Below the pieces are notes generated by a model. The model saw only the letters and a list, made by a program, of their open reading frames with translations, searched no databases and was not told the DNA's origin. From positions 1 to 64,000 of the forward strand of contig FOAY01000005.1 in assembly GCA_900109485.1 (NCBI GenBank): a DNA stretch of 64,000 nucleotides, read 5' to 3'. The stretch is from Kosakonia sacchari (GTDB lineage: Bacteria; Pseudomonadota; Gammaproteobacteria; Enterobacterales; Enterobacteriaceae). Within the stretch, counting starts at the first letter, position 1. Each line of letters starts with the position of its first letter. The position numbers were made by a program, and so were the translations under genes. Shown piece by piece: positions 1 through 64,000 of this stretch.

Positions 1-275
1 TGAATGTCCAGCTAGATCATGTTCATTTACTGGTAAAGGTGCCGCCACGGCTTTCGATTTCCCATGTAATAGGTCACTTAAAGGGTAAAACAGCCCTTCG
101 ATTGTTCAGTAAATTTCCTTACTTACGGAAGAATAAGTTGTGGGGCAATCACTTCTGGGCACGGGGTTACTGCGTGGATACCGTAGGTATAAACGAAGAA
201 ATGATAAGAAAGTACGTGAAGTACCAGGAAAAGCATGAAGTTGAAGAGAGCCAACTTCAACTAAAAGAGGTGTGA
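1..275 (+). CDS. tnpA: IS200/IS605-family transposase TnpA (5' end outside window)
   Basis: This is a Y1 HUH single-strand transposase that cuts and joins one DNA strand at hairpin ends. The reading frame is open from base 3 and begins with a segment containing HVHLL, the HUH motif that binds the catalytic metal. The catalytic Tyr and its helper Gln fit RKYVKYQEK near the C-terminus (Y, then Q four residues on), as in IS608 TnpA. About 90 residues are present of roughly 150, so the N-terminus lies left of the window. The GTG at 39 is internal, not a true start. The retained part has no frameshift. Confidence 0.9.
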   Translation, partial: NVQLDHVHLLVKVPPRLSISHVIGHLKGKTALRLFSKFPYLRKNKLWGNHFWARGYCVDTVGINEEMIRKYVKYQEKHEVEESQLQLKEV

Positions 276-305
276 AGGGAAGGCTCTCAGAGTCTGGACT
301 TAGTA

Positions 306-354
306 CGCCCCTATGGGGCGCTATCAATGCCACCTGCTATGCAGGTGGTTTTTT
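306..354 (+). terminator. Hairpins at IS200 right end
   Basis: Two perfect hairpins follow the transposase: CGCCCC/GGGGCG (306-311 with 315-320, loop TAT) and CCACCTGC/GCAGGTGG (330-337 with 341-348, loop TAT). The second is followed by six T residues, so it can act as an intrinsic terminator as well as the right-end structure recognised by the transposase. Confidence 0.75.
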
Positions 355-411
355 ACACCCTTTTTAGTCGCCCTGCATATTCCAGCGCTGTGCAATACTC
401 TTTATTTCTCT

Positions 412-1446
412 TTACAGCGGTGTTTGTTGATCCGTAAAAAGCGCATCGTAACCTTTCCACCGATAGTTCAGTACAGAAAGTAGCCAGCAGAGAATAAACA
501 GTCCGACCACAAAGAATCCGGCATTACTCAGGTTATCGTTCATTATGGCGATGATATCCCAGAATTTACCATGTAAATCAAGTTTATCCACAATTAATCC
601 CAGCGCTTCGCTGCCGCCGATAAATAACGCGACAATAACCGAGGTGCCGGTAATGGTCATATTGTAATAGAGTTTGCGTTGCGGTTTGCTGAATGCCCAG
701 CCGTAGGCTTCGACCATCAGGATATTATCCAGCGTATCGATTAACGCCATGCCGCTGGTAAAGAGTGCCGGAAATACCAGAATAGACCATACCGACATGC
801 CATTTGACGCACCGGCGGTGGAAATGCCCAGTACGCCAATTTCGGTGGCGGTATCAAACCCGAGGCCAAATAAAAAACCGACAAGGTACATATGCCAGCT
901 TTGCGACACCAGGCGGAATGTGCGGTGAAAGATCCAGCTCATTATTCCGCCGGATGCGATTGTTTCTTCGGGAAGCGATTTATCGCCATTTTTGAATTGC
1001 CGGAAAGCGCGCCAGACATTACTGAGAATAAGTAAATTCACCAGCGCGATAACGATCAGAAAAAAAGCCGACACGCTGGTGCCAATTATGCCGCCGGTTT
1101 CATGCAACCACGCCATGTGATGGCGAAACGCCGTGGCAGTTGCCGCAATGGCAATGGTGGCGAGGATAACAATCGTGGAGTGCCCCAGCGAAAACCAGGT
1201 GCCGACGCTGCACGATCTTTTCCCGTGCTGCATCATTTTACGCGTGACATTATCGATGGCGGCGATATGGTCGGCATCCACCGCATGGCGTAAGCCGTAG
1301 CACCATGCCAGCAGGCTCGCCGCCATCAGCGAGGCGCTGCCGCCAAAGGTGAAAAATGCCCAGCCCCAGGCTGCAATATTCATCAGCAGCAATATAAGGA
1401 TCAACAGGCAAGCGCGTGGATTCCTGAAGAGTAAAGCGGAAAACAT
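412..1446 (-). CDS. Nickel/cobalt transporter, NiCoT (HoxN/NixA) family
   Basis: Inner-membrane permease of 344 residues that takes up Ni2+ and/or Co2+. The family signature RHAVDADHIAAIDN (about residues 53-66) carries the His and Asp ligands of transmembrane helix II. The other family blocks are LGHSTIV (about 87-93) and GFLFGLGFDTATEI (about 190-203). About eight hydrophobic segments are visible, and the length is normal for the family. A purine-rich stretch (TTTGAGG) precedes the ATG at 1446. No metal-responsive operator or riboswitch was recognised upstream and no urease or hydrogenase genes lie nearby, so the choice between nickel and cobalt is open. It is transcribed alone, away from the nitronate monooxygenase terminator. 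Confidence 0.88.
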   Translation of the reverse strand: MFSALLFRNPRACLLILILLLMNIAAWGWAFFTFGGSASLMAASLLAWCYGLRHAVDADHIAAIDNVTRKMMQHGKRSCSVGTWFSLGHSTIVILATIAIAATATAFRHHMAWLHETGGIIGTSVSAFFLIVIALVNLLILSNVWRAFRQFKNGDKSLPEETIASGGIMSWIFHRTFRLVSQSWHMYLVGFLFGLGFDTATEIGVLGISTAGASNGMSVWSILVFPALFTSGMALIDTLDNILMVEAYGWAFSKPQRKLYYNMTITGTSVIVALFIGGSEALGLIVDKLDLHGKFWDIIAIMNDNLSNAGFFVVGLFILCWLLSVLNYRWKGYDALFTDQQTPL

Positions 1447-1578
1447 TTAAGGCCTCAAAGGGTTGCGTGGTTATGCGGCCAGGACATTTTGTAGCATCGC
1501 GCGGGCGGGAATGTTGATATCGATCTATCCGGCAGCTATTCGCCCATTCCGGCGATGGCGGAATAGGCGAAAGGAGAG

Positions 1579-1596
1579 CCCGCCGTTACCGGCGGG
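1579..1596 (-). terminator. Stem-loop after nitronate monooxygenase
   Basis: CCCGCCG/CGGCGGG stem (1579-1585 with 1590-1596) with a four-base loop lies just past the stop of the minus-strand gene at 1603. The minus-strand tail is pyrimidine-rich but not a clean T run, so termination is plausible rather than certain. Confidence 0.5.
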
Positions 1597-1602
1597 AAAG
1601 CG

Positions 1603-2580
1603 TCAGACGCTTAATTCATTCACAACTTCAGCGACACTTTTCACGCTGCGGATGCTGCCGATCCCGGTGCCGAGCGCGATATAACCTTCGTCGCTGTTAC
1701 CTTCCAGCATGCCGACGCGTAAGCCGCTCACCCCGCCCATCACGGCGGCGATCTCTTCCCGGCTGGCCCCGGCTTTGTCCATTTGCACCAGTTTTTCCGC
1801 CAGTTTTCCGGGCAGAGAACGGTAGTAGTCAGGAAGGGTGCGAAACAGCAGCATGTCCAGCCCGTTTGCCGCGACGATTTTGTCCTTCACCGATTGCGGT
1901 ACGCGGCTCTCGTGGGTGCTGATAAACACCGAACCGGCAAACACCCCTTGTGCACCAAGAGCATGAGCGGCGCGGGCAGTGCGGTTATCGGTAATACCCC
2001 CCGCAGCCAGCACGGGAACGCTTTTCACCGCATCGACAATCAGCGGCACGATGGAAAAGGTGCCTAACGCGGTGCCCGGCAGTGTGCCGCCTTCATCAAA
2101 TCCCGTCGCGACGATAATATCGGCACCGGCCGCTTCCGCCTGGCGGCTGTTTTCAGGCGTTGGATTAATATCCCGGTAGATAATTTTAATGCCTGCCTCT
2201 TTCAGTTCATCAAACAGAGCAGGGATCACCACGTCTTTGCCGTAGCCGGTATACACCACGGCCTGCACGCCTTCCTCTTTTATTACCCGCAGCATGGGCG
2301 GCGTCCAGATGTCATTTTCAATCGCCGGGATCAGATTGACGCCAAAGGGTTTCTCGGTAAGCATTTTGGTTTTGCGAATCTCTTCGCGCATTTTTTCAGC
2401 CGTCTCTTCCGGCGTCGAGACGGCGGTTTCCGCAGTCAGACCTGCGTTTGGCCCCAGCACGCCCAGGCCTCCGGCATTACTGACCGCTGCCACCAGGCGG
2501 GCATCGGTCAGCCATGAGAGTGGCCCCTGAATGACGCTTTTTTCGATACCGAGAATGTTGCTGACACTGTGATTTTGCAT
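1603..2580 (-). CDS. Nitronate monooxygenase (2-nitropropane dioxygenase family)
   Basis: FMN-dependent TIM-barrel oxidase of 325 residues, expected to oxidise alkyl nitronates such as propionate-3-nitronate to carbonyl compounds and nitrite in the cytoplasm. Family features are the N-terminal IQGPLSWLT and SNAGGLGVLG blocks, and the phosphate-binding region VPVLAAGGITDNRTA followed by GAQGVFAGSVF. The start is taken at 2580, where AAGGAAA sits at good spacing; an upstream in-frame extension lacks a ribosome-binding site. It is divergent from the LysR gene at 2769, which probably controls it. 3-Nitropropionate is made by plants and fungi, so a detoxification role would suit a plant-associated host (inference). 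Confidence 0.87.
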   Translation of the reverse strand: MQNHSVSNILGIEKSVIQGPLSWLTDARLVAAVSNAGGLGVLGPNAGLTAETAVSTPEETAEKMREEIRKTKMLTEKPFGVNLIPAIENDIWTPPMLRVIKEEGVQAVVYTGYGKDVVIPALFDELKEAGIKIIYRDINPTPENSRQAEAAGADIIVATGFDEGGTLPGTALGTFSIVPLIVDAVKSVPVLAAGGITDNRTARAAHALGAQGVFAGSVFISTHESRVPQSVKDKIVAANGLDMLLFRTLPDYYRSLPGKLAEKLVQMDKAGASREEIAAVMGGVSGLRVGMLEGNSDEGYIALGTGIGSIRSVKSVAEVVNELSV

Positions 2581-2720
2581 CGTCTGTTTCCTTAAAAAAG
2601 AGATAGCGACAGGCCGGTATAATCCGTTGTTGATCAGTACCCTGACGGATTGTAGCCCGGAATAGCGCCATTCTAAGCGGTACATTTGTTATGAAAAATG
2701 CTCAATATGCTTCATCACTA

Positions 2721-2758
2721 TTACGAAATAAGTAACAATGTGGCATTACTTCCGGTAA
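2721..2758. promoter_or_regulatory. Two TTAC/GTAA dyads in LysR divergent promoter
   Basis: TTAC-N7-GTAA (2721-2735) contains a T-N11-A core typical of LysR boxes, and a second dyad TTAC-N5-GTAA lies at 2746-2758. Both are in the intergenic region between the divergent nitronate monooxygenase and LysR genes, just upstream of the LysR start, which suits autoregulation plus control of the partner gene. Confidence 0.5.
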
Positions 2759-2768
2759 AGAAGCGGCT

Positions 2769-3665
2769 ATGCAAATCAATGTCTATGAATTAATGCGGAT
2801 CTTTATTGCGATAGTGGAGACGGGCAGTTTCTCGCAGGCGGCGGAAAACCTGCAAATCCACCGTCCCGCTGTGACCAAAGCCTTACAGCAACTGGAACAG
2901 CACTGCGGTGTGCGCCTGTTGCACCGCACGACGCGGCGCATCAATATGACGCCAGAAGGCGAGGAGTTTTATCGCACCAGCAAGCCATTACTGGAACAAA
3001 CCGATGATTTGCTGGGATCGTTTGCCGCGGGTCGCCCGCTCTGCGGGCAGTTGCGCGTCGATATGCCGGTTGCCATTGCCGCTTTGCTGGTCGCGCCCAA
3101 TCTGCCGGATTTTTATCGTCTCTATCCCGGCATCGAAATTATTCTCAGCAGTTCGGATCGCCGTAAAGATATGCTGCGCGACGGTCTGGATTGTGTGTTG
3201 CGCATGGGCCCGCTGGAAAATGGTGATTATGTTGCCCGGAAGATGGGTAATATCCGGCTGGTCACCTGCGCCAGCCCGGCCTATCTGGCGGAACATGGCA
3301 CACCGGAAACGCTGGAGGATTTGCAGCATCATCAGGGCGTGAACTGGTTTAACAGCAGCAACCGGCAAATTATGCCGTGGATATTTCAGACGCCATCCGG
3401 AATAGAAGAAATTCACCTTCCGGGTAAACTGGTGCTGGATAACTCAGAAGTGTACGTGGCGGCAGGTCTGGCGGGGGTTGGGCTGTTGCAGGGCATGGAT
3501 TTCTTTTTCCGTCCCTATATTGATGATGGGCGGCTGATCGAAGTCTTGCCACAAAACCCGGTTCCCGCGCGGAAATTGTCGATGCTCTATCCACATCGCC
3601 ATATCTCTCCGAAAGTGCGCGTATTTACGCAGTGGCTGGAGGAGTTACTGAAGATTTTGCGCTGA
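2769..3665 (+). CDS. LysR-family transcriptional regulator
   Basis: A 298-residue LTTR. The N-terminal winged helix (about residues 1-65) carries the canonical GSFSQAAENLQIHRPAVTKALQQLE helix-turn-helix region, shown here only in outline. The substrate-binding domain of type-2 periplasmic fold occupies about 92-295. It is divergent from nitronate monooxygenase and followed 35 bases later by the 2-hydroxyacid dehydrogenase, so it may control both. Its effector is unknown; a nitronate or a derived acid is a guess from context. Confidence 0.88.
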   Translation: MQINVYELMRIFIAIVETGSFSQAAENLQIHRPAVTKALQQLEQHCGVRLLHRTTRRINMTPEGEEFYRTSKPLLEQTDDLLGSFAAGRPLCGQLRVDMPVAIAALLVAPNLPDFYRLYPGIEIILSSSDRRKDMLRDGLDCVLRMGPLENGDYVARKMGNIRLVTCASPAYLAEHGTPETLEDLQHHQGVNWFNSSNRQIMPWIFQTPSGIEEIHLPGKLVLDNSEVYVAAGLAGVGLLQGMDFFFRPYIDDGRLIEVLPQNPVPARKLSMLYPHRHISPKVRVFTQWLEELLKILR

Positions 3666-3700
3666 GCGGTTGGTACATCATTCAACATTGAGAGGGCAGA

Positions 3701-4657
3701 ATGGCTATTCAGGTGTTAATTCCGGACGACTATCAGCTTGCCACGCAACAACTCCGTTTTCTGCGGCAGAATGATAAATTCCATTGTTCAGCGTTGGGCG
3801 ATTTACGCAAAGAGACGCAGGCAGAGAGCGCGTTGTTCAACGCCCAGGCATTAATCCTCATCCGCGAAAGAACCGTAGTTGATGAGGCGTTTTTGCGCCG
3901 CACACCGAATCTGAAGTTAATTAGCCAAACGGGGAAGCTGGCAAGAAATGTGGATATTGATGCCTGCACGCGGGCCGGTGTTGCTGTTGTCGAAGGTGTC
4001 GGTTCTCCGGTGGCGCCCGCTGAATTAACGTGGCTATTGATTATGGCCTCCAGAAGAAAATTCGTCTCTTCGGTGAACGCCATGAAAGAGTGGCGCTGGC
4101 AAACGGAAATCGGATCGGCGGTGAATAAGCAGGTTTTAGGCATTCTCGGATATGGCAAAATCGGTAAGCGAATTGCCCGCTATGCGCAGGCATTTGATAT
4201 GCAGGTTCAGGTGTGGGGAAGCGAACGTGCGCAGGAAGAGGCGCGTGCCGCCGGGTTGCGGGTGCCGGAAAATCGCGAGCAGTTTTTCGCAACCTCCGAT
4301 GTGATTACCGTGCATCAACGTTTGGTGGCGCAAACGGCAGGCAATATCACTTCCGCCGACCTCGCGCTGATGAAAACGGATGCGTTATTCGTCAATACCA
4401 GCCGCGCAGAACTGGTTGCCGAAGGCGCGCTTTACCACGCGCTGCGCCAGGGGCGCCCCGGATATGCCGCGCTGGATGTCTACGAACAAGAGCCTGTATA
4501 CGATACGCATAACCCTTACCTGGAAATGCCGAATGTGCTCTGTACGCCACATCTGGGTTATGTGGAAACAGCCAGCTATGAGCTATATTTCAAAACGGCT
4601 TTCGATAACGTGGTGCGTTTTTTTTCCGGTGATACCTCGCAGGTGATAAACCGCTGA
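3701..4657 (+). CDS. D-isomer-specific 2-hydroxyacid dehydrogenase family protein
   Basis: NAD(P)-dependent oxidoreductase of 318 residues, of the phosphoglycerate/hydroxypyruvate dehydrogenase superfamily. The Rossmann motif LGILGYGKIG is at about 146-155. The catalytic triad is visible as Arg in NTSRAE (about 235), Glu in YEQEP (about 264) and His in TPHLG (about 283). RBS-like GAGAGGGCAGA precedes the ATG. It follows the LysR gene on the same strand and ends at a strong terminator. The physiological 2-keto acid cannot be told from sequence. Confidence 0.85.
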   Translation: MAIQVLIPDDYQLATQQLRFLRQNDKFHCSALGDLRKETQAESALFNAQALILIRERTVVDEAFLRRTPNLKLISQTGKLARNVDIDACTRAGVAVVEGVGSPVAPAELTWLLIMASRRKFVSSVNAMKEWRWQTEIGSAVNKQVLGILGYGKIGKRIARYAQAFDMQVQVWGSERAQEEARAAGLRVPENREQFFATSDVITVHQRLVAQTAGNITSADLALMKTDALFVNTSRAELVAEGALYHALRQGRPGYAALDVYEQEPVYDTHNPYLEMPNVLCTPHLGYVETASYELYFKTAFDNVVRFFSGDTSQVINR

Positions 4658-4674
4658 CTCATTCAATAAAGACG

Positions 4675-4694
4675 GCCTCTCCGGCGGGAGAGGC
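4675..4694. terminator. Bidirectional terminator hairpin
   Basis: A perfect 8-bp stem GCCTCTCC/GGAGAGGC with loop GGCG lies between the convergent genes ending at 4657 (+) and 4705 (-). It has no long T tract on either strand. Confidence 0.6.
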
Positions 4695-4704
4695 TGGTAT
4701 CGTT

Positions 4705-5253
4705 TCACAGCGACGCGGCGGTGCGGGCGGCCGTATCGTAAAGGGATGAGATGGTGCGTAAAAGCTGCGCCGTTTCGCCAATGGATTGCCCCGGGATCCC
4801 GCTTTCTGCATGAATACTTATCAGGCAGGCTTCACGCACATCGCGGTATTTCATGCATAACGCTTTTCCTTCATCGGTAGTGGAGAAAAAGAGTTCCTTT
4901 CCGGCTTTTTCGCTCGTCACGTAGCCTGCTTTAATCAGCTTTTTCAGGGCGTAGGTCACCACATGCGTGTCTTCTACGTTCAGAACGAAACAGATATCTG
5001 CCAGCTTTTTCTTGCGATTGCGATGATTCACATGATGCAGAAGCGAAACGTCAAAAGCCCCCATATCAGGTTCACCTGCTGCGGTCATACAGCGCACCAT
5101 CCATTTGTTGAAGGCGTTGCTGGTCATGATCAATGCGTACTCCAGCTCCGATAATTCAGCGCAGCGTTCGGAAACCAGATGGCGTGAAGAGACGATACGG
5201 CCATCCGCAATATCGTCGCTATTCGTTGATGTAGCGCTCTTTTTTGAGTTCAT
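4705..5253 (-). CDS. Winged-helix transcriptional regulator, MarR-like
   Basis: A 182-residue protein with a central MarR-like winged helix. The segment AFDVSLLHHV then KLADICFVLNVEDTHVVTYA (about residues 65-105) fits the recognition region, and KKLIKAGYVTSEKAGKELFF is the wing. It resembles the COG5631 group of predicted regulators. The start at 5253 is chosen because TAAGGAA lies upstream at suitable spacing; a longer frame to 5319 has no such signal. It is divergent from the DUF969/DUF979 operon and is the obvious candidate regulator of it. Confidence 0.75.
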   Translation of the reverse strand: MNSKKSATSTNSDDIADGRIVSSRHLVSERCAELSELEYALIMTSNAFNKWMVRCMTAAGEPDMGAFDVSLLHHVNHRNRKKKLADICFVLNVEDTHVVTYALKKLIKAGYVTSEKAGKELFFSTTDEGKALCMKYRDVREACLISIHAESGIPGQSIGETAQLLRTISSLYDTAARTAASL

Positions 5254-5434
5254 AAGGTTCCTTACAGGAGTGTGACTCTTAGCCAAAAATGTAAACTGAA
5301 AGCGATAAAATAAGAACATTTTATTGATAAATCGTTTACATGTTTTTGCGGTTCAGATATAGCTTTTCATACCGGTTCTGTGAACACCGCAGGGCTGTCG
5401 CAATACACAACATCGCTCGCCGCAATGCACCACG

Positions 5435-5452
5435 CTTCGTTTGAATACGAAG
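5435..5452. promoter_or_regulatory. Inverted repeat upstream of DUF969 operon
   Basis: A perfect dyad CTTCGT-N6-ACGAAG lies 55 bases upstream of the DUF969 start, between it and the divergent MarR-like gene. It could be the operator for that regulator. No experimentally known motif is matched. Confidence 0.35.
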
Positions 5453-5506
5453 TATTAAAAAAATCGCCATCGGCGCGCAACGCTCACTTTAGATAGGGTA
5501 AACGTT

Positions 5507-6229
5507 ATGGACGGTTCTACACTGCTGCCACTTATCGGCATACCGATAGTGGTTATTGGTTTTGCACTACGCTTCAACCCACTGTTGGTGGTCGTTGTTG
5601 CAGGGCTGACTACCGGATTGTTAGTGGGAATGGATTTCGGGACGCTGCTGGAAACCTTTGGCGAAAAATTCGTCAATAGCCGCTCGCTGGCCACCTTTAT
5701 TTTGATCCTGCCGGTTATCGGACTGCTGGAGTATTACGGCCTGAAAGAGCGAGCGCAGGCCTGGGTGGCAAAAATTGCCAGCGCGACATCGGCACGTATT
5801 TTGATGCTCTATTTTGTCGCGCGTGAAGGAACGGCGGCGCTGGGGCTGATGTCGCTTGGCGGGCATGCGCAAACGGTTCGTCCACTGCTGGCGCCAATGG
5901 CCGAAGGCGCAGCGTTAAATGAATACGGCGAATTACCCCAACATATCCGCGACAAAATCAAAGCGCATGCCGCCGCGTGCGACAACATTGCAGTCTTCTT
6001 TGGCGAAGATATCTTTATCGCCTTCGGCGCGGTGTTACTGATCGATGCGTTCCTTAAGGAGAACGGAATTCAGGGGATTGAACCGCTGCATATCGGCTTG
6101 TGGGCCATTCCCACCGCGCTTTCGGCATTGATTATTCATATGACGCGCTTGCTGCGTCTGGATGCCAGCATCCGTCGCGACGTGATGGCATGGAAAGCAG
6201 AGCAGGGTACGCAGGAGATCGCTCAATGA
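5507..6229 (+). CDS. DUF969 membrane protein, putative 5-oxoproline transporter subunit
   Basis: A 240-residue polytopic membrane protein with hydrophobic segments at about 5-45, 60-80, 100-120, 160-180 and 190-215. It matches the DUF969 family, which is nearly always paired with DUF979, as here (ATGA overlap with the next gene). Public annotation describes the pair as a two-subunit 5-oxoproline (pyroglutamate) transporter. That function is taken from the family, not from residues seen here. No pyroglutamyl peptidase or oxoprolinase genes are adjacent. AGATAGGG sits upstream of the ATG. Confidence 0.8.
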   Translation: MDGSTLLPLIGIPIVVIGFALRFNPLLVVVVAGLTTGLLVGMDFGTLLETFGEKFVNSRSLATFILILPVIGLLEYYGLKERAQAWVAKIASATSARILMLYFVAREGTAALGLMSLGGHAQTVRPLLAPMAEGAALNEYGELPQHIRDKIKAHAAACDNIAVFFGEDIFIAFGAVLLIDAFLKENGIQGIEPLHIGLWAIPTALSALIIHMTRLLRLDASIRRDVMAWKAEQGTQEIAQ

Positions 6230-7212
6230 CAACGTTGATGACCATTAACCGCGTTTATTACCTGATCGGTTTTGTCGTGATGCTGCTGGTTGTCATGACA
6301 TTACGGGATCGCGGCAATCCTAAGCGCTTTACGACGGCGCTGTTCTGGTTTTTGTTCGGCGGGATTTTCCTGTTTGGCGATCTGATGGTTCAGGAACTGG
6401 GCAAATCGCTGGCCTACCGAATTATTGGCGGCTGCGTTATTGCCATCGCCCTGCTTGCAGGATTTGGCCTGGTTGGAAAAGGACATTACCAGATGTCTAC
6501 CGAGGCTGAGCGCATTGCCTCCTCGAATCGCCTGAAAAACTGGCTTTTCTTGCCGGCGCTGATGATCCCGGTCGTGACCGTGCTAGGGACGCTATTCCTG
6601 AAAGGGGTGGCTGTCGGCGGCGTTTACCTGCTTGACCAGAAACAACTCACGCTGGCCGCCTTGTGCGTCGCCTGTGTCGCTGCGATCCTGACGGGCTGGT
6701 GGCTAACGCGGGGAACGCCGCTGCATGCCATTCGCCAGTCCCGGCGCCTGGTGGATACCATTGGCTGGGCAGTGATCCTTCCGCAAATGCTCGCCATGCT
6801 GGGCGGCGTCTTTGTGGTGGCCAATACCGGGCAGTCAGTACAAAAGGTGGTGAGCCTGTTTGTGAACCCGGATAACCGCTTCATGCTGGTGGTGATTTAC
6901 TGCATTGGCATGGCGCTCTTCACCATGATTATGGGCAACGCCTTCGCCGCTTTTCCGGTGTTGAGTGCCGGTATTGCCTTGCCGTTCCTGATTAACGTAC
7001 ATCACGGCAACCCGGCCCCCTTGCTGGCGATTGGTATGTACGCAGGATATTGCGGCACGTTGATGACGCCGATGGCGGCGAATTTTAATATCGTCCCCGC
7101 CGCGTTACTGGAACTGAAAGATAAATATCAGGTGATTAAGGTTCAGATCCCGACGGCGTTAACCCTGCTGGTGGTTAACGTGTTCTTAATGTATTTCCTC
7201 GTGTTTCGCTAA
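6226..7212 (+). CDS. DUF979 membrane protein, putative 5-oxoproline transporter subunit
   Basis: A 328-residue membrane protein with nine to ten hydrophobic segments. The start is the ATG overlapping the DUF969 stop (ATGA), which implies translational coupling; the longer upstream frame lies inside DUF969 and is a shadow. The block IYCIGMALFTMIMGNAFAAF (about 222-241) and the following GYCGTLMTPMAANFNIVPAA are family-typical. With DUF969 it probably forms one inner-membrane permease. It is followed after 26 bases by DUF2891. Confidence 0.8.
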   Translation: MTTLMTINRVYYLIGFVVMLLVVMTLRDRGNPKRFTTALFWFLFGGIFLFGDLMVQELGKSLAYRIIGGCVIAIALLAGFGLVGKGHYQMSTEAERIASSNRLKNWLFLPALMIPVVTVLGTLFLKGVAVGGVYLLDQKQLTLAALCVACVAAILTGWWLTRGTPLHAIRQSRRLVDTIGWAVILPQMLAMLGGVFVVANTGQSVQKVVSLFVNPDNRFMLVVIYCIGMALFTMIMGNAFAAFPVLSAGIALPFLINVHHGNPAPLLAIGMYAGYCGTLMTPMAANFNIVPAALLELKDKYQVIKVQIPTALTLLVVNVFLMYFLVFR

Positions 7213-7238
7213 GCGCGGCAACGACTTAAGGAGCAGTT

Positions 7239-8234
7239 ATGCAATTAACTCAACATCAGGCAGAGGCCTTTGCCCGCATGCCGTTAACCTATTTACGTCA
7301 GGAATATCCGAACCACATTATGCATTTGCTTAATGATGATGGTGACGTCTTGCCGCCGCGGGAACTGCATCCCATCTTTTACGGCTGCTTTGACTGGCAT
7401 TCAGCAGTACACGGCTACTGGCTGTTGCTGCGCTGCGTGCGTCTTTACCCGGATCTGGCGTGCAAAGCGGAGATCACCGCGCTTTTTGATGAGCACCTGA
7501 CGCAAGAAAAAGTGGCGCAGGAAGTGGCCTATTTTAACGCACCGTTCCGGGCTTCGTTTGAGCGCCCCTATGGCTACGGCTGGCTGCTGGCGCTGGCTCA
7601 GGAGCTGAAGCACTCGTCACTGCCGCAGGCGCAAGGCTGGCATCAGGTGCTGGAGCCTTTAACCCAGGATATTCGCAACAGGTTGGTGGATTATCTCAGC
7701 AAGTTGACGTATCCCATCCGTGTTGGCACGCATTACAACACGGCGTTTGCGCTGGCACTGGCGCTGGATTACGCCCGTGCGCTTGCGGATTGGCCGCTTG
7801 AGCAGGCCATTCTGGAGGCCGCAAACCGTTATTACCTGGCTGATACCGATTATCCTGCGCACTATGAGCCAGGCGGCGATGAGTATATTTCGGGCGCGCT
7901 GACTGAAGCGCTGTTAATGAGTAAAGTCGTCACAAACTTTCCGGCCTGGTTCGATGCGTTCTTACCGGATGTGGCGTCGGTTTCCGCGCTGATGAATCCG
8001 GCGGAAGTCAGCGACCGTACCGATCCAAAAATTGCCCATCTGGATGGGTTAAATCTCAGCCGCGCCTGGTGCATGAAACATATCGCGAAGGCGTTACCGG
8101 AAAATCATGCCGGGCAAAAAGCGTTAAACGATGCCGTGAAATGCCATCTTGCGGCAAGCGTAGAACATGTGGTGGGAAGCCATTATAGCGGCGGCCACTG
8201 GCTGGCCAGTTTCGCGCTGCTGGCGCTGGAGTAA
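7239..8234 (+). CDS. DUF2891 domain-containing protein
   Basis: A 331-residue soluble protein matching DUF2891 over its whole length. Characteristic blocks are HPIFYGCFDWHSAVHGYWLL (about 46-65), RPYGYGWLLALAQEL (about 108-122) and VGTHYNTAFAL (about 162-172). His, Asp and Trp residues in these conserved blocks suggest an alpha/alpha-barrel enzyme, perhaps a glycan- or amide-acting hydrolase, but no function is established. It is the last gene of the operon with the DUF969/DUF979 permease, which suggests it acts on the imported substrate. AAGGAGCAG is a good ribosome-binding site. Confidence 0.78.
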   Translation: MQLTQHQAEAFARMPLTYLRQEYPNHIMHLLNDDGDVLPPRELHPIFYGCFDWHSAVHGYWLLLRCVRLYPDLACKAEITALFDEHLTQEKVAQEVAYFNAPFRASFERPYGYGWLLALAQELKHSSLPQAQGWHQVLEPLTQDIRNRLVDYLSKLTYPIRVGTHYNTAFALALALDYARALADWPLEQAILEAANRYYLADTDYPAHYEPGGDEYISGALTEALLMSKVVTNFPAWFDAFLPDVASVSALMNPAEVSDRTDPKIAHLDGLNLSRAWCMKHIAKALPENHAGQKALNDAVKCHLAASVEHVVGSHYSGGHWLASFALLALE

Positions 8235-8243
8235 AGGGGAGGT

Positions 8244-8269
8244 GGGTGCAGCGTGATAGTGCTGCACCC
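8244..8269. terminator. Stem-loop between convergent genes
   Basis: A perfect 9-bp stem GGGTGCAGC/GCTGCACCC with an 8-base loop lies 10 bases past the DUF2891 stop and before the convergent MFS gene. It has no T tract. Confidence 0.5.
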
Positions 8270-8317
8270 AAGCCGCTGCTGAAAAACGTTTGCATCAGCA
8301 TCTCAAGTTTTAACGCA

Positions 8318-9520
8318 TTATTTTTGCTTCGATGCCCACAGAGCCAACACTGCTGAGATGATAAGTATCCCTGCGCTCAGTCCGAACGTGCTCTGAAAAC
8401 CAAACTGGTCAAACAAAACCCCACCCAGCGTAGAACCTAGCGCAATTGAAAACTGGACTGTAGCAACCATCAGACCTCCACCTGATTCAGTATCAGATGC
8501 AGTCGCATGAGCAACCCAACTCCACCATCCTACCGGTGCAGCTGTTGACAGCACACCCCATACCCCCAATAAAACACATACTGCCAGTACGTTGTTACCC
8601 ATGGGGATAAGAATCACTGCAACTGAAGCCATAACCAGCGGTATTGTAATGAGTGTCTGATAGAGGCGGTTTTTAATCACAAACCCCATCGCCGTCGTTC
8701 CCACGAGTCCTGCTATTCCAATCATTAACAATATCAGCGTTACTGCGCCTGAATTAACTTTAGTGACATTCTCCAGGAAAGGTCTGACATAGGTAAAAAG
8801 AGTAAATTGCCCCATAAAAAAGATACCGGCGGCGCACATACCTATTGCGACATTTTTCTTCCGTAAAAGCGAGGCAATGGTTGAGCCAGTATTACGGGAC
8901 TTGCCAGTTTCCATGGAGGGGAGGCTTACCCATTGCCAGACGAACGTGACCATAGCTACAGGCACTAAGCACAGAAATGCGCCTCGCCAGCTGATGACAG
9001 CCGTAAGATAGCTACCAAGTGGAGCGGCCACTACCGTCGCCAGGGCATTTCCGCCATTGAAAACGGCCAGCGCACGCGGAACGTGGCAGATATGTACCAG
9101 TCTTACAGCTGTGGCGACAGACATTGACCAGAAGCCTCCAATCACCACACCGATCAGCGCGCGGCCCAACATATAGACAGTAAAGTCAGACGCCAGAGCG
9201 ACGATTATGGCCGATATGCCCATCAGGGCGGTTAATGCCAGTAAAAGAAACTTGCGGTTCAGCCCTCCAGCGAGCCTGCGTACGGTTAGACTTGTCACGA
9301 CGGCAAAGACCCCCGAAATCGTCATTCCCTGGCCGGCAGTGCCTTCAGTGATCCCTAAATCTCTGGCAAGCGGAGTTAACAGGCTAACGGGCATGAATTC
9401 TGAAGCAATCAGGGCAAAAACGCAGAGTGAAATAGCAAATACGCCATTCCAGTTAGAGTCATTTACGGTATTAGCATCATTCAAAGTCGGTTGATTTATT
9501 TTTGAATGTTTTGTTTTCAT
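8318..9520 (-). CDS. MFS transporter, DHA1 family, NepI-like
   Basis: A 400-residue, 12-helix drug:H+ antiporter-type transporter of the inner membrane. It resembles the purine-ribonucleoside exporter NepI: EFMPVSLLTPLARDLGITEG near residues 41-60 and GGFWSMSVATAVRLV near 127-141 have direct counterparts there. Substrate assignment by similarity is weak; the neighbouring aldehyde/alcohol oxidoreductases hint at export of a toxic organic compound. AAAGGTAG precedes the ATG. Codon use is more AT-rich than in flanking genes, in keeping with the acquired look of 8318-15114. Confidence 0.8.
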   Translation of the reverse strand: MKTKHSKINQPTLNDANTVNDSNWNGVFAISLCVFALIASEFMPVSLLTPLARDLGITEGTAGQGMTISGVFAVVTSLTVRRLAGGLNRKFLLLALTALMGISAIIVALASDFTVYMLGRALIGVVIGGFWSMSVATAVRLVHICHVPRALAVFNGGNALATVVAAPLGSYLTAVISWRGAFLCLVPVAMVTFVWQWVSLPSMETGKSRNTGSTIASLLRKKNVAIGMCAAGIFFMGQFTLFTYVRPFLENVTKVNSGAVTLILLMIGIAGLVGTTAMGFVIKNRLYQTLITIPLVMASVAVILIPMGNNVLAVCVLLGVWGVLSTAAPVGWWSWVAHATASDTESGGGLMVATVQFSIALGSTLGGVLFDQFGFQSTFGLSAGILIISAVLALWASKQK

Positions 9521-9546
9521 TGTGACTACCTTTAATGCAGAACATC

Positions 9547-9570
9547 AAAAAAAATGGGGCGCAGGCCCCG
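9547..9570 (-). terminator. Intrinsic terminator after alcohol dehydrogenase
   Basis: On the minus strand, stem GGGGC/GCCCC (9556-9560 with 9565-9569) is followed by eight T residues (complement of 9547-9554). It lies between the dehydrogenase and the MFS gene and should largely separate their transcripts. Confidence 0.7.
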
Positions 9571-9679
9571 AAAAAAAGAGGGTTATTTTCATTACGAACG
9601 AGGGTTAATATCTACATCCAAAATAAAATTAATTTACGTTGAAAGGGAAGGGGCTTCTTATTCTGAATAATATTTAATA

Positions 9680-10852
9680 TTAAATTGTCGATGCATCTAT
9701 AACATAGCGATATCGCGCTTTCTTATTAAAAACGTTATCCCACGCCTCATTAATTTGATCAGCTTTAATAATCTGAATTGTGGGCAATATTTTGTTTTGT
9801 GAACAGTAATTAACCACTTCCTGAGTTTCTTTCATGCCACCTATCATTGACGCGTTGAAATTAACCCTTGATGCAGCAAGCCCAAGTGCATTAAGTGTAA
9901 TCTGAAAACCTTCAGGCATCCCGACTTGAGTGAATGTCCCGTATGGCTTCACGACTGATGCGTAGGCCGCGACATCATACTGATAGGGGATCGTGGATAT
10001 CATATAATCCAGCGTTCCCTGATAAGCTTTGAATTTTTCCGGGCTATCGACCACAATAACTTCTTTGGCCCCGAATGAAAGAATGTCGTCGGCTTTTGAC
10101 GGTGTGGTTGTAAAAGCGTATACCTCGGCTCCTTTGGAAACAGCAAGTTTTATGGCCATGTGGCCCAGACCACCAATTCCTGCCACTCCTACCTTCATGT
10201 TTTTGACGATACCTGCCTTCATGAGCGGGGAGTATGTGGTTATTCCTGCACACAGCAACGGTGCCGCTTCCTGAAAGCTGATGTTATCCGGAATATGGAC
10301 AGCGAAATGATCCCGTACCACGATGTTTGTGGAATATCCGCCCTGAGAAATTCCCGTCGGAGAATCATTTTCAGGGAAACCATATGTAAATACAGTAGCC
10401 GGGCTGTATTGTTCTGTATTCTCCAGGCTCATCAACTGTGAGTTTGGCAGCGTGCTGTTAACCATACATCCAACACCTGCTCTATCACCGACTTTAAACC
10501 GGGTGACATTTTTTCCAACCGCAGCGACAATGCCTACAATTTCATGTCCGGGAACCTGAGGGTACTTTTGAACACCCCAGTGTCCTTTCATCTGATGAAT
10601 ATCAGAATGGCAAATGCTGGCATATTTTGTCTCAATCAGAATATCGTTGTCGCCAACGGCTCTGCGTTCAAAGGACCAGGGTGCAAGTTTCCCCGAGGTG
10701 TCAAAAGCCGCGTAACCGCGCGTTCTCACTCTCGAACCATTTGTGTCTGCTGCAAGTGAACCAAGAGGAGTGCTCAGCAATACTCCTGCCCCAATTACCG
10801 CACCAGAACGAACAACAAACTCGCGACGGCTGAGATTCTTTTTATCATCCAT
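9680..10852 (-). CDS. Tat-exported zinc-type alcohol dehydrogenase, CAD/YahK-like
   Basis: A 390-residue medium-chain NAD(P)-dependent alcohol/aldehyde oxidoreductase preceded by a twin-arginine signal: LSRREF then a hydrophobic stretch ending in SLAAD (about residues 5-36). Catalytic zinc ligands are seen in SICHSDIH and PGHEIVG, and the nucleotide-binding motif in GIGGLGHMA. The four-Cys structural-zinc lobe of cinnamyl-alcohol-dehydrogenase relatives is absent; the corresponding segment reads GCMVNSTLPNSQLMSLE. The start at 10852 has AGGAG at ideal spacing; a further in-frame ATG six codons upstream overlaps that site. Probable aldehyde reductase whose export would place it in the periplasm, unusual for a cofactor-dependent enzyme. 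Confidence 0.82.
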   Translation of the reverse strand: MDDKKNLSRREFVVRSGAVIGAGVLLSTPLGSLAADTNGSRVRTRGYAAFDTSGKLAPWSFERRAVGDNDILIETKYASICHSDIHQMKGHWGVQKYPQVPGHEIVGIVAAVGKNVTRFKVGDRAGVGCMVNSTLPNSQLMSLENTEQYSPATVFTYGFPENDSPTGISQGGYSTNIVVRDHFAVHIPDNISFQEAAPLLCAGITTYSPLMKAGIVKNMKVGVAGIGGLGHMAIKLAVSKGAEVYAFTTTPSKADDILSFGAKEVIVVDSPEKFKAYQGTLDYMISTIPYQYDVAAYASVVKPYGTFTQVGMPEGFQITLNALGLAASRVNFNASMIGGMKETQEVVNYCSQNKILPTIQIIKADQINEAWDNVFNKKARYRYVIDASTI

Positions 10853-10928
10853 CAATATACTCCTGCTCATAAGTTTGACCGGGTTAGATTTCTGCTTCTG
10901 AAAGAGAGGCAGAATGTATTCTGGTAAG

Positions 10929-10942
10929 GACTGACGTCAGTC
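10929..10942. promoter_or_regulatory. 14-bp perfect palindrome upstream of dehydrogenase
   Basis: GACTGACGTCAGTC is a perfect palindrome 76 bases upstream of the dehydrogenase start, in the 299-base gap before the AraC gene. Its shape suits a TetR-type dimer, but no TetR gene is in the window. The rest of the gap is AT-rich and holds no recognisable gene. Confidence 0.5.
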
Positions 10943-11151
10943 AGAGAAACCTTTCTTAATTACCGCAGGATGCTAGTTGGTTTCTTCGGATAATCTGACT
11001 AAAGAGCAATTTACATACTTGCGGTAGCATAAAATACACAAATACGACAAATTATTTGCCCGATTCTCTGAATGCTTAATTTTGTTGTCATATATGCCTG
11101 ACAATAGCGCTATGTTAAAAATGCAGTTCGTGGCAATAGTTCGGTGAGATA

Positions 11152-12066
11152 TTAAAGCTCGCTGACTGACTTTCTCAGAACAGTGATATCCCTTTTAGGG
11201 GATAACCCAAACATCCTCGTATATTCACGGCTGAAATGGGATAAGCTTTCATAACCGACAGCAAATGCTGCGGTAGTGACATCATAGTGCTCATTCAGCA
11301 TCAGTCGTTTTGCCTCATTGAGTCTCAGCCATTTCTGGTAACGAAGCGGACTCATTCCAGCAAGTTGCCTGAAATGGTGATGAAAAGAGGGCGTACTCAT
11401 TTGCACCCGACTCGCAAGTTCCTCGATACGTAAAGGCGATGCAATATTGGTCTTTAACCAGTCAATAGCTTTGCCGATACGGTAGCCATTACCGTCTACG
11501 GCCGCAATCTGCCTGAGATGATCGGACTGGTCACTCATCAGAAGCCGGTAATGTATTTCCCGCTGAATAAGTGGGCCAAGAACCGGGATTGCTTCTGGCT
11601 CGTCAAGCAATGAAAGTAGACGGCAGAAAGGCTCTAGCAGAACATCAGTAACGGTACCTATTCCGACTCCTGCCCCGGTGTCTCTTTTTTTGGCTGGCGG
11701 CAGGCCTCCCTGTGCAATTAACTCCATCAATACGCGCTGATCGAGTTGATAGGCTATACCGACACAGGGCCGGGATGACGATGCTTTAAGCACTTCTGAA
11801 CTGGCGGGCAAGTCGAGAGACGTGATCAGGAATTTTTCCGCATCATATTTATAAGGCTCCCCCCCAATCCACATGATCTTCGCACCATCGACCACCAGAA
11901 CGACACTGGGAGGGACCAGGCAGCTTACTGGAGAAGCAGGTTCGTTCCGCCGGAATAATTCCAGTCCTTCTACTGCTGTGGGGAAATCACCGGTACCAGG
12001 CGTGCGCTGCGCGATATCCCGGGAAAGCGTCCCGAGTAAATCTTCAACCGATTTGTCCAAAACCAT
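11152..12066 (-). CDS. AraC-family transcriptional regulator, YqhC-like
   Basis: A 304-residue regulator with an N-terminal AraC_N-type sensing domain (about 20-180) and two C-terminal helix-turn-helix units (about 200-300). SPLRIEELASRVQMSTPSFH marks the first unit and VGYESLSHFSREYTRMFG the second. YqhC in E. coli activates yqhD in response to aldehydes. Here a YqhD-like gene lies 1.7 kb away on the opposite strand and an aldehyde/alcohol dehydrogenase lies downstream on the same strand, so the same logic is likely. CAGTTT/AAACTG (12111-12125) lies just upstream. Confidence 0.85.
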   Translation of the reverse strand: MVLDKSVEDLLGTLSRDIAQRTPGTGDFPTAVEGLELFRRNEPASPVSCLVPPSVVLVVDGAKIMWIGGEPYKYDAEKFLITSLDLPASSEVLKASSSRPCVGIAYQLDQRVLMELIAQGGLPPAKKRDTGAGVGIGTVTDVLLEPFCRLLSLLDEPEAIPVLGPLIQREIHYRLLMSDQSDHLRQIAAVDGNGYRIGKAIDWLKTNIASPLRIEELASRVQMSTPSFHHHFRQLAGMSPLRYQKWLRLNEAKRLMLNEHYDVTTAAFAVGYESLSHFSREYTRMFGLSPKRDITVLRKSVSEL

Positions 12067-12110
12067 TTGAAATGCCTCTCATTTGCCACGTCTTTACGCC
12101 ATTAACTTAT

Positions 12111-12125
12111 CAGTTTAAAAAACTG
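12111..12125. promoter_or_regulatory. Inverted repeat upstream of araC-type gene
   Basis: CAGTTT-AAA-AAACTG is a perfect 6-bp dyad 45 bases upstream of the AraC-type start and upstream of the divergent hydrolase remnant. It may be an operator or part of the promoter region. Confidence 0.3.
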
Positions 12126-12198
12126 GAATATACACTTTCACGACAGGCTAATAGGATCAGGCAAAAAACTCATAGTATTTTAATAACACATTTCCTAA

Positions 12199-12903
12199 GA
12201 GGTATCCAAAATAGCAATACCGGATATAGCCTCGCCGGATATTAATACCGAAGATTTTATGGCTGCGGTCGATTTCATTGGGCTACAACCTTATGTGGAT
12301 CGCGAACGTATCGGCGTAATCGGTATCTGTGGCATGGGCGGGATTGCACTGAACGCTGTTGCCGTTGATAAACGCGTAAAAGCCGTTGTTGCCAGCACCA
12401 TGTATGATATGAGCCGGGTTATGTCGAAAGGCTACAATGACAGCGTAACCCCGGAGCAACGTGAGCAGACGCTTGAGAAACTGAGCCTTCAGCGCTGGGA
12501 AGATGCGGCAAACGGTAAACCTGCCTATCAGCCTCCTTACAATAAACTCAAAGGTGGCGAAGCGCAGTTCCTCGTGGAGTATGCGGACTACTACATGACA
12601 AAGCGTGGATACCACCCACGTGCGGTCAACTCAGGAAATTCATGGTCAGTGACCACACCGATGTCCTTCATGAATTTCCCCCTGATGACCTATATTAAGG
12701 AAATCTCTCCGCGACCTGTCCTGTTTGTTCATGGTGAAAAAGCGCATTCGCTTTATTTCTCCAAAACGGCATATGAAGCGGCGAATCAGCCAAAAGAGCT
12801 TCTGATTGTTAAAGATGCCACTCATGTTGATTTGTATGATCGTATGGATAAAATCCCGTTCAATGATATAACAGCATTCTTTAACAAATGCCTTAACAAA
12901 TAA
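12199..12903 (+). pseudogene. Alpha/beta hydrolase, N-terminally truncated
   Basis: The 3' two thirds of a dienelactone-hydrolase-like alpha/beta hydrolase. Homologous sequence begins in frame at about 12226 (ASPDINTEDF) just after a stop at 12196, so roughly the first 100 residues of a protein of about 310-330 are missing. The nucleophile elbow GICGMGG keeps the Cys typical of this subgroup, and the late His lies in DATHVDLYD. A weak AAGAGG and an ATG at 12259 could still give a 214-residue product, but it would lack the first core beta strands. The cut end lies next to the AraC gene, which suggests a deletion at this junction. Confidence 0.75.
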
Positions 12904-13053
12904 GCAATAATACATTCCGATGTTCTCTGATGCGGTGGTCGAAAATATAGGCCATTGCATTGTTATAATCTACGATACTCAGATGGCAGGGCGCATTAAA
13001 AATATTCATGCGTTAAATGTGGGGGAAGATATTACCGTATGGATATTCAGTCC

Positions 13054-13080
13054 GATATTAACTTATCATGAGTTAATATC
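13054..13080. promoter_or_regulatory. 10-bp inverted repeat upstream of oxidoreductase
   Basis: GATATTAACT-N7-AGTTAATATC is a perfect 10-bp dyad centred about 78 bases upstream of the ATG at 13145. It has no T tract, so it looks like an operator rather than a terminator. Confidence 0.5.
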
Positions 13081-13144
13081 GAGTAATAGATAATTCTATG
13101 TCATCAATTAATAAATTGAAGATTGATTGATAAAAGGTGTCAAT

Positions 13145-13669
13145 ATGAAAACCTTAGTGATTGTTTCTCATCCTTATCCCGAATATTCCCATGTCATTAA
13201 AGCGCTAAAAGAAACAGCAGAATCGATGGTGAATGTTGTTGTCCGGGATCTCGAAGCTATTTATGGTACACGGGACATTGTATTTAATATTGCTGAAGAA
13301 CAAGATGCGTATGATGGCGTTGACAGGGTCATATTTATGTATCCGACACACTGGTTTAACCTTACCCCCAATCTCAAATCTTATTTAAACGAGGTCTGGA
13401 GTTATGGGTGGGCATTTGGTCCGGAGGGTCATTCACTGAAGAACAAGGAAATGATGGTAGTTACTTCAGCCGGTGCCGCGGAGCAAATGTATTCGTCAGA
13501 CGGACTTATTAAAAGCAGCATGGCTGACGTACTGGCTCCGATGAAAGCCTCTGCACTATATGTAGGAATGAAATATCTCCAGCCACTGGTAATTTATAAT
13601 GCCGTGAATGTTTCTCCCGAAAGAATGAATCATTTGAGTAGCGAGTTAGTCAGCCATTTATCTGCCTGA
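13145..13669 (+). CDS. NAD(P)H-dependent oxidoreductase, flavodoxin-like fold
   Basis: A 174-residue protein of the Flavodoxin_2 family (KefF/MdaB type): quinone or nitro-group reductases using FMN/FAD and NAD(P)H. The N-terminal beta strand and phosphate loop read TLVIVSHPYPEYS, FMYPTHWFNLTPNLKSYL is the flavin-contact block, and VVTSAGAAEQMY follows. The start at 13145 has AAAAGG at correct spacing; a TTG 18 bases upstream lacks one. It sits between the truncated hydrolase and the YqhD-like gene on the same strand and probably shares their role in electrophile or aldehyde stress. Confidence 0.82.
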   Translation: MKTLVIVSHPYPEYSHVIKALKETAESMVNVVVRDLEAIYGTRDIVFNIAEEQDAYDGVDRVIFMYPTHWFNLTPNLKSYLNEVWSYGWAFGPEGHSLKNKEMMVVTSAGAAEQMYSSDGLIKSSMADVLAPMKASALYVGMKYLQPLVIYNAVNVSPERMNHLSSELVSHLSA

Positions 13670-13732
13670 GTGCTATAAGCGAAATAGACGCGATTTTATT
13701 TACTTATCCGCATGTATTGACAAGGTCTAATT

Positions 13733-14890
13733 ATGCAAAATTTTATTTTTCATAACCCTGCCAAAATTATTTTTGGCCATGATCAGATTTCCTCAATTGG
13801 TAATGAAGTTCCGGGTGATAAAACCGTAATGATTGTTTACGGCGGAGGGAGTGTTAACCGTAATGGCACGCTGAAAAAGGTACGGGATTCGCTGAAAAAC
13901 CATACGATTTATGAGTTCGGAGGAGTCCAGGCTAATCCACATTATGAAACGTTGATGGAAGCTGTTGCGCTTGTTAAGGATAAAGGTGTCAATTTTCTGC
14001 TTGCAGTGGGTGGGGGATCAGTTATTGACGGCACCAAATTTGTCGCGGCGGCTGCGTGCTATGACGGTGATGCCTGGGATATTGTTAAAAGTTACGGGAG
14101 CGTAGTGAAAAGGGCTTTACCGGTAGGTTGTGTACTGACCATTGCCGCAACAGGCTCAGAAATGAATAATGTCGCAGTTGTTACTAAAGCAGAAACAAAA
14201 GATAAGCTGTTTTTTGCCTCCCCGTACGTTATGCCACAGTTCTCGGTTCTGGAGCCTGAACTGACATTTACTTTACCCCCAAATCAGACGGCTAATGGTG
14301 TGGTTGATGCATTCGTGCATGTACTTGAGCAATATGTGACTTATCCGGTGAATGCCAAAGTACAGGATCGCCTGGCAGAAGGTCTGCTGAACACCCTGAA
14401 AGAAGAGGGCCCAAAAGTCCTGACAGATCCTGAGGATTATGATGCCAGGGCGAACATTATGTGGGCCGCAACGATGGCGCTGAATGGCCTGCTCAGTACG
14501 GGGACCCCCGCAGACTGGGCATCACATCTGATCGGACAGGAAATTACAGGTCTGTACGGCCTTGATCATGCCCGCACGCTGGCGGTAATGATCCCGGCTA
14601 TCTGGAAATACGCGCTGGCTGACAAGAAACAGAAACTTGCCCAGTATGGTGAACGTGTCTGGGATATACCGGCATCTGATACTGAAACGATGGCTCTTCA
14701 GGCTATCGACGCAACGGTCGCATTTTTCGAAACCATGGGGGTTAAAACCCGTTTATCTGATTATGGTCTGGGGGATGATATTATTCCGGCGGTAACCAAT
14801 AAACTGAAAGAACACGGCCATGTTGCCCTGGGTGAACATGCGAATATTACGACAGAGAAAGTAGAGGAAATACTGAAACTGGCGTTGTAA
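13733..14890 (+). CDS. yqhD: NADPH-dependent aldehyde reductase, YqhD-like iron/zinc alcohol dehydrogenase
   Basis: A 385-residue type-III (iron-containing fold) alcohol dehydrogenase, close in length and blocks to E. coli YqhD, which reduces short and lipid-derived aldehydes with NADPH. Cofactor loops are YGGGSVNRNG (about 37-46) and AVGGGSVIDGTKF (about 93-105). Metal ligands are visible in VVDAFVHVLEQY (Asp, His), in the following His of ASHLIGQE and in GLDHARTLAV. It is the last gene of the plus-strand redox set. Control by the AraC gene at 11152 is inferred from the E. coli yqhC-yqhD pair. An IS3-type scar begins 3 bases after its stop. Confidence 0.88.
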   Translation: MQNFIFHNPAKIIFGHDQISSIGNEVPGDKTVMIVYGGGSVNRNGTLKKVRDSLKNHTIYEFGGVQANPHYETLMEAVALVKDKGVNFLLAVGGGSVIDGTKFVAAAACYDGDAWDIVKSYGSVVKRALPVGCVLTIAATGSEMNNVAVVTKAETKDKLFFASPYVMPQFSVLEPELTFTLPPNQTANGVVDAFVHVLEQYVTYPVNAKVQDRLAEGLLNTLKEEGPKVLTDPEDYDARANIMWAATMALNGLLSTGTPADWASHLIGQEITGLYGLDHARTLAVMIPAIWKYALADKKQKLAQYGERVWDIPASDTETMALQAIDATVAFFETMGVKTRLSDYGLGDDIIPAVTNKLKEHGHVALGEHANITTEKVEEILKLAL

Positions 14891-14893
14891 TAA

Positions 14894-15114
14894 TTCTATA
14901 CGTGGCGCAAGAAATACGGCGGCATTTCGCCCTCTGAGCTGAAGCACATGCGCCAGCTGAAAGAGGAAAATCTGCGGCTAAAGAAACGGGGGGCCGATCT
15001 GAGCCCCGATAAGGCGATGCTGCAGGACGTGCTGGCAAAAAAGAACTGACGCTGGCACGCCTGCGTGAATGGGGCCGGGAGTATTTGATGGAGTGTTGTA
15101 GACTGGGTTTATGA
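14894..15114 (+). mobile_element. IS3-family transposase remnant (OrfA end, OrfB start)
   Basis: Frame 14894-15049 encodes 51 residues (FYTWRKKYGG..., then DKAMLQDVLAKKN, stop), the C-terminus of an IS3-family OrfA. In the -1 frame the start of OrfB follows (LARLREWGREYLMECC) and stops at 15114. Neither the helix-turn-helix of OrfA nor the DDE domain remains, so it is an inactive scar marking the right end of the redox island. The stretch 15115-15257 after it shows no recognisable feature. Confidence 0.8.
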
Positions 15115-15257
15115 AGTTACTAACCTACACATGCAATTTAACATAATATACATTATACGCACCAACATATAATCAGGCAGAATCCAGCATTTCGCACCTG
15201 TGATTGTGTTGCTTGTTTTATCTGGCATTCCGGCTTTTCAGGCCCGCCACAGACCGC

Positions 15258-15632
15258 TCAATCCGCTTCAGGCGTTCCCTGATGAAAAATCATTTGCCAG
15301 CGGTCATCTTCATTTCTGACCCATAACGATGTGCGCAATGTGCAGTGCGTTTTCTCTCCCGACGAACTTTGCCTGAACGTCCGGTATGTCAGTAACAGCG
15401 CTCCGCTTTCGATCTGCGTTAACGCGAATTCCTCCGACGTGATTTGCTGCCTGTCGGTTTCTGCCAATAATGAATCGATAACTTGCTGCCTGCCGTATCG
15501 TTTGCCCGAACGACCAATCTCGAAAAAATTTCTGTGCAACAACTTCTCAATGGCAATCTTCTGGCTGCGAATTTCTGCCCGATGAAGCTGCTGTTCGTAT
15601 TGCACAATCCGCAACTGTAAATCCTCTGTCAT
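15258..15632 (-). CDS. DUF4440 / NTF2-like protein
   Basis: A 124-residue small protein of the SnoaL/NTF2-like DUF4440 type. LLHRNFFEIGRSGKRYGRQQVIDSLL (about 31-56), given here by its position only, and WQMIFHQGTP near the C-terminus are the characteristic blocks of these cone-shaped dimeric folds. AAAGGTGAACG precedes the ATG. Such proteins include isomerases, hydrolases and immunity-like or unknown proteins, so no reaction can be given. It is monocistronic and divergent from the gene at 15821. Confidence 0.75.
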   Translation of the reverse strand: MTEDLQLRIVQYEQQLHRAEIRSQKIAIEKLLHRNFFEIGRSGKRYGRQQVIDSLLAETDRQQITSEEFALTQIESGALLLTYRTFRQSSSGEKTHCTLRTSLWVRNEDDRWQMIFHQGTPEAD

Positions 15633-15820
15633 CGTTCACCTTTTCCATTCCACTGACAAATGCCGCACTGCGCGTTTGTACCCCGGCATCCAGATCTATA
15701 CGCTTCATCCATTTATCGGCTGTATATAATTCATTCAGATTATTCTTAATTGTTTACCGCGTTTTGCCATTTATTCTTAACATCTCAAATACATAAGAAC
15801 ATTAACGATGGAGCGACTCA

Positions 15821-16795
15821 ATGACCTTTCCCGGCCAACTCGCTGGTAACAACCTTCCCGATTACGGTCTTGCACGCAGCCTGGGCCTGGCCCCCGGCGA
15901 CGACTTTGACTTTACTTCGCTGGCCAATCAACTCGACTGCACACGCAGTTTTCACCAGGTCGGCATTATTTATTCGGACGGTCCGCGCCAATGGTTGGTG
16001 CGTCCTTCGCGGCGGATCGCCACGCCCAATCAAAGTACTGTCAGCCATGTTATTGTTACAAAAGTAAATTCTCAATCCACTTACAGTGCCGCTCAAGCCA
16101 TCAATACGACGATTCAGGCTCCTTCACTGGCGAATGAAATTACGTCGACGGCCATTTCTTGCGGAGCCGCGGTTGTCACCGGCGTTCTCGCACTGGGCGC
16201 GGGCGCTGCCGTACCGCTGACGGCCGGGGCTTCAGGCGTGGTGGCGGCGATCATTACTGCCGGAACGGTAGCCACCGTGGCGCAATGTGCTATCGGGCTG
16301 GGGCGCATCTCGCTGATCGCCACCAATAATGACGAAGTTGTAACCTGGCTGGACAGTGAATCGTGGTATGTCACGACCAGTACAGCGCTGGATATCCTTT
16401 CACTGGCTGGCGCCGGGGCCGGATTAAAAAGTACCCTGGAAACCTACAAGCTAATGAAAGGCGCAACCTCTTCCAGCGTAACAAACTGGCTGAAGAATTT
16501 AAGCCGTGCCGAACGTAAACGCATTACCGAGGAAATTATTCGCGCGCAAAACCCAGGGATATCCAACACCGGCGTAAAAGCCGCGATGAAAGCAGGATTT
16601 TACCCAAAACGTTATCCTTCAGAAGCGTTACAAACCGCGTTGCAGCGTGAACTGACGGCGGCACTGGTTAACACCTCAGCATTTGCCGGTAGCGCCTTAA
16701 CCGGAACGATCCGCAATCCTGGCAATATGAAAACCTCTGGGCAGTACATTATTGGTCTGATACAGTCATTTTCCTTTACAGGAAGTAATGGGTAG
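15821..16795 (+). CDS. Unrecognised protein with Gly/Ala-rich hydrophobic core
   Basis: A 324-residue protein I cannot assign. It has no signal peptide. An N-terminal polar domain (about 1-100) is followed by a long Gly/Ala-rich, membrane-insertable stretch (about 105-166) and a shorter one (about 188-203). After these comes a basic, helical C-terminal part (KNLSRAERKRITEEI, KAGFYPKRYPSEALQ). It ends one base before the start of a 201-residue membrane protein. This arrangement, a membrane-active-looking soluble protein with a downstream polytopic partner, resembles pore-forming toxin/immunity pairs. That reading is inference only. GGAG precedes the ATG. Confidence 0.6.
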   Translation: MTFPGQLAGNNLPDYGLARSLGLAPGDDFDFTSLANQLDCTRSFHQVGIIYSDGPRQWLVRPSRRIATPNQSTVSHVIVTKVNSQSTYSAAQAINTTIQAPSLANEITSTAISCGAAVVTGVLALGAGAAVPLTAGASGVVAAIITAGTVATVAQCAIGLGRISLIATNNDEVVTWLDSESWYVTTSTALDILSLAGAGAGLKSTLETYKLMKGATSSSVTNWLKNLSRAERKRITEEIIRAQNPGISNTGVKAAMKAGFYPKRYPSEALQTALQRELTAALVNTSAFAGSALTGTIRNPGNMKTSGQYIIGLIQSFSFTGSNG

Positions 16796-17401
16796 ATGAT
16801 GAAATATATAAAAAGAAGCCTTACGTTAAGTGCTGTGGTGGCAGAAAAAATAAAAACTAATGATCCTGAACGTCTGGAAAAATTAAAGGATCGTTTAAAG
16901 GATCGGCTGGGGATCCCTGCGGGCTGGCATATGATGGGCCTGCCGCTGATCGCCAGCATGATCCTCGCGGTGTTTAGCTTCGCCCTCCCCCAACCCTTTA
17001 TCTGGATGGCGATTTTTAGCTGGCTGGCGTTGCCGCATTATGCCGTAATGGCTGCGGTGATCCCTGTATCACTGCTCTATAGCGCCATCATTGTCATCGC
17101 TATGGTATTAATTTCAAAGGGGTTTTTATCGGCGATGAAGGTTTATCTATGGACGCTTTTTCTGACGTCGTTGGTCGCCATTATATTTTTTCTGACAGCC
17201 TTTGTTCCGACATTGTTTGGCGCTGAACGGCAACTGTGGTTTGTTATCAGCTCATTTGTGGGGTTAATTTTCATTGGTTGTAGCGTTAAATGTCTTAATA
17301 GCGCCATGTTTTGCCGCACCAATGCGTTATATTTACATAACCGGGTCTGGCGTAAGCAGTTGAATATTCAGCGTCAGAACATATCCCTTTCAAAACGATA
17401 A
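16796..17401 (+). CDS. Small polytopic membrane protein
   Basis: A 201-residue protein starting immediately after the stop of the preceding gene (TAGATGATG), so translation is probably coupled. It has a basic, charged N-terminal 40 residues containing the imperfect repeat KLKDRLKDRLG. Four to five transmembrane segments follow (about 46-64, 67-80, 82-106, 116-140, 147-165) and then a short basic C-terminus. I recognise no family. Its position suggests it serves or neutralises the upstream protein. The second ATG (16799) is equally possible as start. Confidence 0.6.
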   Translation: MMKYIKRSLTLSAVVAEKIKTNDPERLEKLKDRLKDRLGIPAGWHMMGLPLIASMILAVFSFALPQPFIWMAIFSWLALPHYAVMAAVIPVSLLYSAIIVIAMVLISKGFLSAMKVYLWTLFLTSLVAIIFFLTAFVPTLFGAERQLWFVISSFVGLIFIGCSVKCLNSAMFCRTNALYLHNRVWRKQLNIQRQNISLSKR

Positions 17402-17407
17402 AATAAA

Positions 17408-17435
17408 GCCGCTGCGATTATTATTCCGTAGCGGC
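17408..17435 (-). terminator. Terminator between convergent genes
   Basis: A 9-bp stem with one G-U pair (17408-17416 with 17427-17435, GCCGCTGCG/CGTAGCGGC) lies between the genes ending at 17401 (+) and 17477 (-). On the minus strand the tail is TTTATTTT, which fits termination of the EEP-family gene. Confidence 0.55.
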
Positions 17436-17476
17436 AATACACGATTAAAAATAGCGGCTTCGGCACATCCTGCGCC

Positions 17477-18595
17477 CTACAGATCCAGTTCGACCCACAC
17501 GGCGGCATGATCCGAACCGGCATTGACCGGTTTTTTCAGTTCAGCGTAGGTTTCCCACTTCGCCGGACGCACGCCGGGCCACATCCCTTTCCGATAAACA
17601 CCGCCCTGCTTTACCGTTTCCCATAACGCCGGTGACAACAGGATATAATCGATTTTGTTATTGGCGGTACAGCTTCCCCAGGTGCCCGGATAGCCGCCAT
17701 TATCAAACTTTGCATGGGTGAAAATATCGCGCAGATCGGTATCTTTCAGCAGTGGCGCAAGCGGCTGGCTGTCTGGTGTATCGTTAAAATCCCCGACAAT
17801 GGCAATCAGCGTTTCGCCCGCTTTGATGCGTTGCTGGTAAATCGCTTTCACCCGTTCGGCCTGCTCCCGGCGACGGGCGTCTGAGCTGCTTTGCGTTCCA
17901 TAGCCTTTACTCTTCAGGTGATTCACTAACACATGCAGCGTTCTGCCATCCTTTAACGGGATAGCAAACTCCGGGCAATCGCGGGAGAAAATCAGCGCGC
18001 CATCGGCATCTTTATCATCAACATGGCTACGGATGGTCTCAATCGGGAATGCGCTGGCGGTCATCAAACCGACATCAATCCCACGTTCGTCGTTACCATC
18101 AATCACCATCACATGCTCAAACGGCTTGCCATTACGGGCAGGAATGATTTCGCGGTTAAACGCCAGCAACGCGGGTCGGCTTTCTGCTTCGACGACAGCC
18201 AGAATATCGGCCTGCAGATCAATCATCACCTGCGCGGTCAACAGCATGGCCGTTTCATCCACTGGCGCGGCGCGCAGCTCCAGCGAGCCCACCCAGTCGG
18301 CCCGTCCATCGGCGATGATGCGGATCTCCGAGCCATCTGTAGGCCGCGTCAGCAGTTTGCCACGGTTACGGCGCAGGATCACAAACGGGCCAGTATCAGA
18401 CTTTTTCAGCCCCAGCTCGTTAAGCAAAACCACCATTTTTCGTTTCATTTCGTCGGTATAGGTTAATTCGCCGAGTAACGCATTCAGGGCGGCAAACTTT
18501 TCCAGAATCGGTTTGCCTTCGTCCCAGTCGGCCAGGTTCATGGCCTTCGCGCGGTCGAATAAGTTTTCCACATTGTAAGATGCCAGCCGCATCAT
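17477..18595 (-). CDS. Endonuclease/exonuclease/phosphatase-family protein
   Basis: A 372-residue metal-dependent phosphoesterase of the DNase I/exonuclease III/sphingomyelinase fold. The motifs in order are ASYNVENLFDR near the N-terminus, VVEAESRPAL (catalytic Glu), VNHLKSKGYG, VGDFNDTPDS (Asp/Asn) and AGSDHAAVWVEL (final Asp-His pair). There is no signal peptide. The substrate may be DNA, RNA or a phospholipid and cannot be told from sequence. GGAGGGTGG lies before the ATGATG start. It stands alone between two regulators/operons. Confidence 0.83.
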   Translation of the reverse strand: MMRLASYNVENLFDRAKAMNLADWDEGKPILEKFAALNALLGELTYTDEMKRKMVVLLNELGLKKSDTGPFVILRRNRGKLLTRPTDGSEIRIIADGRADWVGSLELRAAPVDETAMLLTAQVMIDLQADILAVVEAESRPALLAFNREIIPARNGKPFEHVMVIDGNDERGIDVGLMTASAFPIETIRSHVDDKDADGALIFSRDCPEFAIPLKDGRTLHVLVNHLKSKGYGTQSSSDARRREQAERVKAIYQQRIKAGETLIAIVGDFNDTPDSQPLAPLLKDTDLRDIFTHAKFDNGGYPGTWGSCTANNKIDYILLSPALWETVKQGGVYRKGMWPGVRPAKWETYAELKKPVNAGSDHAAVWVELDL

Positions 18596-18732
18596 TCCAC
18601 CCTCCCCTTGATTTCAGCCGCTTCTGTTGCGGTTGCACAGGTAGTTTCCGGTTATGATTGTAGTCGTCGGCTGTGTCTTCAGCATGACAGAAAAAAACCT
18701 GCGTTCTGAACAGCTCCCTGCCTGGCTACGCG

Positions 18733-20640
18733 TCAATCTTCCTGTAATTTTCGCCACAGGCTCATTTTGCTGATCCCAAGGTGCCGGGCCACTTTCTGCT
18801 GATCCTGGTTGTAACGCCGCAAATAGAGGGTAATAACCTGCCGCTCAATATCGCGAACCAGCGCCTTGAGCGATCCTTTGTCCAGATCCACGGTTACGGC
18901 ATCATTAATTGCTGCGGGTTTGTTGCTGCCGGCCAGCGAAAAGCCGGTCAGTGTCAGCAATTCATACAGCGAATAGGCCGGAAATTCCCCTGACAATAAC
19001 GCCAGACGCTCAAGAATAAAACGCAGCTCGCGGACATTGCCCGGCCAGTGCCAGCCGGTGAACAAATCGAGAAATTGCTCCAGCAGATGCTCTGCCTGCC
19101 GCTCGCAAAGAAACATCCCGGCCAGATAACGAATGTCTTCCGGACGTTCCCGCAGCGGCGGAACCGCCAGCGGCAGCACATTCAGCCGGTAGTAGAGATC
19201 GCGGCGAAATCCGCCTTCCTCGCTCATCTTCTCCAGCGAACGATTGGTTGCGCCAATAATTCTGACATCGACCGGGATCACGTCTTTGCCGCCGATATGC
19301 ATGATTTCATACTCCTGGAGCACTCGTAATAAGCGGCTCTGGATGGTCATTGGCAGCTCGCCAATTTCATCGAGAAACAGCGTTCCCTGATGCGCCAGTT
19401 CGATAAGCCCCGCTTTCCCTTCCCGCCTGGCGCCGGTAAATGCGCCGCCTTCATAACCAAAAAGCTCACTCTCCAGCAGGTTTTCCGGGATCGCTGCGCA
19501 ATTGATAGCGACAAATGGCCCGCGGCTGCGCAGGCTGTGGTTATGTATGCTTTGGGCAAACAGCTCTTTGCCGGTGCCGGATTCCCCGTAAATCATCACC
19601 GGAGAATCGGTGCGGGCATAAATTTGCGCCAGCTTTTTGATCGACTGCATTTCACCGTTGGCGGTGAGGATATGGTCAAAGGTGTAACGGGCATTGAACC
19701 CTTTTTTCGTAAGCTTGCCGCGCAGAATACGCTCCACCTTCTCTATCTGCGGCGTATCCGTAAAGGAGCAAACCACGCCAATACAGCGTTTGCCCATAAA
19801 TATTGGCACCCGGCTGGTGATAATGGAGGTGCTATCCAGCTCCTGCAATTCGCGGATCTCCGGCGCTGCGGTCAGCAACACCTGGTTAATCCGTGTGTTT
19901 TTAATAATTGAATCAACGGGTTTACCTATCACCTGTGTTCCACTCAAGCCGAAAATCTTTTCTGCACTGCGGTTAAACACCTGAATTTCATTATTTTCAT
20001 TGGTGACAATGATGCCTTCCGTAATGGACGACAAAATGATCTCCAGCCTGGCGGTATCCTGCGCTTTGCGTTTCGTTGTTTCCACTATCGCCAGCGCTTC
20101 ACGCAGCGCGCTGTTCACCGATTCGATACCGTTTTCGATCAGGATGCCCTGCATCGCATATTGCCTCGCGCTATCGGTGACCGGAAAACCGCCGGTCACT
20201 GTGGTATAGCGGCGCTGCCGACACTGCTCCAGTTTTTCGGTCATATCGGTGTGCGATAAAAAAACAAATTCATCGATGGTGATATTCAGCGCCTGCGCAA
20301 TAAGTAATACATCCGTTAAGTAGGTCTGGTAATTAAAAAAGGCAATATGCTGCGGATGATTTTTCAGCGGAATCAGCGATTTCAGTAAGTCGGCGGTCGA
20401 TGTCAGTATTTTAACTACCGGAATTCGCGTTGATTTTTCAATATATTCCGCGGTCCCTCCCCGGCTCAGAATAACATCATAATACTCTGCATCAAGATTT
20501 CTGGCGATGTTGGCCGCTTTATCGAGGCTGCCATGATAAACGTGGCAGTTAAAAATACCCGTACATTGTTCAGTGACTATTTCGCCCAGTTGCGGGTAAG
20601 GTGTAATTAATGCAAGGTTTGGCAGAGAATTCTTGTTCAT
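18733..20640 (-). CDS. Sigma-54-dependent activator with PrpR N-terminal sensing domain
   Basis: Enhancer-binding protein of 635 residues. Domains in order: PrpR_N ligand-sensing domain (about 1-185, as in the propionate activator PrpR); PAS domain (about 200-310); AAA+ sigma-54 contact domain (about 325-555) with Walker A GESGTGKE (about 352-359), GAFTGA (about 399-404) and Walker [11 protein letters not shown]; and a Fis-type helix-turn-helix ending the protein ([17 protein letters not shown]). The ATG at 20640 is preferred over an upstream TTG. It is divergent from the CoA-transferase/lyase/MFS operon, which carries a -24/-12 promoter and tandem upstream sites. It therefore very probably activates that operon on sensing its substrate or a CoA-derived intermediate. 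Confidence 0.9.
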
Positions 20641-20675
20641 GGTGATAATTTTCAATGTTGTCGTTTTATTAAACC

Positions 20676-20711
20676 AATATCACAGTTGATATTTCTAACA
20701 CAATTGATATT
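20676..20711. promoter_or_regulatory. Tandem upstream activator sites
   Basis: Two copies of CACA(G/A)TTGATATT (20681-20693 and 20699-20711) are spaced 18 bases start to start. The first is part of a dyad AATATCA-N4-TGATATT (20676-20693). They lie about 110-145 bases upstream of the predicted transcription start, the usual position for a sigma-54 enhancer. Confidence 0.6.
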
Positions 20712-20795
20712 GAACCTGACGCAGTGTTTTTTATTTACCTCAATTAAAAACATTAAAATTCATAGTGTTAACTTATTTCCTTTCCGTTTTGTTTT

Positions 20796-20812
20796 TTGGC
20801 ATGCCGATTGAT
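20796..20812 (+). promoter_or_regulatory. Sigma-54 (-24/-12) promoter
   Basis: TTGGCATGCCGATTGAT matches the consensus YTGGCACGN4TTGCW with two mismatches and keeps the exact 10-base spacing between GG and the -12 dinucleotide. Predicted start of transcription is near 20823, about 50 bases before the CoA-transferase ATG. Confidence 0.75.
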
Positions 20813-20875
20813 TAATAACCCCTGTGTGAAGCGAATGCTTCCGCAAATGATATTTTAATCTTACAAGGAAAAGGC

Positions 20876-22072
20876 ATGAATAATAAGTCTGGTGTATTAA
20901 GTGGTGTACGCGTTCTCGATCTCACTCGCGTCCTTGCCGGTCCTTACTGCGGAATGATGTTAGCCGATTTTGGCGCTGACGTGATTAAAATTGAATTACC
21001 GGGTAAAGGCGATGATGCCCGCGCAAACGCGCCACAAATAAATGGTGAAAGCGCCTATTTTATGAATCTTAATCGCAATAAACGCGGTATTACGCTCAAT
21101 CTCAAGTCTGAGCAAGGGCGTAATATTTTTCTGGAAATGGTGCGCAACAGCGATATTGTGCTGGAAAATTACCGGCCGGGCGTGATGGAAAAACTCGGCC
21201 TTGGTTATGAAGATCTGCGCAAGGTGAATCCAGCCATTATTTATGGTGCGGTGTCGGGTTTCGGCCACACCGGGCCGTACGCTAAACGCGCGGGATACGA
21301 CATTATCGGTCAGGCGATGAGCGGACTGATGAGCACCACGGGCTGGCCCGATGCGCCACCAACCCGCACCGGCACAGCGATTGCCGATGTGGTAGGCGGT
21401 ATGAGCTGCGCCATCGGCGTCCTTGCCGCCTACGCCAACCGCCTGAAAACCGGCGTCGGCGACAAAGTGGATATCGCGCTGGTTGATGCGATGGTCTCGT
21501 CACTGGAGATCATCAATATTATCTACCTGAATACCGGACGCATTCCGACGCGTATCGGAAACCGTTATGAAGCGATTTATCCTTATGATTCATTTCAGGC
21601 GCAGGACGGTTACGTCATCATCGCCTGCGGCAACGACAAGCTGTTTGGCCTGCTGAAACAGACGCTGAAAATCAGCGAACTGGAAGATGCCAGATTCAGC
21701 ACCAATATCGCGCGTGTTACCCACCATGCTGAACTGAAAGCCATCCTTGAGCGCTGGACCGGCGAACACCCGATTGACCAGATCGTTGAGCTGCTGCTGG
21801 CGGCAGGTATTCCCGCCGCACCAATCAATACTATCGACCGCGTTACTCAGGATCCGCATATTGCCGGGGCGCGTGAAATGTTTGTCGATATTGAACATCC
21901 GGTAGCCGGGAAAATTACCATGACCGGTAATCAGGTTAAATTCTCCAACAATAAAACTTCTATCAGAATGCCTGCGCCGACGCTGGGCCAGCACAACCAC
22001 GAAATATTAAAAGAACTGCTTAATTATTCCGATGCGGAAATAGAGCAGCTTATCAACGATGGAATTCTGTAA
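20876..22072 (+). CDS. CaiB/BaiF family III CoA-transferase
   Basis: A 398-residue family-III CoA-transferase that moves CoA between carboxylic acids. The N-terminal signature GVRVLDLTRVLAGPYCG and GADVIKIE are present. The catalytic Asp that forms the aspartyl-CoA thioester is expected at Asp171 (TGTAIADVVGGM). GSGxGHTGPY-like VSGFGHTGPY and the C-terminal PAPTLGQHN are family-typical. Relatives include the succinyl-CoA:glutarate/itaconate/HMG transferases. It is the first gene of the sigma-54 operon; the neighbouring lyase suggests it activates a 3-hydroxy-3-methyl dicarboxylic acid such as 3-hydroxy-3-methylglutarate or citramalate. An AAGGAAAAGG ribosome-binding site precedes the ATG. Confidence 0.88.
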   Translation: MNNKSGVLSGVRVLDLTRVLAGPYCGMMLADFGADVIKIELPGKGDDARANAPQINGESAYFMNLNRNKRGITLNLKSEQGRNIFLEMVRNSDIVLENYRPGVMEKLGLGYEDLRKVNPAIIYGAVSGFGHTGPYAKRAGYDIIGQAMSGLMSTTGWPDAPPTRTGTAIADVVGGMSCAIGVLAAYANRLKTGVGDKVDIALVDAMVSSLEIINIIYLNTGRIPTRIGNRYEAIYPYDSFQAQDGYVIIACGNDKLFGLLKQTLKISELEDARFSTNIARVTHHAELKAILERWTGEHPIDQIVELLLAAGIPAAPINTIDRVTQDPHIAGAREMFVDIEHPVAGKITMTGNQVKFSNNKTSIRMPAPTLGQHNHEILKELLNYSDAEIEQLINDGIL

Positions 22073-22082
22073 GGCCAACACC

Positions 22083-23000
22083 ATGGAAAAAATTATTCAT
22101 CTTACTGAAGTCGGGCCGCGAGACGGCTTCCAGAATATTAAGCAACCGATTCCAACCGAACTGAAAATTCGTATTATCGATCAACTGATCGCCGCCGGTG
22201 CGAAAAACATCGAAATAACCTCGATGGTCAGCCCGAAAGCGATCCCGCAAATGTCGGATGCGAAACAGGTCATTGCACATGTGCTTGAAAAGCACCCAAC
22301 GATAACGCCATGGGTGCTGGTGCCAAATAGCCGGGGAGCGCAATTAGCGGTGGAGAATCACATCTCGCATGTGAATTATGTTATTTCCGTTAGCCCGGCG
22401 CATAACAGCGCCAATATTAACCGTACGCACCAACAATCGCTGGATGAGTTGGCCGCCATTCGCCAGGCGCATCCGGCTCTGGAGATTTCGTTGTCGCTGG
22501 CCACCGCGTTTGGCTGCCCTTTTATCGGCGCTACCAGCACTGACACGCTGCTGGAGATGATCCGTTTCGCCGGAGATCTTGGCATTCACCACATTACGCT
22601 GTGCGACACCATCGGCGTGGCAAATCCCTGGCAAACCGCAGATCTCCTGCAACGCGTCAGCGCCCGGTTCCCGCATCTCGACATCGGCCTGCATATGCAT
22701 AACACGCACGGTATGGCGCTGGCCAACATGGTGGCTGGTCTGCAAAACGGCGTGACGCGTTTTGAAACGGCGGTTGGTGGTCTTGGCGGTTGTCCCTTCG
22801 CGCCGGGCGCTGCCGGAAATGCCGCGACGGAAGATGCAGTAAATATGTTTTCCCGCATGGGGTTCGATTGCGGAATATCACTCGATGCGCTGCTGGAGGT
22901 TTCTGCATTAATTCGTGAGTCCATTGAACCCGCGTTATTAAGCAGTTTATCGCGCGCCCGAACTTACCGTGAATTTGCTTTTTACAATCCGCAATGCTGA
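22083..23000 (+). CDS. Hydroxymethylglutaryl-CoA lyase-like enzyme
   Basis: A 305-residue DRE-TIM metallolyase. The signatures are VGPRDGFQN (catalytic Arg-Asp), LHMHNTHGMALAN (metal-binding His-x-His-Asn) and GGLGGCPFAPGAAGN with the active-site Cys loop of HMG-CoA lyases. HMG-CoA lyase yields acetyl-CoA and acetoacetate; paralogues may cleave related 3-hydroxy-3-methyl acyl-CoA esters. The start at 22083 is 10 bases after the CoA-transferase stop; the upstream frame overlaps that gene. Together with the transferase and transporter it would form a complete uptake-activation-cleavage route for one branched hydroxy acid (inference). Confidence 0.88.
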   Translation: MEKIIHLTEVGPRDGFQNIKQPIPTELKIRIIDQLIAAGAKNIEITSMVSPKAIPQMSDAKQVIAHVLEKHPTITPWVLVPNSRGAQLAVENHISHVNYVISVSPAHNSANINRTHQQSLDELAAIRQAHPALEISLSLATAFGCPFIGATSTDTLLEMIRFAGDLGIHHITLCDTIGVANPWQTADLLQRVSARFPHLDIGLHMHNTHGMALANMVAGLQNGVTRFETAVGGLGGCPFAPGAAGNAATEDAVNMFSRMGFDCGISLDALLEVSALIRESIEPALLSSLSRARTYREFAFYNPQC

Positions 23001-23018
23001 ATTCTCCGGAAATGAAAT

Positions 23019-24365
23019 ATGAAAAATAATATGGATAAACCCACCATGACGCATTACCGGTGGTGGGTAATGAGCTTTATCTTTGTTACCTACACCGTAG
23101 CGAATGCCGATCGGGCAAATATTGGTTTTGCCCTGCCTTTTATTCAGGAGGAATTTAATCTCTCCAATACCCTGGCCGGGTTATTAATTAGTTTGTTCTT
23201 TGCTGGCTATGCGCTGTTTCAAATCCCGGCCGGGTATGTGATTAAAAAATATGGTATGCGTAATGCGTTTGCGCTCGGCATGTTTCTGACCTCCATTTTT
23301 ACCGCCTTAATGGGCGTGGTGAATAATGTGCTGGTGCTGAAATTGCTGCGTTTCTTTGTGGGCGTCAGCGAAGCGCCGGTGGTTATTGGCTCGACAGCGA
23401 CCATTAATCAGTGGTTTCCGGCGAAAGAAAAAGGCACCGCCACCGGCCTGTTTCTCGCCGGTTCAAAGTTTGGCCCGCTGATTGTTCCCGCCCTCTGCGC
23501 GTGGATCATCATGACGTGGGGCTGGCGCTATATCTTTGTCTTTTTCGCCATTCCCGGGATTTTGTTGTCCATCTTCTGGTATTGCATGGTGCGCAACAAA
23601 CCGGAAGAGAGCCGCTTTGTGAACGAACAGGAGGCGGCATACATTCGCGACGAGTTACCGGGTAACGCGCAACAACCTGGGGAGGCGCCGCAGAAAGCCC
23701 GCTTTCGCTACTGCTGGCTGGACACCCTGATCCGTACCCGCCAGGTGGAGGAACTCACCACTTCGAAGCAGGTGTTCCGGTGCTGGGATATTTACGGCGT
23801 GGCATTAGGCTACTTCTCGATGGTCGGCATTGTCAGCGTGCTGATGTCGTGGCTGCCGAAATATTTGATCACCGAACGTGGCTTCGATCTTACCAGTTCC
23901 GCCGCGCTGGCCGCCGCGCCTTTCCTCGGTACCGTGCTGGGCAATTTTCTCGGCGGTGTGCTTTCAGACCGGGTGCTGAATAAAAGACGTAAGCCGCTGA
24001 TGTTGCTGAGCGCAGGCGCGACGATTTTCACCATGTATTCGCTGGTGTTTGCCCCTGAAAGCAAAGCTATTCTTTCGCTGATGCTGTTTATGCTCGGATT
24101 GATGCTTTCTCTCGGTTATTCCGCCTATTCGGTGTATGCCATGGGCCGCGCCAGTAAAGAGATCTATCCCGTCGCCTACAGCGTGATCAATATGGGCGGA
24201 CAACTCGGTGGCATGTGCATGCCGCTGATTGTCGGTGTCATCCTTGATCGCTGGAACTGGGATGCGGTGTTTATGACCATGACCGGCTTCTGTGTGTTGT
24301 GTTTTATGCTTGTTGCCACGGTGATTGAACCGTTACCGAAAGAGGTTACGGTGGTGCGTCGTTAA
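23019..24365 (+). CDS. MFS transporter, anion:cation symporter-type
   Basis: A 448-residue, 12-helix permease resembling the ACS family (hexuronate, galactonate, phthalate, tartrate importers). Typical features are VANADRANIGFALPFIQ in helix 1, the loop-2 motif YVIKKYGMRNAF, and SEAPVVIGSTATINQWFPAKEKGTA-like sequence in helix 4-5 (residues about 113-140). A long hydrophilic central loop runs about 195-245. It is the last gene of the sigma-54 operon, 18 bases after the lyase, so it should import the operon's organic-acid substrate. It ends at a strong terminator. Confidence 0.87.
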   Translation: MKNNMDKPTMTHYRWWVMSFIFVTYTVANADRANIGFALPFIQEEFNLSNTLAGLLISLFFAGYALFQIPAGYVIKKYGMRNAFALGMFLTSIFTALMGVVNNVLVLKLLRFFVGVSEAPVVIGSTATINQWFPAKEKGTATGLFLAGSKFGPLIVPALCAWIIMTWGWRYIFVFFAIPGILLSIFWYCMVRNKPEESRFVNEQEAAYIRDELPGNAQQPGEAPQKARFRYCWLDTLIRTRQVEELTTSKQVFRCWDIYGVALGYFSMVGIVSVLMSWLPKYLITERGFDLTSSAALAAAPFLGTVLGNFLGGVLSDRVLNKRRKPLMLLSAGATIFTMYSLVFAPESKAILSLMLFMLGLMLSLGYSAYSVYAMGRASKEIYPVAYSVINMGGQLGGMCMPLIVGVILDRWNWDAVFMTMTGFCVLCFMLVATVIEPLPKEVTVVRR

Positions 24366-24371
24366 GCGTCA

Positions 24372-24391
24372 GGGGGCGAAAGCCCCCTTTT
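24372..24391 (+). terminator. Intrinsic terminator of sigma-54 operon
   Basis: GGGGGC/GCCCCC stem with a GAAA tetraloop, followed by TTTT. It overlaps the stop of the convergent LysR gene and may serve both strands. Confidence 0.8.
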
Positions 24392-25302
24392 CAGTCTGGC
24401 CGCAACGTGCGGCAAACGCTCAGCACAAACTGCCGCAGCCAGCGGTGCGCCGGGTCCACTTCCGAACGCGGATGCCAGAGCTGCGAAACGGTGATGCCGC
24501 GAGTTTTGACCGGCAGTTCAAACACGTAAAGCCCCTCGCTTGTCGCCTTATTCATCAGAAACGAGGCCGGAACCAGCGCAATCAAATCCGTGGCGCGCGC
24601 TACCGCCAGCGCGGCCGGAAAGCCCGGCACCACGGCGGCGATGTTGCGATTCAGCCCGGCATCGGCCAGCGCTTCATCCACCGGTCCGATCAGCAGCCCG
24701 CGCCGTGAGGCGATAACGTGCGCAAACGAGACATACTGTTCGGCGCTCACTGCCTGCTGCTGCGCCAGCGGATGGCCGCTTCTGACGACGCCGACAAAAC
24801 GATCGCGAAACAGCGCCTGTACGCGGATTTCCGGCCCCATTTCCCCCAGCACGCCAATCTCCAGATCGACCCGCCCTTCGCGCAGCGGTTTATCGCTTTT
24901 CTCCGCTTTCGGCGTAAAGCGCAGCGTTACGCCAGGCGCAATGGCAGCGGCTTGCGCAATCAGCGCCGGGCCAAAGGCTTCAACAAAACCGTCGTTGGCA
25001 CGCAGCGTAAACATCTGTCGCAGGCTGGCAATGTCCAGTACTGGCGTTGCCGGGCGCAATACCGCCCGCGCTTCGAAAACGGCGTTTTGCGTGCGTTCGC
25101 GGATTGCTTCGGCATAAGGCGTCAGCACCATCGTACGCCCTGCCCGCACCAACAGCGGATCGCCGGTGGTTTCCCGCAAGCGGCTCAGCGTGCGGCTCAT
25201 CGCCGATGCGCTCAGCCCCAGTCTTTTCGCGGCGGCGGCAACGCTTCTTTCGGCCAGCAGAACATCCAGCGCAAACAGCAGATTCAGATCCGGTTGTGTC
25301 AT
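24391..25302 (-). CDS. LysR-family transcriptional regulator
   Basis: A 303-residue LTTR. The winged helix occupies residues 1-65 (RSVAAAAKRLGLSASAMSRT), followed by a linker helix and an effector domain of the NodD/LinR-like subgroup (LRANDGFVEAFGPAL, HPLAQQ). The start is set at 25302 (MTQPDLN...), the usual N-terminal form of this subgroup; the 16-residue upstream extension is not family-like. It is divergent from the DHA2 exporter at 25434 and probably controls it. Confidence 0.85.
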   Translation of the reverse strand: MTQPDLNLLFALDVLLAERSVAAAAKRLGLSASAMSRTLSRLRETTGDPLLVRAGRTMVLTPYAEAIRERTQNAVFEARAVLRPATPVLDIASLRQMFTLRANDGFVEAFGPALIAQAAAIAPGVTLRFTPKAEKSDKPLREGRVDLEIGVLGEMGPEIRVQALFRDRFVGVVRSGHPLAQQQAVSAEQYVSFAHVIASRRGLLIGPVDEALADAGLNRNIAAVVPGFPAALAVARATDLIALVPASFLMNKATSEGLYVFELPVKTRGITVSQLWHPRSEVDPAHRWLRQFVLSVCRTLRPD

Positions 25303-25433
25303 AGCGGGTTGTTTCCCATAGAGATTAAGCAGATATGGCGTTTTCTGCACTGTATCAATGCAACTGCTGCGTCTTCCGCCATGTATCCCGCGAAAGTAGA
25401 GTTAATGCAAGCACAACTTATCCTGAGGTAATG

Positions 25434-26819
25434 ATGGAATTGTTTACAGACCTGCCGGGCGACGAAGGGTTAGCGGGTCGTCAGCGCGCGCTGGCGCTGA
25501 TTGCACTGATGACCAGCACCACGATGGCCGTTTTTGATGGCGCGATGGTGAATATTGCCCTGCCGCAAATCGCGTGTGCGCTGCATGTCTCCGCCGGGGA
25601 CGCCGTCTGGGTAGCGAATGGCTATCTGCTTTCTGCCGCCATGACGCTGGCTATTTTTGCTGCGCTGGCCGCACGTACGGGGTTTCGCACGCTGTTTGCC
25701 AGCGGGTTACTGCTGTTTACGCTGGCGTCGCTGGGGTGCGCGTTATCCCCATCACTGCCAGCGCTGGTGACCATGCGCGTACTGCAAGGGATTGGTGGTG
25801 CGGCCACGCTCAGTATTGCACCGGCGATCCTGCGTTCAATTTTTCCCACGCGTCTGCTGGGGCGCATTCTCGGCATCAACGCCCTGCTGATCGCCACCAG
25901 CACGGCTGTTGCGCCAGTCATTGGCGGCGCTCTGCTGAGCGAGCTGGGCTGGCAATGGTTATTTGCCATCAATATTCCGCTGGGCGCTATTGCACTGGCA
26001 TTTGCCCTGCGCGTCATTCCGGGAAAAACCGCCAGCGTCAGCGGGCCGTTTGATGTGCAGGGCGCGCTGTTCTCGGCGTTGATGCTGGGAGCGGCCATCA
26101 TGGCGTCGACGGCCACATCCTGGACGGGCATGGCCTGTGCTGCGATCGCGGTGGCGAGCGGGCTGGCATTTGTGCGCCGTCAACAGCGGGCACCGCAACC
26201 GTTGTTGCCGCTGGGCCTCTTTGCATCGCCCCGCTTCTCCCTCGCGGCGCTCACCTCGCTGGCCTCTTTTATCAGCCAGGGTGTGACCTTTGTCGCGCTG
26301 CCGTTTCTCTTTCAGAATGTTTATGGCTACAGCGCTTTTACCTCGGCTTTGCTGTTTACCGCCTGGCCGGTCGGCATCATTCTGGTGGCGCCGCATGCCG
26401 GGCGGCTGGCAGATCGCTATGCGCCCGCAAAGATTGCCACTGCCGGGTTATTGCTGTTCGCCGTTGGGTTGCTGCTGCTGGCGTTGCTACCGCAAAATGC
26501 AGCTGCGTGGGATATCAGCCTGCGCGGGCTGATCTGCGGGATGGGCTTCGGCTGTTTTCAAAGTCCGAATAACCGGGAGATGCTCGCCAGCGCCTCACGC
26601 GAGCACAGCGGTTATGCCTCCGGCGTGTTAGCCATTGTGCGCACCTTTGGACAGTGTCTTGGCGCGGCGTTGGTGGGCGTAATGCTGGCACTCTGCTCGC
26701 CAACGCAGGAAGCGCTGGCGATACGGCTGGGGTTGTGGCTGGCGATGATGGCGACGCTGCTGGCAATCGCCTTCAGTCTGAGCCGCCTGCGTCGGTTGCC
26801 GAATCAGGCCGTGCGCTGA
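25434..26819 (+). CDS. MFS transporter, DHA2 (EmrB/QacA-like) family
   Basis: A 461-residue multidrug-type proton antiporter with about 14 helices. Helix 1 has the DHA2 feature TTMAVFDGAMVNIALPQIA. Motif C-like sequence TAVAPVIGGALLSELGWQWLFAINIP follows at about 160-185 (given by position). GAGG is best placed for the ATG at 25434; the adjacent ATG at 25431 is possible. It is divergent from its presumed LysR regulator. Its 3' end overlaps the convergent methyltransferase by 16 bases. Confidence 0.85.
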   Translation: MELFTDLPGDEGLAGRQRALALIALMTSTTMAVFDGAMVNIALPQIACALHVSAGDAVWVANGYLLSAAMTLAIFAALAARTGFRTLFASGLLLFTLASLGCALSPSLPALVTMRVLQGIGGAATLSIAPAILRSIFPTRLLGRILGINALLIATSTAVAPVIGGALLSELGWQWLFAINIPLGAIALAFALRVIPGKTASVSGPFDVQGALFSALMLGAAIMASTATSWTGMACAAIAVASGLAFVRRQQRAPQPLLPLGLFASPRFSLAALTSLASFISQGVTFVALPFLFQNVYGYSAFTSALLFTAWPVGIILVAPHAGRLADRYAPAKIATAGLLLFAVGLLLLALLPQNAAAWDISLRGLICGMGFGCFQSPNNREMLASASREHSGYASGVLAIVRTFGQCLGAALVGVMLALCSPTQEALAIRLGLWLAMMATLLAIAFSLSRLRRLPNQAVR

Positions 26820-27415
26820 GCCAGCCAGATCGTGTGGCCGGTACAGTCGGGATCTTCCGCCCGCATCTCCAGCACGCTAAAGCCAATTGCCGCCAGTTGT
26901 TGCCGGTACTCTTCAGGCGCGAGGCTGGCGTGAAACAGCGGTTCGCCCTCAAATTGCCCGATGGCGATACCGTCATCCGGCCCGCTGGTAAACATCAGCA
27001 CGCTGCCGGGATGGCTGTGGCGGGCAAAGCGGGCAAACATACTGCGCTGATCGTCCTGCGTAAGATGAAAAAAGCTGTCCCAGGCGATCAGGCCGTCGAA
27101 GGTTTCCCCCAGCGCAAGCTGGCGCATATCCTGATGAAGCCAGCGCGCAGACGGAAAAGTCTGCCGGGCCCTTTCCAGAATCGCTGGCGCGCCGTCCACT
27201 TCGGTCAGATGAAATCCCTGGGCGATAAACCATGCGGCGATCGGTTGACCATTGCCGCAGCCAATATCCAGAATCCGTCCATTGCCCGGTAAGCGCGCGG
27301 CGAATTTCTCCAGCCAGCTTTTTTCAAACAGTGTTTGCGAACGTTGCTGCGCGAACGCAGCGGCGTGACGTTGATAGAGGGAAAGAATGGCGCTGGCGGG
27401 CGCAGAGCGACTCAT
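26804..27415 (-). CDS. Class I SAM-dependent methyltransferase
   Basis: A 203-residue Rossmann-fold methyltransferase. Motif I ILDIGCGNGQPIA (about 48-60) binds S-adenosylmethionine, LTEVDGAPAILERAR gives the motif II acidic position, and FDGLIAWDSFFHL is the motif IV region. The substrate is unknown. Its ATG overlaps the NUDIX gene stop (ATGA), so the two are co-translated and may act on related small molecules. Confidence 0.83.
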   Translation of the reverse strand: MSRSAPASAILSLYQRHAAAFAQQRSQTLFEKSWLEKFAARLPGNGRILDIGCGNGQPIAAWFIAQGFHLTEVDGAPAILERARQTFPSARWLHQDMRQLALGETFDGLIAWDSFFHLTQDDQRSMFARFARHSHPGSVLMFTSGPDDGIAIGQFEGEPLFHASLAPEEYRQQLAAIGFSVLEMRAEDPDCTGHTIWLAQRTA

Positions 27416-27954
27416 GCCAGCATCCCTTTTAGCTTCGCCAGCAGATACGCGGTAACCGAGGTGGCGTCGCTGACTGCGCCGTCGGCGATCAGCGCTTCAA
27501 ATTCGCGCAGCGTTATTTTACGCGCCGTCAGGCCGACTTCTTCCGGATCCAGCGAGGTCTGATGCTGGGTCAGATCTTCAGCGAGGAAGATATAGTAGCC
27601 CTGGCTGGAGTAGCCCTGCGCCAGTTTCTGATAGCCGACATGGCGCATACGTCCGGCCACCAGCCCAGTCTCCTCCTGGAGTTCCCCGGCGGCGACGCGC
27701 AGCGGATCTTCGTCAGGCGCGCACTCCCACGATCCCTGCGGCAGTTCGAGGGTGCGTTTGCCAATCGGGTAACGGTACTGCTCAACGACGTACAGCGCAT
27801 CGTCCTCGCGGGCAATAATCACCACGAAGTCGGGTTTCTCCACCACGGAATAGATCCCTTCATTGCCGTCGGCGCGCAGAATACGGTCTTCACGCAGGCG
27901 CATCCATTTATTGCGGTAAACTTCGGTGCTGGCGAGGGTTTTGATGTCGGACAT
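27412..27954 (-). CDS. NUDIX hydrolase, ADP-ribose/GDP-mannose pyrophosphatase-like
   Basis: A 180-residue NUDIX protein with an N-terminal strand-swapping segment (STEVYRNKWMRLREDRI) as in the dimeric nucleoside-diphosphate-sugar pyrophosphatases. The NUDIX helix reads DEDPLRVAAGELQEETGL. It retains the metal-binding glutamates, but the usual Arg before the first Glu is Gly. The start at 27954 has AGGAG seven bases upstream; the adjacent ATG at 27957 is closer than ideal. It is co-translated with the methyltransferase. Confidence 0.83.
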   Translation of the reverse strand: MSDIKTLASTEVYRNKWMRLREDRILRADGNEGIYSVVEKPDFVVIIAREDDALYVVEQYRYPIGKRTLELPQGSWECAPDEDPLRVAAGELQEETGLVAGRMRHVGYQKLAQGYSSQGYYIFLAEDLTQHQTSLDPEEVGLTARKITLREFEALIADGAVSDATSVTAYLLAKLKGMLA

Positions 27955-28110
27955 CATTATTCTCCTGGGATGAGTTCGCATTCCATATCGAAGCAGCGCT
28001 CCTTTGCTGGTATTGATATTTACCATATCAATACCAGCCCGCGCTGTGCTCGGTTTTTTTCGCCCGGAATATTCAGGGAAAGGCGTCGGCCAGAGAATAC
28101 CGCACCGAAT

Positions 28111-28146
28111 AAAAAAGGAGATGGCATCTGAAGTTACCATCTCCTT
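28111..28146 (-). terminator. Intrinsic terminator of small peptide gene
   Basis: On the minus strand a perfect 10-bp stem (28115-28124 with 28137-28146, AAGGAGATGG/CCATCTCCTT, 12-base loop) is followed by a run of T. It lies 21 bases after the stop of the 55-aa gene at 28168, separating it from the NUDIX operon. Confidence 0.8.
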
Positions 28147-28167
28147 CGGGGTTACATCTGGCGGCAA

Positions 28168-28335
28168 TCAGGGAATGAGATCACAGTTGCAGGCAGCGCC
28201 GCCTTCACCGGCCAGGCAAAGGATATGACACACCTCGTTCCAGTCCGGTTCGCTGCTCCTTTCCGGGGGCGCTGCCGCGATATTCATCGATAATCCAAAC
28301 AACAGCATTGAGAGTAATGCGTTGAATCTCATCAT
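28168..28335 (-). CDS. Small secreted cysteine-containing peptide (55 aa)
   Basis: An unannotated-looking small gene supported by three independent signals: AGGAG seven bases before the ATG at 28335, a clear Sec signal peptide (MMRFNALLSMLLFGLSM, then IAAA as likely cleavage site near residue 22), and its own terminator. The mature part of about 33 residues is acidic and carries four Cys (positions 36, 40, 49, 51) in WNEVCHILCLAGEGGAACNC, so one or two disulfides or a metal site are possible. I know no function. It could be a periplasmic cofactor protein, an envelope peptide or a secreted peptide. Confidence 0.7.
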   Translation of the reverse strand: MMRFNALLSMLLFGLSMNIAAAPPERSSEPDWNEVCHILCLAGEGGAACNCDLIP

Positions 28336-28779
28336 AATACATCTCCTTTTGTATTACGGGCTTTATGGTGCCCTTTGAAAACTAACATGGAACCGCAGCC
28401 GGAAAACATTATGGCTATCCGATTCGCTGCGTTTTGCGCCGTACTGGCGTAAGGGAAGTGAAAGTAAGATTAATCTGATTTTTAGCGTTGAAATGGTTAA
28501 GCAAGGGATGGTTACGTTGGTTGACAGTAATGTCATTTAAGCAACATTTAGTTAAACGATATGCAACATTCAATGCCTTAGCGCAAATTTCATTCGAAAG
28601 TCGCGCTGAGAAACGATGCCGTCAACCGGAGTGAAAAATCGCTGTTTACCTGAATAAAAATCACACAGTTTGTAAGGAAATTCTCGTCATTTCATCCGGT
28701 TAAAAATTATGTTATCAGTATCAGCTTGCAAAGTGAAAGACGTGCATTTTCAGGCTCGTCGCCCCTGTGAGGCCGAAAG
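28336..28779. other. Intergenic region, divergent promoters expected
   Basis: This 444-base stretch lies between the minus-strand small peptide gene and the plus-strand response regulator and must hold both promoters. It is AT-rich. I see no RNA gene, strong dyad or credible ORF beyond about 20 codons. Confidence 0.5.
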
Positions 28780-29403
28780 ATGATGGAACCTGTCGTTTAT
28801 GTTGTCGATGATGATAATGCCGTCAGAAAATCAATTGTCCGGCTGTTGGCATCCGAAGGTTACCGCGCCATCGACTTCGCGTCCGCGGAGTCATTTCTCT
28901 CTCATCCCCTTGTCGGCGTTCCGGCCTGTTTGATCCTTGATTTAAACATGCCGGTGGTGAATGGTTTTGATGTTGCCAGCGCGTTAAAAGATCGCGGACG
29001 CGAGCTGCCAATTATCTTTCTGACGGGATTTGGCACCATTCCGCTAACCGTTCAGGCAATGAAAGCCGGCGCGCGTGAGTTTCTGACCAAACCGGTGGAG
29101 CCGGAGCGTTTGCTGGCTGCGGTGGCGGATGCCCTGAAAGGCGCCGAGCAGGAGTTTGAGCAGCAACAGGCGAACTTCGCTCTCAAACAGCGTCACCTCT
29201 CTTTAACGCCGCGCGAACAGGAAGTGTTTGAACTGGCGATCAGCGGCTTGCTGAATAAGCAGATCGCCGCCGAGCTGGGCGTCAGCGAAATCACCGTCAA
29301 AGTGCATCGCCGCCGGGTGATGGACAAAATGCAGGCCCGCTCGCTGGCGGATCTGGTGCATGCCGCCGGAAGCCTGCAAATCGCCAAATCGCGCAGCCGT
29401 TAA
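28780..29403 (+). CDS. Response regulator, FixJ/NarL-like
   Basis: A 207-residue two-domain regulator. The receiver (1-120) has acidic pocket DDD (10-12), phospho-acceptor Asp54 in LILDLNMP, Thr in FLTGFG and Lys in TKPVEPE. The LuxR-type helix-turn-helix (about 140-200) has LTPREQEVFELAISG and EITVKVHRRRVMDK. Its last four bases overlap the end of the convergent 1850-residue sensor kinase gene. It pairs naturally with that kinase, together with the receiver-only protein at 34949. Likely targets are the operons facing each other around 36600. Confidence 0.88.
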   Translation: MMEPVVYVVDDDNAVRKSIVRLLASEGYRAIDFASAESFLSHPLVGVPACLILDLNMPVVNGFDVASALKDRGRELPIIFLTGFGTIPLTVQAMKAGAREFLTKPVEPERLLAAVADALKGAEQEFEQQQANFALKQRHLSLTPREQEVFELAISGLLNKQIAAELGVSEITVKVHRRRVMDKMQARSLADLVHAAGSLQIAKSRSR

Positions 29404-32400
29404 TCGCTGGCGGGCACGGTAAAGGAGAACAGACTGCCAAACGGCGTTCTTGCCTGCGCCGTCAGTTTTCCCTGATGCCGTTCAATAATGGTGTGACTGA
29501 TGGTCAGCCCCATCCCCATGCCCTGCGCTTTGGTGGTGTAGAACGATTCAAACAGCCGAGCCTGTACTTCGGCATCCATTCCGCTGCCGGTATCGGCAAT
29601 CGCACACAGCAGTTCACCCGGCTGCGGGTTCTGCGTGTTGAGCGTCAGCACCCGCGGGCGCGAATCCACCTCGGCCATCGCTTCAATGGCATTCATCACC
29701 AGGTTCAGCAGCACCTGCTGGATCTGCACGCTGTCGCCGCAAAACAGGCTGTTAGCGGCCTGCAACCGGTAATCGACAGCAATATGCCGCCGCTCCAGTT
29801 CGCTGCGCGACAGGGTCAGAATATGGTGCAGCAGCGCGTGCAGATCGAGGCGTTCAAACACCGGCGGCTGGCGGCGCGTCAGTGATTGCAGGCTGCGGAT
29901 CACCTCGCCTGCGCGCTGCCCTTCGCTAATAATTTCCTCCAGTCCGGTACGAACGTTTTCAATCGGCAGCGGATCGCGGTTAAGCCAGCGCAGGCTGGCA
30001 CCCGCGTTGGAGACAATCGACATCAGCGGCTGGTTAATCTCATGGGCAATCGACGAAGTCAGTTGCCCGACGGTGGTTGCCCGCGAAACGCGCGCCAGTT
30101 CGGCCTGCGCCACGCGTACCGCATCTTCATTTTGCCGTTGGGCGGTGATATCGGTGATGGTGCCAAAATATTCATGCACCGTTTCACCGCTGGCCGCCAC
30201 CGGATCGCCAATACCGAGAATATAACGCACCTCGCCGTCGACGCGGATAATACGGAACTCCGCCTGCATGGTTAACCCCTGCGCGACGCTGCGGGTCACC
30301 AGCGCGCTGATGTGCGCATGGTCGTCAGGATGCACATAGGTGAGAAACTCTGCCATCGAGATCAGCTTGCGTTTCTCCGGTAGCCCCAGGATGCGCGCAT
30401 ACTCATCCGACATGTGCATCAGATCCTGCTCCAGCTCCCAGCGCCAGGTTCCGGTATGGCTGATCTGCTCGCCGAGCATCAGCGAGGTCTGGCTGGCGCG
30501 CAGCTCTTTTTCCACCCGGCGGCGCTGAATATTCTCCTCCAGCAGTTCGGCGTACAGACGCGCCGTTTCCAGCGAAACCGCCGCATGCGCGCCAAGCAGG
30601 TTCACCACGCGGGAGTGCCCGGCGGTAAACACGTCCGGCATCAGGCGATTCTCCAGATAGAGCGCTCCCACCAGCCGCGCCTGTTTAAACATCGGCACGC
30701 ACATTACGGCCGCACCGGAGGTCAACAGATAGGGATCCTGGCTGAACGGGCTGTACTCTTCCGGCCTGCCGGTACGGATCTCCTGCCCGGTACGGATCAC
30801 CGCCGCCAGCACCGACAGTGGTAAATCCGTTGCCAGCGGCGTTTCATTCAGCATCTGCACACGCACCCCTTCGTTGCTGGTGTGCGCGCTGGCTTCAATC
30901 AATGGGATAGTGTCATCCAGCACGCGGATTAACAGGCCGCGCTGTGCGCCCGCCCGCTCCAGCAGCATGGTCATCAGGATCTGAATCAGCCGCTCAAGAT
31001 TGATCTCTTCGGAGAGCGCGCGCGAGGCTTTGATGATGCTTTGCAGATCGCGAATTTCATCATTTTGCGCAAACGCAATGGTGTCATACGGTGTGTTGGC
31101 CGCCTTCGCGACAAGGTGCGGGTGCGTCTGTTCGAGCTGGCGCACTTTGCCGTGCGCGCCAACGCGGCCCCAGGCGGCTATCGCCCCGCGAAACCAGGCA
31201 TCGGCAATGGTTGGATAACCGCAGGTGCGGGCAAACTGCCCGGCCAGTTCGTGCACCAGCGCGTTGCTCGGGTTAAAGCCCGCTTCGCGCGACAGCTTGA
31301 TGGCTTTCTCATACTGACCAATGGCGATACTGTTCATCCCGTCGAGCCGCACGATCTCGGCGTACAGCAGCGCCTCTTTGTCGCTGAAGGTCGATGGATT
31401 GAGCCGCGCCCAGCGCGCGATCGGGTTGTAGTGCTGATTAAGCCGCTGGCGGTGCGCGGCGGAAAAGGTGTCCGGTGTCAGTTGCATCGACAGCGACAGC
31501 GCGCTGTAGAGATGGTAATCGAGCAGGTTGACGTGTCCCGGCGCGGCCCAGGCGAAACGTCCCGCTGCCAGCAGGCTGCTTTCCGCCTGCGCATATTCAC
31601 CGGCAAAAAAGTGCGCCATTCCGCGATAAAGCCAGAACCAGAACAGCATGGGCGACGGCGGCGTTGCCGGTAACAGTGATTCCGGCAACACCGCTTTACC
31701 GCTAAACACCGGCTGGGGTGTTCGCAGGTATTCAACAAAGTGACGTTGTAACAGAAGAATGGTGTCCATATCCGAAAAACGCGTCTCGTGTAGGAACGCC
31801 AGCCCGCGTTCTATATGGCTCAGTACCACATCAAGCGGGTCGCCGCAGACCAGGCTGTTGGTGATCTCACGAAAGGAAGCGAAACAGGCAATGGTGAGAT
31901 CGCCATGTGCAACCGCAGCGGTGAAACAGTTTTTGGCGCACTGGACGGTATACGACAACGGCTGGATCCAGACGCTGCTGCGCCCCAGCGCCACCAGGGT
32001 TTTGGCGGCGTAATCATGAAAACCGTGGCGCGTGACCAGATCCTGCGCCAGCGTGCCGTAGCGAAAGCCCTGCTCATACTCGCCATAACGCTCGCCGATC
32101 ATTACGCCAAACCACGCCAGCGCGACGGTGGATGCGCCCGTCAGCCCGCGCTCCAGCGTCAGTTGCAGTATCCGGCAGAGCAGCAGGAAATGCAGGCGCG
32201 GACAGATAAAACTGGCGTACAGACTGGCGCTTCCCAACAGGTTCATCAGCACATCCGTTTCGCGGTGGTTCATGCGCGGCAATGCCATAAACGCGCTGAC
32301 GGGGTGCGTTCCGATAAGGGATGAAATCTCCTGCCAGGCGTCGTCGCACTCGGCGTCGTCCGGCTGGCGGCTCACGTGAATACCGAACACGGAGAGCCAG

Positions 32401-34952
32401 CCCAGCGTGGTGTCGAGCGCCTGTGGATAGCTGGAGCGGCGGATATGCACTTCCGCCAGTACGCTGGCGGCATGGGCTTTTTCCACCAGCCCGCCCGGCG
32501 AGGCCAGCAGCGTTTCGCACAACGTGCGCGCGGTAGCGAGATGGCCCAGCAGAAGCTCGCACTCTGCCCGCTGTAAATCGAGCGCAAAGAGATCGCCGCT
32601 GTCGGCGCCGAGCGCGCGTGCGGTCTGTAAATAGCCCAGCGCAGAAGCGTAATCCCCGCTGCGTTTGGCCTGCCGGGCGGCTAGAGCGCAAAGTTCGCTG
32701 AACTTCTGCCGCTGTGGCGCAGACTGGATACTGTCGATCGCCGCCGTGACATGGTGGATGGTGCGAAACAGGATCTCGTTACCTGGGGTTTGTCGCGCTT
32801 CATCGGCCAGCAGGCTGGCGGCCCGCAGATGTAACTGACAGCACACGGACGAAGGCAGCAAGGCGCTTGCGGCCTGATAAATGCGCTCATGGGTAAAGGC
32901 GTATTCGTCGGCGTTGAGGGTAATTAACTGCACGGACACCGCCGGATGCAGGTGCAAACGTATCTCGCCAGGCGCCCTCTCCAGTATGCGGCTTGCCAGT
33001 AACACCCCGCCTGCGCTGCCAAGGCAGGCCAGATGAGCGAGCAGCGTACGGGTCTCATCCGGCATCTGTTCCAGTTGTTGCAGCACCAGGCTAATGACGT
33101 TTTCGCTGTAGTAACGGGCGTGGATCGCGGCCAGATCGTAGTGCCAGCGCCCCTGATAGCTGTTATGACTCACCAGTCCGTCTTCGACGATGCGTTTAAA
33201 AAATTCATGGGCAAACAGCGGATTACCGCCGGTTTTTTCATGGATCAGTTTTGCCAGATCGACGGTCGATGCCGCACGGGTCTGAAAAACGATCGCCAGC
33301 CAGCGCGCCACGGCTTTGGCGGAGAGCGGTTGCGGCTCGCACGCCGTTGTTCGCCTGGCGGCGCTGCGCAGCCGTGCGAGTGCGGTGGCAAACGTCTCAT
33401 CCCCAAGCGACGGCAGATCGCGGTGCGATACCACCATCAGTAGCGGCAAGGCGTGGCTCTGCTGCAACAGATACTCCAGCAGTTGCAGGCTGGCGTCATC
33501 GATCCAGTGCAGATTATCGATCAATATCACCAGCGGGCAGCCGGGCGAGGCAAACACACTCACCAGGCGCAACACCATATGATGAAAGCGCGCGCGGGCA
33601 TCCAGCGTGACGCTGTCAACGAAAGGCGCGGGTTTACTCTCCAGCAGCAGGCCCAGTTCCGGCGCGAGGCTTACCGCCAGCCCTTCATACCCGGCCAGCG
33701 CGACGGAGAGCCGCGATTTCCAGCGCGCCACCTCTTCGGCGGGCAGCCCCAGCAAATGCAGCGCCAGCGAGCGAAACGCCGCCGTTAGCGCGCCAAGCGG
33801 CAGCACGGAGTTGTACTGCTCCACTTTGCCGAGCGCGATCAGCGTCGGGCGTTGCAGAAACAGTTTCAGCGCTGAGGCCATCAACGAAGATTTACCCATT
33901 CCGGATGGGCCGCTGAGGGTGACCAGCATCTGTTTGCCGCTGTGGTTGACCTCTTCCAGCGCAGCAACCAGCTCACCCGCCTGCGGATGCGCGCGGTACA
34001 ACGTATTGGCAAAGTGCAGTGCCGCAGAGCGATCCTGTAAACCGGGCGTAAACGCCGGAATGCCCTGCTCCGGCGTCAGCGTTGCCTGGCAGCGGCGCAG
34101 ATCGGCGATCAGGCCATCGATGGTCTGGTAGCGTTTCTCCGGCGATTTGGCCAGCAGCTTCAGCAGGATGGTCGACAGCATCGGCGGTAGCCCTTCCCGC
34201 AGGCTGTGCGGCGCGGCAGGTTCAGAGGCAATATGATGCAGCGTCCACTCTGCCTGGCCGCCTTCGGACAGATCAAACGGCAGCACGCCAGTCAGCAGTT
34301 CATACAGAACAATGCCCAGGCTGTAGAGATCGCTGCGGCTGTCAACGGCATGATGGGTGCGGGTGGTGTGTTCCGGTGACATATACGCCAGCGTGCCGCC
34401 GGAAAGCGGCAGCCAGTTTTGCGCCAGCGCTTCACTGCTGCTGGTCGCAAGGCCAAATCCACCGAGACGGCAGCGCTCGCCGCTAAGAAAAATGTTTCCC
34501 GGCTTGATATCGCCGTGAATGAGATTGCGGCGATGCATCTGGCGTAGCGGCGCGCAGATGCGTAAGGCCAGCTCCAGCCAACTGGCGATGGAAGCCATTG
34601 GCAGAGCGATCATCCGGGTGAGCGTCTCAAAAGCAAATGTCGGATAAACCAGCGCAAAACGACCATGGTATTGCGCGCTGGCGACAGGCGTGACCGCCCA
34701 GCTACTCTCCAGTTGCGCGCGCAGCGCCAGCTCATTTTTCAGCAACTGGCTGGCGCGCGGTTCGGCTTCGTCGCTGACGGCAGTGGCAAGGATAAAGGCG
34801 TCGCTGGCCCACGGGTAATGGGCATTCATCCAGGCAATGCATCCTTCCTGCGCCAGCGGCGTATAGATGGCGTCATCCTGCACAGTAAAAGGCTGTCCTG
34901 CGCTGTGTTCCCCGTTTTTTGGCCACAACGGAAGAGGTGACGCGTCGCTCAT
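29400..34952 (-). CDS. Giant hybrid sensor: kinase-like/AAA ATPase/GAF/PAS/histidine kinase
   Basis: An 1850-residue protein of the trifunctional Ser/Thr-kinase/ATP-binding/histidine-kinase family. Order: protein-kinase-like domain (about 1-290) with HGDIKPGN (146-153) and MSPE (191-194); STAND/AAA ATPase with Walker A GPSGMGKSS (348-356) and LVILIDNLHWID; a long helical TPR-like section (about 700-1290); GAF domain (about 1320-1480); PAS domain (about 1505-1620); HisKA with His1637 in IAHEINQP; HATPase with N box VMNAIEAM and G boxes ADTGSGMD and GMGMGL. The kinase-like domain reads GGFG where active kinases have DFG and lacks a clear Gly-rich loop, so it is probably a pseudokinase sensor. 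The gene overlaps the upstream receiver gene by 4 bases. Cytoplasmic; no membrane segment seen. Confidence 0.9.
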   Translation of the reverse strand: MSDASPLPLWPKNGEHSAGQPFTVQDDAIYTPLAQEGCIAWMNAHYPWASDAFILATAVSDEAEPRASQLLKNELALRAQLESSWAVTPVASAQYHGRFALVYPTFAFETLTRMIALPMASIASWLELALRICAPLRQMHRRNLIHGDIKPGNIFLSGERCRLGGFGLATSSSEALAQNWLPLSGGTLAYMSPEHTTRTHHAVDSRSDLYSLGIVLYELLTGVLPFDLSEGGQAEWTLHHIASEPAAPHSLREGLPPMLSTILLKLLAKSPEKRYQTIDGLIADLRRCQATLTPEQGIPAFTPGLQDRSAALHFANTLYRAHPQAGELVAALEEVNHSGKQMLVTLSGPSGMGKSSLMASALKLFLQRPTLIALGKVEQYNSVLPLGALTAAFRSLALHLLGLPAEEVARWKSRLSVALAGYEGLAVSLAPELGLLLESKPAPFVDSVTLDARARFHHMVLRLVSVFASPGCPLVILIDNLHWIDDASLQLLEYLLQQSHALPLLMVVSHRDLPSLGDETFATALARLRSAARRTTACEPQPLSAKAVARWLAIVFQTRAASTVDLAKLIHEKTGGNPLFAHEFFKRIVEDGLVSHNSYQGRWHYDLAAIHARYYSENVISLVLQQLEQMPDETRTLLAHLACLGSAGGVLLASRILERAPGEIRLHLHPAVSVQLITLNADEYAFTHERIYQAASALLPSSVCCQLHLRAASLLADEARQTPGNEILFRTIHHVTAAIDSIQSAPQRQKFSELCALAARQAKRSGDYASALGYLQTARALGADSGDLFALDLQRAECELLLGHLATARTLCETLLASPGGLVEKAHAASVLAEVHIRRSSYPQALDTTLGWLSVFGIHVSRQPDDAECDDAWQEISSLIGTHPVSAFMALPRMNHRETDVLMNLLGSASLYASFICPRLHFLLLCRILQLTLERGLTGASTVALAWFGVMIGERYGEYEQGFRYGTLAQDLVTRHGFHDYAAKTLVALGRSSVWIQPLSYTVQCAKNCFTAAVAHGDLTIACFASFREITNSLVCGDPLDVVLSHIERGLAFLHETRFSDMDTILLLQRHFVEYLRTPQPVFSGKAVLPESLLPATPPSPMLFWFWLYRGMAHFFAGEYAQAESSLLAAGRFAWAAPGHVNLLDYHLYSALSLSMQLTPDTFSAAHRQRLNQHYNPIARWARLNPSTFSDKEALLYAEIVRLDGMNSIAIGQYEKAIKLSREAGFNPSNALVHELAGQFARTCGYPTIADAWFRGAIAAWGRVGAHGKVRQLEQTHPHLVAKAANTPYDTIAFAQNDEIRDLQSIIKASRALSEEINLERLIQILMTMLLERAGAQRGLLIRVLDDTIPLIEASAHTSNEGVRVQMLNETPLATDLPLSVLAAVIRTGQEIRTGRPEEYSPFSQDPYLLTSGAAVMCVPMFKQARLVGALYLENRLMPDVFTAGHSRVVNLLGAHAAVSLETARLYAELLEENIQRRRVEKELRASQTSLMLGEQISHTGTWRWELEQDLMHMSDEYARILGLPEKRKLISMAEFLTYVHPDDHAHISALVTRSVAQGLTMQAEFRIIRVDGEVRYILGIGDPVAASGETVHEYFGTITDITAQRQNEDAVRVAQAELARVSRATTVGQLTSSIAHEINQPLMSIVSNAGASLRWLNRDPLPIENVRTGLEEIISEGQRAGEVIRSLQSLTRRQPPVFERLDLHALLHHILTLSRSELERRHIAVDYRLQAANSLFCGDSVQIQQVLLNLVMNAIEAMAEVDSRPRVLTLNTQNPQPGELLCAIADTGSGMDAEVQARLFESFYTTKAQGMGMGLTISHTIIERHQGKLTAQARTPFGSLFSFTVPASD

Positions 34953-35335
34953 GGATTATCCTCGCTGTTGGTCAACACGCGCTGAACATATTCAAGGAGG
35001 ATATCGATATCGATGGGTTTGCGCAAAAAAGCAACGGCACCGGGTTTGCCCGCGTACCGTTGCCAGGTTTCGTCGTCGTGGCCGGAGATAAAGATCACCG
35101 GCGGCGGTGCCGGGCTAAGCTGCAACCGCTCAAACAGCATTGCGCCGCTCATGCCTTTCAGTTTGAGATCCGCAATCACCAGCGCAATCGCAGGCTGCGC
35201 CGGGCCGTCGTTGAGAAACGCTTCCGCCGAGGGAAATGCTATCGTGGCGTAGCCCTCCGATTGCAGCAAATTACTCAGTCCGCTACGAACGGAAGGTTCA
35301 TCATCAACAATGGCAATACGCCGGGGTTGCGTCAT
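34949..35335 (-). CDS. Single-domain response regulator
   Basis: A 128-residue stand-alone receiver. DDE (11-13), phospho-acceptor Asp56 in VIADLKLKGMSG, Ser in FISGHDD and Lys in LRKPIDID are all present; there is no output domain. The start at 35335 has AGAGGAGA upstream; the 30-residue longer frame lacks one. Its stop overlaps the kinase ATG (ATGA), so the two are translationally coupled. It may compete with or relay phosphate to the FixJ-like regulator at 28780, or control the kinase by binding. Confidence 0.87.
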   Translation of the reverse strand: MTQPRRIAIVDDEPSVRSGLSNLLQSEGYATIAFPSAEAFLNDGPAQPAIALVIADLKLKGMSGAMLFERLQLSPAPPPVIFISGHDDETWQRYAGKPGAVAFLRKPIDIDILLEYVQRVLTNSEDNP

Positions 35336-35351
35336 GCGATCTCCTCTGGCC

Positions 35352-35618
35352 TCAGGTATCCTGGCGCGGCGGCGAGTCTGGAGGTTCAGGCTGCGGCGCA
35401 CCGCTAATTTTCGGTACACACTCATGGCGGAACCACGCCATAGTCAGCGGCTGTCGGGCCAGCAGACGGCGGGTTACCGGTACGAGTTGCTCCCCTACCA
35501 GCATGCCGAACAATCCGAGTAGAGCAACCACCGGCGGCGCGGGTGAGTGAACGCCCAGTAAAGCATAAATAACGCCAGCCAGAAGACCGACCAGGAGAGA
35601 AACGATCCAGGTTTTCAT
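35352..35618 (-). CDS. XapX (DUF1427) membrane protein with extended C-terminus
   Basis: An 88-residue protein with two transmembrane helices (about 3-22 and 29-47) around the family block LLGVHSPAPPVVALLGLFGM. The XapX domain takes about 50 residues; the remaining 40, rich in Arg and Pro, are an extension the neighbouring paralogue lacks. XapX proteins are of unknown function. It lies between the second XapX gene and the receiver gene in the kinase operon. Confidence 0.82.
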   Translation of the reverse strand: MKTWIVSLLVGLLAGVIYALLGVHSPAPPVVALLGLFGMLVGEQLVPVTRRLLARQPLTMAWFRHECVPKISGAPQPEPPDSPPRQDT

Positions 35619-35622
35619 AGTC

Positions 35623-35793
35623 TTATCCCGCCGTTGTGTGGGTCATTAGCGTGGCGATCACGCCTTCGCCCAGCAGCATGCCGAGCAGCCCGACCAGCGC
35701 AATTGCCGGCGGCGCGGGAGAACGTACCTTCAGCAGCGCATACATCACGCCAATCAGCACGCCTGCGGCAAAGGAAATCAGTCCGATACTCAT
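35623..35793 (-). CDS. XapX (DUF1427) membrane protein, short paralogue
   Basis: A 56-residue protein, below the usual ORF cutoff, that is clearly paralogous to its neighbour: the segment RSPAPPAIALVGLLGMLLGE matches SPAPPVVALLGLFGMLVGE there. It has two transmembrane helices joined by the Pro-rich loop and ends 4 bases before the next gene's start. AGGAG (from GGCAGGAGTTTGCC) precedes the ATG at 35793. Tandem XapX genes suggest a hetero-oligomer. Confidence 0.85.
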   Translation of the reverse strand: MSIGLISFAAGVLIGVMYALLKVRSPAPPAIALVGLLGMLLGEGVIATLMTHTTAG

Positions 35794-35850
35794 GGCAAAC
35801 TCCTGCCGAAAAGGAAACTGCTGACCGGCGTATACCGGCCAGCTTGCTGC

Positions 35851-36537
35851 TTAGCGTGCCGGAACCGGCGCCAGCGTGCGGTGGCCCGCTTTGGCGCGGG
35901 ACGGCGCTTTATGTACCATGGTGTAGGCGTAATCCACGCCCATGCCGTAGGCGCCGGAGTGCTCTTTGACAATCGCCATCACCGCGTCGTAGGTTTCACG
36001 GTGCGCCCAGTCGCGCTGCCACTCCAGCATCACCTGCTGCCAGGTTACCGGGATCACGCCCGCCTGGATCATGCGCTGCATTGCGTAATCATGCGCTTCT
36101 TTTGAGGTGCCGCCGGAGGCGTCCGCCACCATATAGATTTCATAATCGCCTTCCAGCATCGCGCACAGGGAGAAGGAGTTGTTGCACACTTCTGTCCACA
36201 GGCCGGAGACCACCACTTTGCGTTTGCCGTTGGCTGCCAGCGCATCACGCACTTTTTGATCGTCCCAGGAGTTCATGGAGGTACGTTCCAGAATGTCCTT
36301 CTCCGGGAAGACATCCAGCAGTTCCGGGTAGGTATTGCCGGAGAAACTCTCGGTTTCAACGGTGGTGATGATGGTCGGGATGTTGAACACTTTGGCGGCT
36401 TTTGCCAGCGCAACGGTGTTGTTTTTCAGCACCTGGCGGTCAATGGACTGTACGCCAAAGGCCATCTGAGGCTGATGATCGATAAAGATTAACTGACAGT
36501 TAGCCGGGGTCAGGACTTCAAGCTTTGAGGTTGTCAT
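35851..36537 (-). CDS. Isochorismatase-family cysteine hydrolase, YcaC-like
   Basis: A 228-residue cysteine hydrolase. The catalytic triad is visible as Asp in IFIDHQPQMAF, Lys in NGKRKVVVSGLW and Cys in WTEVCNNSFSLCA, the YcaC-like arrangement. The family hydrolyses amides or esters of small molecules; the true substrate is unknown. The start at 36537 is taken; an in-frame ATG four codons upstream is possible. It leads the minus-strand operon with the two XapX genes, the receiver and the giant kinase, and is divergent from the amidohydrolase operon. Confidence 0.85.
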   Translation of the reverse strand: MTTSKLEVLTPANCQLIFIDHQPQMAFGVQSIDRQVLKNNTVALAKAAKVFNIPTIITTVETESFSGNTYPELLDVFPEKDILERTSMNSWDDQKVRDALAANGKRKVVVSGLWTEVCNNSFSLCAMLEGDYEIYMVADASGGTSKEAHDYAMQRMIQAGVIPVTWQQVMLEWQRDWAHRETYDAVMAIVKEHSGAYGMGVDYAYTMVHKAPSRAKAGHRTLAPVPAR

Positions 36538-36652
36538 ATTTACACCCATTAGGTTAAAGGAGCTGGAGCTACGTTCAGACAGCAAACGACAGGGCTTCGC
36601 TATCGGTGGCTGCATGGTAGGCTGCGCTCCCCCGGCCCGACTATTATCTGAT

Positions 36653-36676
36653 GGTATAACTATCCTTTCGTATACC
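36653..36676. promoter_or_regulatory. GGTATA/TATACC dyad in divergent promoter
   Basis: GGTATA-N12-TATACC lies midway between the isochorismatase and amidohydrolase starts, with further related half-sites (CCTATAC, GGTACAAC) just downstream. It is a candidate site for the FixJ-like regulator or for paired promoters. Confidence 0.4.
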
Positions 36677-36771
36677 TATACTTTGGTACAACTGGTCTTT
36701 TCTCTGCCGCGCTTTACATAATTCATTCCAGATGCTTATCGGCTCATCCGGGCCGCCAGACTGGAGGAAGT

Positions 36772-38646
36772 ATGGATTTGCTCGCACATGCAGAACTGAT
36801 ATTGCGCAATGGCCAGTTTCACACCGTTGATCGCGAAAACCCGCTCGCCGATGCGGTTGCCATCCGTGACGGAAAATTCGTTAAAGTGGGCAGTGAAGCC
36901 GAGGTGATGGCGTACCGCGGCGAACGCACACAGGTTGTCGATTTACACGGCCATACGGCGATCCCGGGCTTGAACGACTCGCACCTGCACCTGATTCGCG
37001 GCGGGCTTAACTACAACCTCGAACTGCGCTGGGAAGGCGTTCCGTCGCTGGCCGATGCGTTGCGCATGCTGAAAGAACAGGCATTGCGCACGCCGTCGCC
37101 GCAGTGGGTGCGCGTGGTCGGCGGCTGGACGGAGTTCCAGTTTGCAGAGCGCCGGATGCCGACGCTGGATGAAATCAACGACGCCGCGCCAGATACCCCG
37201 GTGTTTATTCTGCATCTCTACGATCGTGCCCTGCTCAACCGCGCCGCGCTGAAGGTGGTGGGTTATACCCGCGACACGCCGAACCCGCCGGGCGGCGAGA
37301 TCCAGCGCGACAGCAACGGTAATCCGACCGGCATGCTGATTGCCCGCCCGAATGCGATGATCCTCTACGCCACGCTGGCGAAAGGGCCGAAACTGCCGCT
37401 GGAGCAGCAGGTTAACTCCACCCGCCAGTTTATGCGCGAGCTGAACCGTCTGGGGCTGACCAGCGCCATCGATGCGGGCGGCGGTTTCCAGAACTACCCG
37501 GAAGATTACGCGGTGATCGCCGAACTGCATGAGAAAAAGCAGATGACGATCCGCATCGCCTACAACCTGTTTACGCAACGTCCCGGCCATGAACTGGAAG
37601 ATTTTGAGAAATGGACCGACATGCTGACGCCGGGCCAGGGCAGCGATTTCTACCGCCATAACGGCGCGGGCGAAATGCTGGTCTTCTCGGCGGCGGATTT
37701 TGAAGACTTCCTCGAACCGCGCCCGGATCTGGCACCGGGAATGGAAGAGGAGCTGGAGCGCGTAGTGCGCCACCTGGTTGAGCACCGCTGGCCGTTCCGT
37801 CTGCATGCGACTTATAACGAATCCATCAGCCGCATGCTCGACGTGTTCGAAAAAGTGAACCGCGAGATCCCGTTCAACGGCCTGCACTGGTTCTTTGATC
37901 ACGCAGAAACCATTACCGAAGCCAATATCGAACGCGTAAAAGCGCTCGGCGGCGGCATCGCCGTACAGCACCGCATGGCGTTCCAGGGCGAATATTTCGC
38001 GGAGCGCTACGGCCAGCAGGCCACCAGACAGACGCCGCCGGTGGCGAAAATGCTGGAAAACGGCGTACCGGTTGGTCTGGGCACCGACGCCACCCGCGTG
38101 GCGAGCTACAACCCGTGGACGGCGCTCTACTGGCTGGTTTCCGGCCGTACCGTCGGCGGCATGCAGATGTACGATCACAGTGCCCGCCTCGATCGCGACA
38201 CCGCCCTGCTGCTATGGACGCAGGGCAGCGCCTGGTTCTCCAGCGAACAGGGGAAAAAAGGCCAGATCAAAGCCGGTCAACTGGCGGATCTCGCCATTCT
38301 GAGCAAGGACTACTTCCGCGTGCCGGAAGAGGAGATCAAAGGGATTGAGTCGGTACTGACGGTGGTGGGCGGCGATATCGTCTACGCCGCCGGTCAGTTT
38401 GGCCCGCTGGCGCCGCCAGCTATTCCGGTGATGCCGGAGTGGTCGCCGGTGGTCAAAGTACCGGGTCATTATCGTAGCGCACCGCCGCAGGTGGCCCGTG
38501 TGGGCCAGGCGGCGGGTGTTCATCACTGTTCCGGCCCGTGCGGAGTTCACGTTCATCAGCACGATATCGCCCGTGGCAACGCCATGCCGGTATCGGATGA
38601 GAACGCGTTCTGGGGCGCGCTCGGCTGTAGCTGCTTTGCGTTCTGA
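36772..38646 (+). CDS. Amidohydrolase (YtcJ-like, Amidohydro_3)
   Basis: A 624-residue metal-dependent amidohydrolase of the YtcJ type. The metal ligands GLNDSHLHLIRGG (His-x-His, about 66-78), WFFDHAETI and LGTDATRVASYNP (Asp) are present. Beyond the usual ~560 residues there is a C-terminal tail with many Cys and His (HHCSGPCGVHVHQHD and LGCSCFAF) that may bind a metal. It is the first gene of a four-gene plus-strand operon. The substrate is unknown, presumably an amide, carbamate or formamide handled together with the divergent isochorismatase. Confidence 0.87.
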   Translation: MDLLAHAELILRNGQFHTVDRENPLADAVAIRDGKFVKVGSEAEVMAYRGERTQVVDLHGHTAIPGLNDSHLHLIRGGLNYNLELRWEGVPSLADALRMLKEQALRTPSPQWVRVVGGWTEFQFAERRMPTLDEINDAAPDTPVFILHLYDRALLNRAALKVVGYTRDTPNPPGGEIQRDSNGNPTGMLIARPNAMILYATLAKGPKLPLEQQVNSTRQFMRELNRLGLTSAIDAGGGFQNYPEDYAVIAELHEKKQMTIRIAYNLFTQRPGHELEDFEKWTDMLTPGQGSDFYRHNGAGEMLVFSAADFEDFLEPRPDLAPGMEEELERVVRHLVEHRWPFRLHATYNESISRMLDVFEKVNREIPFNGLHWFFDHAETITEANIERVKALGGGIAVQHRMAFQGEYFAERYGQQATRQTPPVAKMLENGVPVGLGTDATRVASYNPWTALYWLVSGRTVGGMQMYDHSARLDRDTALLLWTQGSAWFSSEQGKKGQIKAGQLADLAILSKDYFRVPEEEIKGIESVLTVVGGDIVYAAGQFGPLAPPAIPVMPEWSPVVKVPGHYRSAPPQVARVGQAAGVHHCSGPCGVHVHQHDIARGNAMPVSDENAFWGALGCSCFAF

Positions 38647-38650
38647 CATC

Positions 38651-39061
38651 ATGAAAACGTCAACTGACTTTGCGCCCCGTATTGATGCGGGGCTGTTCTT
38701 CCTGCGCCTGACGGGCAGCCTGTTACTGCTGTATGTGCACGGGCTGCCGAAGGTGTTCCATTTCAGTGAAGAGCTGACACATATCGAAGATCCGTTTGGT
38801 CTCGGGCCTTATATGAGCCTGCTGCCAGCGATTTTCGCCGAGGTGATTTGCCCGCTGTTTATTATTGCTGGCGTGGCGACGCGACTGGCCTGCGTGCCCA
38901 TCATCGTGGTGCTGCTGGTGGCGATGCTGGCGGTGCATCCTGACTGGTCCATTGCCGAAGGGCAATTCGGCTGGCTGCTGCTGATCATCTTTACTACGCT
39001 TTTGCTGACCGGCCCCGGAAGCTGGCGAATCCGACGGACTGCAAAAGGAGCAATTGCATGA
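38651..39061 (+). CDS. DoxX-family membrane protein
   Basis: A 136-residue DoxX protein with four transmembrane helices. The N-terminal FFLRLTGSLLLLYVHGLPKV, with its basic and aromatic residues, and the central PLFIIAGVATRLACVP are typical. DoxX-type proteins are linked to quinone-dependent oxidation and redox stress in the membrane. The start is 5 bases after the amidohydrolase stop; the longer frame overlaps that gene. It overlaps the MFS gene by 4 bases (ATGA). Confidence 0.84.
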   Translation: MKTSTDFAPRIDAGLFFLRLTGSLLLLYVHGLPKVFHFSEELTHIEDPFGLGPYMSLLPAIFAEVICPLFIIAGVATRLACVPIIVVLLVAMLAVHPDWSIAEGQFGWLLLIIFTTLLLTGPGSWRIRRTAKGAIA

Positions 39062-40683
39062 CCCAACAAAACGAACTGAAAGCAGCGGTGACAGTGTCAC
39101 CAGTTCAACCTTCCGCCTCTGCGTGGCAACCGTTGCATCAGCGCGTTTTCCGCATGCTATGGATTGCGACCGTGGTCTCCAACATCGGCTCATGGATGAG
39201 CGATATCGGTGTGAACTGGACGATGCTCTCGCTGAGCGCCGATCCGCTGGCGGTGGCGCTGGTGCAGGCCGCCAGCAGCCTGCCGATGTTCCTGTTTGTC
39301 CTGCCCGCAGGCGTGCTGGCCGATATCATCGAGCGACGCAAAATTCTGCTCTTCTCGCAGGTGTGGTCGTTCTGTGCCGCTGCCGGGCTTGCCCTGCTCT
39401 CTTTTACCGGCAACGTCACGCCGGAAGTGCTGCTGGCGGCGACCTTTTTACTCAGTACCGGCGCGGCGCTCAGCTCGCCCGCTTTTCAGGCGATTGTGCC
39501 GGATCTGGTCGACAAGCAGGAGCTGAGCCCGGCAATTGCCCTCAACTCGCTGGGCATCAATATCAGCCGCGCAATCGGCCCGGCGCTCGGCGGGTTGATC
39601 CTGTCGTTTGCTGGCCCGTGGATGGTGTTCCTGCTTAATGCCCTGTCGGTGGTTGGCGTGGCGCTGGTGTTGCAGCGCTGGAAACCGCAAGCCACGGTGC
39701 AGCGCCTGCCGCCGGAGCACTTTTTCACGGCTATTCGTGGTGGCCTGCGCTACGTTCACGCCGCGCCGGTGCTGCAAAATGTGCTGGCGCGCACCGTGGC
39801 GTTCTTTCTGTTTGGCAGCGCCGGTTGGGCGATGCTGCCGCTGGTGGCGCGTCGCGAACTGGGCCTCGGCCCGGGCGGTTACGGCATTATGCTGGCCTGT
39901 ATTGGCGTCGGGGCAATTTGCGGCGCGGTAGTACTGCCGAAATTGCGCAAACGGCTGAATGCCGATCGGATGATGGTGGCGGCGAGCCTGCTGTTTGCCG
40001 TCACCATGCTGGCGCTGGCGTTTATTCGTCATGTCTGGCTGCTTAATGCTTTTGAGTTTTTCACCGGCTTTTCCTGGATTGCCGTGCTCTCGACGCTGAA
40101 TGTCGGCGCGCAACGCAGCGCCGCCCGCTGGGTGAAAGCGCGTGCGCTGGCGGTTTATCTGACGGTGTTCTTTGGTTCGATGACCGTCGGCAGCGCCATC
40201 TGGGGGAAACTGGCGTCGGAATTCGGCGTGGCGTGGTCGCTGTGTGCGGCAACCGTTGGCATGGTGCTGGGCGCGACGACGGTCTTACGCTGGCGGCTGG
40301 AAAAAGACGCCGCGCTGGATCTCGATATTCTCGATCCGGCAGGCGGCACGGCGAATATCACCATCCCCCACGAGCGCGGGCCGGTGATGGTGAGTTGTGA
40401 ATACCGCATTGATCCGCAGGACGCCCATGAATTCACCCTTGCGATGCAGGATATGCGCCGCGTCAGACGCCGTACCGGCGCGATGGGCTGGGCGGTGTAT
40501 GAAGATGCGGTACAGCCAGGTGTGTTTGTCGAAACCTGGGTGATGGGATCGTGGATAGAGCATTTACGTCAGCACGAGCGGCACACGGTAAACGATCAAC
40601 GTATCCGCGAGCGCGTGCTGGCTTTTCATCAGGGCGACGAGCCGCCGGTTGTCCGGCATCTGGTTGCCCCCGCCGGGCGATAA
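39058..40683 (+). CDS. MFS transporter (MFS_3/EntS-like) with C-terminal extension
   Basis: A 541-residue protein. Residues about 20-415 are an MFS_3-type exporter (NIGSWMSDIGVNWTMLSLS in helix 1, LADIIERRKILL loop motif, NSLGINISRAIGPALGG). A cytoplasmic domain of about 120 residues follows (VMVSCEYRIDPQDAHEFTLA onwards), which looks like the dimeric alpha/beta-barrel (ABM-like) domain often fused to this subfamily. It is co-translated with DoxX and probably exports the toxic substrate or product handled by the neighbouring hydrolases. Confidence 0.85.
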   Translation: MTQQNELKAAVTVSPVQPSASAWQPLHQRVFRMLWIATVVSNIGSWMSDIGVNWTMLSLSADPLAVALVQAASSLPMFLFVLPAGVLADIIERRKILLFSQVWSFCAAAGLALLSFTGNVTPEVLLAATFLLSTGAALSSPAFQAIVPDLVDKQELSPAIALNSLGINISRAIGPALGGLILSFAGPWMVFLLNALSVVGVALVLQRWKPQATVQRLPPEHFFTAIRGGLRYVHAAPVLQNVLARTVAFFLFGSAGWAMLPLVARRELGLGPGGYGIMLACIGVGAICGAVVLPKLRKRLNADRMMVAASLLFAVTMLALAFIRHVWLLNAFEFFTGFSWIAVLSTLNVGAQRSAARWVKARALAVYLTVFFGSMTVGSAIWGKLASEFGVAWSLCAATVGMVLGATTVLRWRLEKDAALDLDILDPAGGTANITIPHERGPVMVSCEYRIDPQDAHEFTLAMQDMRRVRRRTGAMGWAVYEDAVQPGVFVETWVMGSWIEHLRQHERHTVNDQRIRERVLAFHQGDEPPVVRHLVAPAGR

Positions 40684-40720
40684 ACGGTGTTAACCCACTA
40701 CTTAACAATGAGGTAAACAG

Positions 40721-41542
40721 ATGAGCACAATCAAAACGCAGGATGGTACTCAGATTTATTACAAAGACTGGGGTGCGGGTAAGCCGGTTCTCTTCAGCCA
40801 CGGCTGGCCGCTGGATGGTGATATGTGGGATAGCCAGCTTAATTTCCTCGCTGAGCGTGGTTATCGCGTTATCGCCTTTGACCGTCGCGGTTTTGGTCGT
40901 TCCGATCAACCGTGGAACGGTTACGACTACGACACCTTTGCCTCCGACATTAACGATCTGATTACCGCGCTGGATTTGCAGGGCGTGACGCTGGTGGGCT
41001 TCTCGATGGGCGGTGGCGATGTGACGCGTTACATCGGCCGCTACGGCACCTCTCGCGTAGCCGGGCTGGTACTGCTGGGCGCGGTCACGCCGATTTTCGG
41101 TAAAACCGCCGATCACCCGGAAGGCGTCGATAAGAGCGTATTCGATGGCATTAAAGAAGGCCTGCTCAAAGATCGCGCGCAGTTTATCAGTGATTTTGCT
41201 ACCCCGTTCTACGGTCTGAATGCCGGGCAGAAAGTTTCTGACGGCGTACTGACGCAAACGCTGAATATCGCTCTGCTGGCGTCGCTGAAAGGTACGCTGG
41301 ATTGCGTTACCGCCTTCTCCGAAACCGACTTCCGCCCGGATGTGGCGAAAGTGGATGTCCCGACGCTGGTGATCCACGGCAGCAACGATCAGATCGTACC
41401 GTTCGAAGCCACCGGTAAACTGTCAGCGCAACTGATCAAAGGTGCGGAACTGAAAGTGTACGAAAACGGCCCGCACGGCTTTGCCGTTACCCATCAGGAT
41501 CAACTGAATGAAGACCTGCTGGCGTTTCTGAGCAAACTGTAA
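40721..41542 (+). CDS. Alpha/beta hydrolase, non-heme chloroperoxidase/esterase type
   Basis: A 273-residue hydrolase. Oxyanion segment FSHGWPLDGDMW; nucleophile Ser in VGFSMGGGDVTRY; acid Asp in IHGSNDQIVPF; His in GPHGFAVTH. This is the cofactor-free haloperoxidase subgroup, whose members act as esterases or lactonases and can show perhydrolase activity. It is the last gene of the amidohydrolase operon, with a strong AATGAGGTAA ribosome-binding site and a terminator 20 bases after the stop. Confidence 0.88.
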   Translation: MSTIKTQDGTQIYYKDWGAGKPVLFSHGWPLDGDMWDSQLNFLAERGYRVIAFDRRGFGRSDQPWNGYDYDTFASDINDLITALDLQGVTLVGFSMGGGDVTRYIGRYGTSRVAGLVLLGAVTPIFGKTADHPEGVDKSVFDGIKEGLLKDRAQFISDFATPFYGLNAGQKVSDGVLTQTLNIALLASLKGTLDCVTAFSETDFRPDVAKVDVPTLVIHGSNDQIVPFEATGKLSAQLIKGAELKVYENGPHGFAVTHQDQLNEDLLAFLSKL

Positions 41543-41561
41543 CGCGTAAGGGAAAGACGAA

Positions 41562-41588
41562 ACCGGGCCTCAGCGCCCGGTTTTTTTT
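41562..41588 (+). terminator. Intrinsic terminator of amidohydrolase operon
   Basis: ACCGGGC/GCCCGGT stem (41562-41568 with 41575-41581), six-base loop, then seven or more T. Textbook rho-independent terminator. Confidence 0.9.
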
Positions 41589-41799
41589 ACGATTTTTTGT
41601 GGAACAACTGGCTGGCGGTATCGCTCAGCACTTGCACCGCGCCACGATCGCCCTTCATCATCGACGCAATAAAAGGCTTGTTTTCATGGTCACTGAAATG
41701 TTCTCCTTGTGCGTGGATAACCGTCTTTAAAGGTAGACGATGCCAGGCGCGGCTCTGGTGGTTATCCGCTGAGCAAACGCGGGAATAAGGAAGAAACGG

Positions 41800-42222
41800 A
41801 TGAATCTTATCGTTAAGCATGAAGTGACTGAGCAGGACCAGAGCGAGCTGTTTGCCGGTTTACGGCGTTACAACCAGCAGTTTGTGAAACTCAGCGAGTG
41901 GTCGCATCTGGCGGTCTATTTCCGCGACGACAGCGGGATAATGCAGGGAGGCGTGATCGCCCGCCAGGAGGGGGAATGGCTGAATATCCACTATCTTTGG
42001 GTGCATGAGTCGCAACGCGGTAACGGGCTGGGGCGCGAGCTAATGCTGCGGGCCATGCAGGAAGCGGTGGCGATCGGCTGTCGCCATGCGCTGGTCGATA
42101 CCTTCAGCTTTCAGGCGTTGCCCTTCTACCAAAAACTGGGGTTTGCAGAGCAGATGACGCTGGCAGATTTCCCGCACAAGGGAATGCAGCGTCACTATCT
42201 GATCAAAGATCTGCAGGCCTGA
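41800..42222 (+). CDS. GNAT-family N-acetyltransferase
   Basis: A 140-residue acetyl-CoA-dependent N-acetyltransferase. The CoA pyrophosphate-binding motif A reads [14 protein letters not shown] (about 68-81) after the strand LNIHYLWV, and motif B is [15 protein letters not shown]. The acceptor substrate is unknown. AAGGAAGAAACGG precedes the ATG. It is monocistronic, separated from the upstream operon by its terminator. Confidence 0.86.
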
Positions 42223-42292
42223 ACTTAATCGGCCCGGTCCTGCAAATTGTCAGGCATTGTTCCGCAGGCGTGCGCTGGAAGCCGGTAAATTT

Positions 42293-43864
42293 TCAGGGCT
42301 GCTGCAACAGCGCTTCGTTGGCCGCTATCGCGCGGTTACGTCCCTGCACTTTCGCCTGATAGAGCGCCTTATCCGCGCCCTCTTTCAACCGCTGCGCTTC
42401 GTCGGCGTTGAGTTCGGCGATAATGCTGTAACACCCGGCGCTGATGGTCAGCGTGCCCTGCGCGCCACCGGTTTGCTCATGCGGTATTTGGGCACCGCGT
42501 ACGATGTTAACCGCCTGGCGCGCGACGAAAAGCGCCGCTTCCGGGCCGGTATCCGGCAGAATAATGGCGAATTCTTCTCCGCCGTAGCGGGCAATCAAAT
42601 CGTGCGTGTTGAGCCGCAGTTTTTGCAGAATTTCACCTACCGTCCGCAGACAGTCATCGCCTGCGACATGGCCGTAATAGTCGTTATAGCGCTTGAAATA
42701 ATCGATATCGATCATGATAAGCGAGACCGGTTTTTGCTTCAGCGCGGAGGCTTTCAGGCTTTTTGCTAAAAAGAGATCAAACTGCCGACGGTTAGCCAGG
42801 CCGGTCAGCCCGTCTGCCAGCGCCATCAGTTGCAGGGTGTGGTTGATACTGGTCAGCTCATCACGCAGTTCGGCAAGTTCGTTCTGGTTGCGAACGTTCA
42901 TGCGCACCTGGCGGAAAATAATCGCCCCCATCAGCAGCGTGCCCAGCAGCAGCATGGCATTCAGCACCAGATCCGGCAGGCTCTCTTTCAGCCAGGTCGC
43001 CCACAGCGCCGGTTTGTCATACCCTGCGGCCACCACCAGCGGATAGCGTTCCAGCCGCGCAAACCCGTAAATGCGCTCAACATGGTCCAGCGCGGAAACC
43101 CAGGTGCCGTTGCCGCGATCTTTTTTCTCCAGTTCCTGCGTAAACAGCGGGCTGGCAGAGAGGTTACGGTTAATCACATCATCTGCAAACGGGCGCACAT
43201 ACAGGGTGTTGCCGTCGGTATTTAACAGCGCCAGCAGATCGCGGTTTTGCAACTCAAAATAGCTGTAAAAATGGCGGAAATAGTCGAGTTTCACCGTTGC
43301 CAACAGCACGCCGGCAAAACCGCCCGCGCTGTCACTGATACGTAAAGAAACCGGGATCACCAGATCGCCGGTCGAACGGCTGCGGATCACATGCCCGATA
43401 TGAATACTGCCGTGGGCGTTACGCCGGTGATAGAGAAAGTATTCGCGGTCACTGTTGTTGGACAGTGGCGAAATTTTGCCAAACGACGTGGCGATCATAT
43501 TGCCCAGCGGATCGTAAACCATGAATCCATGCAGTTGCGGAAGGTGCTGCTGGAGTTCGGACAGATAGTTATTGAACTGATGGTTATTGATGTCGTTGAT
43601 GCCCGTGGCGGGCAGGTTGCGCCTGATGTCCCGCAGAGCCATTTCTGCCTGCAGAAACGTGTCTTCCGCCTGGCGCGCCTGCGAAACCGATAAGTTAATG
43701 GCGTCACGTTCGGCATCCGCCACTTCCTTTTGCCATGAACGGGTCAGTGTCCATGTGCTGGTTGCGATACCCGCCACCAGCAGCGCAACCATACAGAATG
43801 TAATACTACGACCGAGGGAAGAGTTGAGCGCCAGCCCACGTGCAACCCGTTTCCTGAAATTCAT
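42293..43864 (-). CDS. Membrane diguanylate cyclase (Cache-GGDEF)
   Basis: A 523-residue inner-membrane enzyme that makes cyclic di-GMP. One transmembrane helix is at about 20-40, a periplasmic dCache-like sensor at about 45-280, a second helix at about 290-310 and the GGDEF domain at about 350-515. The active site reads RYGGEEFAIILPD. The inhibitory I-site motif RxxD is not conserved (NTHD at that place), so feedback by c-di-GMP through it is unlikely. AAGGGGAGACG supports the start at 43864. It lies 71 bases downstream of the BLUF-EAL gene on the same strand, which encodes the opposing activity. Confidence 0.88.
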   Translation of the reverse strand: MNFRKRVARGLALNSSLGRSITFCMVALLVAGIATSTWTLTRSWQKEVADAERDAINLSVSQARQAEDTFLQAEMALRDIRRNLPATGINDINNHQFNNYLSELQQHLPQLHGFMVYDPLGNMIATSFGKISPLSNNSDREYFLYHRRNAHGSIHIGHVIRSRSTGDLVIPVSLRISDSAGGFAGVLLATVKLDYFRHFYSYFELQNRDLLALLNTDGNTLYVRPFADDVINRNLSASPLFTQELEKKDRGNGTWVSALDHVERIYGFARLERYPLVVAAGYDKPALWATWLKESLPDLVLNAMLLLGTLLMGAIIFRQVRMNVRNQNELAELRDELTSINHTLQLMALADGLTGLANRRQFDLFLAKSLKASALKQKPVSLIMIDIDYFKRYNDYYGHVAGDDCLRTVGEILQKLRLNTHDLIARYGGEEFAIILPDTGPEAALFVARQAVNIVRGAQIPHEQTGGAQGTLTISAGCYSIIAELNADEAQRLKEGADKALYQAKVQGRNRAIAANEALLQQP

Positions 43865-43935
43865 CGTCTCCCCTTCATCACGTCTCCTGATATGCAATTA
43901 ATCATAGAAGCACGATGATTTATAAACCAAATAAC

Positions 43936-45177
43936 TCAGACTTTTTTGCGGCTCGTCAGCGACGGCGAGATGCGTTGGGGCCAGTTGATGGGGGAAACGC
44001 CATTGAGTACCGGGCGGGCAAACAGGAATCCCTGGAAGCGTTGAACGCCCACCGCTTCCAGCCAGCACCACTCTTCGATTTTTTCGACGCCTTCAGCCAC
44101 CACGGTGATTTGCAGTTCGGCGCAGCAATCGAGAATCGCTTTCACAATCGCCTGCTTCGGGCCGTGCAGATGAATGTCGGTGACAATGGTGCGGTCGATT
44201 TTGAGTTTGTCGGGCTGGAATTTTGCCAGCAGCGACAGCCCGGCGAAACCGGAACCAAAATCATCAATCGCCAGGCCAATTCCGGCGGCGCGAAGCTGGC
44301 GAATGGCCCAGGTGAACTCTTCGTAGCCGGAAATCACCTCATCTTCCGTCACTTCCACGATGATTTGTCCGGGATTGAGATGATTGCGGGTGATGTGGTT
44401 GAGCAGAATGTCCACCGCGCCGGGAATTTTCACCAGCGACATCGGTAACAAATTGATGGCCACTTTGTGGTTGCCAATGCCCAGGCGCCTGGCCATCGCC
44501 AGCGCCCAGCCCTTGGAAGCGAGATCCGCTTCATGCAGCTTGTTGGGCGCAATGGTGGCGAAATACTCCTGCGGACTGCCGCCGTTCGGCCCGCGGATCA
44601 GCGCTTCCAGCGAAGAGATATTGCCGCGCAGCGGTTCAATGATCGGCTGAAAAGCGAACTGGCACGGCTGGCCTTCAGTAATCGGCGCGCTGGCGTTGTC
44701 GAACGGTGGTTTTTTTATGGTGAAAGACCACTGCTCCGGCCCGGTATTGCGTACCCCGCCATTGCTTTTCGGCGAGGCGATAAAATTGCGGATAAATTTG
44801 TAAACCCGATCGTTGCTCGCCAATTGATACTTCAGCGTGCCAAAACGCAGAATCGCGCGCAGCACGGCGGGCGCTGTCATAGCGCAGAGATCAAACAGCA
44901 TCATGCCGCGATCGACAAACCGGCGGCGCGGCGCATAATCACGCAATAATTCAACCACATTGCTGTGGCGGGTATCCCGGTTTATGCGCTCATAGACCAC
45001 ATTTACTGCGGCCAGCGGCCCTTCAAGAACCTGTAAGAAATGATCGCCATCGAACAGTAAAATCCCCGTGACCTGCAACTGAGAATTGCGCAGATTTGCT
45101 CGCTCGACAAGTGACGTCAGCTGAGAGGGATCTAATGTGCAATTCAGGCGGCTACGGTAAATCAAAGTCGCTAACAC
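43936..45177 (-). CDS. BLUF-EAL blue-light-regulated c-di-GMP phosphodiesterase
   Basis: A 413-residue protein resembling Klebsiella BlrP1. The N-terminal BLUF domain (1-100) binds FAD: Tyr7 in LIYRS, Asn in RNSQLQVTGILLF, and Gln in FLQVLEG of the photocycle are present. The C-terminal EAL domain (about 160-400) keeps SSLEALIRGP, the metal and substrate residues NLLPMSL, EVTEDEV, DDFGSGFAG and VVAEGVE, so it should be catalytically active, unlike E. coli BluF whose EAL is degenerate. Light would stimulate c-di-GMP breakdown. Confidence 0.92.
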   Translation of the reverse strand: MLATLIYRSRLNCTLDPSQLTSLVERANLRNSQLQVTGILLFDGDHFLQVLEGPLAAVNVVYERINRDTRHSNVVELLRDYAPRRRFVDRGMMLFDLCAMTAPAVLRAILRFGTLKYQLASNDRVYKFIRNFIASPKSNGGVRNTGPEQWSFTIKKPPFDNASAPITEGQPCQFAFQPIIEPLRGNISSLEALIRGPNGGSPQEYFATIAPNKLHEADLASKGWALAMARRLGIGNHKVAINLLPMSLVKIPGAVDILLNHITRNHLNPGQIIVEVTEDEVISGYEEFTWAIRQLRAAGIGLAIDDFGSGFAGLSLLAKFQPDKLKIDRTIVTDIHLHGPKQAIVKAILDCCAELQITVVAEGVEKIEEWCWLEAVGVQRFQGFLFARPVLNGVSPINWPQRISPSLTSRKKV

Positions 45178-45282
45178 AAGAAGTTACCCTCAGAATGCCT
45201 GGAAAAAAAACAATTAGATGATGCAATCTCGCGATCTTAGCAAGATTGCAAGCATTCAGTTCGTTGATTAAGGGGCATTCTG

Positions 45283-45930
45283 TTAGCGTTCTCGCTGGCT
45301 TAAAATGGTGAGTCGGGCACGATAACCGTTACGAATGTGTTGACAAGCTGCTTCCTGTGCGGCAAGGCGGTCCCGACGCGCCAGCGCATCAACAATCGCC
45401 TGATGCTCGCGCTTCGCCTCTTCGGCCCGTTCTTTTAGCTCGTAGGTGGTGCTGCGCAACAGTGACAAATGGATGCGCAAATTATCCAGCATTTCGTTCA
45501 GATAGGGATTGTGCGTGGCACGGTAAATCTGGCGGTGGAACATCCGGTTATGATCGTGCAGCGCTTTGCTGTCGGTGAGCGTCGCTTCGTTGTTGATCAT
45601 CTCCTGCAATAGCGCAATCTCTGCGTCCGACGCGGCGGCAACCGCCAGATCCATTGCCAGACGCTCCAGCCCTTCGCGCACATCAAACAACTGGCGAAGA
45701 CGTTCATAGCTGATATGCGCAATGATCAGCCCGCGTTGCGGACCGGGTTCGGCAAGACCCAGCGTTTCCAGCCGGTGCAGCGCTTCACGGATGGGCGTGC
45801 GGCTCAGGCCAAACTGTTCCGCCAGCCGCGTTTCCTGCAAACGTTCTCCGGGTTGCAGTTCACCTGCTTCAATAGCGGAAAGCAATATTTCAAAAGGCGT
45901 CAAGCCTGCGTCGCGACCCGTCGATTTCAC
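45283..45930 (-). CDS. GntR-family regulator, FadR/FCD subgroup
   Basis: A 215-residue regulator. The winged helix (about 10-75) has the GntR pattern GERLQETRLAEQFGLSRTPIREALHRLE, of which the recognition part is LSRTPIREAL. The FCD effector domain (about 80-205) keeps metal-binding-type residues (DVREGLERLA, HDHNRMFHRQIY). It is divergent from the MmgE/PrpD genes. A TTGTATACAA operator of the form typical for FCD regulators lies in the shared promoter, and a close copy lies before the Aap-type transporter, so it probably represses both until a carboxylate-type effector binds. Confidence 0.88.
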   Translation of the reverse strand: MKSTGRDAGLTPFEILLSAIEAGELQPGERLQETRLAEQFGLSRTPIREALHRLETLGLAEPGPQRGLIIAHISYERLRQLFDVREGLERLAMDLAVAAASDAEIALLQEMINNEATLTDSKALHDHNRMFHRQIYRATHNPYLNEMLDNLRIHLSLLRSTTYELKERAEEAKREHQAIVDALARRDRLAAQEAACQHIRNGYRARLTILSQRER

Positions 45931-46098
45931 GTTTTTAGCTCCGTTTAACTGTTCTTTATTGGCCTTAATTAAGGCTGTGCACCCTGCCGTAGCATCTTGC
46001 CACAGGAAAGGTAACGCTTTTGCTTTTTTTGTTCTGAGCTTATCTAAAAATTATCTTTTGACGTTTGCATAATGGCTGCTATGTTTATTTTATATTCA

Positions 46099-46108
46099 TT
46101 GTATACAA
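46099..46108. promoter_or_regulatory. GntR/FCD operator upstream of mmgE/prpD pair
   Basis: TTGTATACAA is a perfect palindrome 77 bases upstream of the first MmgE/PrpD start in the divergent GntR promoter region. It matches the TNGTATACNA-type sites of FadR-subfamily GntR regulators. Confidence 0.65.
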
Positions 46109-46184
46109 ATGAATTCAATATAAGACAAAACGAATTTTTGACATTTTTATTTGTAAGCCAACACCAGGGAAATCTTGTTTCACA

Positions 46185-47549
46185 ATGACAAATAATGCAG
46201 ATGGTGAACTAACCCGCGGAGAACAGCTAAGCCATTTTATCAGCCATGCTAACCAACTCACCGTGCCGCCAGCCGTGCGACATGAAGCTAAACGCGCACT
46301 GATCGATTTTCTTGGCGTCGCGCTCGGCGCCGTCAATGATGATGCGGTTAATGCGGTTCGCAAGGTGGCTAAAACATGGAATGCTTCCGGTGAATCGCGC
46401 ATTTTCCTTTCCGGTACGACCACCCCCGCGCTTGCCGCACTGATTAACGCCACCATGGCGCATGCCGCCGATTACGACGATACCCACCCTGCTGGCGCCG
46501 GTCATCCGGGCGGCCCTTGCTGGTCTACCGCGCTGGCGATGGCGCAGGCGTATCCGCTGGATGAAGAGCAGGTGCTGCTGGCATTTATCGCCGGCTTTGA
46601 AGTGATGGCGAAACTCGGCGGCGGTTGGGTGCCGGGCGTCGGACGTAATCTGCAACGCCGTGGTTTTCATCCCACTTCCGTGGTTGGACGCGCCGGTGCC
46701 GCGGCCGTTGCAGCGGTAATTTTGCAGCTTTCACAAGAACAGGTGCGTAACGCGCTCGGCGCGGCAGCCACCATGATGGGCGGTTTGCAGAAATCGTCCG
46801 GCACGCACGGCAAACCCTTCCACGCCGGTAAAGCGGCGATGGATGGCATTCTTGCGGCGCAACTGGCGGCTGAGGATTTTGTCGGCGCACACCATTTTTA
46901 TGAAGCGGACGGCTGGGTAAAAATCTTTATCCAGGACGGCAGCGCCGAGATCCCTCCCCTCGATTTCGGCGAAAGCTGGGAACTGCTGACCAACGGCTAC
47001 AAGCTGTACGCCAGTTGTCGCGGCACGCACGCCTCCATCGAAACGGCGCGCAAAATTTATCCGCAATTACAGGGGCGGAAAATCACCCGTATCGCGGCGA
47101 AAGTTCACCCGATGGGGATGGTGAATGCCGGGATCATGAATCCCCGCACGCCGCTGGAAAGTAAATTTAGTATTCCACACTGCATCACACTCGCCCTGAG
47201 TGGTTATGCGCTGACCGACACCGATTTCACCCAGACCACGGTTGACGATCCCCGCCCGCGCGCCCTGCTGCCGCTGCTGGAAGTTGAGGCGGTGGACGGG
47301 CAATCCGCCAGCTCGGCATTTATTGATGTCTGGCTGGACGACGGTTCGGTTATCCACGCACATACTGATGTTTATCGCGGGCATGCGCAAAATCCGCTGA
47401 GCGATGAAGAGTTACGCGCCAAGTTTGACGCCCTCACCATCCCCGTCCTCGGCGCAGAACGTAGCGCTGCCCTGTATGACGCTGCCGCCCATTTTGAGCG
47501 CCCGGGTTCTCTGGCGCTGATCGCCGGACTGCTGGCTGGCGATCACTGA
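46185..47549 (+). CDS. MmgE/PrpD-family protein, first paralogue
   Basis: A 454-residue member of the MmgE/PrpD superfamily (2-methylcitrate dehydratase, cis-aconitate decarboxylase, iminodisuccinate epimerase). The all-helical lid domain includes AALINATMAHAADYDDTHP (about 84-102), GRNLQRRGFHPTSVVG and GTHGKPFHAGKAA, all expected active-site blocks. CRGTHASIETA and the central KVHPMG follow. No metal or Fe-S cluster is expected. Its partner, the TSUP carrier and the amino-acid-type ABC transporter suggest it works on an imported dicarboxylate or amino-dicarboxylate rather than in propionate metabolism; no prpBC genes are near. Confidence 0.85.
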   Translation: MTNNADGELTRGEQLSHFISHANQLTVPPAVRHEAKRALIDFLGVALGAVNDDAVNAVRKVAKTWNASGESRIFLSGTTTPALAALINATMAHAADYDDTHPAGAGHPGGPCWSTALAMAQAYPLDEEQVLLAFIAGFEVMAKLGGGWVPGVGRNLQRRGFHPTSVVGRAGAAAVAAVILQLSQEQVRNALGAAATMMGGLQKSSGTHGKPFHAGKAAMDGILAAQLAAEDFVGAHHFYEADGWVKIFIQDGSAEIPPLDFGESWELLTNGYKLYASCRGTHASIETARKIYPQLQGRKITRIAAKVHPMGMVNAGIMNPRTPLESKFSIPHCITLALSGYALTDTDFTQTTVDDPRPRALLPLLEVEAVDGQSASSAFIDVWLDDGSVIHAHTDVYRGHAQNPLSDEELRAKFDALTIPVLGAERSAALYDAAAHFERPGSLALIAGLLAGDH

Positions 47550-47574
47550 TTCATTTTTGGTACAGGACATTATC

Positions 47575-48897
47575 ATGACCATTGCCCGACAACTTGCCGG
47601 TAATTTGCTGGCGTTCTCCCGGCAGGCTTTCCCGCAGGCGGCGTACGCCCAGGCCCGCACCGCGATTATCGACACGCTCGGCGTGACGCTGGCCGGTGGC
47701 GTTCAGGAAGGCGCTGTGAAATTGCGCAGCGTGATTGTGCCGAGCGCTGCCAGCGGCAACAGCCGCGTATTCGGAACTGATCTGAAACTGAACGCGCTGG
47801 ATGCCGCGCTGCTGAACGGCGTCTCCTCTCACCTGCTCGATTTTGATGATTCCAATTCCTGGCTGCACGGCCATATTTCCGTGGCGGTTTTGCCTGCGCT
47901 GCTGGCGCTGGCGGATGAACAGGATCTGAATGGCGATGCGGTGCTGCGCGCCTATATTACAGGCTATGAAACGGCGGTACGTATGGGCAAGGCGGTCAGC
48001 CCTTTCCAGTATCGTCATGGCTGGCACCCGACGACCACGGTCGGTGTGTTTGCAGGCGTTGCCGCCTGTGCGGTGCTCCTTGCACTGAATGAAGAGCAGA
48101 CGGCCACCGCGCTGTCGATTACCGCCTCGCTGGCCGGTGGCATCAAATCCAATTTCGGCAGTGAAACCAAAGCGCTGGCGGTGGGCCAGGCGGCACGCAG
48201 CGCAGTAATGGCCTGCAAACTGGCACAAAGCGGTTTTACCGCCGGGCAACGCGCGTTTGAACAACACCAGGGGTATTTCCATGTCTACAACGGCGTGGAG
48301 AATGTGGATTCGCTGCCGCTGACCGAAAGCTGGAATGAACCGCCCTTTATTCTCGATACGGTGAAAAGCAATAATTACAAATACTTCCCCTGCTGCTACG
48401 CTATTTTGTCACCGCTTGATGGGGTGCTGGCATTGCGCGAAGAGACCGGCCTGCAACCGCACGAGGTTGAGCGGATCGCCGTGCAGGTTCACCCGATTCG
48501 TTTTCCGCATATTAATATTCCTGAGCCGGTCAATCCGCTGGCCGGAAAGTTCAGCCTGCACTACTGCGTGGCGCGGGCGTTTGTCACCGGTTTGCTGACG
48601 CTGGATGATTTTATTGATGATGCGCTGTTCGCCGATCCGGCCACGCAAACATTAATGCGCAAAGTGACGCTGGAGCGTCATGAGGAAGAGATCACCCACA
48701 GCGCGTTTGTGACGCTCACCACCACCGACGGGCGTGAGTTTACACGGCGCGTCGCCGGAGCGCGGGGCTCCAGCCCGGCCATTCCGCTACCGGATAATTT
48801 GATTGAACAGAAGTTTCTTGACTGCGCCAGCCGCGTGCTGCCGAAAGAAGCAGCGCAGGCGCTCTATCAACGCCTGCTGCACGATGATTTTCGCTAA
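47575..48897 (+). CDS. MmgE/PrpD-family protein, second paralogue
   Basis: A 440-residue paralogue of the preceding gene, divergent in sequence but collinear in motifs: SSHLLDFDDSNSWLHGHIS, YRHGWHPTTTVG, GSETKALAVGQAARS and HPIRFPHINIP. The first paralogue has DYDDTHPAGAGHP where this one has DFDDSNSWLHGH, so the two active sites probably fit different stereoisomers or sequential intermediates. The start at 47575 has AGGA at proper spacing; the preceding TTG is less likely. It is 25 bases after the first paralogue and 11 before the TSUP gene. Confidence 0.85.
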   Translation: MTIARQLAGNLLAFSRQAFPQAAYAQARTAIIDTLGVTLAGGVQEGAVKLRSVIVPSAASGNSRVFGTDLKLNALDAALLNGVSSHLLDFDDSNSWLHGHISVAVLPALLALADEQDLNGDAVLRAYITGYETAVRMGKAVSPFQYRHGWHPTTTVGVFAGVAACAVLLALNEEQTATALSITASLAGGIKSNFGSETKALAVGQAARSAVMACKLAQSGFTAGQRAFEQHQGYFHVYNGVENVDSLPLTESWNEPPFILDTVKSNNYKYFPCCYAILSPLDGVLALREETGLQPHEVERIAVQVHPIRFPHINIPEPVNPLAGKFSLHYCVARAFVTGLLTLDDFIDDALFADPATQTLMRKVTLERHEEEITHSAFVTLTTTDGREFTRRVAGARGSSPAIPLPDNLIEQKFLDCASRVLPKEAAQALYQRLLHDDFR

Positions 48898-48908
48898 CGG
48901 GACGCAAA

Positions 48909-49664
48909 ATGGGTCTGACGTTAATTCCACCTGAGATCACACCGCTGTTTGCGGCGGTGATGGTATTTTGCAGTTTCCTCACTTCGGCACTGACCGCGGC
49001 AATGGGATTGGGTGGCGGTACGGCCCTGCTGGCGATCATGGGGCTGGGCATGCCGGTCAGCAGCCTGATGCCGGTGCATGGTTTGGTGCAACTCGGTTCG
49101 AATCTGAGCCGGACGCTGATCCAGCGCATGTATGTCGTCTGGCCGCTGGTGCTGTGGTTTCTGCTCGGTTGCGCTGTCGGCATTGCCGTTGGCGCGCCGG
49201 TAGCTGCGGTGATCCCGGACAGCGTTGCGCGCATTGCGCTGGGGCTGTTTATTCTCTGGTCGGTGTTACGCAAACGTGGCGAACAAAAACCGCTCAGCCG
49301 TCCGTTTTTCATTATCGGCGGTGGGATCAGCAGCCTGGGCACGATGATCGTTGGCGCGACCGGGCCGATGGTGGCCGGGCTTATCAGCTCGCAAGGGTTG
49401 AAACGCCAGCCGCTGATCGCCACGCATGCCACCTGTATGGTGTTGCAACACGGGCTGAAAATTCTGGCGTTCGGGTTGATGGGGTTTGCGTGGGCCAACT
49501 GGCTACCCGTGCTGGCGGCGATGATTATCAGCGGCGCGCTTGGCACCTGGCTGGGAACGCGGGTGCTGGATAATGTGCCGGAGCGGCTGTTTCGCATTCT
49601 GTTCCGCCTGACCATGATCCTGCTGAGCGCACAGTTGCTGTGGCAAGGTGTACAGCGCTGGTAA
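48909..49664 (+). CDS. TSUP-family carrier (TauE/SafE)
   Basis: A 251-residue inner-membrane protein with seven to eight helices. The family repeats LTAAMGLGGGTALLAIMGLG near the N-terminus and LGTMIVGATGPMVAGLI in the second half are typical of TauE/SafE carriers, which move sulfite, sulfoacetate or other small organic anions. It lies in the same operon as the two MmgE/PrpD genes and probably exports or imports an intermediate or by-product. No sulfonate-degrading gene is adjacent, so a sulfur link is not established. Confidence 0.84.
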   Translation: MGLTLIPPEITPLFAAVMVFCSFLTSALTAAMGLGGGTALLAIMGLGMPVSSLMPVHGLVQLGSNLSRTLIQRMYVVWPLVLWFLLGCAVGIAVGAPVAAVIPDSVARIALGLFILWSVLRKRGEQKPLSRPFFIIGGGISSLGTMIVGATGPMVAGLISSQGLKRQPLIATHATCMVLQHGLKILAFGLMGFAWANWLPVLAAMIISGALGTWLGTRVLDNVPERLFRILFRLTMILLSAQLLWQGVQRW

Positions 49665-49738
49665 TAATTCCTTCGGCAGCGTCTGAATATGCTTTACTGA
49701 ATTCGTTCTTTGCTAAATGCGTCATGGATGGCGAACAT

Positions 49739-49748
49739 AGGTATACAA
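49739..49748. promoter_or_regulatory. Second GntR/FCD-type operator
   Basis: AGGTATACAA matches the operator at 46099 in 8 of 10 positions and lies 70 bases upstream of the substrate-binding protein gene, in the same relation as the first site to its gene (77 bases). Confidence 0.5.
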
Positions 49749-49818
49749 ACGGACACGATAGTAAACAGTAATAAATACAGTTAATTAATCGGATAGCAAC
49801 TTTTAAAAAGGATAGCCC

Positions 49819-50865
49819 ATGCTGAAAAGAACCCATCTTGCTGCGTCAGTTCTGTTGCTGGCGCTGGGCAGTTTGTTGATGCCTGCTCAGGCGGAAAATG
49901 CCCCTGTTACAAATGGCGATACCCTGAAGAAAATCAAGGCCCGCGGTGAACTGGTTTGCGGTGTTCACCCTGCCCGTCACGGTTTTGCCGCCATCAACAG
50001 CAAAGGTCAGTGGGAAGGCCTGGATGTTGATTTCTGCCGTGCGCTGGCATCGGCGGTATTTGGCGATCCGTCAAAAGTCCGTTTCACCCCGCTGTCGACG
50101 GCGCAACGCTTTATGGCGCTGCAATCCGGCGAAGTGGACGTGCTGTCGCGTAATACGACGGCGACATTAACCAATGACGTTGCGCTGGGTATCAGCTTCG
50201 CGCCGCCTAACTTTTATACCGGCACCGGTTTTATGGTGCGTGCCAATAGCGGCGTGAAGAAAATTGAAGATCTCGACGGCGCAACCGTTTGTGTCACGCC
50301 GAGCAGCACCGAACGTAATGTGGCGCAGATTTTCGGTTCGCGCAATTTGCACTACACCCCGGTAGTTATCGAGAACAATAAAGAGTATGTGGCAGCCTAT
50401 CTCTCCGGGCGCTGTGATGTGATCGCCCGCGACAAAGTGGCGCTGCCGGGTATTCTGGCGTTTGATACCGACAAGCCGCAGGATCACGTGATCCTGCCAG
50501 GAATGTACTCAAAAGAACCGCTGGCGATGGCGGTGCGTAAAGGCGACAGCCAGTGGTACGACATTGTGAAATGGGTGGTTTACGCCACTTTTGATGCCGA
50601 AGAGATGGACGTCAACCAGGGCAACGTTGACGAAAAACTGAAGTCCACCGATCCGGATGTTCAGGGTCTGCTGGGCGTGACCGGTGGTTTTGGTCAGAAA
50701 CTCGGCCTCGATGACAAATGGGTGTACAACATCGTCAAACAGGTGGGCAACTACGGTGATATCTACAACCGTCATTTTGGCCCCAATAGCCCCGAACCGC
50801 TGGATCGCGATTTAAATAATCAGTGGAACAAAGGCGGCTTGCTTTACGGTTTGCCGATCCGCTAA
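49819..50865 (+). CDS. aapJ: Amino-acid ABC transporter substrate-binding protein, AapJ-like
   Basis: A 348-residue periplasmic binding protein. The Sec signal peptide ends near residue 25 (LLMPAQA). LKKIKARGELVCGVHPARHG and GKWEG-like GQWEGLDVDFCRALA are typical of the AapJ/BztA/YhdW group for polar L-amino acids. The following QSGEVDVLSRNTTATLTND and GRCDVIARDKVAL blocks belong to the ligand site. It heads the four-gene ABC cassette, with AAAAAGGAT as ribosome-binding site. Context suggests the true ligand may be an amino-dicarboxylate or related compound rather than general amino acids. Confidence 0.9.
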   Translation: MLKRTHLAASVLLLALGSLLMPAQAENAPVTNGDTLKKIKARGELVCGVHPARHGFAAINSKGQWEGLDVDFCRALASAVFGDPSKVRFTPLSTAQRFMALQSGEVDVLSRNTTATLTNDVALGISFAPPNFYTGTGFMVRANSGVKKIEDLDGATVCVTPSSTERNVAQIFGSRNLHYTPVVIENNKEYVAAYLSGRCDVIARDKVALPGILAFDTDKPQDHVILPGMYSKEPLAMAVRKGDSQWYDIVKWVVYATFDAEEMDVNQGNVDEKLKSTDPDVQGLLGVTGGFGQKLGLDDKWVYNIVKQVGNYGDIYNRHFGPNSPEPLDRDLNNQWNKGGLLYGLPIR

Positions 50866-50871
50866 CCGCAA

Positions 50872-50895
50872 GGCTGCCTTCAACCGGGGGCAGCC
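50872..50895 (+). terminator. Intercistronic stem-loop after binding-protein gene
   Basis: GGCTGCC/GGCAGCC (50872-50878 with 50889-50895) lies between aapJ and aapQ and is followed by CCCCTTTC. Such stem-loops commonly stabilise binding-protein mRNA and reduce read-through into permease genes. Confidence 0.55.
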
Positions 50896-50923
50896 CCTTT
50901 CACCCCGCTAAGAACAACGCTTA

Positions 50924-52144
50924 ATGATGAAACAGTCTGACAACTCCGGTACGACGGTGATGGTGTCTGCCACGACGCAACCGGCCGCCGCGTTTCGCCT
51001 TTTCACCTTTTTCGGCGGCAAAACCGTACGTAGCTGGTGCTATCAGCTGCTGCTGGCGCTGCTGTTAACAGGTTTTAGCTACTGGCTTTACAGCAATGTG
51101 GTGGCGAACCTGCATGCGCAGCGCATTGCTACCGGTTTTGGTTTTTTGCACCAGAGCGCGCAGTTCGCCATTGGCGAAACGCTGATTAGCTACACGCCGC
51201 AGGACAGTTACGCCCGCGCGCTCGCCGTCGGCCTGCTCAATACCCTGTATGTGACGCTGTGCGGCATTGTGCTGGCAACCGTGCTGGGGTTTATCGTCGG
51301 CATTGGCCGCGTCTCGAAAAACTGGCTGCTGGTGAAAATCTCGGTCACCTACGTTGAAATGTTGCGTAATGTGCCGGTGATTTTGCATGTGATTTTCTGG
51401 TCGATGGTGATCCGTAACCTGCCCGCACCGCGTGATGCAATTGCGTTGCCGGGCGGCTTCTTAACCAATCGTGGATTAACCTTTACCGTGCCGGCCGCTC
51501 ACAGTGGCTGGATGTGGGCTTTTGTTGCACTGCTGGTAGCCTGTGCGCTCAGTTTGCTGCTTTCGCTGGTAGCCCGCCGCTGGCGCGAGCGCCACGGCAA
51601 AATGCTGCCCACCGGGCGCATTCGGCTGGCGCTGATTATCGGCTTGCCGCTGCTGGCGTGGTGGTTGTGCGGCGCACCGCATGAGCTGAATCGTCCGGCG
51701 CTGCGCGGCTTCAATTTCCGCGGCGGGTTTAATATCACCCCGGAGTTTACTGCCCTGCTGCTTGGCATTGCGCTCTACTCATCTTCCTATATTGCCGAGA
51801 TCGTTCGCGCGGGCATTCAGTCTGTGCCGAAAGGCCAACTGGAAGCGGCGCGCGCGCTGTCGTTTTCGCCGTGGCACGTAATGCGCCATGTGGTGATCCC
51901 GCAGGCGATGCGGGTGATGGTGCCGCCGCTGGCGAGTAAGTATGTCAGCCTGGCGAAGAACAGCTCGATTGCCGTGGTTATCGGCTATCCGGAACTGGCG
52001 AATATCAGCAACACCATGATGAGCCAGACCGGCCAGGCGCTGGAGGCGATCGCCATTATGATGGTGGTCTATCTCATCATCAGCGGAACGACCTCACTGC
52101 TGATGAACCTGTTTAACCGCTACGTCGCCATTAAAGAGCGCTAA
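50924..52144 (+). CDS. aapQ: Amino-acid ABC transporter permease, AapQ-like
   Basis: A 406-residue inner-membrane permease of the His/Glu/Gln/Arg family, long as is typical for AapQ/BztB/YhdX. The EAA loop that contacts the ATPase reads PKGQLEAARALSFSPWHVMR, followed by VIPQAMRVMVPPLASKY. An additional pair of helices and a loop (about 175-250) precede the core, as in the Aap group. The first of two adjacent ATGs is used; no strong ribosome-binding site separates them. Confidence 0.9.
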   Translation: MMKQSDNSGTTVMVSATTQPAAAFRLFTFFGGKTVRSWCYQLLLALLLTGFSYWLYSNVVANLHAQRIATGFGFLHQSAQFAIGETLISYTPQDSYARALAVGLLNTLYVTLCGIVLATVLGFIVGIGRVSKNWLLVKISVTYVEMLRNVPVILHVIFWSMVIRNLPAPRDAIALPGGFLTNRGLTFTVPAAHSGWMWAFVALLVACALSLLLSLVARRWRERHGKMLPTGRIRLALIIGLPLLAWWLCGAPHELNRPALRGFNFRGGFNITPEFTALLLGIALYSSSYIAEIVRAGIQSVPKGQLEAARALSFSPWHVMRHVVIPQAMRVMVPPLASKYVSLAKNSSIAVVIGYPELANISNTMMSQTGQALEAIAIMMVVYLIISGTTSLLMNLFNRYVAIKER

Positions 52145-52153
52145 GGAACCGTT

Positions 52154-53221
52154 ATGCAAAATGCCGTGGTTTTCTGGCTGCGCCGTAATCTGTTCAGCAG
52201 CCTTGCGCAGACGGTACTGACGCTGCTGCTGTTAGCCGTAATGGGGCTGGTCGCTTCAACGCTGATCCGCTGGGGCATTATTGACGCCGTCGGTTTTCAC
52301 GGCACGGCAGAACAGTGCCGGGCCGCCACCGGCGCCTGCTGGGCGGTGATTGGCGAAAAGTATCGCCCGATCCTGTTTGGTCTTTATCCCTATGATGAGC
52401 AGTGGCGCGCAGCGCTGGCGATGCTGGTGTGGTTTGTCACTGTCGGTTTATCGCTCTCGCCGATGTGTTGGCACTCGCGCTTATTGTGGCCGCTGTGGCT
52501 GGTGTCGATTGCGCTGATGTCGGTGCTGATGAGCGGCGGTATCTTCGGGCTGAAAGCGGTGCCCTCTTCTGACTGGGGCGGTTTGCCGCTCACCCTGCTG
52601 CTCTTTTCCGGCACGGTGATCATTGGTATGCCGGTTTCGGTAATCCTCGCGCTCGGACGCCGTTCGCCACTGCCGTTCCTGCGCGGCCTGTCGGTCATTT
52701 TTATTGAAGGTCTGCGCGGCGTGCCGCTGATCACCATTCTGTTTGTCGCGGTGAATGTGTTCCCGCTGTTTTTACCGGCGGGAATGGAGGTCAATAAACT
52801 GCTGCGCGTGATTATTGGTATCGCGCTGTTCTTTGCCTGTTATCAGGCGGAAGTGATCCGTGGCGGTTTACAGGCGGTGGCGCGCGGCCAGTATGAAGCC
52901 GCTGCCGTGCTGAATCTGGGTTACTGGCACACCACCACGAAAATCGTGCTGCCGCAGGCGCTGCGCATCTGCCTGCCTGCGGTGACTAACCATATTATTG
53001 CGGCAATGAAAAACTCGTCGTTTGTCATCATCATTGGGTTGTTCGATGTGCTGACTGCTACGACTGCGGCGATGCAGGATCCGCAGTGGCGTCGCTACTA
53101 CATCGAAACCTACATATTCATTGGCAGTCTCTATTTAGTGTTTGGCTTTTTGCTTTCCCGTTATGCCGTGTGGGTAGAAAAACGCATTGATGCCAGCCGT
53201 AATCCTGAAGGAGTTTCCTGA
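52154..53221 (+). CDS. aapM: Amino-acid ABC transporter permease, AapM-like
   Basis: A 355-residue permease, the second membrane subunit of the cassette. The EAA loop is ARGQYEAAAVLNLGYWHTTTK followed by VLPQALRICLPAVTNH, and the N-terminal half carries extra helices as usual for AapM/BztC/YhdY. AAGGAACCGTT precedes the ATG. Its stop codon shares a base with the ATG of the ATPase gene (TGATG). Confidence 0.9.
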   Translation: MQNAVVFWLRRNLFSSLAQTVLTLLLLAVMGLVASTLIRWGIIDAVGFHGTAEQCRAATGACWAVIGEKYRPILFGLYPYDEQWRAALAMLVWFVTVGLSLSPMCWHSRLLWPLWLVSIALMSVLMSGGIFGLKAVPSSDWGGLPLTLLLFSGTVIIGMPVSVILALGRRSPLPFLRGLSVIFIEGLRGVPLITILFVAVNVFPLFLPAGMEVNKLLRVIIGIALFFACYQAEVIRGGLQAVARGQYEAAAVLNLGYWHTTTKIVLPQALRICLPAVTNHIIAAMKNSSFVIIIGLFDVLTATTAAMQDPQWRRYYIETYIFIGSLYLVFGFLLSRYAVWVEKRIDASRNPEGVS

Positions 53222-53979
53222 TGCAAGCCACTTTGCCCGCGCAAGACGCGATTATTCAATTAACCGGTGTCAGTAAATGGTACGGGAAATTTCAGGTGCT
53301 GGATGAGGTGTCGCTCAGCGTGAAAAAAGGAGAACGCGTGGTGATCTGCGGTCCTTCCGGTTCCGGGAAATCAACGCTGATCCGCTGCATTAACCGGCTG
53401 GAAGAGCACCAGAAAGGCCAGATTCTGGTGAACGGCATCGAAATGAACGACAACGTGCGCAATATCAGTCGTATCCGTCTGAGTATTGGCATGCTGTTTC
53501 AGCAGTTTAATCTGTTTCCGCACTTAAGCGTGCTGGATAACCTGACTATCGGGCCGACACTGGTGCGCAAGATGAGCCGCGCGCAGGCAACGGAACTGGC
53601 GATGCATTATCTGGAAAAAGTGCAGATTGCCAATCAGGCGCATAAGTTCCCGCTGCAACTCTCCGGCGGCCAGCAGCAGCGTGTGGCTATCGCCCGTGCA
53701 CTCTGTATGCAACCGGAGATTATGCTGTTTGATGAACCCACTTCGGCGCTCGATCCGGAGATGATCAAAGAAGTGCTGGACGTGATGCTCGATCTCGCTG
53801 AGAGCGGCATGACGATGATTGTGGTCACCCATGAGATGGGGTTTGCCCGTACCGTCGCGGATAATGTGGTGCTGATGGCCGACGGTCGCATTGTTGAATC
53901 CGCCCCGCCAGAAACCTTTTTTACCCAGCCTGCGCATCCGCGTACCCGCCAGTTTCTCGACCAAATCCTTAGCCATTAA
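53221..53979 (+). CDS. aapP: Amino-acid ABC transporter ATPase, AapP-like
   Basis: A 252-residue ABC ATPase with Walker A GPSGSGKST (about 44-52), Q-loop FQQFNLFPHL, signature LSGGQQQRVAIARAL, Walker B IMLFDEPTSALDPE and switch His in VVTHEMGF. It is the energising subunit for the aapJQM products. It ends the cassette and is followed by a GC-rich stem-loop. Confidence 0.93.
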   Translation: MQATLPAQDAIIQLTGVSKWYGKFQVLDEVSLSVKKGERVVICGPSGSGKSTLIRCINRLEEHQKGQILVNGIEMNDNVRNISRIRLSIGMLFQQFNLFPHLSVLDNLTIGPTLVRKMSRAQATELAMHYLEKVQIANQAHKFPLQLSGGQQQRVAIARALCMQPEIMLFDEPTSALDPEMIKEVLDVMLDLAESGMTMIVVTHEMGFARTVADNVVLMADGRIVESAPPETFFTQPAHPRTRQFLDQILSH

Positions 53980-53984
53980 TTATT

Positions 53985-54007
53985 GCGCGGCGGTGCTTCC
54001 GCCGTGC
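53985..54007 (+). terminator. Stem-loop after ABC cassette
   Basis: GCGCGGCGG/CCGCCGTGC (one G-U pair, five-base loop) lies 5 bases after the aapP stop; the tail has only three T, so it may be a rho-assisted or weak terminator. Confidence 0.55.
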
Positions 54008-54467
54008 AGTTTCCCCATTCCCCTATTCGCCGTCTGTGTAATCCCCCTGCAAAATATAATGTTTTTTTGACTGTTGTTGAGGCAATATTTAACGAATGCT
54101 GCTGTTTTGCTGATATTTGGCTGCGCAAAAAATGTAAACACATTAGCCCGCCATGTTAATGTTTCTATTTTTCATCGCTTAATTTTAAGGCTTTTATGCA
54201 TGGCTGGCTGGTAATTTAGCTTAAGGATTTACTTATAGCTGGTGAATTTTCATTTCATCATTTTTCTTTCGCAAAATCATAACAATATTTATCAACGGAA
54301 CGGTAAGCCTGACTTAAAAAATATTTATCACAGCTACTTTCCGTCGGCCTCAGGTTTGTGGAAAATGCATCGGTAATAACAACAAATCGACTGTCCGGTA
54401 AATTATAAAAAAAGCCATTACCGCGTCAGCAATACTTTTTGATCGCGGTATATTGTGGGGAATATTC
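54008..54467. other. AT-rich intergenic region before chemoreceptor
   Basis: These 460 bases are markedly AT-rich and hold no credible ORF. The chemoreceptor promoter must be here, but I could not find a convincing sigma-28 promoter at the usual spacing or a clear -35/-10 pair. An untranslated regulatory region is possible. Confidence 0.45.
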
Positions 54468-56006
54468 ATGAAGCGTAACACTCCTGTTACACAGAAAGAG
54501 TTTTTGCTTAACGATGGCACGACACTGTTGTCGACTACCAACACACACAGCCATATTACTTATGCTAACTCCGCTTTTATCGATGCCAGCGGATATAGCG
54601 AAGATCAACTTGTGGGTGAGGCGCATAATATAATTCGTCACCCTGATATGCCGCCTGCGGCATTTGGCGATATGTGGTCCACTATTCAGCAGGGAGACAG
54701 TTGGACCGGGATTGTTAAAAACCGCCGTCTCAATGGCGATCACTACTGGGTTCGCGCCAACGTCACCCCGGTATATCAGCAAGGGCAGCTCACCGGTTAT
54801 ATCTCGGTGCGAAATATCCCAACCCGTGAAGAAATTGACGCCAGCGCTGAACTTTATCAGCTGGCGAATGAAAACAAACTCCGCGGGCATCGTTTTTATA
54901 AAGGTCTGGTTGTTCGCCGGGGTTTATTTTCTTTTTTCTCGATCTTCCAGCGAATCAGTGTTTCAAAACGCATAAACCTTGGCACGATTATTACCGCCGC
55001 CCTGCTCGTTGCGCTGCAATTTGTTCCTTTCGATGCCGCAGAAAAAGCCGGAAGTGCAATTATTATATTAGGTTTGCTGTCAGTTTTTTTGCACAGCCAA
55101 ATATCTCGTCCGCTGAAAATTGTGCTGGAACAAATGCAGAAAGTGGTTTCCGGACGCGAGGGCGATTATGTGCGTTTTAATCGCGTGGATGAAATCGGTT
55201 TATTGATGCGTCTGGTTAACCAGGCCGGGTTAAATCTCAGTTCGCTGGTGGGCGATGTCTCGACACAAATCAACGGCATTCGTGTGATCAGCGGGCGCAT
55301 TTCCAGCGAGGGCGAATCCCTGCAACGCCGCACGGAAGAAACCTCCGGCGAACTGCATCAGACCGCCGCCGCTGTAGAAGAGATCGCCAGTGCCGTGCGC
55401 CAGACAGCGGAAACCGCTGCCGAAGCGATGGTCAGAGCGGATGATGCCAGCACCAGCGCGATGGAAAGCGGTAATGTGATGAAAAAAACGATCGGCATGA
55501 TGCAGTCTGTTTCTGCAGACAACAGCAAAATCGTCGATATCATTAGCGTCATCGACAGTATCGCCTTCCAGACCAATATCCTGGCGCTCAATGCAGCGGT
55601 GGAAGCGGCGCGCGCCGGGGAGTCCGGCCGTGGCTTTGCCGTGGTTGCCGCCGAAGTGCGCAATCTGGCGCAACACTCGGCCTCCGCCGCGCGCGAAATC
55701 CAGACGCTGATCGAGCATAACGTGGCGAACGTCAGGAGCGGTGTTGAGATGGTTGCCAATACGGAAACGCACCTGACAGCGATGATTGACAGCGTGATTA
55801 ACATGTCCACGATGATCAAAGAGATTAGCACCGCGACCAACGAACAGACGCAGGCGCTGGAGCTGATTAACCAGTCCGTTTCCCGTATTGGGACGATGAC
55901 CCACAACAACACGTCGATGGTGGAGCAAGTGACCAGCGCAGCGGAAGATCTTTCGGAACGCGCAGCCCGCCTGCATCGCGCGGTACATGTGTTCGGCGGT
56001 AGCTGA
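54468..56006 (+). CDS. PAS-containing methyl-accepting chemotaxis protein, Aer-like
   Basis: A 512-residue chemoreceptor without a periplasmic sensor. The cytoplasmic N-terminal PAS domain (about 1-115) has [20 protein letters not shown] and [13 protein letters not shown], as in the FAD-binding aerotaxis receptor Aer. A short hydrophobic hairpin (about 175-215) anchors it in the membrane; a HAMP-like region and a signalling domain follow, with the hairpin tip [21 protein letters not shown] conserved. It should report redox or oxygen state to CheA/CheW. GTGGGG precedes the chosen ATG. No CheR-tethering pentapeptide is present at the C-terminus. Confidence 0.88.
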
Positions 56007-56055
56007 TCAACACATGCTATAGTCGCTGCGGGCATTTTTGCGCAAAAGGCGAAGC

Positions 56056-57141
56056 ATGATGTTACTCAGAGCAGTACTGATTTTTATCCTGACGGCGGCC
56101 ACCTGTGCCGCCGCTTCTCTGCGTCCTCCCGCCGGATTTATGCAGCCGCCGGAACAAAAGGCTTCAGGCGATAAAGCGGTAAAGTGCCCGGATGTTCCCG
56201 CGCCGTTTACCCGCGTGCTCGATTTTCCCAGTAAATATGCAGGCTCCGACAGCGCCCGCGCCACGCTCAATCCGCAGGCCGATGCGGCGTTTCGCCAGCA
56301 GACGCAGCCCATCACCGATATGGAGCGCTATATCAGCCGTCAGGTCACCGCCTGGGCGCACAGCGGCAATGCGCAACATGTTGCCTGCGCGGTGGCTGCG
56401 CTGGATCAATGGGCCAGCGCGGGCGCGTTAACGGAACGCGCCAATAACCATACCGGCAGGTCAATGCGCAAATGGGCGCTGGCTACCTTCTCCTCCGCCT
56501 GGCTGCAACTGGAATACGCGCCGCAGCATCCGCTTAACGCTTATCCGGCACAGCAGCAAACGATTCAACACTGGCTGGGGAGCCTGGGGGATTTGGCCGT
56601 GAAGGAGTGGCATGATTTGCCGCTGGAGAAGGTTAACAACCATAGTTACTGGGCGGCCTGGGCGATTATCACCACTGCCGTGGTAACGCAGCGACAGGAT
56701 CTGTTCACCGCCGCGCTGGATATCTATCGCACCGCTATGCAGCAGGTGGATGACGAAGGCTTTTTACCCAATGAGCTGCACCGCCGCCAGCGCGCCCTTT
56801 CCTATCATAATTACGCGCTGCAACCGCTGGTGATGATCGCTCTGTTTGCGCGGGCGAACGGCATCGATGCGCTGGCGGAAAATCACGGCGCATTAAAACG
56901 CCTCGGCGTGCGGGTGATTGATGGGCTGGATGATGCCAGCGCATTTACGCAACGTACTGGCGCAGCGCAGGATATGGCGTTTTTGCAACATCCGACGAAC
57001 CTGGCCTGGCTGGAAGCCTGGTGTTCGCTGTACGCCTGTGACAGTGCGCTGAAACAGCGGCTGGCCAGTTTGCGCCCCTGGCAAAATACGCGTCTGGGCG
57101 GCGACCTGAGCCGTCTGGCCGGTGCCGCCAGAGCCGAGTGA
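56056..57141 (+). CDS. Secreted alginate lyase, PL5 (AlgL-like) family
   Basis: A 361-residue protein with a Sec signal peptide (MMLLRAVLIFILTAATCAAA). The mature part is an alpha/alpha-barrel mannuronate lyase: MRKWALATFSSAWLQL and the catalytic block VNNHSYWAAWAII (Asn-His, then Tyr as family catalytic residues) are present, plus ELHRRQRALSYHNYALQPL. It would cleave polymannuronate in the periplasm. No alginate biosynthesis genes lie in the window, so it may serve in scavenging plant-associated or biofilm alginate. The start at 56056 has AAGGCG upstream. It converges with the NIPSNAP gene 5 bases away. Confidence 0.85.
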   Translation: MMLLRAVLIFILTAATCAAASLRPPAGFMQPPEQKASGDKAVKCPDVPAPFTRVLDFPSKYAGSDSARATLNPQADAAFRQQTQPITDMERYISRQVTAWAHSGNAQHVACAVAALDQWASAGALTERANNHTGRSMRKWALATFSSAWLQLEYAPQHPLNAYPAQQQTIQHWLGSLGDLAVKEWHDLPLEKVNNHSYWAAWAIITTAVVTQRQDLFTAALDIYRTAMQQVDDEGFLPNELHRRQRALSYHNYALQPLVMIALFARANGIDALAENHGALKRLGVRVIDGLDDASAFTQRTGAAQDMAFLQHPTNLAWLEAWCSLYACDSALKQRLASLRPWQNTRLGGDLSRLAGAARAE

Positions 57142-57146
57142 ATCAA

Positions 57147-57944
57147 TTATTGCCCATTTCCGGCAATCGCCAGGTAGTCTGTATAGAGTTGCGGCGCGCC
57201 GGAGAAGGAGGCCATCGTGCGCCATTCGTCATACATGCGCTCTGTATCCTGGTGCGCTTTTACGAAGGAAAGCGCTTTTTCCGTGGAAACATCGAGCCCC
57301 GGATGGAATGAATTCAGCGAGTCGAGGCTTTCGATTTCCAGCATCACCGCATATTGCTCCTGTCGGTTGCCGCCCTGACCTTTCAGCAGATGGAACTTCC
57401 AGCCGGGATAATCTTCCACGCGGTGAATGTTATCGATAATAAATTGCTCAAAAGTTTGCGGTTTTACGCCAGCACGTAAGGCCAGATTATGAATACCCAC
57501 CACGCGTGAGCGCGGTTTTTGCCCGGCGACAACCTGATAATTTGGCCCTTCCGCCAGTGAGCTGTTGGTGTTCTCGGCGACCAACGAATAGGTGGTGAAA
57601 AGGGTCGGCAGTTCCGCAAAAGTGGCGTAGATTTTCCACTCGGCAATCAACGCCAGCGCCTGCGGGTGCTGTTGCCAGAAATTTTGCGCCTCTGCCGTTT
57701 GTTCGCCGTTCTCTGCGACATAACGGGCATAAAGCTGCAAATTCGGGGCTTCGTACAGCATCAGATACTGGTTTTCTCTCTCGCCGCGCAGCCCTTTCAG
57801 CAGCGTCCAGCGCCATCCCGGATAGGCCGGGATCTGCACGCCGCGCTGGCGGACAAACTCTTCAAAATCAGCCTCAGTAACGCCTTTCTTTAAATTCAGG
57901 CCGATGTAATGCAGGCTAAAAATAGCCTGAGATGCATTGTTCAT
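57147..57944 (-). CDS. NIPSNAP-like dimeric alpha/beta-barrel protein
   Basis: A 265-residue soluble protein made of two similar halves (about 5-130 and 145-260). The first half carries YPGWRWTLLKGLRGERENQY, the second YPGWKFHLLKGQGGNRQEQY, each followed by the strand that closes a ferredoxin-like barrel. Whole-length similarity to the C-terminal 267 residues of the radical SAM protein at 59141 is obvious by eye. The dimeric alpha/beta-barrel fold includes heme-degrading and cofactor-free monooxygenases and NIPSNAP proteins. It is the last gene of the minus-strand operon. Confidence 0.78.
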   Translation of the reverse strand: MNNASQAIFSLHYIGLNLKKGVTEADFEEFVRQRGVQIPAYPGWRWTLLKGLRGERENQYLMLYEAPNLQLYARYVAENGEQTAEAQNFWQQHPQALALIAEWKIYATFAELPTLFTTYSLVAENTNSSLAEGPNYQVVAGQKPRSRVVGIHNLALRAGVKPQTFEQFIIDNIHRVEDYPGWKFHLLKGQGGNRQEQYAVMLEIESLDSLNSFHPGLDVSTEKALSFVKAHQDTERMYDEWRTMASFSGAPQLYTDYLAIAGNGQ

Positions 57945-57976
57945 AAAGACTCCTTTCTTTCAGTGTTATCAATCAA

Positions 57977-59137
57977 TTACCGTGTGATGGCGCGCGCAAG
58001 CAGGCTTACCGCGAACAGGATCGCCACCCCGGCGCTGAACACGGCGACCAGGCTGGTATGCTGCGCGAAAACGCCAATTAATGCCGGGCCGCTTAACAGC
58101 CCGGCATAGCCAAACAGTGTCACCGCGGGCAGCGCAAAGTGCGATGGCACCGGCTGATTCCCCGCGATCGAGAAAAGAACGGGCACGATATTCGCCAGGC
58201 CCGCGCCTACCAGCGCAAATCCCGCCAGGGAAACGGCTGCACTATCAACCGACACCACCACCAGCAACCCTGCGGCGGCGCTTATTGCGCTGGCAATCAA
58301 CATTCGCAGATGGCCATAGCGATTAATCAGGCGATCGCCATACAGCCTCGCCAGCGCAACGGCGATGGAATAAAGCGTGAAACCAAACCCTGCCTGGTGC
58401 GTTGCCATCCGCCGCTCGCTGTGAAGAAAAACGGCGGACCAGTCGAGCATCGCGCCTTCGATCAGAAAGATAAAAAAGCACACGATGGCGATAAGCCGCA
58501 GACCAGGATGCGCCAGCGCCTGGCATGTGCCGCCTGCCGCGCCGCTCTGCTGCGGGCGTTTTGCTAACAAATGACCCGATGCCGCGAGGACGATAACCGC
58601 CATTGCGAATGCCACCAGAACGCTTGCATACCGTGGCGGCACATTTGCCCACAGCAGCAGGCTGATGCTTCCGGCACCGGCAATACAGCCGAAACTAAAA
58701 AAGCTGTGAAATCCGGCCATTCTCGCCTGCCCGGCTTCGCGCTCAACCACGACGGCCTGGCTGTTCATTGACACATCCAGCAGGCCGTTTGCCGCGCCAA
58801 AAAGCAGTAAAACCCCGCCCATGACGGCGGGGGAAGTGACAGACAGCAGCAGCGACAAGCAGACGCACAGCAGCAACGCGCAGCACAGGATCAACGCCCG
58901 GCAGCCAACGCGGTGGATCAAGCGGCCGCTGAACGGCATCGCCAGCATCGATCCTGCGGCCACACAAAACAGCAGCAAACCGAGCGCGCCATCGTCAAGC
59001 TGCAGCCCGCGCTTGACCAACGGGATCAGCGGCGCCCAGGCCGACACGCCCAAACCGGCAACCAGGAAAATCGCTCGCGTCGCGCGTTGTTGACGCAGAT
59101 TATCCGTCGGAAAAGCTCCAGAGAAATGACGCGTCAT
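57977..59137 (-). CDS. MFS transporter, YbjJ-like
   Basis: A 386-residue, 12-helix transporter. The N-terminal FLVAGLGVSAWAPLIPLVKR and the segment ANGLLDVSMNSQAVVVERE after helix 4 are hallmarks of the YbjJ/FucP-like group. It lies 3 bases after the radical SAM gene stop and 32 before the NIPSNAP gene, so it belongs to the operon and may export its product. No substrate is known. Confidence 0.83.
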   Translation of the reverse strand: MTRHFSGAFPTDNLRQQRATRAIFLVAGLGVSAWAPLIPLVKRGLQLDDGALGLLLFCVAAGSMLAMPFSGRLIHRVGCRALILCCALLLCVCLSLLLSVTSPAVMGGVLLLFGAANGLLDVSMNSQAVVVEREAGQARMAGFHSFFSFGCIAGAGSISLLLWANVPPRYASVLVAFAMAVIVLAASGHLLAKRPQQSGAAGGTCQALAHPGLRLIAIVCFFIFLIEGAMLDWSAVFLHSERRMATHQAGFGFTLYSIAVALARLYGDRLINRYGHLRMLIASAISAAAGLLVVVSVDSAAVSLAGFALVGAGLANIVPVLFSIAGNQPVPSHFALPAVTLFGYAGLLSGPALIGVFAQHTSLVAVFSAGVAILFAVSLLARAITR

Positions 59138-59140
59138 GGC

Positions 59141-61405
59141 TCAGGCTCCCCTGTTATCTTCGCCGGGCTGACTTTCGGCAACCGCCAGGTAATCGGTGTA
59201 GATCTGCGGCGAGCCGGAAAACGAAGCGAGTTGCTTCCACTCTTCGTACATCTGTTTGGTATCCCGGTGCGCTCTGGCAAAAATTGCCGCTTCATCGGTG
59301 GCGATATCGGGCTCCGGATAGAACTGATCCAGCGCCGCCAGGCTGGCGATCTCCATCATCACCACATATTGATCGAGCCGGTTACCGCGTTCACCTTTCA
59401 GCAAACGAAATTTCCAGTCCGGGTAGTCTTCAATGCGGTGATGATTCTCGGCGATGAAGGTCTCGAAGGTATGCGCTTCAACATCCGGACGCAGCGCCAG
59501 ATTGTGGATGCCAATAACCCGTGCTTCCGCCTCTTCACCGGGACGCTCGCGATAGCGCGGGCCGTCGGGGACGGTGCTTTTTTTATTTTCTGCCAGCAGA
59601 CGGTAATCGGTGTAGATCGTCGGCAGCGCGCTAAATGTTCCCAGACGCTGCCATTCACGCAGGATCTCTTGCGCCTGCGGACGATCGCGCCAGAACTGGC
59701 GCGCCAGCGGCGTGAGATTGCCGTCGGTGCGCTGATAGCGATCGCGACATTCCGCGCTTTCAATTTCGTACAGCATCATAAATTGCCCGGCGCGCTCACC
59801 GCGTAAACCGCGCAGCAATGTCCAGCGCCACCCCGGATAACAAGGGATCTTGCAGCCTTTTTCGCGGACAAACGCTTCAAACTGTGCATTGGTAACACCA
59901 GCTTCGGTATCAATCGCAATGTAATAGAGGCTAAAAACCGGTGCCGGTACGTCCGTATTTGTCACAGGCAACCTCCTGATGTCGCCAGAAGAAAATTGAG
60001 TGTTGATGAGCGCTTCAACCAGCGTCACGCCGTTTGGCGTGAGCGTGACGACATCATCGCGCACGGTGAACAGAGTTTTCGGGGTTAACGTCTTCAGCGC
60101 GCGGCAGATAAACGGGTTGCTGAAAAAGCTGCGCCCGTCAAAGCGTTTTCTGAATTCGTGATTGCATACCGGACGTAAGGTCGACAGCGCCATTTTGAAC
60201 GCATTCACTTCACGCTGCAGCGGAGAAAAGCCGTGGCTGCTGTCGATGGGCAGTTCTCCTTCGTCAAGCGCGGCCTTGTAGCGCCGGTAGTCCGTGATAT
60301 TAATAGCTTCCGCCAGCGAACATTTGGAGCTGCCGCCGAGACCAATGGCCACTTCCGGGTACTGCTTATCCAGATCGGTAATCAGCCCCTTCCATTTTTC
60401 TGCGGGCTGCGTGTTGCGGTGGAAATACATGGTGGGATGCTCGCGGTAATCCGCTGCGAGATAGCGTTCAATCAGTTCCCGCATCTGGTACTGCTTGCCC
60501 AGCCCCGGAAACGCCTGGCTGTTAGCCCCCTTTTTCTGCCATAAACTTTGCCGCTGCCCGGAGACGCCCGTGCGTCGCTTCATAAACTCCGCGAGGTGCA
60601 GTTTGGTGCAGACGACATGAGAAATCGCCAGTTCACGGCATTTTTCCATGTCGTATTTCACATCATCAACGCTTTGCCCCGGCAGACCATAGATCAGGTC
60701 GATGCTGATCCAGTCAAAACCCACTTCGCGCGCGTTAGCGATGGTTTGTTCGCAGGTTTCGGCCGTATGCCTGCGCCCGCAGGCGGCGATGATCTCATCG
60801 TTGAACGACTGAACGCCGAAACTGATTTTGCTGAACCCCAGCGTTTTAAGCAGCTCCAGATAGGCTCTGGTCAGCGTTGCCGGTTCGCCTTCAAAACGCA
60901 GCGTGGCGGCAGAAAGGTTGAAGTGCTGCCGGTAAAACGCCATCAGGCGCTGTAGCTCCGCCGCGGGCAACAGCGACGGTGTGCCGCCGAAAATGTTAAA
61001 TTCCCCCACTTCCGCCCCGGCAAGCGCGGGCACCTTATCAAGCCACAGAGCGGCTTCCTTGATGTTGTAATCCACCAGTTGCCGAAAAACCGCCTGCGAG
61101 GGCGCGCTCTGCGGATTGAGGATAATGGTCGGGAACTGGCAGAAATGGCAGCGGTAGCGGCAGGTTGGGATCGACACCCAGAGGTGGATCTGCTTCGCCT
61201 GTGCGATGTCGTGCTCCATGTCCTGGAAATATGCTTCCAGCGGGTAGTCTTTAATGTCGCCAGGAAAAACATGGCAGCCGAAGGGGTCGCGGTAAACATA
61301 CTCAAGGAAATCGCGGTTTTCGGGCGAAGCGAGAAAATCGTACACCTGCGGAACCGGATAGCGCGGATCGAGATCGTTGAGCGAGTCGAACAGAATATCG
61401 TTCAT
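59141..61405 (-). CDS. HemW-like radical SAM enzyme fused to NIPSNAP-like domains
   Basis: A 754-residue protein. Residues about 20-480 are a HemN/HemW-type radical SAM enzyme: CRYRCHFCQF gives Cys82, Cys86 and Cys89 for the 4Fe-4S cluster and lacks the fourth Cys of true HemN; FNIFGGTPSLL, FGVQSFNDEII and DLIYGLPGQS are the expected SAM-binding and barrel blocks. A HemN_C-like region with FSPLQREVNAFKMALSTLRP follows. Residues about 488-754 are two NIPSNAP-like domains homologous to the free protein at 57147. Such a fusion is not a standard heme-biosynthesis enzyme. The ATG overlaps the upstream glycosyltransferase stop (ATGA). Substrate unknown. Confidence 0.85.
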   Translation of the reverse strand: MNDILFDSLNDLDPRYPVPQVYDFLASPENRDFLEYVYRDPFGCHVFPGDIKDYPLEAYFQDMEHDIAQAKQIHLWVSIPTCRYRCHFCQFPTIILNPQSAPSQAVFRQLVDYNIKEAALWLDKVPALAGAEVGEFNIFGGTPSLLPAAELQRLMAFYRQHFNLSAATLRFEGEPATLTRAYLELLKTLGFSKISFGVQSFNDEIIAACGRRHTAETCEQTIANAREVGFDWISIDLIYGLPGQSVDDVKYDMEKCRELAISHVVCTKLHLAEFMKRRTGVSGQRQSLWQKKGANSQAFPGLGKQYQMRELIERYLAADYREHPTMYFHRNTQPAEKWKGLITDLDKQYPEVAIGLGGSSKCSLAEAINITDYRRYKAALDEGELPIDSSHGFSPLQREVNAFKMALSTLRPVCNHEFRKRFDGRSFFSNPFICRALKTLTPKTLFTVRDDVVTLTPNGVTLVEALINTQFSSGDIRRLPVTNTDVPAPVFSLYYIAIDTEAGVTNAQFEAFVREKGCKIPCYPGWRWTLLRGLRGERAGQFMMLYEIESAECRDRYQRTDGNLTPLARQFWRDRPQAQEILREWQRLGTFSALPTIYTDYRLLAENKKSTVPDGPRYRERPGEEAEARVIGIHNLALRPDVEAHTFETFIAENHHRIEDYPDWKFRLLKGERGNRLDQYVVMMEIASLAALDQFYPEPDIATDEAAIFARAHRDTKQMYEEWKQLASFSGSPQIYTDYLAVAESQPGEDNRGA

Positions 61406-62679
61406 CAGAACACCCCTCCGTTGGCAAAGTAGTTGTGCGCCATGCCGGATTCACGATCTTCGCTGAAATAGCGGACAAATCGCTGAAAATCTTCGCTTTT
61501 AACGTACTCAAAACAGGCCGGAAGCGGCGGCGGAAAACCGATATCCTCGCCGACCGCGCGGCGCAGCGCGCTGAAAATATCGTCACGAAACTCGAAATAC
61601 AGCCGGTAGGCTGGCGTTTTGTAGGCATGAATCGGGCTCAGATCGATCAGACGCATCTCATGGAGAATTTCATAGATACGCCGGAACAGACGTTCGGCGA
61701 CTTGTGGGGTAAAAAATTCGCGAACGGCGTGATTGTCCAGCAGGATTTGCGGGTTGAGTAACGCCGGTAGCACAATGTTTTTCGGCACATAATCCTTGAT
61801 CGAATAGTGCCAGGCCTGCAATGACTGGGCGGCGGTGGTATCCCTTAACGCCGGTTGCTGTGTGTTTTCCGGACGGACATCTTTCATAATGATGACGCCA
61901 TCCTGCCCGTAGGCGACGCCGGTTATCACCTCTTGCAGGATGGTATCCACGCGGCGACTGTTAATTTCAACCCGGGAATTGTGGGCGTAAACGGGTTTAC
62001 CGCCCGCCGCGATCACCCGAATACCGAAATCCCAGTCATCCGAAAGATGCTCGACAAACCGGCCCTTATCAAGCTGATAAAAGATTTCGATACCGCCCAC
62101 TTTGTCGTAAAGTGCGCGTTCAACGGCAAACCCCTTGCCATCGGGAAAGCCACCAAACAGCGAAAATGAGACCTCACGGCAACGCAGCGTTTTCTGAATC
62201 TCCGCAAACAGATTGGGGCGAAGCCGGAACGCGTTCTCGTTGTAGTAGTAATTACAGGTGCCTAAATCGCCGTTTTCCGCGATCATTTTTTCAATCAGCG
62301 AGTGTAGCCACCAGCTATCAACGGTGCAGTCGGCATCTGCCGAGACGATGTAGTGTTTGCGGCTAATGCCCAGCCGTTTGTCCCGGGCTTTTGAGCGCAG
62401 CGATGCGTAATCCATCCCGCATTTTCTTGCAGAGGAAACACCCTGCGTGGGCTCTTTAATGATATGAATATCCAGCGCCGGATGCAGACGCTGAAATTCG
62501 CTGATTTTGGCAACGGAATCATCGGTGGAATTATTATCCACAACGATCAGTTCATACTTTTCATGCGACAACATATTGCTGCATGTTTTTTGATTAAATA
62601 ACGAAGTGAGAACCGCATCGATACGATCGCTTTCGTTATAGACCGGCAAAACAATTGATATGTAAATGTCCTTACGCAT
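61405..62679 (-). CDS. Family 2 glycosyltransferase
   Basis: A 424-residue GT-A glycosyltransferase. The N-terminus has IVLPVYNESDRI and VVDNNSTDDS for the nucleotide sugar. The metal-binding DxD reads SADADC (about 114-119), and DDWDFGIRV suits the acceptor-side acidic motif near 225. No membrane helix is present, so it is likely cytosolic with a small-molecule or peptide acceptor rather than a polysaccharide synthase. GGGAGG lies before the ATG at 62679. It overlaps the upstream glycosyltransferase by 8 bases and the radical SAM gene by 1. Confidence 0.85.
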   Translation of the reverse strand: MRKDIYISIVLPVYNESDRIDAVLTSLFNQKTCSNMLSHEKYELIVVDNNSTDDSVAKISEFQRLHPALDIHIIKEPTQGVSSARKCGMDYASLRSKARDKRLGISRKHYIVSADADCTVDSWWLHSLIEKMIAENGDLGTCNYYYNENAFRLRPNLFAEIQKTLRCREVSFSLFGGFPDGKGFAVERALYDKVGGIEIFYQLDKGRFVEHLSDDWDFGIRVIAAGGKPVYAHNSRVEINSRRVDTILQEVITGVAYGQDGVIIMKDVRPENTQQPALRDTTAAQSLQAWHYSIKDYVPKNIVLPALLNPQILLDNHAVREFFTPQVAERLFRRIYEILHEMRLIDLSPIHAYKTPAYRLYFEFRDDIFSALRRAVGEDIGFPPPLPACFEYVKSEDFQRFVRYFSEDRESGMAHNYFANGGVF

Positions 62680-64000
62680 ACAACCTCCCTGAGTGATTAC
62701 TATCTGAATTGCTGCTCTCATCGATGAGCACTTTCTTGCCAATAAGAAAGTTTCGATAAGCAATTTCTTTCATTAATGATTTATTGGTGATGAGCTTAAA
62801 GACGCTGGAAATAAACGCATCGTCCGGGTAACCATCATGTTCGGCAGTGATATTCATTATCGGTGCCTCAAAGCCGTATTGTCCATATACTTCATCGTAA
62901 TATTCATATCGTGTCGAAATGTAACAACGACGGTGACTAATGGCTTCACCAACAGGATTACCGTAGCTGTCGTAGTCCCATGAAGTCAGAAAGGAGACAA
63001 GGTCACAGGAATAATACAAATCCTCAACGGTGTGAGCGTTATAACCATGCGGCATATAATTGTGCTGCAGCCAACCAATAAAATGAATAAAAGGCACGAT
63101 CTGTAATTGAACCGACAGATTGACCAGTTGCTGATAACAGGATGGCGCCTCATTAATATCGCCAGCAATGACGAGATGAACACGCTGTGCAGAATTGTTC
63201 TGCCGGAAAAGTCGGTTGAGTCGCCAGACGAGGTAAATATCGCGATCCAGCCGTTTTTGCGGAATAATTCGCGTGGTTCGGGCAATAAGAATGTCATCGC
63301 TGCCAATGCTAAGACTGTGCCTGATATCGCTGCAATCTCCTGTTTCTGTAAAATCGTATGTGTTCTTTTTTACTTGTACTTCAATGGTATAGTTGCACCA
63401 CTCCTCAAGTCTGTCTTTTAATTCCTGATTAAGCGTCACATAGCGTATATACGGAGAGTTAACCGGTTTGATGGCATGCGGCCAGGGGTGTGTGCCATAT
63501 TTCTGTACGCTTTTTTCGCTATTCCACATCAGGTCATGGTCACGCCAGGTAACAAAATCGCCTAGGTTATAACGCTTACCATATATATCAATTGCTAAAT
63601 ATATCGCTTTTGTATATATAATGTTTTCCGGCAGTGTGCCATTTTCAACAAAAAGATAACCAATATTCAGACGTTCCCATTGCTGTACCATTTTTTCAGC
63701 CAACACTTCAGCCGCGACATCAATTTTCGCCAGAATAGTATTTAACTCCGCTTGTGGGACAACAGTTTTCTGACTTATCAATACATTGTGCGAATAATTT
63801 ATAAAATCAACGTTGTAATTCGGTACGCTGGTAATGTCATCTATTCGCACTAATATAAAAGCATCTTTATATATCGATTTCTCCCATTCGTATGGTTTAT
63901 TGAATTTTCCTTTATCCAGCTTTATGTCATAACCAAGATTAAGATAATTTTTAATCCCCTTTTGTGAGAGTAACCGTGCGGTTTTAAATGCCTCAACAGT
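62672..64000 (-). CDS. Glycosyltransferase, GT-B fold (5' end outside window)
   Basis: The frame is open to the right edge of the window, so at least 442 residues are present and the start is missing; the GTG at 63850 is internal. The visible N-terminal part includes AFKTARLLSQKGIKNYLNLG, a GT-B-type segment. The C-terminal half has the GT4-like series LIARTTRIIPQKRLDRDI, HLVIAGDI, FIHFIGWLQHN and NPVGEAISHRRCYIST, the last with the conserved Glu of the donor site. Base use is more AT-rich than in the downstream genes of the operon. Its acceptor is unknown. Confidence 0.8.
   Translation of the reverse strand, partial: TVEAFKTARLLSQKGIKNYLNLGYDIKLDKGKFNKPYEWEKSIYKDAFILVRIDDITSVPNYNVDFINYSHNVLISQKTVVPQAELNTILAKIDVAAEVLAEKMVQQWERLNIGYLFVENGTLPENIIYTKAIYLAIDIYGKRYNLGDFVTWRDHDLMWNSEKSVQKYGTHPWPHAIKPVNSPYIRYVTLNQELKDRLEEWCNYTIEVQVKKNTYDFTETGDCSDIRHSLSIGSDDILIARTTRIIPQKRLDRDIYLVWRLNRLFRQNNSAQRVHLVIAGDINEAPSCYQQLVNLSVQLQIVPFIHFIGWLQHNYMPHGYNAHTVEDLYYSCDLVSFLTSWDYDSYGNPVGEAISHRRCYISTRYEYYDEVYGQYGFEAPIMNITAEHDGYPDDAFISSVFKLITNKSLMKEIAYRNFLIGKKVLIDESSNSDSNHSGRLYA

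Follow-up and report, generated by a model that had tools for sequence, protein, structure and literature searches.

The right end of the window (the whole stretch of 64000 nucleotides that was analysed) carries a minus-strand operon with the order GT-B glycosyltransferase, GT2 glycosyltransferase, radical SAM enzyme, ABM1, MFS transporter, and ABM2, in which ABM1 and ABM2 are paralogous duplicated alpha/beta-barrel units. The GT-B gene (62672–64000 in the window) encodes 488 aa from a start codon at contig position 64138, and the unit ends 138 bases beyond the window. It is followed by the GT2 gene (61405–62679; 424 aa from a conserved ATG), a single ORF (59141–61405) in which a HemN-type radical SAM core (59966–61405) is joined to ABM1 (59141–59965), the gene of a 386-aa MFS transporter (57977–59137; PF07690, 86.8 bits against a cut-off of 33.4), and the stand-alone ABM2 gene (57147–57944). 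GT2 most likely begins at the ATG at 62679, judging by a methionine invariant in 19 aligned sequences, and with this start it would overlap GT-B by 8 bases; the fusion ORF overlaps GT2 by 1 base, and gaps of 3 and 32 bases separate MFS from the fusion and ABM2 from MFS, respectively. These coordinates bear out the original prediction of five minus-strand ORFs with overlaps or gaps of at most 32 bases. Its expectation that the operon runs past the right edge holds for GT-B, but no more operon genes lie there; after about 310 bases 5' of GT-B come divergent genes that we take to be sra- and maeA-like. An alginate-lyase gene adjoins the operon within the window. No Rfam match was obtained at gathering scores in 11 kb, and a defence system was rejected as a candidate, with PADLOC giving only weak partial matches of the radical SAM core.

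Enzymes and barrel proteins of the operon

Comparison with curated models upheld the GT2 and radical SAM identities proposed earlier. The GT2 protein scored 81.8 bits with PF00535 (cut-off 23.3) and carries a DxD motif (D143-A-D145 in the numbering of the 452-aa ORF), both aspartates of which are invariant in 19/19 aligned sequences. The radical SAM core scored 80.8 bits with PF04055 (cut-off 29.5), and its CxxxCxxC cysteines (C82, C86, and C89 of the fusion protein) are invariant in 21/21 sequences. Among 20 aligned GT-B members, the group-1 models PF00534 and PF13692 were recognised in 10 and 7, respectively (E up to 0.001), and the window protein itself, a putative group-1 enzyme 48–72% identical to 19 relatives, reached 20.1–20.3 bits with its best Pfam group-1 model, below the cut-off of 27; a profile search at E 0.01 retrieved no PDB relative. 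The radical SAM protein had also been called HemW-like, a label that had to be dropped, as it scored below the curated cut-off of all HemN, HemW, HemZ, and ChuW models listed, including HemW (TIGR00539, 109.8 bits against an equivalog cut-off of 205.4), HemN (TIGR00538, 105.4 against 324.95), and ChuW/HutW of anaerobic heme degradation (TIGR04107, 103.6 against 400). The AlphaFold model of the fusion protein was poor in the radical SAM part (mean pLDDT 65.5), the mixed input alignment being probably misaligned.

The fusion of the radical SAM core to ABM1 is genuine and local to the clade of the window. It is present in three genomes of the genus, namely the window genome and two congeners (G226 and G230), and an assembly artefact is ruled out since both congeners carry it too; dN/dS values of 0.06–0.16 between the fused congeners indicate purifying selection. 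A stop separates the two genes in 42/42 other loci, a count that includes several loci taken from one strain or from related strains and one locus (L093) whose stop falls inside a disrupted radical SAM frame, so that the fusion is ruled out as a defining feature of the cassette. Traces of the once-separate gene are probably still visible in the window, where a GTG at 59965 is the likely old start of ABM1 and, on reading the sequence, an AGGAGG on the same strand at 59972–59977 its likely former ribosome-binding site; this motif is kept in G226 and degraded in G230.

The fusion partner and the last gene had been described as NIPSNAP proteins. Pfam contains a NIPSNAP model, yet neither barrel protein matched such a model, whether in Pfam-A with E values as high as 10 or in NCBIfam at E up to 0.001, searches in which HMMER filters can hide weak matches, and this name was given up for both. 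No Pfam or NCBIfam family of any other kind matched either, and a PDB profile search gave only chance-level matches. The AlphaFold model of the last gene (pLDDT 90.3) predicts an alpha/beta-barrel fold, a duplicated ferredoxin-like barrel whose halves are 32% identical over 110 aa. ABM1 and ABM2 are 52–53% identical to each other, and the alignment of these barrels contains many invariant Trp, Tyr, and Arg residues. Fold matches of ABM2 were scattered over many barrel families, none of them clear; NIPSNAP structures were not among the matches listed, to which we attach no weight.

These similarities bear on the proposal that the locus is a heme or tetrapyrrole operon, with a ChuW- or HemN-like radical SAM enzyme and heme-binding or heme-degrading barrels. 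The nearest PDB relatives of the radical SAM core are NocN and HemN, HmoB (Z 10.0) and, at Z about 8–9.6, chlorite dismutase/HemQ are among the fold matches of the barrel, and in Duffyella a gene annotated as a heme-binding protein lies about 5.7 kb downstream of the cassette. However, the ChuW/HutW and HemN scores are far below their cut-offs, heme metabolism offers no evident role for two glycosyltransferases, no tetrapyrrole gene was seen in the other annotated plasmid neighbourhoods examined, and the top fold matches of ABM2 (2pgc, sulfur oxygenase reductase, and PenE), with at most 16% identity, are proteins that we take not to be heme proteins. The proposal retains nothing positive beyond a common superfamily and a broad fold match, and we regard it as very unlikely.

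Distribution of the cassette

The genes are shared by a scatter of plant-associated bacteria and by some actinomycetes. Pseudomonas, Serratia, Cedecea, Ewingella, and Duffyella have all six parts in the order of the window, Lonsdalea and Pantoea have shorter versions, and in Pseudoduganella the order is kept with GT-B moved to the end. Two pairs of neighbours are fused somewhere, GT-B with GT2 in one reading frame in 35/55 loci (separate in the window) and radical SAM with ABM1 in the window clade. The cassette is rare, being found in a class-wide survey in the window genome only (1/369). The genes form a conserved unit across Enterobacterales and Pseudomonas and are thus most naturally read as a dedicated pathway that combines a radical SAM enzyme and a transporter with two glycosyltransferases; the earlier pathway proposal survived this check. 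Among the other genes flanking the loci, a chemotaxis-receptor-like group was present in 12/75 loci, and SDR- and ABC-ATPase-like groups span lineages; all look, from their sequences or positions, like large common families and were given no weight, and the remaining lineage-spanning groups are shadows of cassette genes.

The three-gene core (GT-B, GT2, and radical SAM) also occurs without any ABM protein, in 10/10 genomes searched of bacteria that we take, from their names, to be legume symbionts, and in actinomycetes (Streptomycetaceae and Pseudonocardiaceae) the core and ABM1 are unlinked. In every genome tested, ABM1 was accompanied by the core: in the family of the window, 8/8 ABM genomes among 198 genomes (hypergeometric p 2e-14); in Streptomycetaceae, 2/2, with the core GT2 in 5/249 genomes (p 3e-4); and in Pseudonocardiaceae, 6/6, with the core GT2 in 24/200 (p 2e-6). 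These p-values overstate independence, the compared species being related, and the samples contain their centres (G215 and G219), which, like three further genomes in them, were already known through ABM1. As every ABM genome tested possesses the core while the core is often found without ABM1, the role of ABM1 is probably downstream of what the core makes.

The same distribution could be explained if ABM1 and ABM2 bound a toxic product as self-protection, the core alone being biosynthetic and MFS-ABM2 an efflux and immunity pair. The symbiont genomes are in favour of this possibility, since a core without ABM in 10/10 of them implies that ABM is not needed for the core product, and so are the unlinked ABM1 genes of the actinomycetes and a Pantoea dispersa plasmid carrying MFS and ABM2 as an isolated pair, with no GT2 on that record (the plasmid alone was searched); this ABM2 without GT2 also weighs against the biosynthetic cassette favoured below. 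Immunity genes, however, normally occur in non-producers too, and no close ABM match was present in core-less genomes among the 198, 249, and 200 genomes. The plasmid pair may instead be half of a split pathway, because in Pantoea wallisii the contig that holds the core and ABM1 is a different one from that of ABM2, and the core and ABM1 are present in the part of the P. dispersa DSM 30073 genome that was covered; moreover, that ABM1 is fused to the radical SAM enzyme in the window clade suggests a catalytic partner. Self-protection is considered a possible but doubtful explanation.

Gene neighbourhood and expression in nodules

The trehalose PTS genes treB and treC adjoin the cassette in just three lineages (Pseudomonas, Pantoea, and Duffyella), and no tre genes are present within the window. 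This count leaves out a gene resembling TreC close to the core in L110, which is below the trehalose cut-off, 26% TreR matches in L107 and L108, and generic ABC-ATPase matches. The neighbourhood was also considered in relation to a surface polysaccharide or lipid-linked glycan, extended by both glycosyltransferases and decorated by the radical SAM enzyme. Polysaccharide enzymes make up several of the best NCBIfam relatives of GT2, and the alginate-lyase gene beside the operon would suit such a role, but that gene was seen next to the cassette solely in the genus of the window, whose loci were the ones inspected for it, the conserved unit includes no flippase, polymerase, or lipid-carrier gene, and its transporter is a single MFS protein, all of which makes a surface glycan improbable.

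Some RiPP clusters combine a radical SAM enzyme, a glycosyltransferase, and an exporter, which would allow a modified, glycosylated ribosomal peptide whose precursor gene lies close by, and a precursor gene had been envisaged beyond the right edge. None was found: the outer flanks of 19 loci from 18 lineages hold 448 ORFs of 15–120 aa within 700 bases of either end of the cassette, whose intergenic gaps are short, and no small ORF among them recurs in conserved form at the same place. A single cross-lineage pair at E 0.001 (16 aa; Serratia downstream and P. fragi upstream) was taken as chance, and a 25-aa ORF adjoining GT-B is not conserved in sister genomes. The RiPP reading is largely refuted and keeps hardly any probability.

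In Paraburkholderia phymatum, transcripts of the core genes were strongly reduced in nodules of a nifA mutant, with a log2FC of -4.07 (17-fold lower) for Bphy_7706, the radical SAM gene, and -4.98 (32-fold lower) for Bphy_7707, encoding GT-B and GT2 (PMC8305402), and the value for Bphy_7707 in rpoN-mutant nodules was -3.6 (PMC5979394). This NifA dependence may be indirect, since nifA-mutant nodules lack nitrogen fixation and a search of 800 bases in P. phymatum yielded no convincing sigma-54 promoter. In the window, the 500 bases 5' of the operon contained neither a sigma-54 site, with 2 mismatches allowed, nor an exact match to a NifA site; Sinorhizobium-type loci have plausible sigma-54 sites. 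Upstream FNR/Anr boxes, of which 49 non-independent loci held 24 at up to 2 mismatches where about 10 would be expected, one of them (in L060) perfect, were too weak a signal to use. Within the window's genus, the cassette copy at the shared site was present in 7/10 nifH-positive and 0/5 nifH-negative genomes (Fisher p 0.026), but with the divergent copy of G233 counted the figures become 7/10 and 1/5 (p 0.12), and a link to nitrogen fixation in this genus was set aside and not used as evidence.

Proposed pathway and comparison with known systems

Our favoured explanation, to which we give about an even chance, is a horizontally exchanged cassette making an exported, radical-modified, glycosylated, and possibly trehalose-related metabolite. 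GT-B, GT2, and the HemN-type radical SAM core would build a small glycosylated molecule out of primary metabolites, with the glycoside being modified in the radical SAM step; ABM1 would act on or with the radical SAM product, the MFS protein could transport the end product through the membrane, and ABM2 may bind, finish, or sequester it. The original prediction of a small glycosylated, radical-modified, exported product fits the conserved unit, shorn of its precursor peptide, NIPSNAP identity, and HemW membership. As to its statement that no known pathway is matched, no characterised homologue of the cassette was found in the open-licence full-text literature searched. A bolder version, which we consider rather unlikely, would be a new class of radical-modified, trehalose-related sugar metabolite at the plant-bacterium interface, passed on mobile DNA between plant colonisers, actinomycetes, and legume symbionts, the last of which would make it in nitrogen-fixing nodules; the duplicated barrel protein would then be a novel type of partner for HemN-type radical SAM enzymes. 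The core would be a compact three-enzyme pathway; its distribution points to plant hosts, and nodules may contain an unrecognised bacterial sugar metabolite. ABM1 is of interest as a partner protein found with the core in every genome tested, even when unlinked, and fused to the radical SAM enzyme in one clade.

Several known systems resemble parts of the cassette. The duplicated ferredoxin-like barrel predicted for ABM2 is shared with 2pgc, its best fold match (Z 14.9, rmsd 3.2 over 194 residues), with sulfur oxygenase reductase and PenE, also among the top matches, and with HmoB of the heme-degrading IsdG/HmoB family (4jou; 15% identity, a similarity of fold alone) and chlorite dismutase/HemQ; these tandem dimeric alpha/beta-barrel proteins differ from ABM2 in sequence, with identities of 16% or less, and the invariant Trp, Tyr, and Arg set is ABM's own. 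The radical SAM core aligns over about 210–225 residues with NocN (PDB 9p2u), a natural-product HemN-like enzyme, and with HemN (1olt), with profile E values of 3e-27 and 9e-24; in contrast to these, the cassette enzyme sits among two glycosyltransferases and barrel proteins, and the HemN_C domain was recognised in only 1/21 cassette members. As regards class C radical SAM methyltransferases, which bind two SAM molecules and pass a methyl group to the substrate, the likeness seen was the overall one to NocN. Mannosylglucosylglycerate synthase (NF041101), a GT-B enzyme, was the sole NCBIfam model matched by the window part of GT-B (E 3e-6), although with only 26 bits against a cut-off of 640, and the cassette GT-B is often in one frame with a GT2 domain. 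The rhizopine genes (mos) of Sinorhizobium are nodule-expressed small-molecule genes controlled with nitrogen fixation, an analogy to the P. phymatum core genes, whose expression drops in nifA-mutant nodules; unlike the mos genes, the cassette is also present in bacteria other than legume symbionts.

Extent of the operon and the radical SAM-ABM1 fusion

Reading of open frames gave five minus-strand genes from 57147 to past the right edge of the window, where the gene of the glycosyltransferase GT-B starts at contig position 64138, 138 bases outside. The continuation of the operon suggested by the original prediction therefore holds for GT-B itself, but the contig read past the edge showed no additional operon gene upstream of it. 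About 310 bases 5' of GT-B there is a divergent small gene, presumably sra/rpsV, followed by a gene that we take to be maeA-like. Downstream, and convergent with the operon, is a mannuronate-specific alginate lyase gene (56038-57141; 456.4 bits, cut-off 429). An alginate lyase gene also adjoins the cassette in locus L040, judged from the start of its sequence. In 1-kb windows, G+C was 38-42% in GT-B and its upstream region and 53-61% in the remaining operon, with flanks mostly like the latter except for a single dip to 43%. Genes resembling chemotaxis receptors are found close to the cassette in 12 loci out of 75, namely the window locus (L002 4453-6006, window 54453-56006), L044, L048, L094, L027, L063, L051, L053-L055, L040, and L041, plus Duffyella (L098 17080-18366); this recurrence may be due to chance, since such genes are abundant.

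The radical SAM gene and that of the barrel protein ABM1 form a single frame in the window, with no stop codon between them, and a ribosome-binding-site-like AGGAGG (59977-59972) and a GTG (59965) are left at their junction. The fusion is real, under selection, and local, because a stop precedes ABM1 in 42 of 42 other loci in which the two are adjacent (in one, L093, it sits within a disrupted radical SAM frame), the same unbroken 754-codon frame is kept at 95-96% identity in two congeners (G226 and G230), and dN/dS was 0.06-0.16 across the radical SAM core, the linker plus ABM1, the GT2 glycosyltransferase, and the MFS transporter. The predicted fusion is thus a genuine frame; its ABM1 part and the last-gene protein ABM2 had both been called NIPSNAP, and neither matches any NIPSNAP model in Pfam or NCBIfam. 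The Pantoea wallisii radical SAM gene (L093, about 10001-11437) matches in two frames and so may be broken in that assembly. The GT-B/GT2 pair behaves in the opposite way, as both are separate genes in the window, whereas most loci have them in one frame (35 of 55; 16 split, window included, and 4 undecided). In the G226 assembly GT-B is frameshifted (L125, about 4756-6218), and the frames of the radical SAM fusion, GT2, and MFS are open.

Distribution and probable mobility of the cassette

Within the genus, at E 1e-60, the radical SAM core and ABM were both found in 8 of 15 genomes and neither in the 7 without a copy. By coordinates, four congeners other than G226 and G230 have radical SAM and ABM1 unfused at the chromosomal site of the window cassette, and G233 has a divergent cassette copy elsewhere. 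In G223 the alignable flanks of the site are about 130 bases apart and themselves contain the 3' end of ABM2 (its final 86 bases or so) and the 5' end of GT-B (about 46 bases), remnants that point to probable loss of the cassette by deletion, with a probable scar at about 13840-14130 of L124 (G223:C6:1390000-1406500). An unrelated gene set occupies the site in G227 (L127, 2656-9756), so the spot beside sra/maeA may be an insertion hotspot; we take one of these genes to encode a PTS-like protein and another a GntR-like regulator. A nifH gene is present in 10 of the 15 genomes, three of which have a second nifH-family match; in the window genome it is on contig C22 (71733-72557), and the window is on contig C14.

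Gene orders were read from 74 related loci returned by homology search. The full order GTB-GT2-rSAM-ABM1-MFS-ABM2 recurs in most Pseudomonas and in Serratia, Cedecea, Enterobacter, Ewingella, Kosakonia, and Duffyella, so that the genes are kept together across Enterobacterales and Pseudomonas. Pseudoduganella has the full set with GT-B moved to the end, Pseudomonas fragi (L058) lacks ABM2, and the locus of Lonsdalea and Pantoea contains neither MFS nor ABM2; each of the four Lonsdalea genomes has a single ABM, P. wallisii has a second on a separate contig, and a P. dispersa plasmid carries the MFS-ABM2 pair by itself. The three-enzyme core (GT-B, GT2, and radical SAM) occurs alone in Paraburkholderia, Cupriavidus, Sinorhizobium/Ensifer, and Rhizobium, on large plasmids where placed, and no ABM was found anywhere in the 10 symbiont genomes searched (of 11 such loci). 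All ten GT2-bearing plasmids come, by our reading, from plant-associated genera or plant sources, and six were typed conjugative. Class-wide, the cassette was found in 1 of 369 genomes, that of the window.

ABM1 stands by itself in actinomycetes, with up to 84% identity to that of the window, and all eight genomes tested from the ABM1 loci returned carry, away from it, a GTB-GT2 single frame and a radical SAM gene (identities to the window of 39-42% for GTB, 56-58% for GT2, and 46-49% for radical SAM), a disparity from which we infer that ABM1 was probably acquired separately from the core. In Streptomyces sp. HNM0575 the stretch carrying ABM1 (L068, 4999-15352), with third-position G+C of 0.67-0.72 against 0.92-0.93 around the core, is possibly an acquired island. 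ABM1 adjoins a transposase in a Nocardia-labelled genome. In Streptomycetaceae, both ABM1 genomes (2/249) are among the five with core GT2 (5/249), and in Pseudonocardiaceae all six (6/200) are among the 24 (24/200); in the window family, among the matches listed, the 8 of 198 genomes with a close radical SAM core match are those with ABM. The hypergeometric values for this co-occurrence (3e-4, 2e-6, and 2e-14, respectively) are optimistic, as the genomes are related and the centres were chosen. Since ABM1 always accompanied the core in the genomes tested and the core often occurred without ABM1, gene content would place ABM1 downstream of the core.

Trehalose genes and nodule expression

Of 128 loci of every kind searched, 10 have TreB and/or TreC genes adjoining the cassette, and these 10 belong to three lineages. 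In Duffyella, treB and treC are immediately 5' of the cassette on the same strand, with treR divergent; in the Pseudomonas argentinensis/flavescens group and relatives, the tre genes share the strand of the cassette and lie upstream, separated from it by a PTS enzyme I gene; and in Pantoea they are downstream and convergent. In each of the three lineages TreB exceeds the curated cut-offs for trehalose, as TreC does in both proteins scanned (L053 and L039). In Pseudochrobactrum, where matches to GT2 and the radical SAM gene are fragmentary, an ABC-transporter/ThuA/Gfo-Idh-MocA operon, which we take to resemble thuEFGKAB, ends 15 bases before GT-B. At least three tre-adjoining sites would arise by chance with p of about 0.0002-0.001, a rough estimate that takes 0.5-1% as the chance at each independent site and about 22 as our own count of sites. 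The window holds no trehalose gene, its sole match being a generic ABC ATPase, and for these reasons the trehalose link is a lead and no proof.

The core homologues of Paraburkholderia phymatum are BPHY_RS38020 and BPHY_RS38025, formerly Bphy_7706 and Bphy_7707. When nifA is mutated, their transcript levels in bean nodules change by log2 -4.07 and -4.98, and that of nifH (Bphy_7808) by log2 -4.88 (PMC8305402 Table 1); Bphy_7707 stood at -3.6 in rpoN-mutant nodules (PMC5979394). The effect of nifA or rpoN on the core may be indirect, as mutant nodules fix no nitrogen. A search of open-licence full texts returned the two locus names in these papers only, where, in the portions read, they stand only as table rows. 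The core is followed in P. phymatum by a hemerythrin-domain gene, Bphy_7704 (L100, 16974-17534), with log2FC -5.92 in nifA-mutant nodules (PMC8305402), and such a gene also follows it in four related loci (L045, L046, L047, and L097).

Proposed pathway and known relatives

The cassette is most economically interpreted as a mobile route to a small, glycosylated, radical-modified metabolite, in which ABM1 would assist or complete the radical SAM step, and handling and transport would fall to MFS and ABM2. The main rival explanation assigns ABM a role in immunity. The product originally proposed fits the metabolite interpretation, but a precursor peptide was not found near the cassette ends. The open-licence full-text literature searched gave no characterised homologous cluster.

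GT2 and the radical SAM domain of the window score above Pfam cut-offs, and the three cluster cysteines of the latter are invariant in 21 sequences. The radical SAM core scored below threshold for each of the curated HemN, HemW, HemZ, STM4012, and ChuW/HutW models, so HemW membership is not supported; its nearest solved relatives are NocN and HemN, although the curated HemN cut-off is not reached. ABM2 is predicted, from a structure model of high confidence (pLDDT 90.3), to be an internal duplication of a ferredoxin-like barrel with halves 32% identical, and the modelled barrel fold resembles those of 2pgc (Z 14.9), sulfur oxygenase reductase, PenE, HmoB, and chlorite dismutase/HemQ, which are among its nearest solved folds.
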